Under the pieces are notes generated by a model, which did not search any database, had not been told where the DNA came from, and worked only from the letters and a program-made list of their open reading frames with translations. The position numbers and the translations under genes were made by a program. Source: Raineya orbicola (GTDB lineage: Bacteria > Bacteroidota > Bacteroidia > Cytophagales > Thermonemataceae). Taken from it: 59,507 nucleotides of DNA. The DNA is taken from NCBI RefSeq assembly GCF_002843425.1, contig NZ_NKXO01000023.1, forward strand, positions 1 to 59,507, in the 5' to 3' direction. Positions 1 to 59,507 of this stretch are shown here, piece after piece (position 1 is the stretch's first letter; every line of letters starts with the position of its first letter).

Positions 1-120
1 GTCAATTTGTGGTCTGGAATTATTGCCTACAAATTCCTAGATAAAAAGCCCACTATTAGAGATTTTCAAGAAAAAAATCTACTTACAAATTTTGAACTTT
101 TTCAAGATATTGCCGCTTAA
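1..120 (+). CDS. Transposase, C-terminal fragment (partial)
   Basis: Frame 1 is open from the first base to TAA at 118-120 and gives 39 residues, with NLWSGIIAYKF and LDKKPTIRDF as recognisable stretches. Tails of the form N-L-x-x-G-x-I-A-Y followed by K-K-P-S/T are common at the end of DDE transposases. The identical inverted copy at the other end of the window supports a mobile-element origin. Only the tail is visible, with no catalytic residues, so the family is left open. A repeated non-transposase gene is a less likely alternative. Confidence 0.6.
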   Translation, partial: VNLWSGIIAYKFLDKKPTIRDFQEKNLLTNFELFQDIAA

Positions 121-129
121 CTCACGTTA
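1..129 (+). mobile_element. End of an insertion sequence at the contig edge (left copy)
   Basis: Bases 1-129 are the exact reverse complement of 59379-59507. Identity stops sharply after base 129 (TTTAAC follows here, AAAAGG beyond the other copy), as expected at the boundary of a mobile element. The segment carries the 3' end of an open reading frame that stops nine bases before the boundary. The rest of the element lies outside the window, so its family, inner terminal repeat and target duplication cannot be determined. Confidence 0.8.
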
Positions 130-140
130 TTTAACAAGTG

Positions 141-148
141 TAATTTTG
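141..148 (+). promoter_or_regulatory. Candidate -7 element (TAATTTTG) before the lipoprotein gene
   Basis: TAATTTTG matches the Bacteroidota -7 consensus TAnnTTTG, but no TTG lies at the usual -33 distance. A second, weaker element, TACTTTCG at 202-209, is closer to the ATG at 238 and has a TTG at 175-177. Either could drive the gene. Confidence 0.3.
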
Positions 149-237
149 CAAAAATAAAAGATTTTTTTGGGCTTTTGAGCATAAGATATTCAAAAAAACT
201 TTACTTTCGCAAAGTTTTTCAAAAATCAGAAAAAGAT

Positions 238-1488
238 ATGCGGTATTTAGGTTTGCTTGCCATTTGTACAACTACTCTCTTTGTTTTTTCTTGTAAAGAA
301 AAAGATAAGGAAACAAAACAGAAAGCCGATAGTAGCAAAGTTCAGAAAATAGAAGAAAAACCTGTTCAAATAGATAGACTTGCTACCAGCCAAGCCGAAA
401 TTCTGGCGGCTCTTGTACCCCAAGACACTACAAAGTATGGAAAAATTATCAATAGTGATATTTTCAAAAAACATCAGGAAGCGTTCAACAAAGGTTGGGA
501 AAATTTAGAAAGCAAATATTTGAGCAAAATTCGCCCTTGGCGAGATAAAGAACTTGCCGATATGAACAAAGAAGGCGTTACGGTATTTTATCCGTTCAGC
601 GGTCCTGACATTCTCAATGCCTATAATCTTTTTCCTAATGCCGATAATTTCATAATGTTTGGCTTGGAAATGCCCGGGCTCTTGGAAAAAGACTTATACG
701 CCAAAGATGATAAATTCACCAATGCCTATTTTGCTGATGTCCGCAATGCTTTGGAAGATATTTTTGCTCGTAATTACTTCATTACCAGCTATATGGGTTC
801 GGATTTGTACCGCCGTGCTAATGGAGTTGCTCCGCTAATGTGTGTATTTTTGGCTCGTACAGGCAACGAAATTGTAAATATCCAACGGGTAGGTATAGAC
901 AAAGATGCTAAACCTATTTTCAAGGATATTTACACTTCCAAAGCAGATACTACTTATTTTGGATTGTTTTTTGAGGTCAAAAATAAAAATCGCAAAAATA
1001 CTCAAAAAATTTACTATTTTTGGGGTGATGTGAGTGATTTTGCTCTTGTGAAAAAGCCTCAATTTGATAAATTCATTCGCAGTTTCCCCAATAAAGTGGG
1101 CTATTTGAAATCAGCCTCTTATGTTCTTTTCAACCCTAATTTTCAGATAGTTAAGAAAATTCTTTTGGAAGATACAAGCGTTATTTTCCAAGATGATACA
1201 GGTGTACCTTATCGCGATTTTGTAGCCGCAGGCAATTGGGATATACAACTTTATGGCAAATACTCGCGTCCTGTTGCCGATTTCGGTAGCTATACTCATC
1301 AACCTGACCTACGCGATGCTTTCAAAGATAGTAGTAAAGTGAAAAAAATTGATTTTCGCTATGGCTATCATTGGAAAACCGATGGGGCAAGTCTTATCGT
1401 TGCTCGTCGCAACAATAATCCGCCCAAGTATATCCAACCTACGGCAGAAGAACATTTGAAAAAATATCCACCTACAAAGAAAAAATAA
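238..1488 (+). CDS. Hypothetical lipoprotein, 416 aa
   Basis: I do not recognise a named family. I chose the ATG at 238 over the upstream TTG at 175 because it gives a clean lipoprotein signal: M-R, a hydrophobic stretch, then the lipobox V-F-S-C at residues 16-19, followed by a charged, Lys-rich linker. The mature part is soluble and rich in aromatic residues, with no membrane segments or repeats. A stretch near residues 100-120 (GVTVFYPFSGPDILNAYNLF) looks like a structural core. The protein should be anchored in a membrane facing the periplasm or cell surface. The next gene begins about 70 bases downstream, behind a GC-rich hairpin. Its function is unknown. Confidence 0.8.
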   Translation: MRYLGLLAICTTTLFVFSCKEKDKETKQKADSSKVQKIEEKPVQIDRLATSQAEILAALVPQDTTKYGKIINSDIFKKHQEAFNKGWENLESKYLSKIRPWRDKELADMNKEGVTVFYPFSGPDILNAYNLFPNADNFIMFGLEMPGLLEKDLYAKDDKFTNAYFADVRNALEDIFARNYFITSYMGSDLYRRANGVAPLMCVFLARTGNEIVNIQRVGIDKDAKPIFKDIYTSKADTTYFGLFFEVKNKNRKNTQKIYYFWGDVSDFALVKKPQFDKFIRSFPNKVGYLKSASYVLFNPNFQIVKKILLEDTSVIFQDDTGVPYRDFVAAGNWDIQLYGKYSRPVADFGSYTHQPDLRDAFKDSSKVKKIDFRYGYHWKTDGASLIVARRNNNPPKYIQPTAEEHLKKYPPTKKK

Positions 1489-1502
1489 TGGTTTTTCTTT
1501 GA

Positions 1503-1510
1503 TATTTTTG
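1503..1510 (+). promoter_or_regulatory. Candidate -7 element (TATTTTTG) before the rRNA methyltransferase
   Basis: TATTTTTG fits TAnnTTTG. It ends one base before the GC-rich palindrome, so a transcript started here would carry most of the hairpin in its 5' leader. No convincing -33 TTG is visible. Confidence 0.3.
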
Positions 1511-1511
1511 T

Positions 1512-1544
1512 GGGGCGGGCTTCGCCTTTGGCGAAGCCCGCCCC
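1512..1544. repeat. Perfect GC-rich palindrome, 15-bp arms
   Basis: GGGGCGGGCTTCGCC, a TTT loop, and its exact reverse complement form a perfect 15-bp stem in otherwise AT-rich intergenic DNA. It is not followed by a T tract, so it is a poor intrinsic terminator. It could be a dispersed palindromic repeat, a transcript-end stabiliser for the lipoprotein mRNA or a leader structure for the next gene. Confidence 0.85.
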
Positions 1545-1558
1545 AACCTTTTCCTGAT

Positions 1559-2779
1559 ATGAAACTTCATCGTAATTTATGTGAGGCAATCATTAGAGCA
1601 CTAGAAGCCATTTTCAACCAAAAACAATACGCCGATAAAGTTTTAGAGAAATTGCTCAAAAGCAACTCAAAATGGGGAGCAAGAGATAGGGCATTTATCG
1701 CTGAAAGCACCTACGAAATTGTACGCTGGTGGCGGAAACTTTTATTTTTGGCAAATGAGACTTATTACGAAAATGGCTCTAACTATGAAAATAGAGTTTT
1801 TTGGCGAGTTTTAGGGGTGCATTTACTTTTACAACATAAAAGCCTTCCTCCTTGGCAAGAGTGGCAAAATCTGTTTTTGAAAGAAATTGAGCAAAAAGCC
1901 TCAAATATTCGTGAAAGAGCCATTCAGCATTCCATTCCTGATTGGCTAGATAAGCTCGGAGAGCAAGAACTTGGAAAAGGTGCTTGGGAAAGAGAGTTAG
2001 AAGCCCTTAATAAGCCTGCCGAAGTAGTTTTGCGAGCTAATACGCTCAAAATCTCTGTTCAAGAGCTTCAAAAGCTTTTGCAAGAGCAAAAAATTGAAAC
2101 AAAACTTACGCCACATAGCCCCGATGCTCTTATTTTAGCTACAAGACAAAATATCTTTCAAAATCCTTTATTCAAAGAAGGGTATTTTGAAGTGCAAGAT
2201 GTAGGTTCGCAAGAAATTGGGCGTTTTTTGCGAGTGAAAGCAGGCGAACGTGTTGTAGATGCTTGTGCAGGTGCGGGTGGGAAAACCTTGCATTTGGCAA
2301 GTATGATGCATAACAAGGGCAGAATTATCGCAATGGATACAGAATCGTGGAAACTTGCCGAACTCAAAAAACGAGCCAAAAGAAATGGAATAGATATAAT
2401 CGAAACTCGTCTCATTGAAAGTTCCAAAACCATCAAAAGATTAGCCAATTCAGCAGATAAACTACTTTTAGATGTGCCTTGCAGTGGTTTAGGGGTGCTT
2501 CGTCGCAATCCCGATGCCAAATGGAAACTATCAGAAAAGTTTTTGATAGAAGTACGAGAAAAACAAAGTCAGATTTTACAGCAATACTCACAAATGCTCA
2601 AAAAAGGAGGCTTTTTGGTGTATGCTACGTGCAGTATCTTACCTTCGGAAAATGAAAATCAGGTGAATAATTTTCTACTGCAAAACAAAAATTTTCGGCT
2701 TCTTGAAAGCAAACATCTTTTCCCTTCTGAGTATGGATTTGACGGCTTTTTTATGGCTTTATTAGAAAAAACAAATTAA
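1559..2779 (+). CDS. RsmB/NOP2/Sun-family RNA (cytosine-C5) methyltransferase, 406 aa
   Basis: This S-adenosylmethionine-dependent methyltransferase most likely makes m5C in 16S rRNA. The N-terminal third (about residues 1-130) is helical and resembles the NusB-like domain of RsmB. The catalytic domain shows motif I DACAGAGGKT, then DVPCSGLGVLRRNPD (motif IV, with the PC cysteine) and YATCSILPSENE (motif VI, with the catalytic TC cysteine). Both cysteines needed for the reaction are present. I chose the ATG at 1559 because the in-frame residues upstream translate the GC hairpin. The stop codon lies inside the stem of the downstream terminator. RsmB versus another m5C methyltransferase of the family cannot be separated from sequence alone. 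Confidence 0.88.
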   Translation: MKLHRNLCEAIIRALEAIFNQKQYADKVLEKLLKSNSKWGARDRAFIAESTYEIVRWWRKLLFLANETYYENGSNYENRVFWRVLGVHLLLQHKSLPPWQEWQNLFLKEIEQKASNIRERAIQHSIPDWLDKLGEQELGKGAWERELEALNKPAEVVLRANTLKISVQELQKLLQEQKIETKLTPHSPDALILATRQNIFQNPLFKEGYFEVQDVGSQEIGRFLRVKAGERVVDACAGAGGKTLHLASMMHNKGRIIAMDTESWKLAELKKRAKRNGIDIIETRLIESSKTIKRLANSADKLLLDVPCSGLGVLRRNPDAKWKLSEKFLIEVREKQSQILQQYSQMLKKGGFLVYATCSILPSENENQVNNFLLQNKNFRLLESKHLFPSEYGFDGFFMALLEKTN

Positions 2780-2806
2780 AAAGGGCAAGTTAAACTTTGC
2801 CCTTTT
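2779..2806. terminator. Bidirectional terminator between converging genes
   Basis: AAAAGGGCAA and TTGCCCTTTT form a 10-bp stem around an 8-base loop, with A and T runs on both sides. It sits between the plus-strand methyltransferase, whose TAA overlaps it, and the minus-strand ferritin gene, and can serve both. Confidence 0.75.
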
Positions 2807-2811
2807 GTATT

Positions 2812-3336
2812 TTAGCCCTCATACTTAATTTTGGTAACCTCTTCATCAATCATAAATCTACCAACGCCCTCTTCACCGATTACGTCAAAGAGTTCTAATG
2901 CACGGCGAGCCTTGAACTCTTCTTCAATTTGCTCTTGCAAGAACCAATGCAAAAACTTCTCTGTCATATAATCGTGATTTTTACGGCATATATCAATCAA
3001 ACGATTGATAGCAAGGCTTGTTTCCACCTCCGATTCCAATGCTTTTTCAAAAACACTTCTGAAAGAATCAAAATCATTGGGAACGTTTTTTACATCAGGC
3101 GAAATAGCTGTGCCACCCATATCGGCTACATAACGAAATATTTTGAGCATATGCTCACGCTCCTCTTCAGCTTGCTTGTAGAAATATTCTGCACTATTAT
3201 CGTAGCCGTTTCTATCGCACCAAGAACCCATTGCCAAATAGTGAGCCGAATTAAAGGCTTCCATTGCAATTTGGGCATTGAGGGCTTTTTCTATATCTTC
3301 CTTCAAAGAAGATTTCAAACGCATTACATCTTTCAT
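2812..3336 (-). CDS. ftnA: Non-heme ferritin, 174 aa
   Basis: An iron-storage protein that oxidises Fe(II) and holds the mineral in a 24-subunit cage in the cytoplasm. The length fits bacterial ferritins (about 165-175 aa). The four-helix pattern carries ferroxidase ligands: a Glu in the first helix (AMEAFNSAHYLAMGSW), the EEEREHM motif in the second helix giving the E-x-x-H pair, and later Glu residues in LQEQIEEE. I used the ATG at 3336; the longer reading upstream is basic and unlike ferritins. It is transcribed away from dsbD and ends at the shared terminator. Confidence 0.92.
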   Translation of the reverse strand: MKDVMRLKSSLKEDIEKALNAQIAMEAFNSAHYLAMGSWCDRNGYDNSAEYFYKQAEEEREHMLKIFRYVADMGGTAISPDVKNVPNDFDSFRSVFEKALESEVETSLAINRLIDICRKNHDYMTEKFLHWFLQEQIEEEFKARRALELFDVIGEEGVGRFMIDEEVTKIKYEG

Positions 3337-3447
3337 ACAGCTTAGGTTTTTACGAAGTTTATGTTTTTCTTTTGCAATAATACAAGTTTGCAAGTGTTTT
3401 AGTTTCCAAAAATCTCCCAAAAAGGCTAATTTATAGCAAGTCTAAAT

Positions 3448-5643
3448 TTACAAAGAGGCTTTTTTCTTGCTCTTAAATACCTCTAAACCAGTTTTCAAAT
3501 ACTTTTCAAATTCTTTCACGTCAGGTTCATAGCCTTTGGGTGGGTTAACAAGCAAATTACCTTCCGTATCCAAAAGACAATAATAAGGCTGAGCAATATT
3601 ATCAAAACGCTCTGCTTCAAAATGCAAGTTGATTTTTCCAATCGTTTTTTTTACTTTGCCATCAACTTTGGAAATTATCCACTCACTTTCAGGTAGTTCC
3701 GTTTTATCATCAGTATAAAGAGAAATAATCACATAGTCGTTTTTGAGCATAGAAAGAATTTCAGGCTTTACCCATACATATTCTTCCATTTTACGGCAAT
3801 TAGCACAGCCGTGTCCTGTAAAGTCTAAAAAAACAGGTTTATTCACTTTTTTAGCATAAGCCATACCTTCTTTATAGTCAAAAAAACCTTTCAAGCCATA
3901 AGGTAGATGCAAAAAATCGCCATACTTCACTGATTTTGGGAAATCATCAGTCGCAGAAGCATCTGTATTGTAAGAAATCTTTTCAATTTGCGTATCTAAA
4001 CTAAAATCTTGAGTAGTTTCAGGGGGAATAATACCGCTCAAAAGTTTCAAATTTGCCCCCCACAAACCGGGTAGCATATAAATCGTAAAAGCAGAAGCTA
4101 AAATCGCTACCAAAGTGCGTGGCACAGAAAGCCGTTCTATTTTGCTATCGTGAGGCAACTGAATAAAGCCAAACAAATACAAAGCTAATGCCCCAAAAAT
4201 AGCTATCCAAATCGCTAAAAATACATCTCGGTTCAAGATACCCCAATGATGAGCCAAATCGGCAGTACTTAAAAACTTAAATGCCAAAGCAAGTTCCAAA
4301 AAACCTAAAAATACTTTCACCGTATTCAGCCAGCCCCCCGATTTAGGCAAACTTTTCATTGCCGTAGGAAATAGTGCAAAAAAAGTAAAAGGAATTGCAA
4401 AAGCAAGCGAATACGCTACCATTCCCACCAAAGGCTTTATCACTTCGCCTTGCACAGAAAGTAAAATAATGCTTCCCGCAATAGGAGCAGTACAAGAAAA
4501 AGACACCAAAACCAGCGTAAAAGCCATAAAAAATACCGCTCCATACCCACCGCCATCAGCTTTGCGGTCAATTTTATTTACAAAACTGCTGGGAAGTATA
4601 ATTTCAAACATTCCAAGAAAAGACATTCCGAAAATGATAAAAATTGCAAAAAATATCAGATTCGGTATCCAATGCGTGCTGAAATCGTTATTAAACTCAA
4701 TTCCGAAAGCTAATGACGTAAGAAGCCCCAATATCCCATAAATGATAATGATAGAAAATCCATAAATCAAGGCTTTGATAATTCCTTTTCGGCGGTTTGC
4801 TTTCATTTGGGCTTGTTGCTCGGCAAAGTCGGCTTGCAGATTGATAGGTTTATCTCCTTTCATAAAGATTGATACCGTCATTGGTATCATCGGATACACG
4901 CAAGGCGTGAGCAAAGCCAAAAAACCTGCCAAAAATGCCCCCAGAGCAAATAACCATATACTTCCTGTGTCTTGTTTTTGTGTTTTTTTATAGGTTGAAG
5001 TAGTGTTTTCTGTTTTTAGGTTGCTCTTGCTCGCCTGATTTTCAGTACTTGAGGTTTGAACAATATTTTTTTCTGTGCTATCGGTAAGCGGTTGATTTTT
5101 TGAAAGGTTTTCTTGATTTATCTTGTTGTTTTGAACTTGGGTGTCTTTGTCATTTTTTTTTTCAGGTGTGTTTTCGGCTTTAATGGTCAGATTACTGAAA
5201 TTGAAATCATATTCGCAAGGAATGCACTGACCTGTTTTGTCGGAGCAAGTTTGATATTCAATAGTGCCTGCGAGTTTGAAGTCTTTTTTGAGAATTTTGA
5301 CTTTTTGCCGAAATTCGCCTTTCTTTTTGAAAAAACGAACTTCCATTTCAAAAACGTTGTCGTATTTTTTCTCTGAATTGATTGCTTCTAAATTTCCTAC
5401 CAAAGCATACGAGGAGTTTGGCTCAAATTTGAATTTCGTTACTTGCGGACCGCCTTCCTCAAAATCAGAGGAATAGACGTACCAGTCAGGTTTGGGAGTT
5501 ACAAAAAAACTAATCGTAACTACATCACCAATTTTGGCTTCTTTGGGTGAGGCTTCCACTTGCCAAGTAGCACAATTCCCTTGTGCAAAAAGCTGTATGT
5601 TTGCAAATAGACCAAGAAAAGCAAGAAAAAAACGTAATTTCAT
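3448..5643 (-). CDS. dsbD: DsbD-type thiol:disulfide interchange protein, 731 aa
   Basis: This inner-membrane protein carries electrons from cytoplasmic thioredoxin to periplasmic thiol proteins. A signal peptide (about residues 1-20, ending in FAQ) leads into a beta-rich N-terminal domain (about 25-150) with Cys in YQTCSDKTGQCIPCEY. A Lys/Asn/Thr/Ser-rich linker of about 70 residues follows. The CcdA-like membrane core (about 225-530) has two buried cysteines, in LLTPCVYPMIP and SFSCTAPIAG. The C-terminal thioredoxin domain has the active site C613-A-N-C616 in HGCANCRKM. The gene once followed the M1 peptidase gene by 14 bases; the IS1 element now sits in that gap, so its expression may depend on IS-borne or new promoters. 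Confidence 0.92.
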   Translation of the reverse strand: MKLRFFLAFLGLFANIQLFAQGNCATWQVEASPKEAKIGDVVTISFFVTPKPDWYVYSSDFEEGGPQVTKFKFEPNSSYALVGNLEAINSEKKYDNVFEMEVRFFKKKGEFRQKVKILKKDFKLAGTIEYQTCSDKTGQCIPCEYDFNFSNLTIKAENTPEKKNDKDTQVQNNKINQENLSKNQPLTDSTEKNIVQTSSTENQASKSNLKTENTTSTYKKTQKQDTGSIWLFALGAFLAGFLALLTPCVYPMIPMTVSIFMKGDKPINLQADFAEQQAQMKANRRKGIIKALIYGFSIIIIYGILGLLTSLAFGIEFNNDFSTHWIPNLIFFAIFIIFGMSFLGMFEIILPSSFVNKIDRKADGGGYGAVFFMAFTLVLVSFSCTAPIAGSIILLSVQGEVIKPLVGMVAYSLAFAIPFTFFALFPTAMKSLPKSGGWLNTVKVFLGFLELALAFKFLSTADLAHHWGILNRDVFLAIWIAIFGALALYLFGFIQLPHDSKIERLSVPRTLVAILASAFTIYMLPGLWGANLKLLSGIIPPETTQDFSLDTQIEKISYNTDASATDDFPKSVKYGDFLHLPYGLKGFFDYKEGMAYAKKVNKPVFLDFTGHGCANCRKMEEYVWVKPEILSMLKNDYVIISLYTDDKTELPESEWIISKVDGKVKKTIGKINLHFEAERFDNIAQPYYCLLDTEGNLLVNPPKGYEPDVKEFEKYLKTGLEVFKSKKKASL

Positions 5644-5666
5644 AGCTTCGTAAAGATTTATTTTCT

Positions 5667-6443
5667 GGTTGTGGTTTAGAATGTATGATAGTCATAATTC
5701 CATTGTTGAAACATAATTTTGATAGCTGCTTCGTGATACTTGTCTTTTTTAGAAAAGCAAGTAGTTTTTCGTACCAAACGTCTATTTCTGGCTCGTAAAG
5801 CATTATTCACTCCCTCAATATGCCGCGTCAGATGTTTGCCAACTTGATGGTTTTGCCCTGCTAATACCTCTGCAAAAGCAGCCCAATTGTCGGTACAATA
5901 CTGCTCAATTTCAATATCTTTAAGCATTTGAAGTAGTTTTTTAATTGTTTTAGCACTGCGATTGCCTATCACATAGCCTAAGACTTCATTCGTTTCAGGA
6001 GCATAGGCATAGAAAAGCCATCGCTTGTGCTTTTTCTTATGCTGAACATAAGACCAAAATTCGTCAATTTGAACACTTTTGTAGTGCTTTTGCTTGGGAG
6101 TTATCACACACTTTTCAGACTGTTTAAGTAGCTGATTTAACACACAAACACGACTGACTTGTAAGACCATAGCAATATCTCGTATGCCGCTATTTCTTAG
6201 CAACATACTCACTATCAGATGTTTAATTTTAGGGTCTGCTCCTTTGTACCGATAAGCCTGTTGAAACTGCTTACCACAAGATTTACACAAAAAATTTTGT
6301 GTTCCATCTTTTTTACGACCATTTTTCACTACCTTTGCACCTTGACAATGAGGGCAGTTTACTTTTGTTAATACTTTAGACATATTACAAAAATACGCCC
6401 TCTTTGTCTTTTACTAAAATATCATACAATCTTTACCACAACC
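5667..6443 (-). mobile_element. Complete IS1-family insertion sequence, 777 bp
   Basis: The ends are 24-bp inverted repeats at 5667-5690 and 6420-6443. They start GGTTGTGGT, end TGTATGATA and differ at 3 of 24 positions. One intact transposase gene fills the interior, and perfect 8-bp direct repeats flank the element. Length and GGT ends fit IS1 (768 bp in enterobacteria). It lies between the M1 peptidase gene and dsbD and supplies the last base of the peptidase stop codon. Confidence 0.96.
5676..6383 (-). CDS. IS1-family transposase, single-frame form, 235 aa
   Basis: It catalyses transposition of the surrounding IS1 element. The N-terminal InsA-like part has a zinc ribbon (C-P-H-C near residue 10, C-K-S-C near 33) and a helix-turn-helix (about 60-95). 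The InsB-like catalytic part shows IDEFWSYV, then CTDNWAAF, then HIEGVNNALRARNRRLVRKT, carrying the DDE acidic residues. In classical IS1 the two parts are made by a -1 frameshift between insA and insB. Here they are one uninterrupted frame, as in some IS1-family subgroups. The gene looks intact and probably active. Confidence 0.95.
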   Translation of the reverse strand: MSKVLTKVNCPHCQGAKVVKNGRKKDGTQNFLCKSCGKQFQQAYRYKGADPKIKHLIVSMLLRNSGIRDIAMVLQVSRVCVLNQLLKQSEKCVITPKQKHYKSVQIDEFWSYVQHKKKHKRWLFYAYAPETNEVLGYVIGNRSAKTIKKLLQMLKDIEIEQYCTDNWAAFAEVLAGQNHQVGKHLTRHIEGVNNALRARNRRLVRKTTCFSKKDKYHEAAIKIMFQQWNYDYHTF

Positions 6444-8086
6444 TATTTTCTTTCTACATTCACAAAGAATAAATCCGTTCTAACGGAAAAAGGTTCGTTA
6501 AGGAGCGAATTATTTCCGCCTCGGGCATCAAAAATAATGGTTTCCCACTCCGTTGAGGCGTTGAGTATCATTTCTGTAGAACCAAATTTTACTACAATAG
6601 GCATACGAAAATCCTTTACATCAGCTTTGAAACGATATTGAAATTTTCCGCCCTCTATTTTATACTCAAAAGTGGGTATCTGCAAAAATTTAAGGTATTG
6701 TGTAAAAAAAGGTCGCAATTCTAAACCTGTTTTTTTGTTCCAAAAAGCAACGACTTCATCTGTATTTGTGTTTTTCCCTTTGAAAGTTTGATAAAACTCT
6801 TTCAAATAAGCAAACCATTTATCATCGCTGTTGATGATATTACGCAAAGTGTGTATCATTAAAGCCCCTTTGAAATACATATCGCTACTGCCTTCCTGAT
6901 TTACGTGGCGAGGAGGTACAATAGGCACATCATTTTGAATAATTTTTTTCCAGCCGTTAGCGTATTCAAAGGCTTTGGCTTTGCCCCACATACATTCAAC
7001 GTAAAGAGCCTCGGTGTAGGTGCAAAAGGCTTCGTGTATCCACATTTCGGCACGTTCATCAGCAGAAACGCTATTACCCCAGTATTCGTGTCCTGTTTCG
7101 TGAATAATGATGAAATCAAAAAGTTTGCCTATACCCGTGCTGGTAAGGTCGCCCCCTAAATACCCTTGTAAGTATTTGTTTCCATAAGCAATCGCCCCTT
7201 GATGCTCCATTCCTAAATAAGGCGTTTCTACAAGGGCAAAGCCGTCATTCCAGAAAGGATATTTATCAAAAAGTTTCTCATAACAGGCAAGCATCGGTTT
7301 TACCTGCTCAAACTGCTTTTGGGCTTTTTCTACATTTTCGGGTAAAACGTAATAATCCAGTGCAAGTTTTGAGCCATCTTGAGCAGTGTAAGTGTCTGTG
7401 AAATGAGAATATTTGGCAACATTCAGCGTGATGTTGTAATTATTTATTGGGTAGCTTACTTTCCATACATACCTTGCGTAGCCATCTGAAAGGGTTTCGG
7501 TTTTGATTAAATTTCCATTTGCTACCGCTACCAATCCCGACGGAACTTCATAAGTGAGTTTTACACTATCAGGTTTATCCGACCAGTGGTCTTTGTTTGG
7601 AAACCAAACACTTGCCCCTACATTCTGACAAGCTACGCCAATCCAAGGATTGCTCTGCTTATCTTTTTGCCACACAAAACCGCCGTCCCAAGGGGCTTTT
7701 TTAGCTTCTTGTGGCGTTCCTTCATAGATAATTGTAACTTTTTCTGTACTACCTTTTCTTTGCCTTTTGGAGAAACGCACCCGAACAGCTCTTTCTTCTC
7801 TTTTGAAAGGCACAGATTTTTTACCCCATAAAATTTTTTTGATTTGTAGTTCAGGGGCTAAATCTATTTGTATTTCTTGGGCATCTTGGGTGAGCGTGTA
7901 AATAATTGTATTTTGCCCTGAAATAAACTTTTTCTCGGGATTTATTCGTAATTGCAAATCATAATATTTTACATCATAACAAGCTCTTGCGGGGTATAAA
8001 TATCCCAAAAGACTATCTTTGCGAGTGAATTGGGCTTTTATACCCAAAGGAAAAGTAAAAAATACAAAAAGCCAAAATTTATTCAT
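6443..8086 (-). CDS. M1-family (gluzincin) metallopeptidase, exported, 547 aa
   Basis: A zinc aminopeptidase-type enzyme, probably periplasmic or surface located. A signal peptide ends at about residue 18 (GIKAQ). The zinc site is H329-E-T-G-H333 with the third ligand at E352 in MWIHEAF, matching the HExxH-x18-E pattern of family M1. The substrate loop at 291-298 reads LGMEHQGA, a variant of the usual G-x-M-E-N exopeptidase motif. The start codon overlaps the terC stop (ATGA at 8083-8086), showing an operon. The stop codon is a composite of IS1 and target bases: it reads TAG now and would have been TAA before insertion, so the protein is unchanged. Confidence 0.9.
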   Translation of the reverse strand: MNKFWLFVFFTFPLGIKAQFTRKDSLLGYLYPARACYDVKYYDLQLRINPEKKFISGQNTIIYTLTQDAQEIQIDLAPELQIKKILWGKKSVPFKREERAVRVRFSKRQRKGSTEKVTIIYEGTPQEAKKAPWDGGFVWQKDKQSNPWIGVACQNVGASVWFPNKDHWSDKPDSVKLTYEVPSGLVAVANGNLIKTETLSDGYARYVWKVSYPINNYNITLNVAKYSHFTDTYTAQDGSKLALDYYVLPENVEKAQKQFEQVKPMLACYEKLFDKYPFWNDGFALVETPYLGMEHQGAIAYGNKYLQGYLGGDLTSTGIGKLFDFIIIHETGHEYWGNSVSADERAEMWIHEAFCTYTEALYVECMWGKAKAFEYANGWKKIIQNDVPIVPPRHVNQEGSSDMYFKGALMIHTLRNIINSDDKWFAYLKEFYQTFKGKNTNTDEVVAFWNKKTGLELRPFFTQYLKFLQIPTFEYKIEGGKFQYRFKADVKDFRMPIVVKFGSTEMILNASTEWETIIFDARGGNNSLLNEPFSVRTDLFFVNVERK

Positions 8087-8970
8087 TCTTGTTTGGGTTT
8101 CCCTTTGAGGTGTTTTACTTGAAGGTGCTTGCGTGTCATTTCTGTATCTATTAGTCTTGCTTCGGCGGCACTATCATCTTCAATATCTTTCACGTATCGC
8201 ATACGTAAGCGAACAGCTTGAGCTTTTCTGACCATTCGCATATTAAGCATTTCTACAAATAAAGCGAAAAACATAGCAAAATAAACATAGCCTTTTGAAA
8301 CTTCTTTTTCTAATCCCTCCATAATTAGTACCGTTCCAATCATCACCAAAAACGCCAAAGCAAGCATTTTTACAGTGGGGTTTCGGCTTACAAAATCATT
8401 GACAGGATTGGCAAAAAATATCATTACCATCATTGAAAGTACCACAGCAATAATCATTATCCACAAATTTTCAGGTTTAGAGGCATCAACCATACCGATA
8501 GCTGTCAGAATAGAATCAAAAGAAAAGACGATATTCAAAAGAGCTATTTGCACAATTACCCCAACAGGAGAAGTCCCTTTGCCATCTGCTTTGATAACCT
8601 CTTCGTGTCCTTGCAACTTGTGGTGAATTTCGGCAGTAGCCTTGTAAATCAGGAAAAGTCCTCCTGCTAAAAGAATTAAATCTCTGCCACTGGGGTGAAA
8701 GTCGTAATCAATGACGGGGAGTTGCCAATGAAAAAGAGGCTTGGTTAGTCCGATTATAAATGAAAGTAAAAAAAGTAAAAGAACACGAGGGAGAATCGCA
8801 ATGATTAAGCCAATGTTAGTAGTTTTTTTGCGTTGAGATTTTTCTAACTTATTAGCAATCACAGAAATAAAAATGATATTATCAATCCCAAGCACTACTT
8901 CCATAAGCGTAAGGGAGATAATCGCAATGAGCGACTCGGTAGTGAGTAAATGGCTAATAACTTCGTTCAT
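8083..8970 (-). CDS. TerC-family integral membrane protein, 295 aa
   Basis: TerC proteins are multi-pass membrane proteins linked to metal homeostasis (manganese export in some) and tellurite resistance. The family motif with acidic residues in the membrane, SLTLMEVVLGIDNIIFISV, is at the start, and the related second half has IVFSFDSILTAIGMV. About seven hydrophobic segments are seen. I chose the ATG at 8970 because a -7 promoter element lies 20 bases upstream, inside any longer reading. It is the first gene of the terC-peptidase-(IS1)-dsbD run. The metal transported cannot be read from sequence. Confidence 0.88.
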   Translation of the reverse strand: MNEVISHLLTTESLIAIISLTLMEVVLGIDNIIFISVIANKLEKSQRKKTTNIGLIIAILPRVLLLFLLSFIIGLTKPLFHWQLPVIDYDFHPSGRDLILLAGGLFLIYKATAEIHHKLQGHEEVIKADGKGTSPVGVIVQIALLNIVFSFDSILTAIGMVDASKPENLWIMIIAVVLSMMVMIFFANPVNDFVSRNPTVKMLALAFLVMIGTVLIMEGLEKEVSKGYVYFAMFFALFVEMLNMRMVRKAQAVRLRMRYVKDIEDDSAAEARLIDTEMTRKHLQVKHLKGKPKQE

Positions 8971-8990
8971 AAACAGAATGGTTACATTGG

Positions 8991-8998
8991 CAAAAGTA
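8991..8998 (-). promoter_or_regulatory. Candidate terC -7 element (TACTTTTG)
   Basis: On the minus strand TACTTTTG fits TAnnTTTG and lies 20 bases before the chosen ATG, leaving a leader of about 14 bases. The -33 region has no clear TTG. Confidence 0.4.
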
Positions 8999-9123
8999 AA
9001 AAAATTTGTCAAAACTCTGCTTTTGTTCTTTATTTTTTAGTAAGGGGATTTTTCTTTTTCAGCCTTTTTTCTAAAAAATTCCTGTAAGAATTTTCAAAGG
9101 AGAAGTTCTGATAATTCAAAACT

Positions 9124-12100
9124 TTATCGCTTGATAACCAAATAGTTGCTTACTGATTTTGAACCATCGTTGAAGTCAATGACGTAAAAATAAGTTCCAT
9201 CGGGTAGGTTTTCGCCTGCGTGCAGACCTATGTTAGCAGTACCGTTCCAATCGTTGCGGTAATTTTCATTCTGATACACTAAATTTCCCCATCGGTTGTA
9301 AATTTTAACACTCACCTTTTTTCCCTCAATACCTTCAATTTTGAAACTATCATACAAACCATCTCCATTCGGAGAAAATGCTTCAGGAATAAAAATTCTA
9401 TCGCTACCATTTACTACGATACAAACATTTGCTTTACTACAAGCATTTTGCATATCGCAAAGAGTATATTCAAAGCAATCTGTGCCTGCAAAAGCATAAG
9501 CAGGCGTATATGTGAAAGTTCCATTGGGTTCTATTTTAATAGTTCCTTGTGAGGCAGTAGTAAAAGTACCTGACTGATAGGTCAACTGGTCGCCGTCAAT
9601 ATCAGAGTCATTGCTTACCAAAGTTCCTGAAAAAGGTTGGCTTTGAGTAGTCGTAAATTCATCGTTTTGAGCCACAGGAGCGTCATTGATAGGACGAATC
9701 GTAATGCTTACGTTAGCTTGTGAGCAATTGTTTTGTAAATCACAAACCTTGTAAGTAAATTGTACTACACCATTGAAATTTGCATTAGGAATGTATGTAA
9801 AATTTCCGTTGGGAAGCAAAGTGAGCTTACCATTTTGTACAGCCGTACCACCACTTAAAAGACTGCAAGAAAGTTCGTTAAGGGGACTATCAGGGTCTGA
9901 ATCATTGGTAAGAATATTTCCCTGTAAAGAATTGTCCTCGTCCATCATAAAACTATCAGCACTCGCCACAGGAGGCTGACTTTGTACATTGATAGTTACC
10001 AAAGCCTGCGAGCAAGCATTATGAGTATCACAAACCTGATACACAAAAGTAACTATTCCTGTAAAATTAGGATTAGGCTGATAAGTAAATGAACCATTTG
10101 GATTAAAAACAAGCGTTCCGTTAGCCCCCGCCGAAGAAGGATTAACAAGAGAGAAAGTTAATTCTGCAGAAGTATTATCCTCATCGCTATCGTTCAGGGC
10201 AACATTCCCGCTTAATAAAGTATTAGCGGGGGTTGTAAAACTATCATTTACCGCCACAGGAGCATCATTCACGGGATTTATTGTAATCGTTGCCGTTGCT
10301 GTTGTACAAAGCACAGGACTACCATTATCACAAACCTGATAAGTAAAACTTACCACGCCATTGAAATTCAAATTTGGTGTGTAAGTGAATGTACCATCGG
10401 CATTCAATACCAACGTACCATTTGCCGATGCCGTGCCTCCACTTACTAATGTGTAGGTCAAGGTCTGTGTAGTTTCAGGGTCGCCGTCGTTATCATTCAA
10501 ACTGACATCACCACTTAAAACATTGTCCTCGTTTGTTGTAAAGCTATCATTTACCGCCGTAGGAGTATCATTCACAGGATTTATTGTTATCGTTGCCGTT
10601 GCCGTTGCACAAAGCACAGGGCTACCATTATCACAAACCTGATAAGTAAAACTTACCACACCATTGAAATTCAAATTTGGTGTGTAAGTGAATGTACCAT
10701 TGGTATTCAAAACCAATGTACCATTTGCTGTTGCCGTACCTCCGCTTACTAATGTGTAGGTCAAGGTCTGTGTAGTTTCGGGGTCGCCGTCGTTATCATT
10801 CAAACTAACATTGCCACTTAAAATGCTATCTTCATTTGTCGTAAAACTATCATTTTGAGCAATAGGGGCATCATTAACAGGTAAAACTTGAATGGTGATT
10901 ACTGCCGTAGCACACTGGTTAGTGGGTTGTCCATTATCGCAAGCTGTGTAGGTGTAAGTGTCTGTACCATTAAAGTTTAAGGGGGGAGTGTAAGTAAAAG
11001 TTCCATTTGTATTTATTACAATCGTCCCTCCTTGCGAAGTGGAAAAAGTGCCTGCCTGATAAGTAAGGGTAAGACTTTCTAGATCGCTATCATTTCCTAC
11101 AACAGAGCCGCTCAAAGGCATATCTTCTGCTGTGGTAAAATTATCATTTTGAAGCGAGGGAGGTAAGTTGCAAGCAAGAATGAAAACAGGTGTAGCTGAA
11201 AAAAGACTACCTGTATTGCCTGATGTTGCACCATTGGCAGGAAATTCGGTCAATGCGGCAGAGGTAGTTGTACCATTCACCCCTCCCGAAACATTTTTCA
11301 CTGAAAGGTCAGAAGTAGCTAAAACAGCTATTACACCGCCTCCGCCCCCCCCACCGGGTCCTTGGGCTTGGTTGGTTGTAATCAGTTGATTGCCTCCATT
11401 TCCTCCCCTTGCTTGAATAGTAAGGTTACTCACGTTGGTAGCTTTAATAACTACCGTTCCGCCGCCGCCACCGCCACCTGCACCATCAGCGTGAGTAGCC
11501 GTAGTGTTTGCACCATTTTCACCATTAGCGAGGATTTGTCCGTTTCCTGTAATTTGGTTGGCAATAATAAAAATTATTCCACCGCCATTGCCACCTCTAC
11601 CGCCTGCATTGTTATTTTGGTCGCCTGCACCGCCACCGCCTCCCAAGAATACTCGGTTTTCGGGGTTAATAGTAAGTGGTCTTCCTCCCAATCCTCCGTG
11701 AGGTCGGCGGTTATCACTTGCCCAAGCGGCACTGCCCGGTGCCAGTGTTAAAGCATTCTGATTAGAGGTAGAAGTTGTATAACCGCCTCTCCCTCCGCCT
11801 GACGAGTTGGTAAGTGCATTGCCATTAGCAATATAATCGGGGTCTAAACTCCAAGCGGCACTGCCCGTACAAGCACTACACATTACCCCCGCTCCACGGA
11901 ACCAATTAGCAGGAACTCCACCATTGGCACCACCGCCCCCTCCTCCGTTGTTTCCATTACCGCCGCCCCCACCATTGGCAGGTGCTCCTCTGCCAAATCG
12001 TCCTCCCAAGGCAGTATATTCAGTCTGATAACCAGCTATACTCTCTCCTTTTTCTGCCCCCGCAGTGGCATTGGGGGAAAAATAAATCGTTTGATTGTTT

Positions 12101-12687
12101 GCGGTGCTATTCTCTAACGCACCTCCTCTGAACCCCAAAGCCGAAACATTGATTATGCCGTTATGTTGCAGATTTTGAGCATAAATAGCCACAATTCCTC
12201 CTCTTGTACCATTCCAAGCAGGAGCAGTAACGGTACTTCCCGCTGAAATTGTAAGGTTCTGATATTGAGGTACTCTAACAACTTGTGTTCTACCCGCAGT
12301 AGTGTAATTATATCTTAAAGGACAAGAAAGACTTATTACATTGCCTACCACTTGCGTAACATATACAAATTCGTAATTACCTGCTCCGTTGTAGGCAGTA
12401 ATATTGCCGTAGTTGATAGAATTTGAATTGTCAATGCTTGCTCCTTGCATTTGAATAATAAGAAGCAAATCTCCTCTTTCCAAAGGCTGAGGGTTGTTGA
12501 GGTCAGCTACGTTGGTAACCGTAATTTGTGTATTTCCTACGGATGCATTGGTTTGTAAAACTGCATACTGATTAAGTACGATACTTGGAATGCTAATAGT
12601 TTGAGAGCCTAATTTACCAAATTGAGCAGTAGAATAATCAAAAAGAAGCCATAGAAATAATACAATAAGTAGATGCCGTTTTTTCAT
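9124..12687 (-). CDS. Giant secreted repeat protein with T9SS type-B (gliding-motility-associated) C-terminal domain, 1187 aa
   Basis: This is probably a surface-exposed adhesin exported by the type IX system. A signal peptide ends near residue 21 (STAQ). Residues of about 60-500 form a beta-rich region with long glycine runs. Six cadherin/VCBS-like modules of about 100 residues follow, each opening with N/A-D-x-F-x-x and a D-N-D/D-S-D acidic cluster and containing G-T-F-T-Y-T-P. Modules 2 and 3 are nearly identical. The C-terminus starts IPEAFSPNGDGLYDSF and continues with V-K-I-Y-N-R-W-G-N-L-V-Y, the classic type-B sorting domain that attaches the protein to the cell surface. It is a single-gene unit behind its own upstream terminator. 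The ligand is unknown. Confidence 0.88.
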   Translation of the reverse strand: MKKRHLLIVLFLWLLFDYSTAQFGKLGSQTISIPSIVLNQYAVLQTNASVGNTQITVTNVADLNNPQPLERGDLLLIIQMQGASIDNSNSINYGNITAYNGAGNYEFVYVTQVVGNVISLSCPLRYNYTTAGRTQVVRVPQYQNLTISAGSTVTAPAWNGTRGGIVAIYAQNLQHNGIINVSALGFRGGALENSTANNQTIYFSPNATAGAEKGESIAGYQTEYTALGGRFGRGAPANGGGGGNGNNGGGGGGANGGVPANWFRGAGVMCSACTGSAAWSLDPDYIANGNALTNSSGGGRGGYTTSTSNQNALTLAPGSAAWASDNRRPHGGLGGRPLTINPENRVFLGGGGGAGDQNNNAGGRGGNGGGIIFIIANQITGNGQILANGENGANTTATHADGAGGGGGGGTVVIKATNVSNLTIQARGGNGGNQLITTNQAQGPGGGGGGGVIAVLATSDLSVKNVSGGVNGTTTSAALTEFPANGATSGNTGSLFSATPVFILACNLPPSLQNDNFTTAEDMPLSGSVVGNDSDLESLTLTYQAGTFSTSQGGTIVINTNGTFTYTPPLNFNGTDTYTYTACDNGQPTNQCATAVITIQVLPVNDAPIAQNDSFTTNEDSILSGNVSLNDNDGDPETTQTLTYTLVSGGTATANGTLVLNTNGTFTYTPNLNFNGVVSFTYQVCDNGSPVLCATATATITINPVNDTPTAVNDSFTTNEDNVLSGDVSLNDNDGDPETTQTLTYTLVSGGTASANGTLVLNADGTFTYTPNLNFNGVVSFTYQVCDNGSPVLCTTATATITINPVNDAPVAVNDSFTTPANTLLSGNVALNDSDEDNTSAELTFSLVNPSSAGANGTLVFNPNGSFTYQPNPNFTGIVTFVYQVCDTHNACSQALVTINVQSQPPVASADSFMMDEDNSLQGNILTNDSDPDSPLNELSCSLLSGGTAVQNGKLTLLPNGNFTYIPNANFNGVVQFTYKVCDLQNNCSQANVSITIRPINDAPVAQNDEFTTTQSQPFSGTLVSNDSDIDGDQLTYQSGTFTTASQGTIKIEPNGTFTYTPAYAFAGTDCFEYTLCDMQNACSKANVCIVVNGSDRIFIPEAFSPNGDGLYDSFKIEGIEGKKVSVKIYNRWGNLVYQNENYRNDWNGTANIGLHAGENLPDGTYFYVIDFNDGSKSVSNYLVIKR
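10250..10856. repeat. Tandem 303-bp coding repeat (two near-identical copies)
   Basis: Two adjacent segments of 303 bp (101 codons) encode modules 3 and 2 of the giant secreted protein and differ at only a few positions. The neighbouring modules 1, 4, 5 and 6 are clearly more diverged. This points to a recent duplication or gene conversion, so copy number may vary between strains and be misjudged by short-read assembly. Confidence 0.85.
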
Positions 12688-12721
12688 AGGTGTCCTTGCC
12701 TTTTACAAGCTATCCAATAGA

Positions 12722-12749
12722 CAAAAAGGCAGAACTTAGGTTCTGCCTT
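12722..12749 (-). terminator. Terminator of the lipocalin-like gene
   Basis: AAGGCAGAAC, a TTAG loop and GTTCTGCCTT form a perfect 10-bp stem. On the minus strand it is followed by TTTTTG. It lies between the lipocalin-like gene and the giant secreted protein, isolating the two. Confidence 0.8.
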
Positions 12750-12773
12750 CTCACTTACATTCATTGAAATAAA

Positions 12774-13211
12774 TTATTCTTGTTTTTGGAGTTTCACGGT
12801 AATGATATTTGCAGGTTTGCCTGCTGCGGCTATATTCACACGCAACTCCAAGTTGGGAGATGCAAGCGAGGTTTCAAAAGTATAAGGAGCATTGCTGTTG
12901 GTGAATTTAGAAGTTCCTGATGGTGTAGCTGTTAAGGTATTAGCACTAGCGTCATATACATAAGTACCCGTTTCAGCATTTGCTCCTGTGTTATTTTTGA
13001 ACTCATAGTTACTATCACCAAACATAGCTGTACCATTTACCATATCGGCAAGGCTCGCAGGAGTAGCACCCGCAGAGTTGGTAACAGAAACGATTTTCCA
13101 ATTTCCTTTTAGGCTAGGAGTAGAGGTCCCCTTATCTTTCTTCTTACATTTTCCTGCAGAGAAAACTATTCCCAAAAGAGCTACAAAGAGTAGAATTTTC
13201 GTGCTTTTCAT
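12774..13211 (-). CDS. Small lipocalin-like exported protein, 145 aa
   Basis: An N-terminal signal (MKSTKILLFVALLGIVFSAG) is followed by Cys at residue 22 and a KKKDK stretch. This fits a lipoprotein, although the residue before the cysteine is Lys, an unusual lipobox. The mature part starts LKGNWKIVSV, the W-x-(V/I) entry of Bacteroidota lipocalin-like domains, and continues as an eight-stranded-looking beta pattern. Such proteins usually sit in the outer membrane and their ligands are rarely known. It ends at its own terminator. Confidence 0.7.
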   Translation of the reverse strand: MKSTKILLFVALLGIVFSAGKCKKKDKGTSTPSLKGNWKIVSVTNSAGATPASLADMVNGTAMFGDSNYEFKNNTGANAETGTYVYDASANTLTATPSGTSKFTNSNAPYTFETSLASPNLELRVNIAAAGKPANIITVKLQKQE

Positions 13212-13343
13212 AAAATTACCAGTTTTAAGGTTTTACTTGAACAAATTATTAGTGCAATATAAGCGATTTTTTTGAAAACTACCAAAAAAAATTTTGATTT
13301 TTTTTGCAAAACCCGTCATTTATTTCTTGGAAGGTACTTGGTA

Positions 13344-13769
13344 TTACCTGAATGCAACAAGTTCAAACTTAAAAGTTCTATCAGGTATTCTGCCATTGAT
13401 GGTTCTACCTTTGCGGGTAAAAGTAAAATGTAAGCTACTTGCATCTAATTTTGTTACGGTAGCCTTTACTTGTCCATCAAAATCAATGATAGAAAAAGCG
13501 GCATCATCAAAACCCCAACGTCCTTCGGGTAATGGAAACGCTTCATAACCATTACTAACGTAGTACTTTTCAGCTTCAAACTTAATGGTAAAACCATTAT
13601 ATTTAGCTACATCATCAGCGGGCAAGCCATTTTCCGTAACCTCTACCTTTTGCATTATCCAAAGTTTTTGGATAGTTTCTCGCAAACTTACAGGTTCTAC
13701 AAATTCATACTTCTTACAAGCAAAAAGTAATCCCAAAAAAGGTAAAATCAGCAAAATATTTTTTCTCAT
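13344..13769 (-). CDS. Small lipoprotein of unknown function, 141 aa
   Basis: I took the ATG at 13769, which gives M-R-K-N, a hydrophobic run and the lipobox L-F-A-C at residues 14-17, followed by KKYEF. The upstream in-frame extension has no signal character. The body (LWIMQKVEVTENG, then FTIKFEAEKYYVSNG, then GRWGFDDAAFSIIDFDG) alternates short beta strands and resembles the lipocalin-like protein encoded just downstream, so the two may be distant paralogs. Function unknown. Confidence 0.75.
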   Translation of the reverse strand: MRKNILLILPFLGLLFACKKYEFVEPVSLRETIQKLWIMQKVEVTENGLPADDVAKYNGFTIKFEAEKYYVSNGYEAFPLPEGRWGFDDAAFSIIDFDGQVKATVTKLDASSLHFTFTRKGRTINGRIPDRTFKFELVAFR

Positions 13770-13806
13770 AAGCCTTAAAATTTTGAAAATCAATTTTTTA
13801 TTTTTG

Positions 13807-13842
13807 AAAACCTGTAAGTTTGTCATAAAACTCACAGGTTTT
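13807..13842 (-). terminator. Terminator of the secreted PLD-type nuclease gene
   Basis: AAAACCTGTAAGTTT and AAACTCACAGGTTTT form a 15-bp stem with one mismatch around a 6-base loop. It begins 5 bases after the minus-strand stop codon at 13848, and the stem ends in TTTT on that strand. Confidence 0.7.
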
Positions 13843-13847
13843 AGGTT

Positions 13848-16268
13848 TTATTCAGTGATAACTAATTTTCTTGTGAAAGTTTTTCCTTCAAAATTAAGTT
13901 GCAAAATATACATTCCTTTTGATAAACGAGTATTTACTTGCAAGTTTCTACCGTTGATAGTAAGCGTTTGCTCATCTACTATTTTCCCTTGCAAATCTAC
14001 AATACGCATCTGTGCGGAAGTATAGAGATTATCACTCAAGCGAATGGTAAATTTGCCCTGCGAAGGGTTTGGATAAACTACTGCTCCACTAATATCGTTG
14101 GGTTCATCAAGAGCAAGCAAATAAGCATCACGGAAATTGGTAGCCTCAAACCAACGCTCTCCGAATTCTTGTCGGAACATATTAGCAATTTTGGCATCGT
14201 GAATGATGAGCAGGTTTTCGTCGTTATTATTTTCAGCGGAACTTGTCCAATTGAAAGAACCTGTAACCACCATTGGGTCGGAGGTGGTGCGTACTGCATC
14301 AATTACAGCGTACTTGTGATGAAATTGACGTGTAACTCCACTTGGGTAAGTCTGCACATTCACTCCTCTATCACGAAGCCAAATAAAATCACTTCCCGAA
14401 ACTACATTATCGGCTACGGCATTTTCATCTTCAATCAAGCCTTTTACGTCCCAACCTACATTTTGCATAGAATCAATGGGTACTCGCAATTCGTCGGCTG
14501 TAAGAATAAGCAATCCGAAACGCAAATCGTTATCCGTGCTATAAATGGCATTCCGAATAGCATTGGTAGGACCATCGGTAGGTGAAAAATATAGTTCTAC
14601 CAATCTATCTCCAATAATAAACTTAGAAGGTGTATTTTTGATTTTCTGCCCACCAAAGCGAGAACGAGCCTGTCTATCAAAATCAGAATGGCTTGGCGAA
14701 GCCTGCGTACTATTCGGATTTACAGGACCTTCGCCCCACATTTCGTCAAATTCTGCTCTGTAAGCCCGAGCCAGGGCTTGGTCTTGAATGATTAAGAAAT
14801 TATTTGGGTCATCAAAAAGTCCGTTATTGGTAAAATTCCCCGAACCTGTAATTACATAAGAGTTTAAGCGGCTGTTGGGGTCTATTACAATAAATTTATT
14901 ATGATTACCTGTACCTGTGCGTTGTAAAGCCGCAGGACCGCTTGCGTTTCTATCTCTCATACGAGGGATATTATTAAGTAGTGGGTGGGCTAAATTAGCT
15001 AATTCCCCACCAAAAATATAACGCACCTGTACCCCTCTTGCTCTTGCATTTTGCAGAGCAGTAGCAATTTTAGCAGAACCCGCAATATTGGCATTGTAAA
15101 TACACACATCAACAGAGGTGGTGGCTCTATCAATGTAGCTTGCAAAAATTTCATCAATATTATTCACTACCGTAGCTACTGCACCATTACGAGAAAGTGA
15201 AGCATCAACAGGCTTATTGAAAAATACTTTTATTTCTCCTGTGGATTCCGAAGCAGTAGTATAAACATCGGTAAAGGTTACTTTTTTACCATTAGCATTT
15301 TCACAAAATATTTCCACAAAGTAAGGGGTAGCAACATTCAGACCCGTAAGGCGTGCTATGTGGTCAAGTTTGAAATTGTTATCTACAATTTCTCCTACAA
15401 AAGTAGTGTCATAATCGGCAATATAGTTAGTAGGGTCAGAAGTATTTACACCCACAAGGAAAATATTTCCCCAACGCACTCGCGATTTGGCACTTTGATT
15501 GGTTGAAAATTTGAGTTCAAAAGAAGTAGTTTGAATGTTTGTTTGCTCAACTTTTTCCAAAGCTAAACCTACTTCAAAATCTTTGATGCCTCGCACTACA
15601 ATTTGGTAAGCGGAGGCAAATTGTCCTAAATTTCCTGTAATACTTACCAAACCACGAGGAACTTCCACACCCACCAAGCTATTGCCAGGGTTGATACGCA
15701 TTACAGGTCCTGCGTTACAATCTGCTGAAACAGGAAAACAATTTCCTGCTACTCTGTTATTCGGTTCATCAATATCGTAACTTCTACCTGCAGAACCGCT
15801 ACCAAAAATTCTATCGCCTGTATCAATAAGCATATCTTCTATTTTCACCAACATACTTTCCAAAGGTTCTGCCACAGCGGGGTTCTGCAAATCTGCAAAA
15901 CTTACCACAATTGGAGCAGGTACGGGCTTATTACTTGCTATCACCTGAATATTGAGCGGCTCAACAAGTTGTTTTAGGTTATTGAACTCTGCTAAAACAC
16001 CCGTAATAACGATACTATCACCGGGTTTAAGAGCCTGCAAAGCTGGTGCCGAGGGAGTGCCTTGTGCAAAAATATTTAATCCTCCTGTGGCATCTTGAAA
16101 GCATCGGGTTCGGTTGCGATTATCAAACAAAGCATCGTTGGTTACAATGCCTGTAACGGTTACGGTAGTGCCATTCGCTTTCAGGCGAGCCGTTCCAATA
16201 GGCTCAAGAGTTTGCGATAGTGCAATGTTTGCAATAAATAGCGTGAGAAATAGATAAATTTTTTTCAT
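13848..16268 (-). CDS. Secreted Nuc-type phospholipase D-superfamily nuclease with OB domain and T9SS type-A tail, 806 aa
   Basis: Probably an extracellular endonuclease. A signal peptide ends at about residue 18 (ALSQ). Residues of about 20-120 look like an OB-fold of the kind found in secreted nucleases (VTVTGIVTND, then TRCFQDATGGLNIF). A fibronectin-like region follows. Two HKD half-sites come next: HNKFIVID with GSGNFTNNG, and HHKYAVID with TGSFNWTSSAENNNDEN. The second closely resembles bacterial Nuc endonuclease. The C-terminus (VVYPNPSQGKFTI, ending in KLVITE) is a type-A T9SS sorting domain. It lies between a repeat adhesin and small lipoproteins, with a second secreted nuclease two genes away. 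A lipid-cleaving PLD is possible but less likely. Confidence 0.85.
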   Translation of the reverse strand: MKKIYLFLTLFIANIALSQTLEPIGTARLKANGTTVTVTGIVTNDALFDNRNRTRCFQDATGGLNIFAQGTPSAPALQALKPGDSIVITGVLAEFNNLKQLVEPLNIQVIASNKPVPAPIVVSFADLQNPAVAEPLESMLVKIEDMLIDTGDRIFGSGSAGRSYDIDEPNNRVAGNCFPVSADCNAGPVMRINPGNSLVGVEVPRGLVSITGNLGQFASAYQIVVRGIKDFEVGLALEKVEQTNIQTTSFELKFSTNQSAKSRVRWGNIFLVGVNTSDPTNYIADYDTTFVGEIVDNNFKLDHIARLTGLNVATPYFVEIFCENANGKKVTFTDVYTTASESTGEIKVFFNKPVDASLSRNGAVATVVNNIDEIFASYIDRATTSVDVCIYNANIAGSAKIATALQNARARGVQVRYIFGGELANLAHPLLNNIPRMRDRNASGPAALQRTGTGNHNKFIVIDPNSRLNSYVITGSGNFTNNGLFDDPNNFLIIQDQALARAYRAEFDEMWGEGPVNPNSTQASPSHSDFDRQARSRFGGQKIKNTPSKFIIGDRLVELYFSPTDGPTNAIRNAIYSTDNDLRFGLLILTADELRVPIDSMQNVGWDVKGLIEDENAVADNVVSGSDFIWLRDRGVNVQTYPSGVTRQFHHKYAVIDAVRTTSDPMVVTGSFNWTSSAENNNDENLLIIHDAKIANMFRQEFGERWFEATNFRDAYLLALDEPNDISGAVVYPNPSQGKFTIRLSDNLYTSAQMRIVDLQGKIVDEQTLTINGRNLQVNTRLSKGMYILQLNFEGKTFTRKLVITE

Positions 16269-16293
16269 ACGAAATGAGTTTTTTTACTCTTTG

Positions 16294-16317
16294 CCCCCCT
16301 CCCACATTGAAAGGGGG
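16294..16317. other. GC-rich imperfect hairpin
   Basis: CCCCCT and AGGGGG are separated by 11 bases in the gap between two T9SS genes. There is no T tract. It could slow transcription after the repeat adhesin gene or protect mRNA ends, but the stem is short. Confidence 0.35.
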
Positions 16318-16332
16318 AATTGAGAGAATTCA

Positions 16333-19300
16333 TTATTTTTGAATGATTAAGCGTTTTACAAATCTTACATTTTCATTGCTGAATTGCAAGAAATATAAGC
16401 CATTAGGCAATTTTTCTACATTGATAGTTTCATTACTAATGAACTCGCCAACTTTTCTACCTGTAACATCTTGCAAGGTTATTTGATATGCTCCACTCGT
16501 TTGAACTTGTATAAACTTACTAGCAGGATTAGGAAAAACAATCGTTTGAGCCGCAAGTTCATCGGCAATAGAAAGCGGAGCAAGCTGTTTGCCTTCGGTG
16601 CTTACAATAGCCGTAAGTGCATTAGCGGAATGTTGCAAATTAACAGGTTTTAAGCCATTTACATCTGATTTAGGCTCAAAACGAACAGAAATGGTTACAT
16701 TGTTATTATTCACTTCGGCAGGGGTGAAAGTGAGTGTTGAAACAAAATTCGTTCCGTCTTTTGAAAGCGAATAGTTTTGATTATCATTGTTTGTAACTAC
16801 TAAGTTTTCTGAAAGTCCTACTGCCGAGAAAGTATAAGTTTGAGGGGTAGCAAGTTGGTCTTTGGGCGTATCAGGGAAATTGGCAAGTGTGGCATTTACA
16901 ACCCCTCTGACTGCAACGTTTTCGGTAAGTGTTCCTGATGTATTGGTAATGTTGGCTATCAAGATTTTAGCGTTTGTATTGCTTGCCGCTAAACGTACAT
17001 TGATAGTAGTATTTGGAACATTACCACTCGTAGGCACCAACGTTACAGAACTTGCATAAGTGGCATCAGTGCTTCTTTTAATTTCAAAACCCGCAGGAGC
17101 AGTAATTACTAAGTTTGAAGTAAGATTGCTTGCCGAAACAATGTAATCCTGCACCGCAGAAGCTGTATTAGTATTGGTAGAAAATGGGTTCAAAGAAGCA
17201 GGATTTACATTGATAACAGGGCTGGTATTAGGAGGAGTTACCTGAGCCCAAGTAATACCTACACGAAGCTCATCTATTTCAATATCACCTGTTCCAACTC
17301 CCGAAGTGTTTGAATTACGAATGCAAATACTTTCTATATCTGTGGGGGTAGATGTTCCAAAGGTGGAGATAAAAGTTGGAGTAGGCTCAGGAGAACCCGG
17401 TACAGGGTTTATGAATATAGATGAATTCTGCGTAGCAAAGTCGTATTTTATTACTACAAAATAATTGGTATTGATGGCTAAATCTTGGGGTGAAGAGCCG
17501 TAAATGTTAGCTGCTGTGGGTGTACCTCCTCCTTTACTCAAAACACCTAACTGATAGGTATTAGCCGCCGAACCCTGACGGATGTGTACACGGGCAACAA
17601 AATTGAAGGTTGTAAAGGTTGTGCCTGCCTCTTCTGCAAAGTGTAAAAAGTATGTACCTATGTTGGTATTCGTCTGGAATTTGGAAACATCACTCACACG
17701 CATTACAAATGATGAGTACACTACACCACTTGTAAGAGACGTAAAACCTTTGTTCAAATCCTCACTTTGGGTGGAAAGCATTTGAATTTTATTCCCTGTG
17801 GCAGTTTCTAAACCCGAATAATTCAAATTGCCCGCTATACGTTGCACCTGATTAGGAGTACCATTATGAACATTCCAACCATTTTGCCCATTCAAGTTAC
17901 CAGTTCCTGCAAAAGGCTCATATACAGGAGTAAAAGGTGCTGAAACCGTGCCGCTTACTGCTACATTTTGAGTCGTTGCTCCTCCGCCTGCATTGGCTAC
18001 ATTTCCGCTCACAGGTCCCACAGGGGCAGAAGCCGCTATACGCACATAAATAGTAGTAGCAGATAGGGTGCCGCTATTGTAAGCCACATTCAAACTTGCT
18101 GAAAAGGTTGAATTATCCGTAGAAACTTCAAAATTGGCAGGTGCTGTAACCGTAATATTACCTGATGCAGGCGTTAGACTCGAGCCGCTCAAAGTGTAAG
18201 TTTGTGAGCCAGAAGGTGTTCCTGAGCTTGTAGAAAAACCTGAAAGAGAAGCAGGTGTTACCGTTAGAGCGGGCGTAAGAGGATTTACCGTGCCACTTAC
18301 AGCCACATTTTGGGTAGTAGCTCCTCCACCTGCATTGGCTACGTTTCCGCTCACAGGTCCTGCAGGGGCAGAAGCCGCTATGCGTACATAAATAGTAGTA
18401 GCGGATAGGGTGCCGCTATTGTAAGCCACATTCAAACTTGCTGAAAAGGTTGAATTATCCGTAGAAACTTCAAAATTGGCAGGTGCTGTAACCGTAATAT
18501 TACCCGATGCAGGCGTTAGACTCGAGCCGCTCAAAGTGTAAGTTTGTGAGCTAGATGCTGAACCTACGGTAGTAGTAAAACCCGATAAAGAAGCAGGTGA
18601 AACAGTAAGGGTGGGTGTGGCAGCCGCTGAGGTTACATCTGCCCAAGTAGTGCCTACACGAATGTAATCAACTTCCCCAGAGGGAGCATTGGCGGCAGTA
18701 CCTTGTCTAATGGCAAATCTTCTTAACTCTGTTAAAGTTCCTGTACCAGCGGTGGCTGTAACTTCGGGAGTACCCGGCTCTGTAAGTGGTACGGAACTTG
18801 AAAAAACGAACACAGAAGCAACATCATCAGCAACATCTGTGGCGTTAGTTCCAAAATCGTATTTGAGAACCACAAAGTAGTTTGTCCCTAATGTAAGCGT
18901 AGTACTACTTGCATTATACACAGCTGTAGTTCCCCCTGATCCTCCTTTGGCTAATCCGAGTTCATAGCCGCCTGTTTTGGTTCTAGCAAAAAGACGAGCA
19001 TGAAAAAAAGTGCCATTGTTAGAAAAATGTGCAAAATAATCACCGGTTGTATTTACCGCCGTAATTTTCATAATAAACCCTGCATAAAGAGTGCCAGAAG
19101 TAACATCTGTAAATTGCCTGTAAATATCTTGTCCTGTGTTGCTAAATGTTGCTTTACCAGCATTTGTAGGGTAACTTCCAAAACTTAAACTACCTGATGC
19201 ATCGTATTGTACATTTGGAGAACCAGCTGTTTGCTCTGTCCAATTGGCAGAGCCAACCGTAGTTAATGCCCCATTACTAGCACCATAGTTAAATTCTTCA

Positions 19301-19386
19301 GTAAAAATCTGCCCCATCGCACGCTCTCCTACAACCCAAAACAAAAGCAGTAGGTAGAATATTTTTGTGTAGAAATTTTGTTTCAT
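16333..19386 (-). CDS. Secreted repeat adhesin-like protein with T9SS type-A tail, 1017 aa
   Basis: A signal peptide ends near residue 25. Two concanavalin/laminin-G-like regions, about 30-250 (opening IFTEEFNYGASNGAL) and about 485-720 (opening YEPFAGTGNLNGQNGWN), are separated by two almost identical 114-residue beta-sandwich repeats. These contain ANFEVSTDNSTFSASLN and TIYVRIAASAP. Two further, diverged sandwich modules follow. The C-terminus (TIVFPNPASKFIQVQ, ending in KRLIIQK) is a type-A T9SS sorting domain. No catalytic motif is seen, so binding to a carbohydrate or surface is the best guess. It sits between the two secreted nuclease genes. Confidence 0.82.
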   Translation of the reverse strand: MKQNFYTKIFYLLLLFWVVGERAMGQIFTEEFNYGASNGALTTVGSANWTEQTAGSPNVQYDASGSLSFGSYPTNAGKATFSNTGQDIYRQFTDVTSGTLYAGFIMKITAVNTTGDYFAHFSNNGTFFHARLFARTKTGGYELGLAKGGSGGTTAVYNASSTTLTLGTNYFVVLKYDFGTNATDVADDVASVFVFSSSVPLTEPGTPEVTATAGTGTLTELRRFAIRQGTAANAPSGEVDYIRVGTTWADVTSAAATPTLTVSPASLSGFTTTVGSASSSQTYTLSGSSLTPASGNITVTAPANFEVSTDNSTFSASLNVAYNSGTLSATTIYVRIAASAPAGPVSGNVANAGGGATTQNVAVSGTVNPLTPALTVTPASLSGFSTSSGTPSGSQTYTLSGSSLTPASGNITVTAPANFEVSTDNSTFSASLNVAYNSGTLSATTIYVRIAASAPVGPVSGNVANAGGGATTQNVAVSGTVSAPFTPVYEPFAGTGNLNGQNGWNVHNGTPNQVQRIAGNLNYSGLETATGNKIQMLSTQSEDLNKGFTSLTSGVVYSSFVMRVSDVSKFQTNTNIGTYFLHFAEEAGTTFTTFNFVARVHIRQGSAANTYQLGVLSKGGGTPTAANIYGSSPQDLAINTNYFVVIKYDFATQNSSIFINPVPGSPEPTPTFISTFGTSTPTDIESICIRNSNTSGVGTGDIEIDELRVGITWAQVTPPNTSPVINVNPASLNPFSTNTNTASAVQDYIVSASNLTSNLVITAPAGFEIKRSTDATYASSVTLVPTSGNVPNTTINVRLAASNTNAKILIANITNTSGTLTENVAVRGVVNATLANFPDTPKDQLATPQTYTFSAVGLSENLVVTNNDNQNYSLSKDGTNFVSTLTFTPAEVNNNNVTISVRFEPKSDVNGLKPVNLQHSANALTAIVSTEGKQLAPLSIADELAAQTIVFPNPASKFIQVQTSGAYQITLQDVTGRKVGEFISNETINVEKLPNGLYFLQFSNENVRFVKRLIIQK
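17925..18610. repeat. Tandem 342-bp coding repeat (two near-identical copies)
   Basis: Two adjacent segments of 342 bp (114 codons) in the adhesin gene are nearly identical over more than 250 bases. The best-conserved parts run about 17949-18208 and 18291-18551. The sparse differences argue for recent duplication or ongoing gene conversion. Confidence 0.85.
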
Positions 19387-19420
19387 AAAATACAGTTTTA
19401 TTGTTCAAACAAAAACGCTG

Positions 19421-19428
19421 CAAAGGTA
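19421..19428 (-). promoter_or_regulatory. Candidate -7 element (TACCTTTG) of the repeat adhesin gene
   Basis: TACCTTTG on the minus strand fits TAnnTTTG and lies 34 bases before the ATG. It follows the terminator of the upstream endonuclease gene, so the adhesin is probably transcribed on its own. Confidence 0.4.
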
Positions 19429-19463
19429 AAAATTTTTCATTGAAAGCCTGTTAAGGTATTGTT

Positions 19464-19503
19464 AAGAAAAAAAGCAGTGAGTCGTAATTTTTACCCACTG
19501 CTT
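19464..19503 (-). terminator. Terminator of the endonuclease I gene
   Basis: AAGCAGTG and CACTGCTT form an 8-bp stem. On the minus strand it is followed by a run of T, just after the stop codon at 19512. Confidence 0.75.
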
Positions 19504-19511
19504 GCACCGAA

Positions 19512-22136
19512 TCATCTATTCACAACTATCTTTTTAGTAATAGAACCTTGTGTATTTCTTAAATTTACATAATACACACCATTTGCCAAATCGCTCAAAA
19601 CCACAATATGCGGTGAATTTTCTAATTTTTTCACCATTCTACCAGTAACATCTGTAATGCTCAAATCATAATTTTGCAAAGACGTACGAACAAATATTTC
19701 ACTTTGAGCGGGCACAGGATAAAGCACTGTGTTTTCTACATCATAATTCGTAATAGCCGAAACTTGTGCAAAATTTACTCTATGCACCATTTGCGAACCA
19801 ATGCCTAATCCACCGCCTACGCTTGTAATTGTAAATTCTACGCCTTTGTCAGTGATATTTTCGGCAGTGGGTTGCAGGAAAAAGGCTGTTTCTGTGGCTT
19901 CCGCAGGAATATTGATGCGGAAACTCGTATCAGGAGCAAAAGTAGGCGTTTGTGTAAAATCGTTCAAACTCGTGTTACCCACCAAACGAGCCTTCAAATT
20001 TACGTGCGTGAGCCTTCTGGTAGCAGGCTGAATTTTCATTTTAATAAAAGTATTCTGCCCCTTGATAGCCTCCGTAGTAATTCCTGCAAATTCTATGAGA
20101 GCAAAACCATTACCAGTTTCAGTGCCTTCCACATAAATTCCCAAAGGAGCTGATGCCTGTGGCGTAGTAATGGAAATACTGCCGTCTTTATCGCCATCAA
20201 TGCCTGAATTCGGAGCAAAACGCACATAGACGGTTTTAGAGGTCATAGTGGGCAAGGTAAAATCTGTTCCTGCGGTAAAAACTATGCTATTGGCAAAGTT
20301 AGAACCATCTTTGGAAACTTGAAAATAAGTAGGAGCTTCCACGGTTACATCGCCCTGCAAATTACTTCCTGAAACTGAAAAATTTTGTGTTGGCGAGATA
20401 CTACCAAAATTTATATTTCCGAAAGGCGAGAGAGTTCCTGAAACATTAAGCGTAGGAGGTGTAACAGGTGGAGCAGAAACCGAAGTAAAAGAGATGTCGT
20501 CTAATGTCCAACGAGCCGCCGCCGAAGCCGTTGAAGTATAAACAAAAGCTACATAACGATTACTGCCTGCATAAGCCGATAAATCTACATTTGCCGTTTC
20601 TGTCCATACATCAGAATTGATAGCAGGGAAAGTTGCCCCAGGTACATTGACCCACGTAGCTGAATTCGGATTGCCTGTTCCTGTGTAGTTGGAGGATATT
20701 TTGAGTTGAAGTGAGTTGCCATTAAATTTCGTTCTTGACCAATAAGACATTTTAGAAGTTACACTCAAGTTCAAGGGAGGAGAAATGAGCCAATCTTCAT
20801 TCACTACGGGCGAACCTGAATAACCATTCATTTGCACACCGCTGGAGCTATTACGCCCGAAAGTCGTGCATTGCCAAACTTGAGCCCCCGTGACGCTAAA
20901 TTGTGTCCAAGTGTTCAGGTTATTGCAAGGGTCAAAAGTTTCAGTAACATTAGAGGAAGCCGAAGCATCTCGGAGCGTTATATCGTGAGTAGAAGTTCCC
21001 AAACCTACACCATTGGTAGGTGATGAAAGCACCAAACGTATGGTTTCGTCAGGTTCAGTAGTACCATCACTTTGAATAGAGATTTGAACAGGCTTAATCG
21101 TTTCTGAACCCGTGAAAGTAAGTGAAGTAGTAAGCAAAGTAAAATCCGCAGGCGTAGAAGCAGTAGTACCCGTACCACTCACAGAAACATTTACACTGAA
21201 AGGATTATTAGCCGTCGTATTTACGACTACATTAACCGTATGAGTAATAGTGCCTGAATTAGGTTCTTGCACGGTAGAAGTAGGAGCAGAAAAACTTACT
21301 TGCGGCGTTGGAGGAGCAAATCCCCAAATGACTGCTACCCATTCGGGGTGGTCAATAAAGGGGTTTCTATTGCCTTGAATGGTATAAACTGCATTATTGC
21401 GGGCAATTTCTTTGGCACTCACAGGGTCTTGAATATGCCACTGATACAGCAAATTCAGATGCCAAGTATCAAAAACTTGTGTAGAAGTGCCATTGAGAAC
21501 ATTATCGGCGTTGCTATTGTTTTGCCAAGAAGCAATTACATTTTCGTAACGTGTTGCCATATAGAAATAGCTTCTTGCAAAATCGCCCTTGTATTCATCA
21601 CGAGGTTCAAACACTATGCCTGTGTAACCGGGAAAAGAACAATTCCCTAATTTACTGCCATTGAGGCTTGTCCAGGTAGGGGCTGAAACCGTACCGAAAG
21701 GATAATTGCTTCTCTTGTTATTTACGTATCCATCAGTGGGATAAACGTGGAATAAATCCGATTGCATTGGCGATTGCGAATTGAACCAAGATTGCGGGAA
21801 TGAGTGCTCTCGGTTGAAGCATTGTCCTTCGGCGTTGTAAGTGCCACACTTCTGCGACCAATTGAACTCGTAAGGAGGTGTTCCGTTGGGAATATCAGAA
21901 TACATATCCCAAACCTTGCCGTTGGCTTTTTTATCAGTGGCGTTGCCATTGTAAGTTCCTTCGTAGCAGGCGTACAAAGAGCTATAAGGAATTACTGTGT
22001 GATTTTTGATGATGTTGTAAAGTTGTGTTTTCAGGGTATAACCTGTACCTGTGGCAGTGCTATAATAACCCGCAGGCGGCTGAGCGTATGTTGGCAAAGA
22101 ACATACAATCAAGCAGAAAAGTAAAAGTTTTTTCAT
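19512..22136 (-). CDS. Secreted endonuclease I with Calx-beta and MAM-like domains and T9SS type-A tail, 874 aa
   Basis: An extracellular nuclease of the EndA/NucM (endonuclease I) family. A signal peptide ends near residue 18 (TYAQ). The catalytic domain (about 20-270) has CFNREHSFPQSWF with the catalytic His, DLFHVYPTDGYVNNKRSN, and the closing GNRNPFIDHPEWV. A Calx-beta-like domain follows (about 280-390), then a choice-of-anchor/MAM-type region (TETFDPCNN, then DWLISPPLNLS, about 395-555), then beta modules. The tail VLYPVPAQSEIFV, ending in KKIVVNR, is a type-A T9SS signal. With the Nuc-type protein nearby it suggests extracellular DNA use as a phosphate, nitrogen or carbon source, or remodelling of matrix DNA. 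Confidence 0.92.
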   Translation of the reverse strand: MKKLLLFCLIVCSLPTYAQPPAGYYSTATGTGYTLKTQLYNIIKNHTVIPYSSLYACYEGTYNGNATDKKANGKVWDMYSDIPNGTPPYEFNWSQKCGTYNAEGQCFNREHSFPQSWFNSQSPMQSDLFHVYPTDGYVNNKRSNYPFGTVSAPTWTSLNGSKLGNCSFPGYTGIVFEPRDEYKGDFARSYFYMATRYENVIASWQNNSNADNVLNGTSTQVFDTWHLNLLYQWHIQDPVSAKEIARNNAVYTIQGNRNPFIDHPEWVAVIWGFAPPTPQVSFSAPTSTVQEPNSGTITHTVNVVVNTTANNPFSVNVSVSGTGTTASTPADFTLLTTSLTFTGSETIKPVQISIQSDGTTEPDETIRLVLSSPTNGVGLGTSTHDITLRDASASSNVTETFDPCNNLNTWTQFSVTGAQVWQCTTFGRNSSSGVQMNGYSGSPVVNEDWLISPPLNLSVTSKMSYWSRTKFNGNSLQLKISSNYTGTGNPNSATWVNVPGATFPAINSDVWTETANVDLSAYAGSNRYVAFVYTSTASAAARWTLDDISFTSVSAPPVTPPTLNVSGTLSPFGNINFGSISPTQNFSVSGSNLQGDVTVEAPTYFQVSKDGSNFANSIVFTAGTDFTLPTMTSKTVYVRFAPNSGIDGDKDGSISITTPQASAPLGIYVEGTETGNGFALIEFAGITTEAIKGQNTFIKMKIQPATRRLTHVNLKARLVGNTSLNDFTQTPTFAPDTSFRINIPAEATETAFFLQPTAENITDKGVEFTITSVGGGLGIGSQMVHRVNFAQVSAITNYDVENTVLYPVPAQSEIFVRTSLQNYDLSITDVTGRMVKKLENSPHIVVLSDLANGVYYVNLRNTQGSITKKIVVNR

Positions 22137-22168
22137 ACAATTTTTTTGTTTTTATACAAAACCAAAAG

Positions 22169-22176
22169 CAAAAGTA
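22169..22176 (-). promoter_or_regulatory. Candidate -7 element (TACTTTTG) of the endonuclease I gene
   Basis: TACTTTTG on the minus strand fits TAnnTTTG, 32 bases before the ATG at 22136. The -33 region is A-rich with no TTG. Confidence 0.35.
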
Positions 22177-22343
22177 AGTATAAAATTTTGAAAAATTTTT
22201 CTAAATTAAAGAAATTTAAATTTAAGTAGTTCATTTTCAAATTTTTGAATTTCTACTAAATTCAAAAAATAAACTTTTTTTAACTTGGGCTTAATGGAGT
22301 GGGCAAGAAAACAAGAAATTTGCTTATACTTGCAAAAGAGTTT

Positions 22344-22583
22344 ATGCTTATGCGTCCTCACGAAAAAGTAAATTTGATTTTTGGCTCTACAATGGTAATT
22401 ATTTACCTTTTTGGTGGAGTTTTTGTTATTATGTATGCCGAAAAGCTAATGGAAAAGCCTCGTACCGCTGAAATTCTGGGTTGGGTAATGATAGCTTACA
22501 GCTTTTTGCGTGCTTTGCGTGTGTATGAAGGCATCAAAAAATGGAAAAACGAACGCAAAGACCATACGAAAAGACACCTATAA
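22344..22583 (+). CDS. Small two-helix membrane protein, 79 aa
   Basis: I took the ATG at 22344 (a second ATG is at 22350); the upstream GTG reading adds a basic stretch and would overlap a possible promoter. Two hydrophobic segments, about residues 13-33 (IFGSTMVIIYLFGGVFVIMY) and 45-62 (ILGWVMIAYSFLRALRVY), are followed by a strongly basic tail ending HTKRHL, consistent with cytoplasmic ends. Small proteins of this shape are common and uncharacterised in Bacteroidota. Function unknown. Confidence 0.65.
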   Translation: MLMRPHEKVNLIFGSTMVIIYLFGGVFVIMYAEKLMEKPRTAEILGWVMIAYSFLRALRVYEGIKKWKNERKDHTKRHL

Positions 22584-22619
22584 TTTCATTGTAATATTTT
22601 TTCTTTCCTCTAAACTCGC

Positions 22620-22627
22620 TAATTTTG
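22620..22627 (+). promoter_or_regulatory. Candidate ddl -7 element (TAATTTTG)
   Basis: TAATTTTG fits TAnnTTTG and lies 26 bases before the ddl ATG. The -33 position is TTT rather than TTG. It would drive ddl and possibly the restriction-modification genes and rsgA behind it, which follow without gaps. Confidence 0.4.
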
Positions 22628-22653
22628 TATCTTTCTAAATCTTTCAACCCAAA

Positions 22654-25344
22654 ATGTTACGTATTGGTATTTTTTTTGGTGGGCAGTCGCGTGAGCGTGA
22701 AATAGCCTTCGCAGGTGGCAGAACCGTTTATGATAACCTCAATAAAGAGCTTTTTGAGCCTGTACCTATTTTTGTAGATAGTTTAGGTAATTTTATTTTG
22801 CTTGAATGGCAATACATTTACAAGGGTACTATTCGCGATTTTTACCCTCCTGCAAATTTTCAACCCAAAGAGTTTCAGATTTATATTGAATCTTTGCCCA
22901 AGCAAGATTTAAGTTACACCATTGGCAAAAAAATTGAACCTTCGGAGTTCAAGCAATATTTTGATGTAGCTTTTTTAGCTTTGCACGGCTTGCAAGGTGA
23001 AGACGGTGCTATTCAGGGGCTTTTGGAATGGTACGATATTCCTTACACAGGTTGCGGTATTTTACCTTCGGCAATTGGCACAAACAAAGCCGTACAAGCT
23101 GATTTGCTCGCTCAATATGGCTTCAAACGCCCTAAATATCTCACTTTAAGCAAAAAAGAGTATTTGCAAAATTTTTACAAAGGCGATATTTTAGAATGGC
23201 TTGTTGCCAAAATTGGCTTACCGATGGTTATCAAAGCCCCTAATCAAGGTTCATCTATTGGCATTTCTATTCTAAATGAAAAAGATAATCACGCTTTTCA
23301 CGAACTTATTTGCAAAGCCTTTTTTATAGAGGAAATTTCAGGGCGAAAGTGGAAAAACTTTTCTCGTGAGCAAAAATGGGCTTTTATTACCCGCCTCACT
23401 GATATTCGTGAAGGCATTGGTTTCCCTTTGGAATTACGCCTGATTGCTCAAAATCTTGATGGTTCTCGGCAAGAGTTAAACAATTTCGGAATTTTCTATC
23501 ACCCCGAAACGCTTTGGCAAAAACTTGATGAAATTCTTACAGAAAACCACTACAAAGCCCTGATGACTTCCACCAGTAGCGAGGAAAGTATTTTGATTGA
23601 ACGTTTCATCATTGGAAAAGAATTTTCTTGTATTGTCATAGAAGATGAAAATGGCGAGCCTTTGGCTTTACCACCTACGGAAATCATCAAAAGAAGCGAT
23701 ATTTTTGACTACCGAGCCAAGTATTTGCCCGGTATCAGCAGAAAAGTTACCCCTATTGAGTTGCCCACTGAACAGATTGAAGCTATCCGAAAAGAGTGTT
23801 GCAGACTTTTCAAAACTATTCACGCAAGCGTATATGCACGCATTGATGGATTTATCAATGCCTTGGGCGAAATCTACCTCAACGACCCCAACACAACTTC
23901 GGGAATGTTGCCCTCCTCTTTCTTTTTTCACCAAGCCGCCGAAATTGGCTTGAACCCCTCGCAGTTCCTGACTTATATTATTCGTACTTCCTTAGCGGCA
24001 AGAGCTAAAACACCTAAAAATAACTATTTCGTAAAAAAACTTTTAGAACATTTAGACCAAGCCATTCAGAGGCAACAAACCCAAACCCTACCCAAAACAC
24101 GCGTAGCCGTAATTATGGGGGGCTATTCATCAGAAAGGCATATTTCGGTAGAAAGTGGCAGAAATATTTACGAAAAATTAGCCTCTTCGGGGAAATATGA
24201 GCCTATTCCTGTATTTCTAACGGGCAATCCCGAAAAACACGAACTATATCTGCTTCCTATCAATATTATGCTTAAAGACAACGCCGATGATATTGCCAAA
24301 CAAGTACGAGAAAACAAAGCCCAAAAACAAGAAATTCTACTACAAATCAGACAGGAGGGCAAGGCTATTACACAAAAATATGCCCAAAACCCTATCTTTG
24401 AACCTCAGAAAATTACTTATGCCGACTTGAAAAATTTGGCAGATGTGGCGTTTATTGCTCTGCACGGCAGACCGGGCGAAGATGGAGCATTACAGCAAGA
24501 GCTTGAAAAAATTGGCTTACCTTACAATGGTTCAGGAGTAAAAAGCTCACAAATTACTATCAACAAGTACGAAACCAACGAAATTTTAGCTAAAAATGGC
24601 ATTTCAGTAGCTCGGCACGCTTTACTCTACAAGAAAGATTATTTTGCAAGCCCTGAAAAAGCTATTCAAACGATTGAAACTCAATTTTCGTATCCATTCA
24701 TTTGCAAGCCTGCTGATGATGGTTGTAGTTCGGCAGTGAAAAAAATCCGCAACCGAGAGCAACTACAAGCCTATATTGAGCAAACTTTTCGTCATCAGGA
24801 AACTATTTTGCCTTTGCAAGCTGAAACTTTACAACTCAAAGCAGGTGAAGAGTTTCCGCCAAGAGATTATTTCCTGATTGAAGAGCTTATCACCAAAGGG
24901 GAAGCCGAACATTTTTTAGAAATTACAGGTGGAATGCTTACACATCGTTTGCCTGATGGTTCAAGGCGTTATGAAGTTTTTGAGCCTTCCGAAACACTTG
25001 CCACAGGTGATGTACTTACTTTGGAAGAAAAATTTTTAGCGGGTGAAGGACAAAATATCACGCCTGCTCGTTTTTCTAAAAATCCTGCCGAACAAGAACG
25101 CATTTCAGCAGAAGTCAGAAAAACTCTGCAAAAAACTGCTGAAATTCTAAACGTAGAAGGTTATTGTCGTATTGATGCCTTTGTACGTGTGTATGCCAAT
25201 AGCAGAGTAGAAACCATTATTATTGAAGTTAATTCTTTGCCCGGTATGACACCCGCTACTTGTATCTTTCACCAAGCCGCCCTGAACAGCTATAAACCTT
25301 ATGAGTTTATTGATAAAATTTTGGAGTATGGAAAAAATAGCTAA
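22654..25344 (+). CDS. ddl: Double-length D-alanine--D-alanine ligase (two tandem ATP-grasp units), 896 aa
   Basis: Ddl joins two D-Ala for peptidoglycan synthesis. Usual enzymes have 300-370 residues; this one holds two complete copies. Copy 1 (about 1-455) has FFGGQSREREIAF, LHGLQGEDGAIQGLLE, NQGSSIGIS, YARIDGF and LNDPNTTSGMLPSS. Copy 2 (about 480-896) has IMGGYSSERHISVESG, LHGRPGEDGALQQELE, GYCRIDAF and the canonical IIEVNSLPGMTP. The metal-binding motif E-x-N is kept in copy 2 but reads D-P-N in copy 1, while the ATP loop G-S-S is better kept in copy 1. Both keep the FHQAA stretch near the end. The copies may share work, or one may be regulatory. Its 3' end overlaps the first methyltransferase gene by 17 bases. 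Confidence 0.88.
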   Translation: MLRIGIFFGGQSREREIAFAGGRTVYDNLNKELFEPVPIFVDSLGNFILLEWQYIYKGTIRDFYPPANFQPKEFQIYIESLPKQDLSYTIGKKIEPSEFKQYFDVAFLALHGLQGEDGAIQGLLEWYDIPYTGCGILPSAIGTNKAVQADLLAQYGFKRPKYLTLSKKEYLQNFYKGDILEWLVAKIGLPMVIKAPNQGSSIGISILNEKDNHAFHELICKAFFIEEISGRKWKNFSREQKWAFITRLTDIREGIGFPLELRLIAQNLDGSRQELNNFGIFYHPETLWQKLDEILTENHYKALMTSTSSEESILIERFIIGKEFSCIVIEDENGEPLALPPTEIIKRSDIFDYRAKYLPGISRKVTPIELPTEQIEAIRKECCRLFKTIHASVYARIDGFINALGEIYLNDPNTTSGMLPSSFFFHQAAEIGLNPSQFLTYIIRTSLAARAKTPKNNYFVKKLLEHLDQAIQRQQTQTLPKTRVAVIMGGYSSERHISVESGRNIYEKLASSGKYEPIPVFLTGNPEKHELYLLPINIMLKDNADDIAKQVRENKAQKQEILLQIRQEGKAITQKYAQNPIFEPQKITYADLKNLADVAFIALHGRPGEDGALQQELEKIGLPYNGSGVKSSQITINKYETNEILAKNGISVARHALLYKKDYFASPEKAIQTIETQFSYPFICKPADDGCSSAVKKIRNREQLQAYIEQTFRHQETILPLQAETLQLKAGEEFPPRDYFLIEELITKGEAEHFLEITGGMLTHRLPDGSRRYEVFEPSETLATGDVLTLEEKFLAGEGQNITPARFSKNPAEQERISAEVRKTLQKTAEILNVEGYCRIDAFVRVYANSRVETIIIEVNSLPGMTPATCIFHQAALNSYKPYEFIDKILEYGKNS

Positions 25345-26395
25345 TTTGTATAAATTTACATTAGATTTATTTCAAAATCACTCTTACAAAGGAATATCTC
25401 TGGAAAGCCGAAGATATATTGGCAACAAATTCAAACTTTCGGATTGGATATTTGAACATATCCAGAAACATACACAAAACTGCCAAAGTTTTTTTGATGT
25501 ATTCGCAGGAACAGGTATTTTAAGCAAAAAAGCTACCCTAATTTATCCCAAAATTATCATCAATGACCTTTTACACTCTAATTTTGTTATTTACAAGGCA
25601 TTTTTTGAAAAAGCCGATTGGGATTTTACTAAAATTGCAAGTATATTAAATTTCTATAACCAGCTTAACCCATTGCTACTTCCTGAAAATTATTTTTCAG
25701 AAAACTTTGGCAATAAATTTTTTGACTACCCAAATGCCAAAATTATTGGTTATATTCGTGAGGATTTAGAAAAACGCCGTAACGAGCTTAATACAAAAGA
25801 GTTTTACATACTATTGGCTACGCTCATTTACAATATAGATAAAATCGCCAACACCGTAGGGCATTTTGATGCATATATCAAAAAAAATATTCAACAACCA
25901 CAGCTACAACTCAAACTCATAGAGCAATGCCCACACCCCAATGTGGAAATTTACAAAGAAAATGCTAATGATTTAGTGCATAAAGTTCAAGCGGATATTG
26001 CCTACATAGACCCCCCCTACAACTCTCGGCAATATAATCGCTTTTATCACGTATATGAAAATTTAGTTGAATGGAAAAAACCTAAACTTTTTGGAATAGC
26101 TCTCAAACCTAAACCAGAAAATAATAGCTTATACTGCACAACCAAAGCAAAAATGGTTTTTGCTGACCTAATACAAAACCTAAAAGCTCGCTATATTGTA
26201 GTATCGTACAACAATACCTACAAATCTAAAAGCAGTTCATCTGCAAATAAAATCAAATTAGAAGAGATTTACGAAATTTTAAGCCAAAAAGGAGAAACAC
26301 AAGTTTTTGAAAAACCCTATAAATTTTTCAATGCAGGCAAAACAGAATTTAACGACCACCGAGAGTTTTTGTTTATTTCCCGAGTGGAAAAATGA
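25328..26395 (+). CDS. D12-class DNA adenine-N6 methyltransferase 1 of the restriction-modification operon, 355 aa
   Basis: This enzyme methylates adenine in the recognition site to protect host DNA. The S-adenosylmethionine motif is DVFAGTGILSKKA, preceded by RRYIGNKFKLSDWI. The catalytic motif is IAYIDPPYNSRQYNRFYHVYENL, with DPPY. The R-x-I-G-x-K opening and the NSRQY extension recall the subgroup that includes the FokI N-terminal and NlaIII enzymes; that is a recollection of family features, not a search. I used the ATG at 25328, which overlaps the end of ddl. The 3' end overlaps methyltransferase 2. Two methyltransferases in one operon usually mean an asymmetric site, one enzyme per strand. 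Confidence 0.85.
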   Translation: MEKIANLYKFTLDLFQNHSYKGISLESRRYIGNKFKLSDWIFEHIQKHTQNCQSFFDVFAGTGILSKKATLIYPKIIINDLLHSNFVIYKAFFEKADWDFTKIASILNFYNQLNPLLLPENYFSENFGNKFFDYPNAKIIGYIREDLEKRRNELNTKEFYILLATLIYNIDKIANTVGHFDAYIKKNIQQPQLQLKLIEQCPHPNVEIYKENANDLVHKVQADIAYIDPPYNSRQYNRFYHVYENLVEWKKPKLFGIALKPKPENNSLYCTTKAKMVFADLIQNLKARYIVVSYNNTYKSKSSSSANKIKLEEIYEILSQKGETQVFEKPYKFFNAGKTEFNDHREFLFISRVEK

Positions 26396-27296
26396 TAGTT
26401 TTGTACGTTCTCCTTTGTTTTATGTAGGGGATAAATACAAACTCTTGAAAGAAATAAAAAAATACTTTCCTTCGGAAATAAACAAATTCGTTGAGCCATT
26501 TGTAGGAGGCGGTTCAGTATTTTTGAATATAAAGGCTGAAAGTTATTATTTGAACGATATAGATAGCTATCTTATTCAAATTCATCAATTTCTTTGCAAG
26601 AAAGCCCATCACCCAGAGGTATTTTTCCAAGAAATTGAATTTTGGATAAAAAAATATGGGTTTTCTTGCTCTTTCAAGAAAGATATTGTCCCAAAAGAGC
26701 TAAAATTACAATATAAAAAAACGTATTATGCACATTTTAATAAAACCCCTTTTGAAAAGTTAAAAGCAGATTTCAACCAAAGCGAAAAAAGCGATATGCT
26801 TAAACTTTATCTACTCCTTATTTATGGCTTCAATAGAATGTTACGCTTTAATGCCAAAGGAGATTTTAATGTACCCGTAGGTAATGTAGATTTCAACAAA
26901 AACGTTTATCAGGCTTTGCAAAACTATTTTGAAGTAGTAAAAAACAAAAAAATAGAGTGGTTCAATCAGGATTACAGAAATTTTCTCAAAGAACTTTACC
27001 TGACTTCCCGAGATTTTATTTATTTAGACCCTCCATATCTTATTACATTCAGCGAATACAACAAACTATGGACACAAATCCAAGAAAAAGAACTTATCAA
27101 AACACTGAACGAACTTCATCAGAAAGGTTTGCGTTTTGCCGTTTCTAATGTAATCTCTTACAAGGGTAAAACAAATGAAGTTTTCAAAAAATGGGCAGAA
27201 AACTTTACTATCATTCCTATTAAAAGCAATTATATCAGCTACCACGACAATTCTCACAAAAAGTTTGAAGAAGTTTTAGTTTGTAATTACTTATGA
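26307..27296 (+). CDS. Dam/DpnII-like DNA adenine-N6 methyltransferase 2, up to 329 aa
   Basis: The motifs are VEPFVGGGSVFLN (S-adenosylmethionine binding) and FIYLDPPYLI (catalytic DPPY). Between them NRMLRFNAKGDFNVPVG resembles the target-recognition stretch of Dam and DpnII methyltransferases, which read GATC. This resemblance is from memory. The start is uncertain: ATG 26307 and ATG 26331 are the only in-frame ATGs before the conserved FYVGDKYKLL, and both lie inside gene 1, giving a 65-89 base overlap. The stop overlaps the endonuclease start (ATGA at 27293-27296). Translational coupling through the whole operon is likely. Confidence 0.85.
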   Translation: MKNPINFSMQAKQNLTTTESFCLFPEWKNDSFVRSPLFYVGDKYKLLKEIKKYFPSEINKFVEPFVGGGSVFLNIKAESYYLNDIDSYLIQIHQFLCKKAHHPEVFFQEIEFWIKKYGFSCSFKKDIVPKELKLQYKKTYYAHFNKTPFEKLKADFNQSEKSDMLKLYLLLIYGFNRMLRFNAKGDFNVPVGNVDFNKNVYQALQNYFEVVKNKKIEWFNQDYRNFLKELYLTSRDFIYLDPPYLITFSEYNKLWTQIQEKELIKTLNELHQKGLRFAVSNVISYKGKTNEVFKKWAENFTIIPIKSNYISYHDNSHKKFEEVLVCNYL

Positions 27297-28837
27297 AAAA
27301 ACAACGTTCCAATTATAAACCCTTGCTCTTTACAACTACTATTCGTAACCCTGAACGGCTGAAAGATTTTCTCAAGATTTTAGCCGAATACGAACAAGAG
27401 GTTCTAACAGATGAAATCGTTGAAAAAATTTCTAAAAAACTAATTCAAAAAGGTTTATATCAACCTACACGAGTCAGCTCTGAAATAAAGAAAAAATGGA
27501 AAAATAACGAAGATTTAACATTAAGCGAAGTAGAAAAAGTCTTTGCCGATAACCCCCAAAAGCATAAAGAGGCAGGATTTAGCAAAGGTTGGGCTTCAAG
27601 ATTTGATACTTGGTTCAAACTTGCCAAAGAATTAGGATTTGTATATTACGCTCTCAACGAAAAAATTATTTTTTCCCAAACTGGAAAAATGCTTTTAGAT
27701 ACCGAAAACCCAAGTAATGAAATTTTGGTCTTTGCAAATGCTTTTGCCAAATACCAAAGAAATAATCCTTTCCGAAAAGTATTAAATACCAATAAGCCTC
27801 TTATTTTGCTATTGCAGACTATCTTACTACTCAAAAACGATAAAGAACAAACCCAAGCAGGCATTACTCGCCAAGAAATTCCTCTACTACTTTGTTGGCA
27901 AAATGATAATGCTTCTGATTTATATCTGAAAATCAAAGAATTGAGGAATAATTATGGTTATACCCCAAGCAATGAAATAATTTTAGAAATTTGTGATAGG
28001 CTTCTTGATAGAATCAAAAGAGATGAAAAATCCATTTTGGTAGATTATACAGATGAATTTATACGTAAAATGCGTTTGACAGGGCTTATTAGCTTGCGTG
28101 GAGGGGGTAGATTCATAGATATCAATACCAAAGAAGAAAAAGCTATTGCTTATATTTTGAAAGAATATGCTCAAACAAAAAATTTTCATTCAGAGAAAGA
28201 TTTTTTTGAGTATATTGGTACAATAGACCACACACTTCTTGAGCAATTTACTTCTTACAGGCAAAAAGAAGTTACTCAAAAAAAAGATTTAGAAAAATGG
28301 CTCAATTACTTTTCTTGGGAAACTATTAAAAATGAAATGCTTTTGCTCGCCTATGGCAAAAATTCTAAAAATGAAATTTTACGCTTCATTGAAGCTTCTT
28401 TACGTTTGGAGTTCCTAACGACCCTATCTGTAATAAAGAAAATACCTCATCTAAACATTAAGCCCAATTATATCAGTGATGACGAAGGATTACCCACCTG
28501 CTTTGCCCCTGCAAACTTACCTGATATAGAATGTTATGAAAATGATAGAATTTTTCTTTTGGAAGTAACTCTCTTGAAGGGTGTAACACAACACATTCGC
28601 GAAAGTTACTCGGTACAGAGACATCTGGAAAGTTTTTTAGAGAAAAACTCAAAAACTTATAGTATTCTGATTTCTCCCAAAGCTCATATTGATACTTGTC
28701 GCCATTCAGCTTATATCAGGTCTCAATATGGTTATGAGGTGAGAGTTCTGGATATAGATTTATTCTTGGAACAGCTTGAAAATTTGAACACATTATACAA
28801 AGTGGCTTTTGATAAAACAAGTTGTGAAAACACCTAA
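27293..28837 (+). CDS. AlwI-family type II restriction endonuclease, 514 aa
   Basis: A DNA endonuclease that cuts unmethylated invading DNA. The N-terminus LLFTTTIRNPERLKDFL matches the opening I associate with the AlwI/BspD6I/PleI-type family (type IIS enzymes with short asymmetric sites such as GGATC or GAGTC). A candidate PD-(D/E)xK-like site lies near residues 415-435: LPDIECYENDRIFLLEVTL, with the acidic residues and E-V-T in place of E-x-K. The length fits. Its position directly after two adenine methyltransferases with overlapping ends supports the role. The exact site cannot be read from the protein; the scarcity of GATC in the window hints that GATC is part of it. Confidence 0.8.
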   Translation: MKKQRSNYKPLLFTTTIRNPERLKDFLKILAEYEQEVLTDEIVEKISKKLIQKGLYQPTRVSSEIKKKWKNNEDLTLSEVEKVFADNPQKHKEAGFSKGWASRFDTWFKLAKELGFVYYALNEKIIFSQTGKMLLDTENPSNEILVFANAFAKYQRNNPFRKVLNTNKPLILLLQTILLLKNDKEQTQAGITRQEIPLLLCWQNDNASDLYLKIKELRNNYGYTPSNEIILEICDRLLDRIKRDEKSILVDYTDEFIRKMRLTGLISLRGGGRFIDINTKEEKAIAYILKEYAQTKNFHSEKDFFEYIGTIDHTLLEQFTSYRQKEVTQKKDLEKWLNYFSWETIKNEMLLLAYGKNSKNEILRFIEASLRLEFLTTLSVIKKIPHLNIKPNYISDDEGLPTCFAPANLPDIECYENDRIFLLEVTLLKGVTQHIRESYSVQRHLESFLEKNSKTYSILISPKAHIDTCRHSAYIRSQYGYEVRVLDIDLFLEQLENLNTLYKVAFDKTSCENT

Positions 28838-28840
28838 TCT

Positions 28841-29764
28841 ATGCAAGGCATTGTTATTCGCTCCACAGGGGCTTGGTACGAAGTAAGAACAAACGATAAA
28901 AATATTATTTCTTGCCGTTTGCGTGGCAAATTCAAATTGCAAGATTTGAAGGTTACCAACCCTATTGCCGTAGGTGATAAAGTAGAATGGGAATGGGAAA
29001 AAGACCAAAAAACAGGCGTAATTACAGACATATTGCCTCGCGAAAATTACATCATTCGTAAGTCGGTACACAAAACTGCCCACGCACACCTCATTGCTAC
29101 CAATATTGACCAAGCCATCATTATTGCTACCCTTGTAGCCCCTCGTACATCTTTTGGCTTTATTGATAGATTTTTAGTTTCTGCCGAAACTTTCAGGATT
29201 CCTGCGGTAGTGGTTTTCAACAAAAGCGACCTTTTAGACCAAGAGGCTCTACGCTATCAGGCAGAAATTATGCAAATCTATACCGATATTGGATATACCT
29301 GCCTACAAACCTCTGTGCTTACCCAAGAAGGTATCCTTGACTTTGAAAAAATTTTGCAGGGCAAGGTTTCCTTACTTTCAGGGCATTCGGGGGTAGGCAA
29401 ATCCAGTCTTATCAATGCTATCAATCCTTCGCTAAATCTTAAAACAGGTGAAATTTCAGATTTTTCTCAAAAAGGAAAGCACACCACTACTTTTGCCGAA
29501 ATGTTTGAGCTTAGCGAAAATACTTTTATCATTGATACGCCCGGTATCAAAGAATTGGGGCTTGTAGAAATTGAGACAGACGAACTTTCACACTATTTCC
29601 CCGAAATGAGAAAGTATTTGGGTGAGTGTAAATTTGGCTCTCGCTGTTTGCATACACACGAACCCCACTGCAAGGTAATTGAAGCCGTTGAAAGTGGGGA
29701 AATTGCACTTTTCCGCTATGAAAGCTATTTGAGTATGCTTGCCAACGAAGATAATAGAAGGTGA
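28841..29764 (+). CDS. rsgA: Ribosome small-subunit-dependent GTPase RsgA, 307 aa
   Basis: A circularly permuted GTPase that releases late assembly factors from the 30S subunit. It has an N-terminal OB domain (1-75), then G motifs in permuted order: G4 NKSD at 127-130, G1 GHSGVGKS at 181-188 and G3 DTPG at 232-235. A C-terminal zinc knuckle follows with C263, C269, H271 and C277. It starts 3 bases after the endonuclease stop, so this housekeeping gene appears to be co-transcribed with the restriction-modification genes. That may reflect insertion of the system between ddl and rsgA. Confidence 0.96.
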   Translation: MQGIVIRSTGAWYEVRTNDKNIISCRLRGKFKLQDLKVTNPIAVGDKVEWEWEKDQKTGVITDILPRENYIIRKSVHKTAHAHLIATNIDQAIIIATLVAPRTSFGFIDRFLVSAETFRIPAVVVFNKSDLLDQEALRYQAEIMQIYTDIGYTCLQTSVLTQEGILDFEKILQGKVSLLSGHSGVGKSSLINAINPSLNLKTGEISDFSQKGKHTTTFAEMFELSENTFIIDTPGIKELGLVEIETDELSHYFPEMRKYLGECKFGSRCLHTHEPHCKVIEAVESGEIALFRYESYLSMLANEDNRR

Positions 29765-29768
29765 AAAT

Positions 29769-30350
29769 TTAGAAATTCTTGAGTTTTTCGTAAAGTAAAT
29801 GAACAGGCAAGCCCATCACATTGAAATAAGAACCTTCTATGCGTTCTATGGCTATCATTCCAAGCCACTCCTGGGCACCATAGCTACCTGCTTTATCAAA
29901 AGGCTTGTAATGTTCTACATAATAATCTATTTCCGCATTGCTCAAAGAGCGAAAATATACTTGGGTAATATCTGCGAAAAGCTCCTTTTTTTGCCTACTA
30001 AGCAAACAGACCCCCGTAATTACTTTGTGCATTTTTCCCGATAGCATTTCAAGCATAGTTCTTGCCTCTTGTAGGGAGTTGGGTTTATTCAAAATCTTGC
30101 CCTCTATGCTTACAATGGTATCGGCGGCTATGATAAGCTGATTTTTTTGCAGTTCGGCTTCAAAGGATTCTGCTTTTTTCTGTGCTAAATACAAAGGTAC
30201 TTGGTTAGCAGGCATCTCATCGGAAAAATCTTCTGAAACTTCTTTAGTTTTTACTTCAAACTCAATATCCAACCCTGCTAACAACTGCCTACGGCGTGGC
30301 GAAGCCGAAGCTAAAATAATTTCAATACCTGCAAATTTTTGAGAAAGCAT
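29769..30350 (-). CDS. maf: Maf-family nucleotide pyrophosphatase, 193 aa
   Basis: Maf proteins hydrolyse non-canonical or modified nucleoside triphosphates (dTTP/UTP or m7GTP classes) and were first linked to septum formation. The signature ILASASPRRRQLL is at the start, followed by IIAADTIVSIEGKILNKP with the catalytic Asp-Thr, and DKAGSYGAQEW. I used the ATG at 30350, which places the signature close to the N-terminus as usual. The gene converges on rsgA, with stop codons 5 bases apart. Confidence 0.93.
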   Translation of the reverse strand: MLSQKFAGIEIILASASPRRRQLLAGLDIEFEVKTKEVSEDFSDEMPANQVPLYLAQKKAESFEAELQKNQLIIAADTIVSIEGKILNKPNSLQEARTMLEMLSGKMHKVITGVCLLSRQKKELFADITQVYFRSLSNAEIDYYVEHYKPFDKAGSYGAQEWLGMIAIERIEGSYFNVMGLPVHLLYEKLKNF

Positions 30351-30532
30351 ATAAAAGGTTTTGGCATAAATGTAAGAAAAACTTTGATAGCTTTTCAAAG
30401 ATAAAGCTGTTATTTTTTCGGCACTGCTTTAATCCCAATTATGCCAAAGCCAATGAAAATTGTGGCGATTTAGACTATGTTCTGCTACCGAGTAGGCTAC
30501 TTGAGTATATTTTACCCCTCTCCACTAAACTT

Positions 30533-31537
30533 CTAATCCCGATACATACGAATAAGCATATTTTTATTGGCATCAATATAGCCACGATACATTCCTTCGG
30601 TATTGAAAGGCATCGCGATATTTCCGTTTTTATCCAAAGCAATAATACCACCTGTACCACCTAAATTTCCCATAAAATTGATAGCTTCTTGGGCGGCTTG
30701 GGCAAGCGAAAGACCTTTCATTTGCATAAGGGCATTGGTACGAAAAGCTACCGCCGAGCGAATGAAATACTCGCCGTGTCCTGTGGCAGAAACAGCACAA
30801 CCGTTGTTATCTGCGTATGTGCCTGCTCCAATGATAGGCGAATCGCCTACTCTGCCATAACGTTTGTTCATCATACCACCCGTAGAAGTACCTGCGGCAA
30901 GATTGCCGTATTTGTCCAGAGCTACACAACCTACGGTGCCGTATTTCCTATCAGGGTTAGAAATATCAAGGTCAGATTTTGTGTCTTTTTTCTCTTTTTC
31001 TTTGATTTTTTTAAGTTGCTCAGAGCGTTCGGTTGTGATGAAGTATGAAGGTTTGACCATTTCTAATCCCTGTTGTTTGGCAAAAAGCTCTGCACCAGCT
31101 CCCACAAGCATTACGTGTTCAGATTTACTCATTATAGTACGAGCTAATGTGATGGGGCTTTTTACTTTATTTACACCTGCTACGGCTCCTGCCTCTAATG
31201 TTTTTCCGTTCATTATAGAAGCATCTAATTCAGGCATACCTTGATTATTCAGCACACAGCCCCTACCTGCATTAAATAACGGAGATTCTTCAAGTACCTG
31301 AATAGCAACTTCTACGGCATCTAAGCTGGTGCCGCCTTTTTCCAAAACCGCATAGCCTTTTTCCAATGCTTCTTTAAGTTTGGCTTCGTATTCACGTTCT
31401 TTTTCGGGGGTCATATCAGTTTTACGGATTACCCCTGCCCCACCGTGAATAACAATTACAGGCTTTATTGCTTGGGCAAAAATATTTTGTATTCCTGCCC
31501 ATAACGAAATCAAAAGAAAAAACTTTTTCATAAGCAT
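30533..31537 (-). CDS. Exported isoaspartyl peptidase / L-asparaginase (Ntn hydrolase), 334 aa
   Basis: The type-2 asparaginase fold cleaves isoaspartyl dipeptides or asparagine after self-processing. A signal peptide (ending NIFAQ near residue 22) predicts export. The N-terminal VIVIHGGAGVI is typical. The self-cleavage site is KYGTVGCVALD, where Thr becomes the catalytic N-terminal residue of the beta chain; GTSTGGMMNKRYGRVGDSP and SATGHGEYFIR supply the substrate pocket. The ATG is at 31537 (a second at 31531 is equally possible). Similar enzymes may be described as glycosylasparaginases. Confidence 0.92.
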   Translation of the reverse strand: MLMKKFFLLISLWAGIQNIFAQAIKPVIVIHGGAGVIRKTDMTPEKEREYEAKLKEALEKGYAVLEKGGTSLDAVEVAIQVLEESPLFNAGRGCVLNNQGMPELDASIMNGKTLEAGAVAGVNKVKSPITLARTIMSKSEHVMLVGAGAELFAKQQGLEMVKPSYFITTERSEQLKKIKEKEKKDTKSDLDISNPDRKYGTVGCVALDKYGNLAAGTSTGGMMNKRYGRVGDSPIIGAGTYADNNGCAVSATGHGEYFIRSAVAFRTNALMQMKGLSLAQAAQEAINFMGNLGGTGGIIALDKNGNIAMPFNTEGMYRGYIDANKNMLIRMYRD

Positions 31538-31573
31538 TGCGTTTTGGTGAAAAGCAAAAAAAGCAAAAATGCT

Positions 31574-32710
31574 TCACTTGTGCAAGTAAATCAGAACAAA
31601 AGGTAAAAGGAAAAAGAATATCAGCACAAAAGCAAAAGCAAGCAAGCGGTAGTTCATCATCAATTTTCCCAAATAACGGCTTAGAAATATAAAACGCATT
31701 TTCAGGTACGGAATAGGTAAAATCATTAGTACCGAAAGCACATTAAACAAAAAGTGGGCAAAGGCAATGCTAATAGCGGTTTCTGTTTTTCCCAAAGAGG
31801 CAGTAAGAGCCGTGAGTGTTGTTCCTAAATTTGCACCCAAAATAAAAGGCAAAGCCTGCCGAGTAGAAAGTTTGTTTGAACCAATAAGCGTAACCAAGAA
31901 ACAAGTAACGACTGTGCTGGAATGAATAATCGCAGTGATAAGCGTTCCCCAACCAAAGGCTCTCCACGAAGTAACCCAAAAAACATTTTGAATTTTTTGT
32001 AAAAGGTCGCTTACAAGCCAGTTTTTGAAAAGCAAGATAAATAAGCGAATACAGGCAAAAACACCTATCACGCTCACGAGCAAAAAAATCCAGCCATACT
32101 CTGCCAATGGCAAATGATTGAGTATAGGTTGGGTAACATACTTGCTGAACTGCCAGCCTTCAAAGGAAATAATTTTCCCTTCTCCCGAAACCCAAGAAGC
32201 AAAAAACAAAGAAAGTTTTGTAAGAAAGCCAAAGCCATATTCTAATGGGAAAATAATGAATGTCGGTAAAATATTAGCAAGCACGTGTAAAAGGCTCCCC
32301 GAAATGGCTTTACGAAATTCCTTGCGTTTCCCTACGTGTCCAAAAGCCACCAACATAGCCGTAATGGTAGTACCTATATTAGCTCCCATTACAAGCGGAA
32401 TAGCATTAGAAATGCTCACGGTGCCTGCCGCTACCAAAGCCACTGACAAAGAAGTTATTAGGGTACTGCTTTGCACCAAAGCAGTTGCCAGAATACCCAC
32501 AAAAAGCCCAATAAAAGGATTATAAATTTCGTTTAAAGATTTGCGTAAATACTCAATGCCTATGATATGTCTGAGGCTTTCAATAGCCATATCCAAAGCA
32601 AAAAGAAAAAATAAAGTGAGTAATAAAAGCAATGCAACACGATACACATTTTGCCCCAAACGCATTTGTGAATTGTGAAAAATCGTGCTTACTTGGGTTA
32701 AAACTTTCAT
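31574..32710 (-). CDS. Na/phosphate symporter (NptA/PNaS family), 378 aa
   Basis: An inner-membrane sodium-coupled phosphate transporter. The inverted-repeat signature occurs twice: ALVQSSTLITSLSVAL with GANIGTTITAML in the first half, and AIIHSSTVVTCFLV with GANLGTTLTAL in the second. There are eight or nine hydrophobic segments. The C-terminal PhoU-like domain found in longer homologues is absent. It lies between the asparaginase and mutL genes with gaps of 36-107 bases. A link to the secreted nucleases 10 kb away (phosphate scavenging) is inference only. Confidence 0.9.
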   Translation of the reverse strand: MKVLTQVSTIFHNSQMRLGQNVYRVALLLLLTLFFLFALDMAIESLRHIIGIEYLRKSLNEIYNPFIGLFVGILATALVQSSTLITSLSVALVAAGTVSISNAIPLVMGANIGTTITAMLVAFGHVGKRKEFRKAISGSLLHVLANILPTFIIFPLEYGFGFLTKLSLFFASWVSGEGKIISFEGWQFSKYVTQPILNHLPLAEYGWIFLLVSVIGVFACIRLFILLFKNWLVSDLLQKIQNVFWVTSWRAFGWGTLITAIIHSSTVVTCFLVTLIGSNKLSTRQALPFILGANLGTTLTALTASLGKTETAISIAFAHFLFNVLSVLMILPIPYLKMRFIFLSRYLGKLMMNYRLLAFAFVLIFFFLLPFVLIYLHK

Positions 32711-32817
32711 TTTTTGATTAGTAGAAACTTATCAAAATGATATTTTTTTGCAAAAATAATACAATTTTCCTGCGAAAGGTAGCTTGTAAAATTTTCTAAT
32801 CAAAATTTAACTTTCGC

Positions 32818-34665
32818 TTAATGTAAGCCGTTGGCAAACCATTCTCCAATCTTTATCATATCTACAAGTATCATAGTAGGTTCGCCATTGGGGCTATAAT
32901 TAGGATTGGAGGAGGCAAAGAGTTGAGCCAAAAGTGTTTGTATTTCAGCAGAATCCAACTTTGTCCCGTAACGTAGAGCAGAGCGTTGAGCCATCAGGCG
33001 GGCAATTTTTTCTTGCGAGGGAAGCAGACTAATATCCGCCGAATGTTTGATTTGCTCAATAAAAGACTCTACAATTTCTTTTTCTTGCTCACGAGGCAGG
33101 TTTGGGGGAGTACCATACAAAGTCATACTATCATAGTTCAGTTCAAAATTGAAGCCTAAATAGCGTATTTGCTCCGCAATATCTTGCACCAGAGCCAAAT
33201 CGGTAGGGTTCAGAGAAATTTGGATAGGAAAAAGCAACTGCTGTGAAACTCGTCCTGAACCTTCACTTTGCAAAAGGCTTAAAAACTTATCATATAAAAT
33301 ACGTTGATGTGCTAAATGTTGGTCTATAATCAGCAGACCTGCCTTTATTTGCGTAACAATATATCTTTGATGCAACTGAAAAGTTTTAGTTTCAGGATTT
33401 TCATATTCTTTGGCAAGTGTAGCAGTTTCCGAAACATTTTCCTGTGGGAAAATCTCGTTTTTTTCTTGCTCAAAGGTCTGAATAGCTTGGCTTTTCAGCC
33501 CTGCAAAAATAGTTTCCCAATTTCGTAAATTACTTTTCTCGCGATAGGTAGTTTTGCCCAAGTTGCTAAAATTCTCTTTGGGTGAAAATTGTGTTGAGCT
33601 ATCCGTAAAGAGTTTTTTTTCATTACTAAAAACAGAATCAAAGATAAAGGGCTTTTCCTCAAAATCTAAATTGTTTTGCACCGAGCCTAATGCCTTCCGT
33701 ACCGTAGCTTGTAAAATAGCATAAATGGCTTTTTCGTCATCAAACTTGATTTCGGTTTTTGTAGGATGAACATTTATATCAATATGTTGTGGTTCAATTT
33801 CTAAAAAAATCACATAGAAAGGAATATGCTCTTTGGGCAAAAGGTCTTGATAGCAGGTAAGCACAGCGTGATGCAAATAAGCGTGCTTGATGAAGCGATT
33901 ATTTACAAAGAAAAACTGCTCACCACGCGTTTTTTTAGCCAGTTCGGGCTTGCCAATATAACCTTTGACTTTGAGCAGAGGAGTCTCTTCCTGACAAGGT
34001 ATAAGCCCTTCACGATAGTTTTTGCCAAAAATACCAATAATTCTTTGAGCTAATTTACCCTTGGAGAGATTGTAAATTTCTTCTTCATTATGATACATTC
34101 GGAAAGCAACCTCGGGAAAGGCAAGAGCGACACGTTGAAACTCATCTATGATATGTTTGGTCTCTACGGGATTTGACTTCAAGAAATTTCGGCGAGCAGG
34201 TACATTAAAAAAAAGATTTTTTACTGCAATAGAAGTTCCTTTGGGGCAGTTAATTTTACTTTGAGTTTTTAGCTCACTTCCCTCAATAATAATTTGCGTT
34301 CCTAAATCATCAATTTCTCGGCGGGTACGCATTTCTACCTGTGCCACAGCCGCAATAGAAGCCAAAGCCTCTCCCCGAAAACCCATTGTCATTATGCTAA
34401 ACAAATCTTCTTGCGTCTTGATTTTGGAGGTAGCGTGGCGTTCAAAGCTCATACGAGCATCAGTTTCCGACATTCCAATGCCATCATCAATTACTTGAAT
34501 GAGCGTTTTGCCTGCATCTTTGATAATCAGTTGAATTTGGGTAGCTTGTGCGTCAATGGAGTTTTCTAAAAGCTCTTTTACTACCGAAGCAGGTCGCTGA
34601 ACTACCTCCCCTGCGGCAATCTGATTAGCAAGCGAGTCAGGCAAAAGACGAATTACATCTTGCAT
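32818..34665 (-). CDS. mutL: DNA mismatch repair protein MutL, 615 aa
   Basis: MutL links MutS mismatch recognition to strand removal. The GHKL ATPase motifs are all present: VVKELLENSIDAQA, DDGIGM and MGFRGEALASIAAV. In the C-terminal dimerisation domain, the endonuclease motif of nicking MutL proteins, D-Q-H-A-x2-E-x4-E, reads DQHLAHQRILYD: the two Glu positions are Gln and Asp. Nicking activity is therefore uncertain, although other metal ligands were not assessed. A good promoter lies just upstream, back to back with the metal-efflux operon. Confidence 0.95.
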   Translation of the reverse strand: MQDVIRLLPDSLANQIAAGEVVQRPASVVKELLENSIDAQATQIQLIIKDAGKTLIQVIDDGIGMSETDARMSFERHATSKIKTQEDLFSIMTMGFRGEALASIAAVAQVEMRTRREIDDLGTQIIIEGSELKTQSKINCPKGTSIAVKNLFFNVPARRNFLKSNPVETKHIIDEFQRVALAFPEVAFRMYHNEEEIYNLSKGKLAQRIIGIFGKNYREGLIPCQEETPLLKVKGYIGKPELAKKTRGEQFFFVNNRFIKHAYLHHAVLTCYQDLLPKEHIPFYVIFLEIEPQHIDINVHPTKTEIKFDDEKAIYAILQATVRKALGSVQNNLDFEEKPFIFDSVFSNEKKLFTDSSTQFSPKENFSNLGKTTYREKSNLRNWETIFAGLKSQAIQTFEQEKNEIFPQENVSETATLAKEYENPETKTFQLHQRYIVTQIKAGLLIIDQHLAHQRILYDKFLSLLQSEGSGRVSQQLLFPIQISLNPTDLALVQDIAEQIRYLGFNFELNYDSMTLYGTPPNLPREQEKEIVESFIEQIKHSADISLLPSQEKIARLMAQRSALRYGTKLDSAEIQTLLAQLFASSNPNYSPNGEPTMILVDMIKIGEWFANGLH

Positions 34666-34683
34666 AGCTATTGAATTTCAAGA

Positions 34684-34715
34684 CAAACTTACAGAATTTA
34701 TACCAAAAATATCAA
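34684..34715 (-). promoter_or_regulatory. mutL promoter, TTG-N21-TAAGTTTG
   Basis: On the minus strand a -33 TTG (34713-34715), 21 bases, and the -7 element TAAGTTTG (34684-34691) match the Bacteroidota pattern. They lie 18 bases before the mutL ATG. Confidence 0.6.
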
Positions 34716-34725
34716 ACAATTTATC

Positions 34726-34756
34726 TTGTTTCTAAACTTGTTTTTTAAGACCTTTG
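34726..34756 (+). promoter_or_regulatory. Candidate promoter of the metal-efflux operon
   Basis: TTG at 34726-34728, a 20-base spacer, and GACCTTTG at 34749-34756 resemble -33/-7 elements, although the -7 lacks the TA pair. The position supports a GTG start at 34762 over the TTG at 34726. Confidence 0.35.
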
Positions 34757-34761
34757 CTTTC

Positions 34762-35163
34762 GTGAAACAGATTGCTACCATACTATTAAGCATTTGGATA
34801 GGTTTTACAGCCTTTTTCCCAAAAAATGATACGCATTATTTGGGAGATGTGGGTTCTTTGTTTCATCATTTTGCAGAACATCAAAAGCAAGAAAATATGA
34901 GCTTTTGGCAATTCTTATGGCTTCATTATACCCATACTGAACACCAAAAACAAGACCAAAAACATAAGAATTTGCCTTTTCATCATTTACACGCCGAGTG
35001 TATGCATTTAGCAGTTTTACCTTCTATTTGTCTTGAAATTAAGCCCTACACTCCTCCTGCACCTCTCAAAGAAAAATACTTTGATTACCCTACTTTTTAT
35101 CATTTTCAACTCATAGACGAAAATTTCCAACCCCCGAAAACTCTCCTTAATACACACGTCTAA
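34762..35163 (+). CDS. Small His-rich exported protein heading the metal-efflux operon, 133 aa
   Basis: Translation probably starts at GTG 34762 (VKQIATILLS read as M-K-Q); no ATG is available. The hydrophobic start is a signal peptide or anchor. The mature part is unusually rich in His (FHHFAEHQKQ, HYTHTEHQKQDQKHK, FHHLHAECMH), which suggests binding of a divalent metal in the periplasm. It lies 93 bases before the CzcA-like pump gene, so a metal sensor or buffer role is likely. I do not recognise a named family. Confidence 0.65.
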   Translation: MKQIATILLSIWIGFTAFFPKNDTHYLGDVGSLFHHFAEHQKQENMSFWQFLWLHYTHTEHQKQDQKHKNLPFHHLHAECMHLAVLPSICLEIKPYTPPAPLKEKYFDYPTFYHFQLIDENFQPPKTLLNTHV

Positions 35164-35256
35164 TTTAGGCAACTCATCTATATGCTTTTTAGGTTATCTA
35201 AAAAGTGTTCTCATCATCACTTACTAAATCTTGATTTTTAGCCAAAAAACAAATCT

Positions 35257-38200
35257 ATGTTAGATGCTATTATCGGATTTTCTATCCGCAATAAAATTAT
35301 TGTAGGGGTGTTTGTAGTGGCACTGGTGATTTGGGGAGGATTTTCAGCAACACAAATTCCTATTGATGCCGTTCCTGATATTACCAATAACCAAGTGCAA
35401 GTAATTACCTCTGCTCCGCAGTTTTCGGCACAAGAAGTGGAGCAGTTTATTACAGCACCTCTGGAAATTTCTTTTGCCAATCTGCAAAATGTAGAGGAAA
35501 TTCGCTCTATTTCTCGCTTCGGACTTTCGGTAATTACAATTGTTTTTACTGATGAAACTGACATTTATTTGGCTCGGCAACTGGTCGCTGAAAAAATCAA
35601 ACTTGCCGAAAAAGATATTCCTCCTACAATGGGGCAACCTTATTTAGCACCTATTTCTACGGGTTTGGGGGAAATTTATCAATACGTTATTCGTCCCCTG
35701 AAAGGCTATGAAAAACACTACAACGCCCAAGATTTACGCACCATTCAGGATTGGATTGTAAAAAGGCGTTTGGCAGGTATTGAGGGAGTAGTAGAGGTAA
35801 ATAGCTTTGGGGGTAAAGTAAAACAATACGAAGTAGCCCTTGAAACCGAAAAGCTCCGAGCCTATGACCTTACCATTAGCGAAATATTTGAGGCATTGCA
35901 CCGAAATAACGAAAATACAGGGGGTAGTTACATTGAGCGTCAAGGAAAAGCATATTTTATTCGGGCAGAAGGCTTTGTCAAAACCCTTCAAGATATTGAG
36001 CAAACACCCATTAAAACTATGCCGAATGGAATGCCTGTGCTGGTGCGAGATGTAGCCAAAGTACGTTTGGGCAGTGCTACTCGCTATGGAGCAATGACAC
36101 AAGACGGCAAGGGCGAAGTTGTAGGCGGCATTGTGATGATGCTCAAAGGTGCAAATTCGGCACAGGTAATTGAAAAAGTCAAAGAACGCATACAACAGGT
36201 GCAAAAAACCCTACCCGAAGGGCTTATTATTGAGCCTTTTTTAGATAGAACACTACTTGTGAATAAAGCCATTCTCACGGTTTCTGAAAATTTAGCCTTG
36301 GGAGGACTGATAGTAGTTTTTGTCTTGATTTTATTTTTGGGAAACTTGCGAGCAGGGCTGATAGTAGCAAGTGTTATTCCGCTTTCTTTGCTCTTTACAC
36401 TCGCGATGATGAACATTTTCGGAGTTTCTGCCAACTTGATGAGCCTTGGGGCAATTGATTTCGGTTTGATTGTAGATGGGGCTGTTATTATTGTAGAAGC
36501 GATTTTGCATTTCCTTCATACACATTTGCTCACAGGATACAAGAATTTTCAGCTTTCCCAAAGAGAAATGGACGAGCAAGTTTTTACCGCCGCAAAACGT
36601 ATCAGGCAGTCGGCGGCTTTTGGGGAAATCATTATCCTGATGGTGTATTTGCCGATTTGGTCGCTTTCGGGCATTGAAGGCAAAATGTTTAAGCCTATGG
36701 CACAGGCAGTAAGTTTTGCTATTTTGGGAGCTTTCATCTTATCACTAACCTATGTGCCGATGATGTCGGCTTTGGGGTTGAGCAAAAAAATCCATTTCCG
36801 ACCTACTTTTTCTGATAGGTTAATGGCTCGCATTGCTCAAATCTACAAGCCTATCATTTTGTGGGCTTTGCGGCGAAAAATACAGGTTTTGGGGGCAACA
36901 TTAGGACTTTTCGCAGTAGCATTATTTGTCTTTGGGCGTTTGGGGGGCGAATTTATCCCACAACTTGATGAAGGTGATTTTGCTATTGAAGTAAGGCTCA
37001 AAACGGGGGTTTCGCTTTCAGAAACTATCCGAATTTCTACGGAAATGGAAAAGGTACTTTTGCAGTTTCCCGAAGTAAAAACCTGCGTTTCTAAGATTGG
37101 CTCTTCGGAAATACCCACCGACCCTATGCCTATTGAAGCCAACGACTTAATGGTAATTCTGAAAGATAAATCGGAATGGAAGATTGCCAGTAGCAAAGAA
37201 GAACTTGCCGAAAAAATGGAAAAAGCTCTACAAGAGCATTTTGTAGGCGTAAATTTTGAATTTCAACAACCTATTCAGATGCGTTTCAACGAGCTAATGA
37301 CAGGCGTAAAATCGGATATTGCTATCAAAATTTATGGTGAGAATTTGGAAATTCTTACGCAAAAAGCTGAACAAACTGCTCAAAAAATCGGAAAAATCAG
37401 AGGAGTAGCAGATATAAAAATAGAGCAAGTTTTGGGTTTGCCTCAAATGCTTGTCAGATACAATCGCACCAAAATTGCTCAATACGGCTTGGATATTCAA
37501 ACGCTTAATCAGGCAGTTCGAACGGCTTTTGCAGGCGAGGCATCGGGCATCGTGTTTGAAGGCGAAAAACGCTTTGATTTAGTAGTACGTCTGGACACCA
37601 CCCAACGCAACAGCCTTGAAAATCTCAAAAACCTTTACATACGCTCTGCTAATGGTGTTCAGGTGCGTTTGGAAGAAGTCGCTTGGATTGATTATGAGCC
37701 TGCTCCTGTGCAAGTTTCTCGTGAAAATACCAAAAGACGTATTGTTATTGGTGTAAATGTACGTGGGCGTGATGTAGAAAGCGTAGTGAAAGAGATGCAA
37801 AGTATTTTTGAAAAAAAGCAAGTACGTTTGCCTGTGGGGTATTACGTAGAATTTGGCGGGCAATTTGAAAACCTTGAAAAAGGCAAACAACGCCTGATGA
37901 TAGCTGTTCCGATTGCCTTAGGGCTGATTTTTATGCTTTTATACTTTACTTTTCATTCTTTGAAACAAGCGGTACTTATTTTTACGGCTATACCGCTATC
38001 GGCAATTGGGGGCGTATTTGCTCTGTGGCTTCGCGATATGCCTTTTAGTATTTCGGCGGGAGTGGGTTTTATTGCCCTATTTGGTGTAGCGGTACTAAAT
38101 GGCATTGTGCTGATTGGTTACTTTAATCAATTAGCCAAAGAAGGAGTAAAAAACCTACACCGCAGGATTTTACAAGGCGTATTTGTTCGGTTGCGTCCTG

Positions 38201-39567
38201 TAATGATGACGGCTTCGGTGGCAAGTTTGGGCTTTTTACCAATGGCTCTTTCTACTTCGGCGGGGGCAGAAGTACAAAAACCCCTTGCCACAGTAGTAAT
38301 TGGCGGATTGATTTCGGCTACTTTCCTAACCCTTATTGTTTTGCCTGTGTTGTATTACTTTTTTGAACAAAAAACTATGAAATTTTCTCAAAAAGTTCCG
38401 CTTATTCCGATTTTGATACTTTTAGGAATTTCAGCAAAAGCTCAAAATCCTATTTCCTTGAACGAGGCTTTGCAAATAGCAAAAAATCAGAATTTGCTCT
38501 TGCAAAGCAAAAAAACAGAAGTATTATACCAAGCCAATCTCCAAAAAACGGCGTTTCAATTACCTAAAATGGCTCTGGAAGGGCAATACGGGCAAATCAA
38601 CATTTTAGAAAAAAACGATTTTTCTGTGCAAATTTCACAAGGTTTTGCTTCACCTCGTCTGTATAAAACGCAAAGAGAATTTTGGCAGAGCCGAATAGAT
38701 TTTGCTCAAAAAGATTATGCTTTGCAAGAAAAAATAATTGCAAACGAAATCAAAGCTATTTTCTACCAACATTTATTTGTACATAAAAAAATAGCCGTTT
38801 GGCAGGAAAAAGAAAAAATATACGAAAAACTTCTGAAAGTAGCAACAAGTCGCTGGCAAACAGGCGAAAGCAATATTTTGGAAAAAGTCAGTGCTGAAAC
38901 CTTTTTGCGTGAGGCTATACAAAATAAAGCTCTATTAGAGCAAGAAAAGGAAATTTTAGAAAATCAGTTAGCTTTGCGTTTGGGAAAAATAGAAAAGATT
39001 TCAATAGATACGCAGTTAGTTTTCAAACTACCCTTACCCGATACAAGTAGTTTCAGCAAAGAAAATGCTTTTGTAGCTCTTTGGCGAGAGCAAAAAAATA
39101 TCGCTACCCAAGAACGTAAAATTTCAGAAGCACAGCGTTTGCCCGATTTTAGAGTGGGATATTACTTGATGTCGGTGGAGGGCAAACCAATTGCACAAGT
39201 ATTTCAGGCGGGTGTGGCAGTACCTATTTTTTCAAGGGCTTATCAAAAAAGCATTGAAGCCGCCAAAACCAAAGAATATTTGGCTCAAACACAATACGAT
39301 TATCAGAAACAACTGCAAGATAATCAGCGAAACGTACTACTGAAAAGAATAGAGCAAAGTTTATTAAATTTGAATTTTTATGAGCAAACTGCTCTCAAAC
39401 AAGCTCAAAATATCTTGGAAAAAGCAGAAAAGATGTTTCGGGTAGGTGAGATTGATTACCCAACCTTTGTGCAAACCACAGAACAGGCTTGGAAAATTCA
39501 ATTTGGCTACTGGGATGCTCTGGATAGCTACAATCAAACCATTTTACAATTAGAAATCTTAAAATAG
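35257..39567 (+). CDS. CzcA-type heavy-metal RND pump fused to a TolC-like outer-membrane factor, 1436 aa
   Basis: Residues of about 1-1040 are an inner-membrane RND transporter of the heavy-metal class, with the family motif GGEFIPQLDEGDFAIEVR. Its fourth membrane helix reads AIDFGLIVDGAVIIVE; the D-F-G-x-x-x-D-G pattern is typical of divalent-metal (Zn/Co/Cd) pumps, not the Cu/Ag type. Residues of about 1060-1436 are a TolC-family coiled-coil factor (NPISLNEALQIAKNQN opening, long helices). Between them Met1041 starts a perfect signal peptide, MKFSQKVPLIPIL to SAKAQ, so the parts may be separated by signal peptidase or by re-initiation at ATG 38377. Such fusions occur in Bacteroidota. Confidence 0.92.
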   Translation: MLDAIIGFSIRNKIIVGVFVVALVIWGGFSATQIPIDAVPDITNNQVQVITSAPQFSAQEVEQFITAPLEISFANLQNVEEIRSISRFGLSVITIVFTDETDIYLARQLVAEKIKLAEKDIPPTMGQPYLAPISTGLGEIYQYVIRPLKGYEKHYNAQDLRTIQDWIVKRRLAGIEGVVEVNSFGGKVKQYEVALETEKLRAYDLTISEIFEALHRNNENTGGSYIERQGKAYFIRAEGFVKTLQDIEQTPIKTMPNGMPVLVRDVAKVRLGSATRYGAMTQDGKGEVVGGIVMMLKGANSAQVIEKVKERIQQVQKTLPEGLIIEPFLDRTLLVNKAILTVSENLALGGLIVVFVLILFLGNLRAGLIVASVIPLSLLFTLAMMNIFGVSANLMSLGAIDFGLIVDGAVIIVEAILHFLHTHLLTGYKNFQLSQREMDEQVFTAAKRIRQSAAFGEIIILMVYLPIWSLSGIEGKMFKPMAQAVSFAILGAFILSLTYVPMMSALGLSKKIHFRPTFSDRLMARIAQIYKPIILWALRRKIQVLGATLGLFAVALFVFGRLGGEFIPQLDEGDFAIEVRLKTGVSLSETIRISTEMEKVLLQFPEVKTCVSKIGSSEIPTDPMPIEANDLMVILKDKSEWKIASSKEELAEKMEKALQEHFVGVNFEFQQPIQMRFNELMTGVKSDIAIKIYGENLEILTQKAEQTAQKIGKIRGVADIKIEQVLGLPQMLVRYNRTKIAQYGLDIQTLNQAVRTAFAGEASGIVFEGEKRFDLVVRLDTTQRNSLENLKNLYIRSANGVQVRLEEVAWIDYEPAPVQVSRENTKRRIVIGVNVRGRDVESVVKEMQSIFEKKQVRLPVGYYVEFGGQFENLEKGKQRLMIAVPIALGLIFMLLYFTFHSLKQAVLIFTAIPLSAIGGVFALWLRDMPFSISAGVGFIALFGVAVLNGIVLIGYFNQLAKEGVKNLHRRILQGVFVRLRPVMMTASVASLGFLPMALSTSAGAEVQKPLATVVIGGLISATFLTLIVLPVLYYFFEQKTMKFSQKVPLIPILILLGISAKAQNPISLNEALQIAKNQNLLLQSKKTEVLYQANLQKTAFQLPKMALEGQYGQINILEKNDFSVQISQGFASPRLYKTQREFWQSRIDFAQKDYALQEKIIANEIKAIFYQHLFVHKKIAVWQEKEKIYEKLLKVATSRWQTGESNILEKVSAETFLREAIQNKALLEQEKEILENQLALRLGKIEKISIDTQLVFKLPLPDTSSFSKENAFVALWREQKNIATQERKISEAQRLPDFRVGYYLMSVEGKPIAQVFQAGVAVPIFSRAYQKSIEAAKTKEYLAQTQYDYQKQLQDNQRNVLLKRIEQSLLNLNFYEQTALKQAQNILEKAEKMFRVGEIDYPTFVQTTEQAWKIQFGYWDALDSYNQTILQLEILK

Positions 39568-39595
39568 TCTTTCATCACATTAAATTGTTACTTTT

Positions 39596-40087
39596 ATGAA
39601 TCAAGCACATTTTCATCTGATAGTCAATCATTTACCAATTATTGCTCCTGTAATAGGTCTGTTGGTATTATTGGGCGGATTGGTAATAAAGTCGGAAATT
39701 GCGAAAAGAACAGCCTTTTTGATTTTTATTTTTGGAGCAATTTGTACGCTTCCTGCCTTTCTTTCGGGCGAGGGAGCCGAAGATGTATTAGAAAAAATGT
39801 CAGATGTAAGCCACCAACTTATTCACGAACACGAAGAAAAAGCCGAAATTTTTGCTTGGGCTTCTTATTTGCTTGGTATTTTGGCATCTATCAGTTTATG
39901 GGCAAGTTGGAAACAAAAAGCTTTTGCTAAACTGATGAGTTATGCAGTGCTTGCTTTTAGCTTTTTGGTTATGTTTTTAGCCTCACAAGCGGGAACATCA
40001 GGGGGAGAAATCAGACACCCTGAAATTAGGAAAGAAAATTCTCCCCTAAAAAAAGCAGACAATCCCAAAAATACAGATGACGATTAA
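39596..40087 (+). CDS. Four-helix membrane protein of the metal-efflux operon, 163 aa
   Basis: I do not recognise a named function. It has four hydrophobic segments (about 14-33, 37-58, 88-104, 110-131). The opening MNQAHFHLIVNHLPI carries conserved-looking His residues, and an acidic, His-containing loop follows (VSHQLIHEHEEKAE). The tail is hydrophilic and charged. The N-terminal pattern resembles DUF2231-like membrane proteins. It sits 28 bases after the pump gene and 12 before the adaptor, so it probably assists metal export or sensing. Confidence 0.75.
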   Translation: MNQAHFHLIVNHLPIIAPVIGLLVLLGGLVIKSEIAKRTAFLIFIFGAICTLPAFLSGEGAEDVLEKMSDVSHQLIHEHEEKAEIFAWASYLLGILASISLWASWKQKAFAKLMSYAVLAFSFLVMFLASQAGTSGGEIRHPEIRKENSPLKKADNPKNTDDD

Positions 40088-40099
40088 ATCCCCAAAAAA

Positions 40100-41230
40100 A
40101 TGAGAACGACTATTTTTATTGCCATTCTTTGGCTAATCAGTGCCTGCCAATCTAAAGAAATTCATTCGGAAACGCAAAACAAAGAAAATACGACATCTTT
40201 AATAGAACTCAATCCCAAGCAAATACAAACGATGGGCATCAGTTTGGGCAAACTTGAAAAGCGAAAAGTCAATGAGTTTGTTTTAGCAAACGGAATGATA
40301 GATGTTCCCCCCGAAAGCAGGGCGATTATTACTGCTAAAATGGAAGGTTTTGTAAAAAAATGCGATTTGCTTGTTGGTGATTTTGTGCAAAAAGGACAGG
40401 TACTAACAATTTTAGAGAACCTTCGCCTCATCACTCTGCAAGAAGAGTATCTGAATGTGAAAAATCAGTTGATTTTTTTAGAGCAAGAATTTGAGCGGCA
40501 AAGCCGTTTAGAGGAAGCCGAAGCAGGTACAAAGAAAATTTTGCAAAAAACAACCGCCGATTTGCAAAGTGCTAAAATTCGTCTGGCAAGCCTTGAAAAG
40601 CAGTTGGAATTTGTAGGTATCAATCCTGCTACTTTGCAGGCAAGAAACATCAGTGCTACTTTTGTTGTAACTGCCCCTATTAGTGGCTATGTAAAAAGTG
40701 TGAGTATTGCCAAAGGACAAAACGTTCTTGCCGAAACGGTGCTTTTTGAAATTGTCAGCAAAGAGCATTTGCATATAGAATTGCAGGTTTTTGAAAAAGA
40801 CATTACCAAAATTCATAAAGGACAAAAAGTGTATTTCCAAAGTCCGAATTTGGGCAATGAAACTTTTGAAGGTAAAGTTTTTCTTATAGGACAAAACTTT
40901 GATACGCAAAGCAAAACTGCCAATATACACGTACATTTTGAGGAGAAAGATAAGCCCTTTTTACCCGGTATGTACGTAAATGCTCGGATTGCAGTAGGCG
41001 AAAGCGAATTTTGGGCTGTTCCCGAAGGAGCTATTGTACAAGAGGGTGAGGAAAATTTTATATTCTATACCACTAACCAAAAACATTTTTATCAAACGCC
41101 TATCAGAATAAAAAACCGAGAGGCAAGTTGGATTGCTATTGAGCTACTAAAAGAAATTCCTGAAAATGCCCTTATAGTAGAAAAAGGAGCTATCTATTTG
41201 CAAGGTGCTATGCAAAACGAGGAGGAATAA
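40100..41230 (+). CDS. Periplasmic adaptor (membrane-fusion) subunit of the RND metal pump, lipoprotein, 376 aa
   Basis: This HlyD/CzcB-type protein bridges the inner-membrane pump and the TolC-like channel. The lipobox L-I-S-A-C at residues 12-16 anchors it. Barrel-sandwich halves flank a coiled coil (about 105-160, rich in E, Q, L). The first half has GFVKKCDLLVGDFVQKGQVL; the second is APISGYVKSVSIAKGQNV. A beta-barrel domain follows with VYFQSPNLGNETFEGKV. It is the last gene of the operon and ends before a hairpin. Confidence 0.92.
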   Translation: MRTTIFIAILWLISACQSKEIHSETQNKENTTSLIELNPKQIQTMGISLGKLEKRKVNEFVLANGMIDVPPESRAIITAKMEGFVKKCDLLVGDFVQKGQVLTILENLRLITLQEEYLNVKNQLIFLEQEFERQSRLEEAEAGTKKILQKTTADLQSAKIRLASLEKQLEFVGINPATLQARNISATFVVTAPISGYVKSVSIAKGQNVLAETVLFEIVSKEHLHIELQVFEKDITKIHKGQKVYFQSPNLGNETFEGKVFLIGQNFDTQSKTANIHVHFEEKDKPFLPGMYVNARIAVGESEFWAVPEGAIVQEGEENFIFYTTNQKHFYQTPIRIKNREASWIAIELLKEIPENALIVEKGAIYLQGAMQNEEE

Positions 41231-41245
41231 TAACTATGAAAGTGA

Positions 41246-41275
41246 AAAAAGCTACCCTTGTTGGGGTGGCTTTCT
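41246..41275 (+). terminator. Probable terminator of the metal-efflux operon
   Basis: AAAGCTACCCT and GGGGTGGCTTT pair with wobble positions around a short loop, 16 bases after the adaptor stop. The T tract is short (TTTCTT), so efficiency is uncertain. Confidence 0.5.
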
Positions 41276-41408
41276 TCTGAAAGTTCTGCATTCTTGGCTA
41301 ATAGACACTCTAAATGCGTTTGTAAAAATGGGTGAATATTCCCAAAAACTAACCCCTTGTTTATCAACTATCTAAAAATCATACTCTAACTCGTAATACT
41401 GACAGAAT

Positions 41409-41438
41409 TTGCATTTTACATTTTTCTGCTTATTTTTG
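41409..41438 (+). promoter_or_regulatory. Promoter, TTG-N19-TATTTTTG, of the GHL10 gene
   Basis: TTG (41409-41411), exactly 19 bases, then TATTTTTG (41431-41438): an exact match to the Bacteroidota vegetative promoter. Transcription should begin near 41445, which leaves room only for a start codon after that point. Confidence 0.75.
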
Positions 41439-41457
41439 AAAAAAATCATTGTTTGTG

Positions 41458-43026
41458 TTGAAAAAGAGCTTATTTGTTTTTTTTCTTTTGATGTTTGGTG
41501 CTACAATTTTTGCACAAAAAAACTTGTATCCACGCACCGAAATGCGTGCAGTGTGGGTAACTACTGTGGCAAATATAGATTTCCCTTCTCGCAAAGGACT
41601 TTCGGCAGAAGAACAGAAAAAAGAATTTATCAATATTCTTGAAAAATGCAAACAACTAAATTTCAATGCGATTATAGTACAGGTACGCCCTGCCGCTGAT
41701 GCCTTGTACGAAAGTAGTTTTGAGCTTTGGTCAGAGGTACTGCAAGGCAAACAAGGCATTGCCCCCGACTACGACCCTTTGGCTTTTATGATTGAGGAAA
41801 GCCGAAAAAGACTTCTTGAATTTCACGCTTGGGTAAATCCGTTCAGAGCCATTGCTAATATAAATTTCAGCCATATTCACCCCGAACATATCACACGTAA
41901 GCGTCCTGAATGGTTCTTTCGTTATGGAGATAGGGTCTATTTCAATCCGGGTATTCCCGAAGTAAGAGAGTATTTGCTGCAAGTAATTTTAGAGATAGTC
42001 AGAAAATATGATATTGATGGCTTGCATTTTGACGATTATTTCTACCCCTACCCTATTGCAGGGGAAAAAATCAATGACGATAATACTTTTGATAAATTTG
42101 GTAAAGATTTCAGAAATATTGAAGATTGGCGAAGAAATAACATAGATTTGTTCGTGCAGGCTGTTTCGGATAGCATCAGAGCTATCAAACCTAAAATGAA
42201 ATTTGGTATAAGCCCCGCAGGAGGTTGGCGAAACAAAAACAAAGATAGCAGAGGCTCGGCTACTAATTTGGGACAGCCCGCTTACGACAATGTCTTTGCC
42301 GATACCCGTAAGTGGTTAGAGCAGGGCTGGGTAGATTATCTTTCCCCTCAAACCTATTGGACAATCGCTTCGCCACAAGCCTCTTTCAAGGTACTTGCCG
42401 AGTGGTGGAACGAAAATAATTTTGGAAGACATATTTACAGCGGACACGCCCTTTTCAAAATCGCCAACTCCGAAGAAAAAGATAACTGGAATGATAGCCA
42501 AGAAATTTTAAGACAAATTCGCTTGAGTCGTTCCTTGAAAAATGTCAGAGGTAGTATGTTTTTTTCGCTTAAACACTTGCTTCGCAATCCGCTTAAAATT
42601 TGTGATAGCTTGCAAAATTCTGTATTTCGTTTTCCTGCTCTTGTGCCAGCTATGCCTTGGAAAGATTCCATTCCGCCACTGCCCCCTGATAGTCTGAAAG
42701 CTAATGTATTTCACAACAACGTTTTGCTGTATTGGCAAAGCCCCCAAGCCGCTCCTGATAACGAAAAGCCTGACTATTATGTCGTTTTTCGTTTCCAAAA
42801 CGAAATGGAAATAAATTTTGAAGATGCTTCTAAAATCGTGGCTATTCTTCGGGAAAACTATTTCTTGGATAAAAATTTAGAGCAAAATAGACGCTACATT
42901 TATGCAATAAAATCTTTTGATAGGTTACACAACGAAAGTAAGCAATATGCCAAAGTAACAATAGCCACCGTCAAGAAACTGACGATGGCTTCGCCTATTA
43001 AAGATGGTGAAATTCGGGAAGATTAG
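41458..43026 (+). CDS. Exported family-10-like glycosyl hydrolase (GHL10/DUF187), 522 aa
   Basis: Relatives include YngK and DigH, the latter a glycosidase acting on peptidoglycan at the divisome. A signal peptide ends at FAQKN near residue 21. The barrel opens with EMRAVWVTTVANIDFPSR and contains FNAIIVQVRPAADALYES, DGLHFDDYFYP with paired acidic residues, and FGISPAGGW. A fibronectin-like C-terminal part follows (about 400-500). There is no ATG. The promoter places the transcript start near 41445, so TTG 41458 (L-K-K-S-L-F read as M-K-K) is the best start, with TTG 41449 and GTG 41455 as alternatives. Its stop overlaps the converging regulator gene by 4 bases. Confidence 0.87.
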   Translation: MKKSLFVFFLLMFGATIFAQKNLYPRTEMRAVWVTTVANIDFPSRKGLSAEEQKKEFINILEKCKQLNFNAIIVQVRPAADALYESSFELWSEVLQGKQGIAPDYDPLAFMIEESRKRLLEFHAWVNPFRAIANINFSHIHPEHITRKRPEWFFRYGDRVYFNPGIPEVREYLLQVILEIVRKYDIDGLHFDDYFYPYPIAGEKINDDNTFDKFGKDFRNIEDWRRNNIDLFVQAVSDSIRAIKPKMKFGISPAGGWRNKNKDSRGSATNLGQPAYDNVFADTRKWLEQGWVDYLSPQTYWTIASPQASFKVLAEWWNENNFGRHIYSGHALFKIANSEEKDNWNDSQEILRQIRLSRSLKNVRGSMFFSLKHLLRNPLKICDSLQNSVFRFPALVPAMPWKDSIPPLPPDSLKANVFHNNVLLYWQSPQAAPDNEKPDYYVVFRFQNEMEINFEDASKIVAILRENYFLDKNLEQNRRYIYAIKSFDRLHNESKQYAKVTIATVKKLTMASPIKDGEIRED

Positions 43027-43517
43027 TCTTCAAGAGCTTGCTCCAATGGCAAAACGTGGCTATGCTTAAAGGTAGAAAGCACAATCATTGATTGCATATG
43101 ATTGATTTCTTCTATTTCGCTTACTACTTCTAACATTAGTTTTTGATAAGCGGGAATATCTTTGGCAGTAATTTTAAGCAAAAAGTCAGATGCCCCCGTC
43201 ATATGATGACATTCTACCACGTTGGGAATTTTTTCAATTTTTTTCACAAAAGACTGAATAACAGATTTTTTGTGACTCACTAATGAAACTTGTACAAATG
43301 TAGTTACGCCCAAACCAATCTGATTGGCATCTACTACGGCGTGATAACTCTTGATAACGCCTAATTTTTCTAATTTTTTTACTCTTTCCAAAGTTGGAGC
43401 AGGCGAAAGTCCTATTTCTTTGGCGAGTTGAGCGTTGGTAATTTTGGCGTCAGCTTGCAGTTTTTCTAAAATGAGCTGGTCAAGTTCATCAAGTTTTAAG
43501 CTTTTCTTTTCTTGCAT
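43023..43517 (-). CDS. Lrp/AsnC-family transcriptional regulator, 164 aa
   Basis: A DNA-binding feast/famine regulator that responds to amino acids. The N-terminal helix-turn-helix (KITNAQLAKEIGLSPAPTLERVKKLE, about residues 20-50) is followed by the RAM ligand-binding beta-alpha domain (VTTFVQVSL, VVECHHMTGASDFLLKI). It is a single-domain protein of normal size. It stands alone and converges on the glycosidase gene, so its targets are unknown; autoregulation is usual in the family. Confidence 0.92.
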   Translation of the reverse strand: MQEKKSLKLDELDQLILEKLQADAKITNAQLAKEIGLSPAPTLERVKKLEKLGVIKSYHAVVDANQIGLGVTTFVQVSLVSHKKSVIQSFVKKIEKIPNVVECHHMTGASDFLLKITAKDIPAYQKLMLEVVSEIEEINHMQSMIVLSTFKHSHVLPLEQALED

Positions 43518-43617
43518 AAGATTGAAGAATTTTGAAATTTAATACTTTTTTGCCCGCAAAGTAAAGCCTTTTTCAGTGGAAAAAGAAATTTTTTCAAAAA
43601 AAATTAAAATAAAATTT

Positions 43618-43673
43618 TGTCAATCTCGCTTTATGTCAATTTGTCAGGCTTATTGTATTGGCATATTCATTGA
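43618..43673 (+). promoter_or_regulatory. dnaK control region: TGTCA repeats and a sigma-54-like element
   Basis: Three TGTCA copies start at 43618, 43634 and 43642 (spacings 16 and 8). They are followed by TTGGCA-N6-TTGA at 43658-43673, close to the sigma-54 consensus TTGGCA-N6-TTGC. The dnaK ATG is 46 bases further on. There is no CIRCE inverted repeat. The elements suggest activator-dependent heat-shock control, but this is inference. Confidence 0.4.
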
Positions 43674-43719
43674 TATAATCCTTGCAAGTTATGTTTATTC
43701 ACTTAAAAACTTTGCAACA

Positions 43720-45606
43720 ATGGGAAAAATTATTGGTATAGACTTAGGAACTACAAACTCTTGTGTAGCCGTAATGGAGGGTAACGAGGTAGTGGTTATC
43801 CCCAATAGCGAAGGTCGTAGAACTACCCCTTCTATTGTAGCTTTTTTGGATAATGGCGAAAGAAAGGTAGGGGATTCTGCCAAAAGACAAGCGGTAACCA
43901 ATCCCAAAAAGACCGTAATGTCTATTAAGCGTTTTATGGGTAAAAAATTTTCGGAGGTAGGCAATGAACTCAAACACATTTCTTATACCATAGAGCAGGG
44001 ACCTAACGACACTCCTCGTGTACGTATAGGCGACCGCCTCTATACACCGCAAGAAATTTCGGCAATGATACTTCAAAAAATGAAAGCCACTGCCGAAGAT
44101 TATTTGGGAACTACCGTAACCGAAGCCGTAATTACTGTACCTGCCTATTTCAATGATGCCGAACGCCAAGCTACCAAAGAAGCGGGTATCATTGCAGGGC
44201 TTGACGTAAAACGTATCATCAACGAACCTACCGCCGCCGCTTTGGCATACGGCTTGGATAAAAAAGGTAAAGAAGCCACTATTGCTGTGTTTGACCTTGG
44301 CGGGGGTACTTTTGATATTTCTATTCTAGAACTTGGAGACGGGGTGTTTGAGGTAAAATCTACGAACGGTGATGTTCATTTAGGAGGCGATGATTTTGAC
44401 CAAAAAATCATTGATTGGCTCGCCGAAGAATTTATGAAAGACCACCCTGCCATAGATTTACGCAAAGACCCTATTGCTTTGCAACGTCTCAAAGAAGCCG
44501 CCGAAAAAGCTAAAATTGAACTATCTTCATCACAAAGCACTGACATCAATTTGCCATATATTATGCCTATTGATGGCGTACCTCAACATTTGGTTCGTAC
44601 CCTTACAAGAGCCAAATTTGAACAACTTGTAGATGACCTTATTCGCCGTACCCTTGAACCTTGCCGTAAGGCTATCCAAGATGCAGGTATCAGCGTAAAT
44701 GATATTGATGAAGTGATTTTAGTGGGCGGTTCTACTCGTATCCCTAAAATTCAGGAGGAAGTAGAGAAGTTTTTTGGCAAAAAACCTTCCAAAAACGTAA
44801 ATCCTGATGAGGCAGTAGCTATTGGTGCCGCTATTCAAGGGGCTGTTCTCAACAAAGAAATTACTGATGTATTGCTTCTGGACGTAACGCCACTTTCTTT
44901 GGGTATTGAAACCTTGGGAGGCGTATTTACCAAACTTATTGAAGCTAATACCACTATCCCCGTGAAAAAATCGGAGGTGTTCTCTACTGCCGAAGATAAC
45001 CAGTCTTCTGTAATGATACACGTTTTGCAAGGAGAAAGACCTCTTGCCAAAGATAACCGCACTATCGGACGTTTCCACCTTGATGGCATTATGCCTGCTC
45101 CTCGTGGTGTGCCTAAAATAGAAGTGATTTTTGACATTGATGCAAATGGAATCCTGAATGTTACTGCCAAAGACCAAGCCACAGGAAAAGAACAAAAAAT
45201 CCGCATAGAGGCTTCCTCAGGGCTTTCCAAAGATGAAATTGAAAGAATGAAAGCTGAAGCCAAAGCCAATGAAGCCGCCGATAAGGCTGAAAAAGAGCGT
45301 ATTGAAAAAATCAACGCCGCCGATTCTATGATTTTCCAAACAGAAAAACAGCTCAAAGAATACGGCGACAAAATTTCAGCCAATAGTAAATCTGCCATTG
45401 AAAACGCCCTATCGGCTTTACGTCAGGCTCACGCCAATAAAGATGTAAATGCCATTGATGCGGCTCTTGCCCAGCTCAATGCCGCTTGGCAACAAGCCTC
45501 TACGGAAATGTATCAAGGCAATCCGAATGCTTCCCAAACGAATGGCTCTGCTAATACAGGCAAAGATTCTGATGTTACAGATGCCGAGTTTGAAGAGGTA
45601 AAATAA
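43720..45606 (+). CDS. dnaK: Chaperone DnaK (Hsp70), 628 aa
   Basis: An ATP-dependent chaperone that folds new and damaged proteins. The ATPase domain has [32 protein letters not shown] and [16 protein letters not shown]. The linker [13 protein letters not shown] leads to the substrate-binding domain and a C-terminal lid with the acidic end [15 protein letters not shown] used the ATG at 43720; the longer reading adds 48 residues foreign to the family. dnaJ and grpE are not adjacent. A strong terminator follows. Confidence 0.98.
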
Positions 45607-45628
45607 CCTTAAAACCCTAAATCTACAC

Positions 45629-45666
45629 AACCGACAACATCACCCCGAGTGATGTTGTCGGTTTTT
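45629..45666 (+). terminator. dnaK terminator
   Basis: AACCGACAACATCAC, a CCCGA loop and its exact reverse complement form a 15-bp stem followed by TTTTT. It lies 22 bases after the dnaK stop and directly before the next ATG, whose expression must start from read-through or a hidden promoter. Confidence 0.92.
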
Positions 45667-46023
45667 ATGAATATGGCTAAAATTCGTTCAAAATCATCAA
45701 ACGCTAATTTTTTTCAAGAGGTTTATGATGTAGTTCGTCTTATTCCCCAAGGACGAGTTACTACTTATGGAGCTATTGCTAAATTTTTAGGAACAAAGCT
45801 TTCAGCTCGTATGGTAGGCTGGGCTCTGAACTGCTCTCATACGCAAGTAGATATTCCCGCCCATAGGGTTGTCAATAGAAAAGGTATGCTTACAGGCAAA
45901 CATTTTTTTGCTACACCCACCCAAATGCAAGAGCTTTTAGAAGCGGAAGGTATCAAAGTTATCAATGACCAAATACAAGATTTTGAAAAATATTTTTGGA
46001 ATCCAAGCCAAGAACTAATGTAG
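45667..46023 (+). CDS. Alkyltransferase-like protein (MGMT family lacking the active cysteine), 118 aa
   Basis: The fold is that of the O6-alkylguanine-DNA alkyltransferase C-terminal domain: VYDVVRLIPQGRVTTYGAIAKFLG, the DNA-reading helix, and MVGWALNCS. The active-site motif P-C-H-R-V is P-A-H-R-V here (IPAHRVVNRKG), so the methyl-accepting Cys is Ala. Proteins of this ATL type bind O6-alkylguanine and hand it to nucleotide-excision repair. The start is ATG 45667 or 45673, immediately after the dnaK terminator T tract. Confidence 0.88.
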   Translation: MNMAKIRSKSSNANFFQEVYDVVRLIPQGRVTTYGAIAKFLGTKLSARMVGWALNCSHTQVDIPAHRVVNRKGMLTGKHFFATPTQMQELLEAEGIKVINDQIQDFEKYFWNPSQELM

Positions 46024-46033
46024 TAGAAGTTGT

Positions 46034-46150
46034 TTAGGATAAAAAAAGATTTCCGCATTTGTGGCTTGGAATCAAATTTCCACTCCCAATACAATTTTGG
46101 CAATCCCCTTCAATAAAGCCAAATAATTCAATTATTTCTTGTTTCTGCAT
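46034..46150 (-). CDS. Possible 38-residue zinc-binding-like small protein
   Basis: An ATG-started frame on the minus strand reads MQKQEIIELFGFIEGD, then C-Q-N-C, 11 residues later H-K-C, and stops. The C-x2-C and H-x-C spacing resembles a small zinc ribbon. It fills the gap between the alkyltransferase-like gene and enolase. No clear promoter is seen and it may be chance, but the Cys/His arrangement is unusual for random AT-rich sequence. Confidence 0.25.
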   Translation of the reverse strand: MQKQEIIELFGFIEGDCQNCIGSGNLIPSHKCGNLFLS

Positions 46151-46168
46151 TTACAACATTTTTCCTAA

Positions 46169-47479
<1,311 letters not shown>

Positions 47480-47490
47480 CTTTCAATCAT

Positions 47491-47519
47491 AAAGGCTTCG
47501 CAATTGCGAAGCCTTTTTA
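47491..47519 (+). terminator. Enolase terminator
   Basis: AAAGGCTTCGCAA and TTGCGAAGCCTTT form a perfect palindrome followed by a T run, 11 bases after the eno stop. It may also end the converging OmpH-like gene. Confidence 0.9.
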
Positions 47520-47566
47520 TTAGGAATTAGTAAAAGTGCAATATAGCTACTCTCACTTATCTGTTA

Positions 47567-48205
47567 CTATTTTTTTATGCTATTTTTTTGAGGCTCTTTT
47601 TCACTTTCACTTTTATTTCCGCTTTGTGTTTTATTATATTCTTCGTTAAGTTCTTTTATTACTTCGGCGGTAATATCCAAACGACTATCACCATACCAAG
47701 CTGTTACACCTTGCTTGTAGCCTAAAATCATCTTATAGCCATTTTTTTCAGCATATCGCTTCATAAAATCATCAATATTCTTATTTATTTTTTCAACCAT
47801 TTCTTTTTCTTGACTGGCAAGATTCTGAAGCAAAGTTTCGCGATATTGCATCAGACGTTGCTCTTCGGCGGCAAGATTTTTTTTAGTGGCTTCTATTTCG
47901 CCCATAGTCATTGATTGAGCTTTTTGTTGGGCTTGTAATACCTTATTCTGAAACGCACTTGCTTGGTTTTCAATATCACCTGTGTACTGATTACGTTTTA
48001 CTTCAAACTCTTTAATAGATTTTTTGTACAACTCGTAATTAGCAATTACAGAATCTGAATTTACATATACAATGCTTTTGTCAATATCATTTTTGGATTC
48101 ATTTTTAGTAGAAGAAGTATTATTGGTGCTATTGCCTGTTTGCGATTTATTCTCGCAATTCCAAAGTATAAAACTGATAAAGGCGAAAATGGCTATTTTT
48201 TTCAT
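47567..48205 (-). CDS. OmpH/Skp-family periplasmic chaperone-like lipoprotein, 212 aa
   Basis: Skp-like proteins hold unfolded outer-membrane proteins in the periplasm. A signal peptide ends in the lipobox I-L-W-N-C (Cys at residue 17). After a Ser/Asn/Thr linker the body begins IVYVNSDSVIANYELY, the Skp entry strand. It continues with about 100 residues of Gln/Lys/Glu-rich coiled coil (FQNKVLQAQQKAQSMTMGE) and closes with YAEKNGYKMILGY and LDITAEVIKELNEEY. The tail is charged. The lipid anchor is a departure from soluble Skp but frequent in Bacteroidota. Confidence 0.87.
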   Translation of the reverse strand: MKKIAIFAFISFILWNCENKSQTGNSTNNTSSTKNESKNDIDKSIVYVNSDSVIANYELYKKSIKEFEVKRNQYTGDIENQASAFQNKVLQAQQKAQSMTMGEIEATKKNLAAEEQRLMQYRETLLQNLASQEKEMVEKINKNIDDFMKRYAEKNGYKMILGYKQGVTAWYGDSRLDITAEVIKELNEEYNKTQSGNKSESEKEPQKNSIKK

Positions 48206-48230
48206 TTTGAAAACTTTTTATTTTTAACCG

Positions 48231-48238
48231 CAAAGATA
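48231..48238 (-). promoter_or_regulatory. Candidate -7 element (TATCTTTG) of the OmpH-like gene
   Basis: TATCTTTG on the minus strand fits TAnnTTTG, 25 bases before the ATG. It lies about 40 bases from the divergent tRNA-Leu promoter. Confidence 0.45.
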
Positions 48239-48279
48239 CCAAAAGTTGATTGGATAAGCGAAAAAAATTGTGTTTTTTT

Positions 48280-48309
48280 TTGTATAAAAACTTTTTTTTG
48301 CTAAATTTG
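48280..48309 (+). promoter_or_regulatory. tRNA-Leu promoter, TTG-N19-TAAATTTG
   Basis: TTG (48280-48282), exactly 19 bases, then TAAATTTG (48302-48309), 16 bases before the tRNA. The -7 and following bases CTAAATTTGCAGTC are identical to those of the tRNA-Ser promoter. Confidence 0.8.
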
Positions 48310-48325
48310 CAGTCCTAAATTTTAA

Positions 48326-48407
<82 letters not shown>

Positions 48408-48420
48408 CTCCCAAACAGCT

Positions 48421-48453
48421 ATCCTGAAAGCAAATTAGTTTTCAGGATTTTTT
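48421..48453 (+). terminator. tRNA-Leu terminator
   Basis: ATCCTGAAA and TTTCAGGAT form a 9-bp stem followed by TTTTTT, 13 bases after the tRNA. Confidence 0.88.
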
Positions 48454-48505
48454 ATTTCTCTTACAACATTAAATCTGTATCTTGCGTTCTATAAAAAAAT
48501 CTGCT

Positions 48506-49411
48506 ATGATTTTAAGTATTCGTAATCTAAGCAAGCAATATGCCACGCACAAAGCACTGGATAATGTGAGTTTTGATGTGCCTGCCCAAAGCATTTTCGG
48601 ACTTTTAGGACCCAACGGTGCAGGGAAAACCACACTTATTCGTACTATTACGCAAATCATTAGCTTGGATAGCGGAGAGATTACTTTCAAAGGAGAAAAG
48701 CTAAATCCTTCGCATACACAAGCCATTGGCTACTTGCCCGAAGAAAGAGGTCTTTACAAGAAAATGAAAGTAGGCGAACAACTTATGTATTTGGCTCGCC
48801 TGAAAGGTTTGGATAGCCAAGAAGCTAAAAAACGTATTAAATACTGGGTAGAAAAACTAAGTATGCAGGGCTGGGCTGAAAAAAACATTGAAGAACTTTC
48901 CAAAGGTATGCAACAGAAAGTGCAGTTTGTCGCTACCGTCTTGCACGAACCTGAACTAATTATTTTAGACGAACCCTTCACAGGCTTTGACCCCGTAAAT
49001 GCTCAGATTATTAAAAATGAAATTTTAGAACTACGAAAAAGAGGTGCTACTATTCTTTTTTCAACACACCGAATGGAATCCGTAGAAGAATTATGCGACA
49101 ATATTGTGCTTATCAATCGTTCTAAAAAGATTTTAGAAGGGAGAACTACTGACATCAAAAAACAATATAAAAACCATTCTTACAAAGTCCGTTGTAATGG
49201 TATTATTGCCGAACTACCCAATGGAATGAATATTGTACAGGAAAATCATAAAGCAGATGAAAGAGAGTTTGTTATTCAAATTTTGCCCGAACAAAGCCCC
49301 AACGACCTTTTAAGATTTTTACTTCCACAAGTAGAAATTCATCATTTTGAGGAGAATATCCCAAGCATCAATGATATTTTTATACAACTTGTCGGAGAAA
49401 ACTCTCATTAG
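48506..49411 (+). CDS. ABC transporter ATP-binding protein (NatA/ABC-2 type), 301 aa
   Basis: It hydrolyses ATP to drive an export permease. It has Walker A GLLGPNGAGKTTLIRT, the Q-loop region IGYLPEERGLYKKM, the signature LSKGMQQKVQ, Walker B LIILDEPFTGFDP and the switch His in LFSTHRMESVEE. The C-terminal extension (about 215-300) resembles DrrA/NatA proteins. I used the ATG at 48506. No permease gene follows: the next 275 bases are non-coding and a kinase gene comes after, so its partner is encoded elsewhere or was lost. Confidence 0.93.
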   Translation: MILSIRNLSKQYATHKALDNVSFDVPAQSIFGLLGPNGAGKTTLIRTITQIISLDSGEITFKGEKLNPSHTQAIGYLPEERGLYKKMKVGEQLMYLARLKGLDSQEAKKRIKYWVEKLSMQGWAEKNIEELSKGMQQKVQFVATVLHEPELIILDEPFTGFDPVNAQIIKNEILELRKRGATILFSTHRMESVEELCDNIVLINRSKKILEGRTTDIKKQYKNHSYKVRCNGIIAELPNGMNIVQENHKADEREFVIQILPEQSPNDLLRFLLPQVEIHHFEENIPSINDIFIQLVGENSH

Positions 49412-49651
49412 ATTTTAGTAATTAGATTTTAGAAAAAAGACAATTGATTTGGCAAAATATACTTACAAAGCATATAAGTATCTAAAAGTCAATACTATAA
49501 TTACAACTTACATTATTCCAAATTTACCATCTTCTTTGTAAGACTTTCATAAAAGTTGCTTCTGAACCATTAAATCGGAAATCTTTTTTAGTCCTAAACA
49601 ACTTCACTACTAAAATTCTTGATGACTTTACTCTCCTTACCAAAAATTTTG

Positions 49652-49659
49652 TAAGTTTG
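49652..49659 (+). promoter_or_regulatory. Candidate -7 element (TAAGTTTG) of the PfkB-family kinase gene
   Basis: TAAGTTTG fits TAnnTTTG, 27 bases before the ATG, with a TTA at about the -33 position (49628-49630). It is the only feature I see in the 275-base gap between the ABC ATPase and the kinase. Confidence 0.45.
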
Positions 49660-49686
49660 CGACTACACATCTAAAACCAAAATCTA

Positions 49687-50610
49687 ATGAGTTTAACTAT
49701 TATCGGAACAGTTGCTTTTGACGCTATTGAAACCCCTTTTGGCAAAACAGATAAAATTATAGGTGGTGCGGCGACTTATGCTTCGCTTTCTGCGTCTTAT
49801 TTTACCAAAAAAATCAATCTTGTAGGTGTAGTAGGAGATGATTTTCCCAAAGAAACAATAGAAATGTTCCAAAAGCACGGTATCAATACCGAAGGTTTGC
49901 AAATTAAACAAGGTGAAAAATCATTCTTTTGGGCGGGGAAATACCACAACGATATGAATACCCGTGATACACTTGCCACAGAGCTAAACGTACTCGCCAA
50001 TTTTGACCCTATCATTCCTGAAAGTTATCAGAACACAGAATACTTGATGCTAGGCAACCTCACTCCTACTATTCAGCGAACCGTAGTAGAGCGGCTTCGC
50101 AAACGCCCCAAACTAATACTTATGGACACTATGAATTTTTGGATGGATACTGCTTGGGACGAACTAATGAAAACACTCAAACTTGTTGATGTACTTTCTA
50201 TCAATGACGAAGAGGCTCGTCAGCTTGCCAAAGAATATTCTCTCGTAAAAGCCGCAAGAAAAATCCTCACTATGGGTCCGAAAGTGTTGGTTATCAAGAA
50301 AGGCGAACACGGAGCTTTGCTATTCAACCAAACCCAAGTATTTTTCGCCCCTGCCTTACCTTTGGAAGATGTTTTTGACCCCACAGGAGCAGGTGATACC
50401 TTTGCAGGTGGTTTTATCGGTTATTTAGCAAAAACAGGAGATATTTCTTTTGAAAATATGAAAAATGCTGTGATTTACGGCTCGGCAATGGCTTCGCTTT
50501 GCGTGGAAAAATTTGGTACAGAACGCCTGCAAAATCTGCAAATCAATGAAATTGAAAACCGCATTCGCGAATTTATTGATTTGGTGCAGTTTGAGATTAC
50601 TTTGTCGTAA
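49687..50610 (+). CDS. PfkB-family sugar or nucleoside kinase, 307 aa
   Basis: A ribokinase-fold kinase. It has the N-terminal GGAATYASLSASYF substrate motif, NDEEARQLA in the middle, and the signature DVFDPTGAGDTFAGGFIGYL with the catalytic Asp and anion hole. Sequences of this type in Bacteroidota are often described as adenosine or sugar kinases. Neither neighbour is a sugar-use gene, so the substrate is unknown. It converges on the PKD-type secreted protein gene, with stops two bases apart. Confidence 0.9.
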   Translation: MSLTIIGTVAFDAIETPFGKTDKIIGGAATYASLSASYFTKKINLVGVVGDDFPKETIEMFQKHGINTEGLQIKQGEKSFFWAGKYHNDMNTRDTLATELNVLANFDPIIPESYQNTEYLMLGNLTPTIQRTVVERLRKRPKLILMDTMNFWMDTAWDELMKTLKLVDVLSINDEEARQLAKEYSLVKAARKILTMGPKVLVIKKGEHGALLFNQTQVFFAPALPLEDVFDPTGAGDTFAGGFIGYLAKTGDISFENMKNAVIYGSAMASLCVEKFGTERLQNLQINEIENRIREFIDLVQFEITLS

Positions 50611-50611
50611 A

Positions 50612-52324
50612 TTATCGTTGTAACAAGACGGTTCCCGATTGCTGTATTTTTTTACCGATAAAATCCTCTATTACACATTGGTAGATGTAAGCCCCTTGTG
50701 GCATAGGTTTGCCTTGAAATGTGCCGTCCCAACCCTCACCCAAAACGGCAGATTCAAAGATTTTTTGTCCATTGGGAGTAAAAACAGACATTTGAAAGTT
50801 TTTGATAAAAACACCTTTGGGAAAAAATGTATCATTCAAGCCATCGCCATTTGGGGTGAAAGCATTAGGAAAAAAGACTTGAGCAGGACGCTCAACTCTT
50901 ACGACATTTGAAAAATACTCTCCTGATGCAGTAATTGCCCTTATGCGGTACAAAATCACTTGATTTTCTAAATCCTCTTTGCTATCGGTATAAGAAAGAT
51001 TGCTACCTGCTGAAAAGTTATCTATTGCCCCTCCTATTGCATTATACTTGATGACTTGATAAGCCAAAACAGGCTCATTATCCGAGTTTTGATAAGCATT
51101 CCATTGTAAAGTTCTTTCTTTAATACTGCTTGCCGAAATTCGTAATATCATTGGGCAGGCAGGTTGGGAGAAAAGCGTCTGCACGCCGCAAGTAGTAGTG
51201 AAATTAATGGTGTAACAAGTGTTTTGTTTTTCTTTTCCTTTTAGTAAAATTTGTGTAGCAGTAGTTTGTTCAAGAACTTTGTTACTCTCTACAACTTGGT
51301 AAGTTCGTAGTTCTTCGGGTGCTTGACTGGTGGCTTTCCAAGAAATTTGGAGATTATTTTCCAAATCAAAAGAAACATTGAGCTTTTTCACTTCCAAGGG
51401 TAAGCTACCAATAGCAGGTAGCAAAATTTGCGTAAAATCATACTGATTTCCGCATTTATCTTGCAGACGTATAAGCACTTGATACGTTTGCCCCAAGGTA
51501 TTGAGTTTTTCTTTGGTAAAACTTACATTTTGCTGATTCTGGTTTTCAAAAGTTGCCAAAAGTTCAGGGTTTTGTCCTTGCTTTGAAAAATACACTTCAT
51601 AGCGTATATCAGCAAAAATTTGCGGAATGGTGATTTTTATCTTTCCCTCGCAAGACGAAGCAGGTCCCTCTTGCATTACACTAAAACTGCTCGCAATAAC
51701 CGAAAGATTATCGTAAATGATTGTATTTGCGAGTGTAGTATCAGCATTTACGCCACTACAATAATCATTAGCAAGGTTCAAGAGAGCGTGTTCGCCTTCA
51801 ATTTTTATCGTATAAGTGCCTGCGGTAGGATAGTTGTAAATAAAAGGATTGGTAGAAGGGGTAATGTATTGTGTAATACTATTGCCCAAATCAACCTTGT
51901 AGCGGTCGTAAGGAGGGAACTCTAAAACCTCAATTTTTACTTGTCTATTAGCACAACGCATAAGGCGAATTTTAGGTTTGGGCGTAGGCAATACCACTAC
52001 ATAATCGGTGCGAATAGAATTGATGTTGCCAGTGCCTGGGGCAGGAACATTGCCAATAAGTTCTACGGTGTAAGTTCCCGGCTGTGTGTAGGTGTGAGTT
52101 TTAGAAGGCGTTGCCGTCATTGAAGGGAAAAACTTATAGAGCCTTGTAGGGTCGGGGGCAAAGCTCGTGCAAGCGGCATCATTCATTGTGATAGGTCTGC
52201 CTACGCATATACGTACCTGCGAAGCCGAAGGCGAGTAACCCACAGCATAAAAGCAGTTGGGCTGTCCCCAAGCAACTCCGAAAGTCATTACCCAAATAAG
52301 AATATAGCAAGTATTTTTGAACAT
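50612..52324 (-). CDS. Secreted PKD-domain protein with T9SS type-B C-terminal domain, 570 aa
   Basis: I used the ATG at 52324, which gives a signal peptide ending GVAWGQ near residue 21. PKD-like modules are marked by THTYTQPGTYTVELIG (about residues 75-95) and FIYNYPTAGTYTIKIEG. Fibronectin-like modules follow to about residue 480. The tail VFFPNAFTPNGDGLNDTFFP with F-T-P-N-G-Q-K-I-F and G-W-D-G-T-F is a type-B (gliding-motility-associated) sorting domain. Its role is probably surface adhesion or gliding; no enzyme motif is visible. The accC gene starts upstream on the same strand, 41 bases away. Confidence 0.87.
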   Translation of the reverse strand: MFKNTCYILIWVMTFGVAWGQPNCFYAVGYSPSASQVRICVGRPITMNDAACTSFAPDPTRLYKFFPSMTATPSKTHTYTQPGTYTVELIGNVPAPGTGNINSIRTDYVVVLPTPKPKIRLMRCANRQVKIEVLEFPPYDRYKVDLGNSITQYITPSTNPFIYNYPTAGTYTIKIEGEHALLNLANDYCSGVNADTTLANTIIYDNLSVIASSFSVMQEGPASSCEGKIKITIPQIFADIRYEVYFSKQGQNPELLATFENQNQQNVSFTKEKLNTLGQTYQVLIRLQDKCGNQYDFTQILLPAIGSLPLEVKKLNVSFDLENNLQISWKATSQAPEELRTYQVVESNKVLEQTTATQILLKGKEKQNTCYTINFTTTCGVQTLFSQPACPMILRISASSIKERTLQWNAYQNSDNEPVLAYQVIKYNAIGGAIDNFSAGSNLSYTDSKEDLENQVILYRIRAITASGEYFSNVVRVERPAQVFFPNAFTPNGDGLNDTFFPKGVFIKNFQMSVFTPNGQKIFESAVLGEGWDGTFQGKPMPQGAYIYQCVIEDFIGKKIQQSGTVLLQR

Positions 52325-52365
52325 TGCGTTATTTTGAAAAAAATCAAGCAAAATTCCTGCCTAAA

Positions 52366-53871
52366 TTACCTCTTGACCATTCGGTTTCTTTTCCAATTAC
52401 TGATAATGTGTTCTTTGTTGCTCGTTGTTCCGTTGCTATTAGAATGATTTTGCGAAAGCAAAGAAGCTACAAGCACAGCCCCTAATTTTTCGGCATCATC
52501 ATCAGGCAAGGTTTGCAATTTTTCAGGAGTAAAATATTGTTTCACAAAGTTAGTATCAAATTTTCCTGAAAGAAATGCTTCGTGTTCTAAAACAAATTTA
52601 CAAAACCCCAAAGTAGTCTCAATACCTGTAATTTGATACTCCTCAATAGCTCTTTTCATACGCTCAATAGCTTCGTTTCGGTCTTTACCTGTGGCGATAA
52701 GTTTTGCTATCATTGGGTCGTAATAGATAGGAATTTCCATACCTTGCTCAAAACCATCATCTACGCGTATGCCTATGCCTTGTGGGCGTTTGTAGGTTTG
52801 CAGTTTGCCAATATCGGGCAAAAAGTTATTAGCAGGGTCTTCGGCATATACGCGTACTTCAATAGCGTGTCCAAGGATTTTCAAATCATTTTGCGTAAAA
52901 CTTAAAGGTTTGCCCTCTGCAATACGGATTTGTTCTTTTACTAAATCTATGCCTGTAATTTGTTCAGTTACGGGGTGTTCTACTTGCAGGCGGGTGTTCA
53001 TTTCCAAAAAATAAAAATTTAGATTGCTATCCATAACAAATTCTACGGTGCCTGCATTGTAATAGCCGCAAGATTTTGCCACCTTGATAGCCGCTTCGCC
53101 AAGAGCCTTGCGAACCTCTGGCGTAACCACAGGCGAAGGAGCTTCTTCAATTACCTTTTGATGACGCCGCTGAATGGAGCATTCTCTTTCAAAAAGATAT
53201 ACCAAATTGCCGTGTTTATCTCCTAAAATTTGCACTTCAATATGTTTGGGGGCAGTGATGTATTTTTCAATAAATACCGAACCATCACCAAAAGCAGAAA
53301 TTGCCTCACTGATAGCCCTTTCCATTTGTTCGGCAAGTTCGGCTTCATTTTCTACCACACGCATACCTTTTCCACCTCCACCCGCCGAAGCCTTGATAAG
53401 AATAGGATAACCTATTTCAGCGGCTATTTTTTTAGCTTCTGTTACATCACTGATAGCTCCTTCGGTGCCGGGTACCATTGGCACACCAAAAGCCCGAACA
53501 GCTTCTTTGGCGGCAAGTTTGCTACCCATTGTTTCAATGGCTTTCACGGGCGGACCGACAAATATAATACCTGCTTCTTCTACCATTTTGGCAAATTGAG
53601 CATTTTCGGAAAGAAATCCGTAACCAGGGTGAATGGCATCAACCTTTAATTTTTTAGCCACTTCTATAATTTTCTCGCCTCGCAAATACGACTGACTGCT
53701 CGGAGCTTCGCCTATACAAACGGCTTCATCTGCAAATCTGACGTGTAAAGCGTTTCTATCGGCTTCGCTAAATACTGCTACCGTCTGCAATCCCATTTCT
53801 TTGGCAGAACGCATAATACGCAATGCTATTTCACCTCGGTTGGCAACCAAAATCTTTTGAATTTTTCGCAT
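52366..53871 (-). CDS. accC: Biotin carboxylase (acetyl- or acyl-CoA carboxylase subunit), 501 aa
   Basis: Carboxylates biotin with bicarbonate and ATP, the first step of malonyl-CoA (or propionyl-CoA) carboxylation. It has KILVANRGEIALRIMRSAKE, the ATP-grasp loop ASAGGGGKGMRVV, ERECSIQRRHQKVIEEAPSP, and the active-site FLEMNTRLQVEHPVTE. I used the ATG at 53871. The C-terminal 40 residues (LLSQNHSNSNGTTSNKE and a basic end) exceed the core of about 450. The biotin carrier gene accB is not next to it, so acetyl-CoA versus propionyl-CoA carboxylase cannot be settled. Confidence 0.94.
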   Translation of the reverse strand: MRKIQKILVANRGEIALRIMRSAKEMGLQTVAVFSEADRNALHVRFADEAVCIGEAPSSQSYLRGEKIIEVAKKLKVDAIHPGYGFLSENAQFAKMVEEAGIIFVGPPVKAIETMGSKLAAKEAVRAFGVPMVPGTEGAISDVTEAKKIAAEIGYPILIKASAGGGGKGMRVVENEAELAEQMERAISEAISAFGDGSVFIEKYITAPKHIEVQILGDKHGNLVYLFERECSIQRRHQKVIEEAPSPVVTPEVRKALGEAAIKVAKSCGYYNAGTVEFVMDSNLNFYFLEMNTRLQVEHPVTEQITGIDLVKEQIRIAEGKPLSFTQNDLKILGHAIEVRVYAEDPANNFLPDIGKLQTYKRPQGIGIRVDDGFEQGMEIPIYYDPMIAKLIATGKDRNEAIERMKRAIEEYQITGIETTLGFCKFVLEHEAFLSGKFDTNFVKQYFTPEKLQTLPDDDAEKLGAVLVASLLSQNHSNSNGTTSNKEHIISNWKRNRMVKR

Positions 53872-53933
53872 ACTTTTTTGTTTTGAGAAATTAGGCAATA
53901 TTAGCAAAATTTAATGAAACCCAAACTGATAGC

Positions 53934-53975
53934 CCAAAAAAATAAAGCCCCAAATGCATTTAAGCATTTGAGGCT
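53934..53975 (-). terminator. nrdB terminator
   Basis: AGCCTCAAATGC and GCATTTGGGGCT (minus strand) form a 12-bp stem with one wobble pair around a 6-base loop, followed by TTATTTTTTT. It lies 20 bases after the nrdB stop. Confidence 0.85.
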
Positions 53976-53995
53976 CTGATTTTTGTAGGGAGTTT

Positions 53996-54985
53996 CTAAA
54001 AGTCTTCGTCAGTAGAAAATACTTGCTTTTCTTTGGAAGCCATTACCCCTGCTTTCTGATAGTCGCCTACACGTTTTTCAAAGAAATTCGTTTTTCCTTG
54101 CAAGGAAATCATTTCCATAAAAGGAAACGGATTGCTGGCATTGTAAAACTTTTCGTAACCTAGAGCAACGAGCAATCTATCCGCTACAAATTCAATGTAC
54201 TGACTCATTAAATCAGCATTCATACCTATCAGATTTACAGGCAATGCATCTGTAACAAATTCTTGCTCAATTTTTACAGCATCGGTAATAATTTCCAAAA
54301 CTTTTTCTTTCGACAATTTATTTTGTACGTGTTTGGTGTAAAGCAAGCAAGCAAAATCGCAGTGCAAACCTTCATCACGAGAGATAAGTTCGTTTGAAAA
54401 AGTAAGTCCGGGCATCAAGCCACGATTTTTGAGCCAGTAAATAGAGCAGAAACTACCTGAGAAGAAAATTCCTTCTACCGCCGCAAAAGCTACCAAACGC
54501 TCTACAAAAGAGCCGTTGGTTATCCAACGCAAAGCCCAATCTGCTTTTTTCCCTACACAAGGAATGTTGTGAATAGCATTAAGCAAGAAATCTTTTTGTT
54601 TGCTATCCTTGATGTAGGTATCAATCATTAAAGAGTAGGTTTCTGAATGGATATTTTCCATCATTATCTGAAAACCATAGAAGCACTTGGCTTCTGGGAT
54701 TTGCACTTCATTGATGAAGTTGATAGCAAGATTTTCATTCACAATGCCATCACTAGCGGCAAAAAATGCCAAGACGTGTGAAATGAAATGCCTCTCATTG
54801 TCGTTGAGTTTAGTATCCCATTCTTTTACATCTTGGGCGAAATCAATCTCTTCAGCAACCCAAAAATTAGCAACCGATTTTTTGTACATTTCCCAAATAT
54901 CAAAATATTTAATAGGAAATAATACAAAGCGGTTTTTATTTTCTTGTAAGAGAGGTTCATTGAAAGCCATTTCTGCCTGATTCAT
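53996..54985 (-). CDS. nrdB: Ribonucleotide reductase class I small (beta) subunit, 329 aa
   Basis: Holds the diiron-tyrosyl radical that activates the large subunit to make deoxyribonucleotides. The metal ligands are visible in [15 protein letters not shown] (Asp/Glu), [28 protein letters not shown] (E-x-x-H) and [15 protein letters not shown] (E-x-x-H). I used the ATG at 54985; the longer reading adds a hydrophobic stretch not found in the family. The large-subunit gene nrdA is not in the window, so the pair is split or nrdA lies elsewhere. Confidence 0.95.
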
Positions 54986-55192
54986 AGATATTTTTTGTGT
55001 TTGAGTATAACTAAAAAATGATAAAACGCTTACGAAATTAAAATGATTTTTGAGAAAAATCAAATCTTAATACTGTTTTTTTGCTGAACATTTGGAAATA
55101 AAAATCTATATCCATCATTCATATATACCAACAATGAAAGGAAAATGTTTTGATTGGAGATAAGTTTATACTTAAATTATGCCGTAAAAAAC

Positions 55193-55227
55193 AAAAAAGC
55201 CCCAAAATTGTTATTTTTGGGGCTTTT
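55193..55227 (-). terminator. tRNA-Ser terminator
   Basis: On the minus strand AAAAGCCCCAAAA pairs with TTTTGGGGCTTTT, followed by a T run. It starts 3 bases after the tRNA. Confidence 0.85.
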
Positions 55228-55229
55228 CG

Positions 55230-55316
55230 TAGAGGGAGAGGGATTCGAACCCCCGGACCCCGCAAGAGGTCTGCGGTTTTCAAGACCGCCGCAATCGACC
55301 ACTCTGCCATCCCTCT
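55230..55316 (-). tRNA. tRNA-Ser (anticodon TGA)
   Basis: An 87-base class II tRNA. The acceptor AGAGGGA pairs perfectly with TCCCTCT, with discriminator A. The anticodon stem GCGGT/ACCGC encloses the loop CTTGAAA, giving anticodon TGA (codon UCA and relatives). The long variable arm and the T arm with TTCGAAT are complete. CCA is not encoded. Confidence 0.97.
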
Positions 55317-55345
55317 AAAATTAGTCGGGTTTGCATTTGAGACTG

Positions 55346-55376
55346 CAAATTTAGAAAATCTTTCTAAACTATGCAA
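55346..55376 (-). promoter_or_regulatory. tRNA-Ser promoter, TTG-N20-TAAATTTG
   Basis: On the minus strand TTG (55374-55376), 20 bases and TAAATTTG (55346-55353) precede the tRNA by 29 bases. The -7 and following bases CTAAATTTGCAGTC match the tRNA-Leu promoter exactly. Confidence 0.75.
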
Positions 55377-55439
55377 ATTTTAAGCAAAAAAATTGCAAAC
55401 CTACAAGAAAAAAGTAGGTTTGCCTAATAATTTTTCTGA

Positions 55440-55778
55440 CTATTTTTTGTAAAGATTATACACCAAATCGTAAATAGAGCCGCCTTCTATAAACATTGCT
55501 CCAATCAGCCAAATTACAAAGATAGTAGGTATAAGAATCGCATATACAAGCCCTTTTACCTCGTGTTTGAGGTGCATAAACTCAGCTACTATGTAAAAAG
55601 CCTTCACAAGGGTCATTAGTACGAAAATACTGGTACGTAGCCCCCCTGTGGGCATAGTAAATGCAAGTAAAAACTCTAAAGCCGTGACGAAGAACAAAAT
55701 CCAAAAAGTTTTCCAAATAACTTTGGTTTGTGGTTTAGGATATTGACCGGGAGGTACATTTTCATAAACGTATGCCAT
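55440..55778 (-). CDS. Cytochrome c oxidase subunit IV family protein, 112 aa
   Basis: A small accessory subunit of a heme-copper (caa3-type) oxidase. Three membrane segments (about 24-42, 49-67, 78-100) contain the family pattern KAFYIVAEFMHLKHE. It starts 28 bases after the subunit III gene and is last in the operon. Two ATGs, at 55787 and 55778, are possible; I chose the second because it gives the common M-A-Y-V-Y start. Confidence 0.88.
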   Translation of the reverse strand: MAYVYENVPPGQYPKPQTKVIWKTFWILFFVTALEFLLAFTMPTGGLRTSIFVLMTLVKAFYIVAEFMHLKHEVKGLVYAILIPTIFVIWLIGAMFIEGGSIYDLVYNLYKK

Positions 55779-55806
55779 AAATCTCAAAACTTTAAATTAC
55801 AAAAAA

Positions 55807-56619
55807 TTACACCAAGTAAAAGAAAGTAAATACAAACACCCAAACTAAATCCACAAAGTGCCAATACAAGCCTACCTTTTCAACCATCTCGTAATTTCTA
55901 CCAGGGCGGTCATAGATACCCATTGCTACATTGTAGAAAACAATAATATTGATAAGAACGCCACTAAATACGTGAAATCCGTGAAAACCTGTAATAGTAA
56001 AGAAACAGAAAGCAAAAGGTGCAGGTCCGTACTCATTGATAAAAAGATTGGCTCCGTGAATAGTTTGTTTTACCCATTCACCATTCATCCATACATCACG
56101 AACTGCTCCTTTATCGGTGCCTGTGATAAAGTGTGTCCATTCCCAAGCCTGACAACCCAAGAAAGTCAAACCACCCAAAATTGTCCAAAGCATCCATTTT
56201 TCAACGTCTGCTCTGTGTCGGCGATGACCAGCCTCTACCGCAAGTACCATCGTAACGCTACTCATAATGAGAATAAAAGTCATCAGACCTACGAAAACAA
56301 GCGGTAGATATTGCCCGTGAAAGAAAGGGAAAGCATCAAAAATTTTTTCAGGAATAGGCCAGTAAGCATCAGAGCTAACAAATTTTTCACCTGCCTCTTT
56401 TATAGATGCAAATTGCTTGGCGTATTCAGATTCATAATAACTTGGCTTGGTAAAACGCAACACCGCATAAGCCACTAAAAGCCCTGAAAAAGTAAAAGCA
56501 TCAGAAAGCAGAAAATACCACATCATCAGCTTTCCCCAGCTTGCTTTGAAGGGTTCTGTGCCTCCAAACCAAACACTTGTTTTTGATTTTGTTTCTGTTG
56601 CAGTTGCAGAATGTGCCAT
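55807..56619 (-). CDS. Cytochrome c oxidase subunit III (second copy), 270 aa
   Basis: A structural subunit of the aerobic terminal oxidase, embedded in the inner membrane. Seven hydrophobic segments are seen. It has WYFLLSDAFTFSGLLVAY near the start, HRRHRADVEKWM, CQAWEWTHFI, and the typical end FCFFTITGFHGFHVFSG to YWHFVDLVWVFVF. The N-terminus (MAHSATATETKSK) is hydrophilic. It follows a related shorter subunit III gene by 84 bases. Confidence 0.93.
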   Translation of the reverse strand: MAHSATATETKSKTSVWFGGTEPFKASWGKLMMWYFLLSDAFTFSGLLVAYAVLRFTKPSYYESEYAKQFASIKEAGEKFVSSDAYWPIPEKIFDAFPFFHGQYLPLVFVGLMTFILIMSSVTMVLAVEAGHRRHRADVEKWMLWTILGGLTFLGCQAWEWTHFITGTDKGAVRDVWMNGEWVKQTIHGANLFINEYGPAPFAFCFFTITGFHGFHVFSGVLINIIVFYNVAMGIYDRPGRNYEMVEKVGLYWHFVDLVWVFVFTFFYLV

Positions 56620-56703
56620 AATATATGGAGTTGTTTTTGTTCTATAAATTTTTACCACAAATAAAAATCAAACAAATGAAATTTGCAAGCAAAATTTTGG
56701 ATT

Positions 56704-57330
56704 TTATCGGTTGAGGCTCATAAAAAGATACAAATACACCCACAAGCCCCCCAAAAAGTGCCAATAAATATTGCAAAGTTCAATTTTGAGCATTGCCTTT
56801 TTATGCACCTTGAAGCGAAAAGCACTCCAAGTTACACTCAGAAGGAAAATCAATCCTGTAATGAGGTGAAAAGCGTGCAAACCCATTAACACATACACAA
56901 AAGACCCCGCAGGACTCACAGGATTACCCATTCTATCCACACCACCCACAAAAATTCCCATTTGCACCAGTTTTACCCAACCTTCCCACTGCATTACCAG
57001 AAAAGTTACTCCCAAAATAGCCGTAATGAATAAATTTATTTTAAGCTTGCCAATTTCATCTTTTTTCGCAAAATGATATGATAGTTGCATAAATATACTG
57101 CTCAGCACAATTACAATCGTACTATACAGCAATACCTCGGGCAAATCAAAAGTTATCCAAGCATCTTTATCCGACTGCTTATAAATATAGGCACTGGTTA
57201 GCGAAGCAAAAATCATCGTAATGCTTACCACAAAAAGCCAAAGCATAAACTTTTTGGGGTTCATAGAAAAAACCTCTTCGGGTTCTTCGTAAAAATTAAC
57301 AGGTTGGTTTTCAAAGGAAGTTGTTTGCAT
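56704..57330 (-). CDS. Cytochrome c oxidase subunit III-like protein (first copy), 208 aa
   Basis: A shorter member of the same family, with five membrane segments. It has KKFMLWLFVVSITMIFASL, a central LVMQWEGWVKLVQMG, GLHAFHLITGLIFLL and the closing ELCNIYWHFLGGLWVYLYLF. In many Bacteroidota the caa3 operon carries two consecutive subunit III genes; here subunits I and II and assembly genes are absent. I used the ATG at 57330. It is divergent from plsC, with two promoters sharing the 69-base gap. Confidence 0.9.
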   Translation of the reverse strand: MQTTSFENQPVNFYEEPEEVFSMNPKKFMLWLFVVSITMIFASLTSAYIYKQSDKDAWITFDLPEVLLYSTIVIVLSSIFMQLSYHFAKKDEIGKLKINLFITAILGVTFLVMQWEGWVKLVQMGIFVGGVDRMGNPVSPAGSFVYVLMGLHAFHLITGLIFLLSVTWSAFRFKVHKKAMLKIELCNIYWHFLGGLWVYLYLFMSLNR

Positions 57331-57345
57331 CACTACATTTTTTGG

Positions 57346-57353
57346 CAAAATTA
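57346..57353 (-). promoter_or_regulatory. Candidate -7 element (TAATTTTG) of the oxidase operon
   Basis: TAATTTTG on the minus strand fits TAnnTTTG, 15 bases before the first subunit III ATG. No clear -33 TTG is seen. Confidence 0.4.
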
Positions 57354-57374
57354 CAAAAAATCAAAAATTTTAAC

Positions 57375-57382
57375 TATCTTTG
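57375..57382 (+). promoter_or_regulatory. Candidate plsC -7 element (TATCTTTG)
   Basis: TATCTTTG fits TAnnTTTG, 17 bases before the plsC ATG, and lies back to back with the oxidase promoter. It argues against the longer reading of plsC that begins at 57304. Confidence 0.45.
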
Positions 57383-57399
57383 AGCAAAATTGTTTGAAA

Positions 57400-58200
57400 A
57401 TGACTTCCCTTTCAGACGCATTAGAATACGAAAACTCCGCCGAAAATTCTCTTTTTCAAAAAATCATAGCTTGGGGGCTAACTGCTATCCAACTACTTAT
57501 TTTCCTGCTTATCATTCTGATTTTTCACCCTTTACATATTCTTTTTTCGCTTTTTGGGTACAAATCGTATATGCTCATTAGCCACGCGATGATGGGCTTG
57601 GTGTGGCGTTCTACGCTTCTGATTGGCACGAAAACCCGCATTGAAGGCATAGAAATTTTACAAAATCTCCCTGAAAATACTCCCATTATTGTAGTGAGCA
57701 ATCATCAGAGCGAGTATGAAATTGCTTGTTTGGGTTATCTTTTCAGCAAAACTTCTCATCATCTCAAATACATCGCTAAAAAAGAACTTGCCTATGGGAT
57801 ACCCAGTGTTTCGTGGAATATCCGCTATGGCGGACACGGCATCATTGATAGAAACCAGAAAGCTAGTGCCTTGAAAGCTATTGAAAATTTTGCTTGGAAA
57901 GTGAAAAAAAACAATTGGGCGGCATACATTTATCCCGAAGGTACTCGCAACCGATATAGTAACGAGGTGCGTCCTTTCAAAACCGCAGGTTTTGTAAAAC
58001 TCTGCGAAATTTTGCCCGAAGCCCCTGTTGTTCCCATTGCTTTGGAAAACTTCTGGACGGTGAAGCGTATGCCCATAGAGCCTTTTGCTACTATGCGAGT
58101 GAAAATTTTTCCCCCTCTTTGGCAAAAAGATTTTCCTAATGCTGAAAACCTATTACAACATTGCGAAAACATTATCCGCAAGGAACTATCCCAATCCTGA
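57400..58200 (+). CDS. plsC: 1-acyl-sn-glycerol-3-phosphate acyltransferase (PlsC-type), 266 aa
   Basis: Adds the second acyl chain to make phosphatidic acid in membrane lipid synthesis. Two hydrophobic segments (about 25-60) precede the acyltransferase domain. Block I is VVSNHQSEYEI (N-H-x4-E in place of the usual D), block II lies near YGGHGIIDRN, block III is YIYPEGTRNRY with R-P-F-K-T-A-G, and block IV is VVPIALENF. I used the ATG at 57400, right after the -7 element. The 3' end overlaps the converging SpoU gene by 15 bases. Confidence 0.92.
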   Translation: MTSLSDALEYENSAENSLFQKIIAWGLTAIQLLIFLLIILIFHPLHILFSLFGYKSYMLISHAMMGLVWRSTLLIGTKTRIEGIEILQNLPENTPIIVVSNHQSEYEIACLGYLFSKTSHHLKYIAKKELAYGIPSVSWNIRYGGHGIIDRNQKASALKAIENFAWKVKKNNWAAYIYPEGTRNRYSNEVRPFKTAGFVKLCEILPEAPVVPIALENFWTVKRMPIEPFATMRVKIFPPLWQKDFPNAENLLQHCENIIRKELSQS

Positions 58201-58998
58201 TTCTCTTTGACGAACCGCCTCAAAAACCACAATCGCCGCCGAAACAGATACATTCATTGAATCAATTTTTCCTCGCATCGGGATAATGATGTTTTGATGA
58301 GATTTTTCAAGCCAAAAATTGGTAAGACCTGTGGCTTCTGTTCCCATAATGATAGCCGTAGCCTTGCGGTAGTCCATTTTTGTATAAGGCACAGATGCCG
58401 TTAGAGCCGTAGCAAGCAACTGAAAATTTCTTTTTTGTAAAAAATCAAAGGCTTCTTGGTTAGTACAGGCAATTACTTTCTGTGTAAAAATACAGCCCAA
58501 ACTTGCCCTAATTACATTCGGATTAAACAAATCCGTTTGAGGATTACAAAGAAAGACAGCTTCAATACCCGCCGCATCAGCAGTGCGAAGAATAGCTCCT
58601 AAATTACCCGGTTTTTCTACATTTTCAAGCACCAAAACCAAAGCATTTTCAGATAAAATCAGACTTTGTAAAGTATTTTCAGGGGTTTGCACTACACAAA
58701 TCGCCCCAAAGCTATTTTCACGATAGGCAATTTTTGTAAAAACATTTTCCGAAACAGCCCAAAAATTCGTTTGTGTGTATTTGGGCAATTGCTCGGTAAA
58801 AAAACTTTTCACTTCCTTTTCCTTGCTTTGCAGATAAAAAACACTTTCAATAGCCACCGAAGCACTAATAGCCATTCCAATTTCAATTTTCCCTTCTACA
58901 AGCGTTAGTTTTTGTTTTTTGCGTTCAGAAGCTTTTTCCTGCAAACGCAAAATTTGCTTAATCTTTGGATTTTGTAAGGAAGTAATGATTTCGCTCAA
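58186..58998 (-). CDS. SpoU/TrmH-family RNA 2'-O-methyltransferase, 270 aa
   Basis: Methylates a ribose in rRNA or tRNA using S-adenosylmethionine through the trefoil-knot (SPOUT) fold. An N-terminal substrate-binding part (about 1-100) opens ITSLQNPKIKQILRLQE. The knot shows ENVEKPGNLGAILRTADAAG (motif 1), AIIMGTEATGL (motif 2) and PMRGKIDSMNVSVSAAIVVFEA (motif 3). This layout fits the RlmB/TsnR group acting on 23S rRNA, but the target nucleotide cannot be read. Confidence 0.93.
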   Translation of the reverse strand: MSEIITSLQNPKIKQILRLQEKASERKKQKLTLVEGKIEIGMAISASVAIESVFYLQSKEKEVKSFFTEQLPKYTQTNFWAVSENVFTKIAYRENSFGAICVVQTPENTLQSLILSENALVLVLENVEKPGNLGAILRTADAAGIEAVFLCNPQTDLFNPNVIRASLGCIFTQKVIACTNQEAFDFLQKRNFQLLATALTASVPYTKMDYRKATAIIMGTEATGLTNFWLEKSHQNIIIPMRGKIDSMNVSVSAAIVVFEAVRQRESGLG

Positions 58999-59078
58999 AG
59001 TCTATTTTTTTGAAAATATCTTTACTTGGCAAAAATACGATAAAAAAACTACGATTTGCAAGAGTTGATGTGTAAAAT

Positions 59079-59108
59079 AAAAAAGCCTTTGTCTAGAAGG
59101 CTTTTTTT
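59079..59108. terminator. Bidirectional terminator
   Basis: AAAAAAGCCTT and AAGGCTTTTTT form an 11-bp stem around TGTCTAG. Runs of A and T on both sides suit transcripts from either strand; its main user is the small minus-strand gene at 59131. Confidence 0.8.
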
Positions 59109-59130
59109 TGAGTAGTTTTTGAGTTAGTAA

Positions 59131-59334
59131 TTACTTCTCTTCGGTAGCAGTGCCTTCTTGCTCTTGAGTGGCTTTTTCAAATACAACGCCTAATATTTCC
59201 ATTCCTAATTTTAGCTCCACAGCACACCCTTCGGCAATTGCTTTTAATTTCTCATTAGAACTTTTGGAAACACTCTGACTCATTACATCGGCTATTTCAA
59301 ATTCTTTTTCAATCTTTTCTGTCATACATTGCAT
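59131..59334 (-). CDS. Small acidic helical protein, probably cut at its 5' end by the terminal IS
   Basis: The frame is open and continuous from inside the IS end through KKAHSDEEKAVLQTLMQCM to the stop at 59131, with no obvious start before the IS junction at 59378. ATG 59334 and ATG 59325 are the only in-frame ATGs; a TTG lies at 59346. The residues EKIEKEFEIADVMSQSVSKS and LKAIAEGCAVELKLGMEILG look like two helices with an acidic tail. The N-terminus may therefore be missing, disrupted by the IS. Function unknown. Confidence 0.5.
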   Translation of the reverse strand: MQCMTEKIEKEFEIADVMSQSVSKSSNEKLKAIAEGCAVELKLGMEILGVVFEKATQEQEGTATEEK

Positions 59335-59378
59335 AAGTGTTTGCAATACTGCCTTTTCCTCGTCTGAATGAGCCTTTT

Positions 59379-59507
59379 TAACGTGAGTTAAGCGGCAATA
59401 TCTTGAAAAAGTTCAAAATTTGTAAGTAGATTTTTTTCTTGAAAATCTCTAATAGTGGGCTTTTTATCTAGGAATTTGTAGGCAATAATTCCAGACCACA
59501 AATTGAC
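59379..59507 (-). mobile_element. End of an insertion sequence at the contig edge (right copy)
   Basis: The exact reverse complement of bases 1-129. It interrupts the frame of the small gene at 59131. Because the two copies point outwards, the 59-kb interior could invert by recombination between them, or the contig simply ends where the assembler could not pass the repeat. Confidence 0.8.
59388..59507 (-). CDS. Transposase, C-terminal fragment (partial, second copy)
   Basis: Identical to the 39-residue fragment at the other end, with the stop codon at 59388-59390 and the rest of the protein outside the window. No catalytic residues are visible. Confidence 0.6.
   Translation of the reverse strand, partial: VNLWSGIIAYKFLDKKPTIRDFQEKNLLTNFELFQDIAA

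What the first reader, a model, noticed from the sequence alone, without database searches (positions are those of the whole stretch)
25328..28837. Compact restriction-modification operon with two unlike D12 methyltransferases and an AlwI-like nuclease
Three genes overlap head to tail: methyltransferase 1 inside the end of ddl, methyltransferase 2 inside gene 1 by up to 89 bases, and the nuclease by ATGA. One methyltransferase has the R-Y-I-G-N-K/NSRQY style, the other is Dam-like. Two enzymes suggest an asymmetric site, each strand protected separately, but a Dam-like enzyme would already protect both strands of GATC. The pairing is odd and the recognition site is unknown.
Basis: partly seen in the sequence, partly recalled or inferred. 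Interest (0 to 1): 0.65.

Follow-up and report, generated by a model that had tools for sequence, protein, structure and literature searches.

The report
Ordinary AlwI-type two-methyltransferase restriction system
Three overlapping genes make a standard DNA-cutting defence system whose cutter reads an asymmetric site and whose two methylating enzymes most likely each protect one strand; the layout is already described, and what is added here is a guess at the site it reads.

Summary
In detail: three overlapping genes at 25328-28837 encode two D12-class adenine methyltransferases (M1; Dam-like M2) and an AlwI-family (PF09491) endonuclease. [quoted passage not shown] is well supported; "odd pairing" is not. 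M1 and M2 relatives occur on 17 of the 18 plasmid records that match the nuclease, and papers describe AlwI-family systems with two methyltransferases, for GGATC/GATCC or GATGC/GCATC. A Dam-like fold need not mean palindromic GATC methylation. The nuclease matches BspD6I by profile and fold and keeps the residues aligned with its E418 and D456. The cassette lies between ddl and rsgA, is shared with one congener, and is absent from a closer one whose ddl-rsgA junction is empty. Site: in a scan of 468 pentamers, CCATC/GATGG shows the widest gap between 4 partly sampled genomes that carry the nuclease group (observed/expected 0.53-0.72) and 10 control sets (0.81-0.96). This makes it the best guess (about 0.5); other comparisons are weaker and are told. 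New member of a known kind; low interest.

The parts
25328..26395 (+). M1: D12-class (PF02086) adenine-N6 DNA methyltransferase, 355 aa, motif DPPYNSRQY; predicted to methylate one strand of the site (best guess CCATC)
   Evidence: strand assignment inferred
26331..27296 (+). M2: Dam-family (TIGR00571) adenine-N6 DNA methyltransferase, 321 aa from ATG 26331 (TTG 26307 also possible), motif DPPYLITFS; predicted to methylate the other strand (best guess GATGG)
   Evidence: strand assignment inferred
27293..28837 (+). R: AlwI-family (PF09491) Type IIS restriction endonuclease, 514 aa
28409..28624 (+). Nuclease catalytic stretch of R, residues 373-444: E373, D411, E424, E437, H444 invariant in 11 aligned sequences (window included); E373 and D411 align with BspD6I E418 and D456
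   Evidence: PDB titles name the E418A and D456A mutants
25328..25344 (+). 17-base overlap of M1 with the end of the double ddl gene (22654-25344): left edge of the inserted cassette
   Evidence: in congener G296 the ddl stop is followed after 6 bases by the rsgA start

Best explanation
A Type IIS restriction-modification system of the AlwI family. The nuclease (N-terminal recognition part, C-terminal nuclease domain like BspD6I's) binds a short asymmetric site and cuts a few bases to one side, probably by dimerising because no small-subunit gene accompanies it. M1 and M2 each methylate the adenine of one strand of that site, so both are needed for full protection; M2 is Dam-like in fold but recognises a non-palindromic target. 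Best guess for the site: 5'-CCATC-3'/5'-GATGG-3' (about 0.5), M2 taking GATGG and M1 CCATC. Shown here: family membership, intact genes, retained catalytic residues, recurrent three-gene set, position between ddl and rsgA. Inferred: methylation activity, division of strands, dimer cleavage, site. The confidence below is for the system, not for the site.
For: PF02086 twice and PF09491; Dam-family cut-off passed by M2; nearly full-length PADLOC matches; BspD6I by single-sequence search 1.6e-8, by profile 1.1e-32 over profile positions 107-511 of 520, by fold 7.2e-16 and Z 20.0, rmsd 8.5 over 399; catalytic residues invariant in 11 aligned sequences. M1 and M2 relatives on 17 of 18 plasmid records that match the nuclease, adjacent in five annotated loci. 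Published AlwI-family systems have two m6A methyltransferases for the two strands: AlwI (PMC4081073 section 34), Caldicellulosiruptor GATGC/GCATC (PMC9799307), S. xylosus GCATC/GATGC with m6A on both strands in E. coli (PMC10030836). Site: CCATC/GATGG observed/expected 0.72, 0.53, 0.70, 0.71 in four genomes whose nucleases fall in one clade with the window's (100/100 support), against 0.81-0.96 in ten control sets; first of 468 pentamers by gap; 6 of 1001 ways to pick 4 of the 14 sets, the true one included, give some pentamer with as large a gap.
Against: No methylome or enzyme assay. Site: depletion in the window's own genome against its closest system-free congener is weak (0.72 against 0.81; rank 28 of 494), though first of 489 for G298 against the same congener; by mean difference CCATC ranks only 10 of 468, behind among others GGATG at 4; G000 and G298 are one lineage, the four samples are partial (189-460 kb), and other systems of those genomes could cause the depletion. 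One control, the E. faecium plasmid, itself carries a relative of M1 fused with a Dam-family enzyme. M2's run FNRMLRFN resembles the FSNMIRIN of the solved Dam 1yfj more than the FNNQIRFN of the S. aureus type, which could be read in favour of a GATC core; GATC is strongly depleted in all four carriers (0.04-0.29), but also in both system-free congeners (0.10, 0.23), less so than in the two congeneric carriers (0.05, 0.04).
Confidence: 0.9

Rival explanations
1. Same kind of system, but the site is GGATC/GATCC as for AlwI itself, M1 and M2 each taking one strand of a GATC-containing site.
For: M2 passes the Dam-family cut-off; its run FNRMLRFN resembles that of the solved Dam 1yfj more than the FNNQIRFN of the S. 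aureus type does (that this run belongs to Dam's recognition loop is recalled); GATC is depleted in all four carriers, and more in G000 and G298 (0.05, 0.04) than in the congeners without the system (0.10, 0.23); AlwI itself uses two methyltransferases for GGATC (PMC4081073 section 34).
Against: Among GATC sites GGATC is not under-represented in three of the four carriers (1.55, 2.19, 1.58; 0.68 in the Eubacterium), and GATC is rare in congeners without the system too. GGATC could not be scored in the 468-pentamer scan because its expectation was too low.
Confidence: 0.15
2. Same kind of system, but the site is GATGC/GCATC as in the characterised Caldicellulosiruptor and S. xylosus systems.
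For: Besides AlwI these are the AlwI-family systems with measured sites that my paper searches showed; M1 and M2 of the S. aureus plasmid locus, whose gene sizes (2133 and 2106 nt) resemble the S. xylosus ones (2127 and 2121 nt, PMC10030836), are homologues of the window's (43% and 32%).
Against: The window's nuclease (514 aa) falls in a clade of ten (100/100) apart from the S. aureus type (701 aa; clade of five, 100/100). GATGC is little depleted (0.92, 0.87, 1.00, 0.85) and overlaps the controls (0.90-1.09). The S. xylosus and Caldicellulosiruptor proteins themselves were not at hand.
Confidence: 0.15
3. The genes are intact but the operon is no longer an active restriction system, kept only for methylation or drifting.
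For: Some relatives are broken or incomplete: G433's nuclease has 3 internal stops, and no M2 was found at G383's locus, which lies near a contig end; G296 lacks the cassette.
Against: All three window genes are open with motifs and catalytic residues intact; G298 keeps all three open at 69-76% identity in the same place.
Confidence: 0.1

Closest known systems
AlwI restriction-modification system (GGATC 4/5; two methyltransferases fused)
   Same: Nuclease family PF09491; two methyltransferases for one asymmetric site (PMC4081073, section 34 read)
   Different: Methyltransferases are separate genes here; site probably differs; the AlwI protein itself was not at hand for direct comparison
AlwI-family GATGC/GCATC systems: R/M1/M2.Cal02329 (PMC9799307) and S. 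xylosus JGY90_00145/00150 (PMC10030836)
   Same: AlwI-family nuclease with two m6A activities for the two strands
   Different: S. xylosus nuclease about 700 aa by gene length and methyltransferase a single gene; motif depletion does not favour GATGC here
AlwI-type plasmid loci of S. epidermidis, H. suis, E. faecalis, L. lactis, Leuconostoc
   Same: Same three proteins: nuclease 28-38%, M1 45-53%, M2 44-51% identical; nucleases in one clade with the window's, 100/100
   Different: H. suis order is M2-R-M1; some M1 carry an N-terminal extension; I found no measured site for them
HpyC1I of Helicobacter pylori (CCATC 4/5)
   Same: Predicted site; m6A at CCATC measured in H. pylori UM032 and assigned to the Type IIS enzyme M1.HpyUM032X (PMC4450513, PMC3849833, passages)
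   Different: Sequence kinship not tested: no HpyC1I sequence was at hand. BccI, recalled, has the same site
BspD6I / BstNBI (GAGTC)
   Same: Fold and catalytic residues of the large subunit
   Different: No separate small subunit beside the window's nuclease, so not of the heterodimer layout

Membership tests
AlwI family (PF09491) Type IIS endonuclease | Match to PF09491 above its gathering score | tested here: met
   119.1 bits against 23.1, in two stretches
AlwI family (PF09491) Type IIS endonuclease | Catalytic residues and fold of the BspD6I type | tested here: met
   E373, D411, E424, E437, H444 invariant in 11 aligned sequences; E373 and D411 align with E418 and D456; fold match Z 20.0 with rmsd 8.5 over 399, small subunit Z 18.9 with rmsd 2.5 over 161 (model mean pLDDT 71.1, pTM 0.42)
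AlwI family (PF09491) Type IIS endonuclease | Cleavage at a fixed distance outside an asymmetric site | not testable with these tools
   needs purified enzyme and run-off sequencing
Two-methyltransferase Type IIS restriction-modification system | Two DNA methyltransferase genes with catalytic motifs in one operon with the nuclease | tested here: met
   DPPY in both, genes overlap; co-transcription itself not testable
Two-methyltransferase Type IIS restriction-modification system | Each methyltransferase modifies one strand of the same site | not testable with these tools
   needs modification calling
Dam family (TIGR00571) for M2 | Match above the curated cut-off | tested here: met
   145.4 against 114.85 bits
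Dam family (TIGR00571) for M2 | Methylates palindromic GATC | not testable with these tools
   indirect evidence leans elsewhere but does not exclude it
BspD6I/BstNBI heterodimer | Separate small catalytic subunit | tested here: not met
   rsgA follows the nuclease after 3 bases; the genome's only other PF09491 matches are on C9, one nuclease and a 107-aa frame at its end; a strongly diverged subunit elsewhere could be missed

The most novel reading that the evidence does not exclude
The short-nuclease clade of AlwI-family systems (ten rows here: the window and G298, a Treponemataceae and a Eubacterium MAG, G383, and plasmids of Staphylococcus, Helicobacter, Leuconostoc, Lactococcus and Enterococcus) recognises CCATC/GATGG, so that the Dam-family enzyme of these operons is a strand-specific GATGG methylase and not a GATC methylase; genes named 'Dam family' beside an AlwI nuclease would then be misleading as to function.
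Probability: 0.4. Interest if true: 0.35.

Novelty: new member of a known kind. Interest (0 to 1): 0.2.

Why it matters
It removes a false puzzle: a Dam-like methyltransferase next to an AlwI-type nuclease is normal and need not mean GATC methylation. It gives a testable site and shows that, in genomes with strong site avoidance, comparing carriers with non-carriers can suggest the target of an unassayed restriction system.

Tried and rejected
Rejected: Dam-type GATC orphan plus unrelated second methyltransferase (the three-gene set recurs as a unit). Rejected: heterodimeric nickase layout (no small-subunit gene found). Rejected: nuclease outside restriction enzymes.

Led nowhere: phage records (no match); a paper giving Dam recognition residues; PDB relatives of M1 by sequence (none at E 0.1); methylome paper on M. 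hominis (PMC10305163, passages, nothing used); promoter and terminator scan of 25000-29000 (17 promoter-like sites against 15.2 expected, 1 terminator-like against 2.6). Viral and metagenome collections were not searched. The genome's other systems explain avoidance only in part: among the four congeners G000 alone has the C15 nuclease and a close relative of the C17 methyltransferase, and it has the lowest GGATG and CATG, but GAGTC is as depleted in G296, which has no C9 relative.

Mended on the way: the first avoidance script stopped with an error after printing most results and was rerun corrected. The first tree of nucleases misread four reverse-strand rows (L009, L014, L019, L021); it was rebuilt with all 22 rows read in their own strand, and only that tree is used.

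Limits of the depletion test: of the ten control sets, G296 and G297 were searched for the nuclease and lack it. The six plasmid-collection controls are not among the 18 plasmid records that match it, but the rest of their genomes was not searched; the E. faecium record carries a relative of M1 fused with a Dam-family enzyme, and the A. baumannii record a distant M1 match (26%). The E. coli control was not searched. The mixed Bacteroidota set comes in part from loci that hold other AlwI-family nucleases. The 17 of 18 plasmid records include near-identical ones (four Apilactobacillus, three E. faecalis), two have only a part of the nuclease (CP102073 64%, CP069956 10%), and for M1 and M2 only listed rows were seen.
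Full report
WHAT IS THERE. The three ORFs are intact and overlap as described. M1 (25328-26395) and M2 (to 27296) both match PF02086, the nuclease (27293-28837) matches PF09491 RE_AlwI. M2 also passes the Dam-family model TIGR00571; M1 is not listed for it. For M2 the ATG at 26331 is kept in the congener G298, so a 65-base overlap is likelier than the 89-base one from TTG 26307. PADLOC's models match all three nearly end to end: M1 at 432 bits, M2 at 347, nuclease at 409.

THE NUCLEASE. Single-sequence search at E up to 1 finds only BspD6I chains in the PDB (best 1.6e-8); a profile of 11 sequences aligns its positions 107-511 of 520 with the large subunit (1.1e-32) and also finds the small one (1.9e-16). 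An AlphaFold model from six rows (mean pLDDT 71.1, pTM 0.42; 14 of the 17 ten-residue blocks from 331 to 500 above 80) has the BspD6I large subunit as best match by Foldseek (7.2e-16), then the small subunit and FokI; VIA-align gives Z 20.0 (rmsd 8.5 over 399) and Z 18.9 (rmsd 2.5 over 161). E373, D411, E424, E437 and H444 are invariant in the 11 aligned sequences, window included. By the alignment (ungapped there, offset 51; that chain has six residues more than 6qnz_A) E373 and D411 fall on E418 and D456, the residues mutated in PDB entries 6qnz and 5lhc.

THE PAIRING IS NORMAL. Of the 18 plasmid records that match the nuclease, 17 also show both an M1 and an M2 relative among the rows listed; the exception, NZ_CP079952, has only a 21% nuclease match. 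The 17 include near-identical records. Five annotated loci show the genes side by side: M1-M2-R in S. epidermidis, L. lactis, Leuconostoc and E. faecalis, M2-R-M1 in H. suis. Three further loci, found through M1 or M2, have the two methyltransferases fused, with an AlwI-family nuclease of 651-701 aa as the next gene (lengths), and a Lactococcus locus has them separate beside one of 643 aa. A Treponemataceae and a Eubacterium MAG hold the whole set at 41-57% identity. In print: the Type II review says that AlwI itself has two methyltransferases in one chain, one for GGATC and one for GATCC, although Dam would protect both, and offers a cost argument (PMC4081073, section 34 read, other passages). 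A Caldicellulosiruptor AlwI-family system has two methyltransferases for GATGC and GCATC (PMC9799307, abstract, sections 17 and 18, passages). An S. xylosus AlwI-family nuclease goes with one long methyltransferase gene that gives m6A at GATGC and GCATC in E. coli (PMC10030836, passages). A 2026 paper states that, in its trees, AlwI-family nucleases always went with a fused DNA adenine methylase and Dam, or, in M. agalactiae, the two apart (PMC12898733, abstract, section 5, part 1 of section 12, passages). MmyCIII, named GCATC-recognising, is in an alignment of AlwI-related proteins (PMC4807054, passages; the name also in PMC3120828, one passage).

CLADE. In a tree of 22 nucleases the window's lies in a clade of ten with 100/100 support: G298, the Treponemataceae and Eubacterium MAGs, G383, and the plasmid nucleases of S. 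epidermidis, H. suis, Leuconostoc, L. lactis and E. faecalis. The long nucleases (S. aureus, E. faecium, Priestia, Lactococcus 634, and one Bacteroidota row) form another with 100/100 support. The genome's second AlwI-family nuclease (C9) lies outside both.

PLACE AND HISTORY. In the congener G296 (rsgA 91% identical) the ddl stop is followed after 6 bases by the rsgA start, without the cassette; in G298 (rsgA 86%) the same cassette sits in the same place, M1 76%, M2 69%, nuclease 73% identical. The third congener, G297, has no nuclease match and no ddl within the 8 kb taken around its rsgA. In both carriers the ddl tail differs from G296's. So the cassette was inserted at the end of ddl; by these identities it was either lost in G296 or gained twice. 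Among 148 genomes searched, G000 included, 8 match the nuclease, and apart from G000 and G298 only two match strongly: G433, whose copy has three internal stops, and G383.

WHICH SITE. I counted pentamers on both strands against a third-order expectation, in samples of 459,507 bases (G000, window included), 195,686 (G298), 211,655 (the Treponemataceae MAG) and 189,264 (the Eubacterium MAG), all carriers, and in ten control sets: G296, G297, Prevotella, Acetoanaerobium, Bacteroides finegoldii, Bacillus velezensis, E. coli, A. baumannii, E. faecium and a mix of Bacteroidota loci (limits of the controls are told under Tried and rejected). CCATC/GATGG is at 0.72, 0.53, 0.70 and 0.71 in carriers and 0.81-0.96 in controls. 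Over the 468 pentamers with enough expectation it has the largest gap between the highest carrier and the lowest control, though it ranks only 10th by mean difference, with GGATG 4th. Of the 1001 ways to of the 14 sets carriers, 6, the true one included, give some pentamer with as large a gap. With the two MAGs alone it ranks 2 of 468, with the two congeners alone 4 of 468. Pairwise: G298 against G296 first of 489, against G297 6th of 484; G000 against G296 28th of 494, against G297 23rd of 487. GATGC and GGATG do not separate the groups. GGATC could not be scored in the scan; within GATC sites it is not depleted in three of four carriers, but GATC as a whole is very rare in all four and somewhat less rare in G296 and G297. 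CCATC (4/5) is the site listed for HpyC1I (PMC3849833, passage), and m6A at CCATC was measured in H. pylori UM032 (PMC4450513, passage); that HpyC1I or BccI belong to this nuclease clade is a guess, not tested.

MECHANISM. Most likely the nuclease reads an asymmetric site through its N-terminal part and cuts to one side as a transient dimer, as Type IIS enzymes are held to do (PMC4081073, section 34), while M1 and M2 protect one strand each. The Dam-like M2 would then act on GATGG, M1 on CCATC. The system-level claim is firm (0.9); the site is a guess supported by depletion only (about 0.5).

VERDICT. A real, intact, ordinary member of a described kind. The one addition is the predicted site.

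Noticed in passing
G000 sample of 459,507 bases (loci L070-L089 and the window): Extreme avoidance of short palindromes: observed/expected GGCC 0.01, GCGC 0.01, CATG 0.012, GATC 0.05, TCGA 0.08, CTAG 0.11, hinting at many past or present restriction systems.
   Followed up: partly
L059:5021-8392 (G000 contig C15): A second pair of D12 methyltransferases (the first resembles M2, the second M1) followed by a 462-aa protein without Pfam match; that protein has no match in the three congeners, while GGATG is lowest in G000 (0.16).
   Followed up: partly
L060:2905-4742 (G000 contig C17): A single D12 methyltransferase overlapping a 281-aa protein without Pfam match; in the three congeners its only match is G298's M1 (33%), while CATG is nearly absent in G000.
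   Followed up: partly
L058:3266-6557 (G000 contig C9): A second AlwI-family nuclease, here with two PF01555 methyltransferases; in the tree it pairs with a Bacteroidota nuclease (L014) outside the window's clade.
   Followed up: partly
window 22654-25344: The ddl gene is a double D-alanine-D-alanine ligase of 896 aa with two N-terminal domain matches.
   Followed up: no
L027:3715-5091 and L066:4354-6456: M1 relatives with an N-terminal helix-turn-helix domain (HTH_3 in the Treponemataceae MAG, HTH_17 in the fused E. faecium enzyme), possibly for self-regulation; the window's M1 shows no such Pfam match.
   Followed up: partly
L047 (G433) and L048 (G383): Degraded or incomplete relatives: G433's nuclease has three internal stops and only a piece of M1 lies at the locus edge; no M2 was found at G383's locus, near a contig end.
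   Followed up: no
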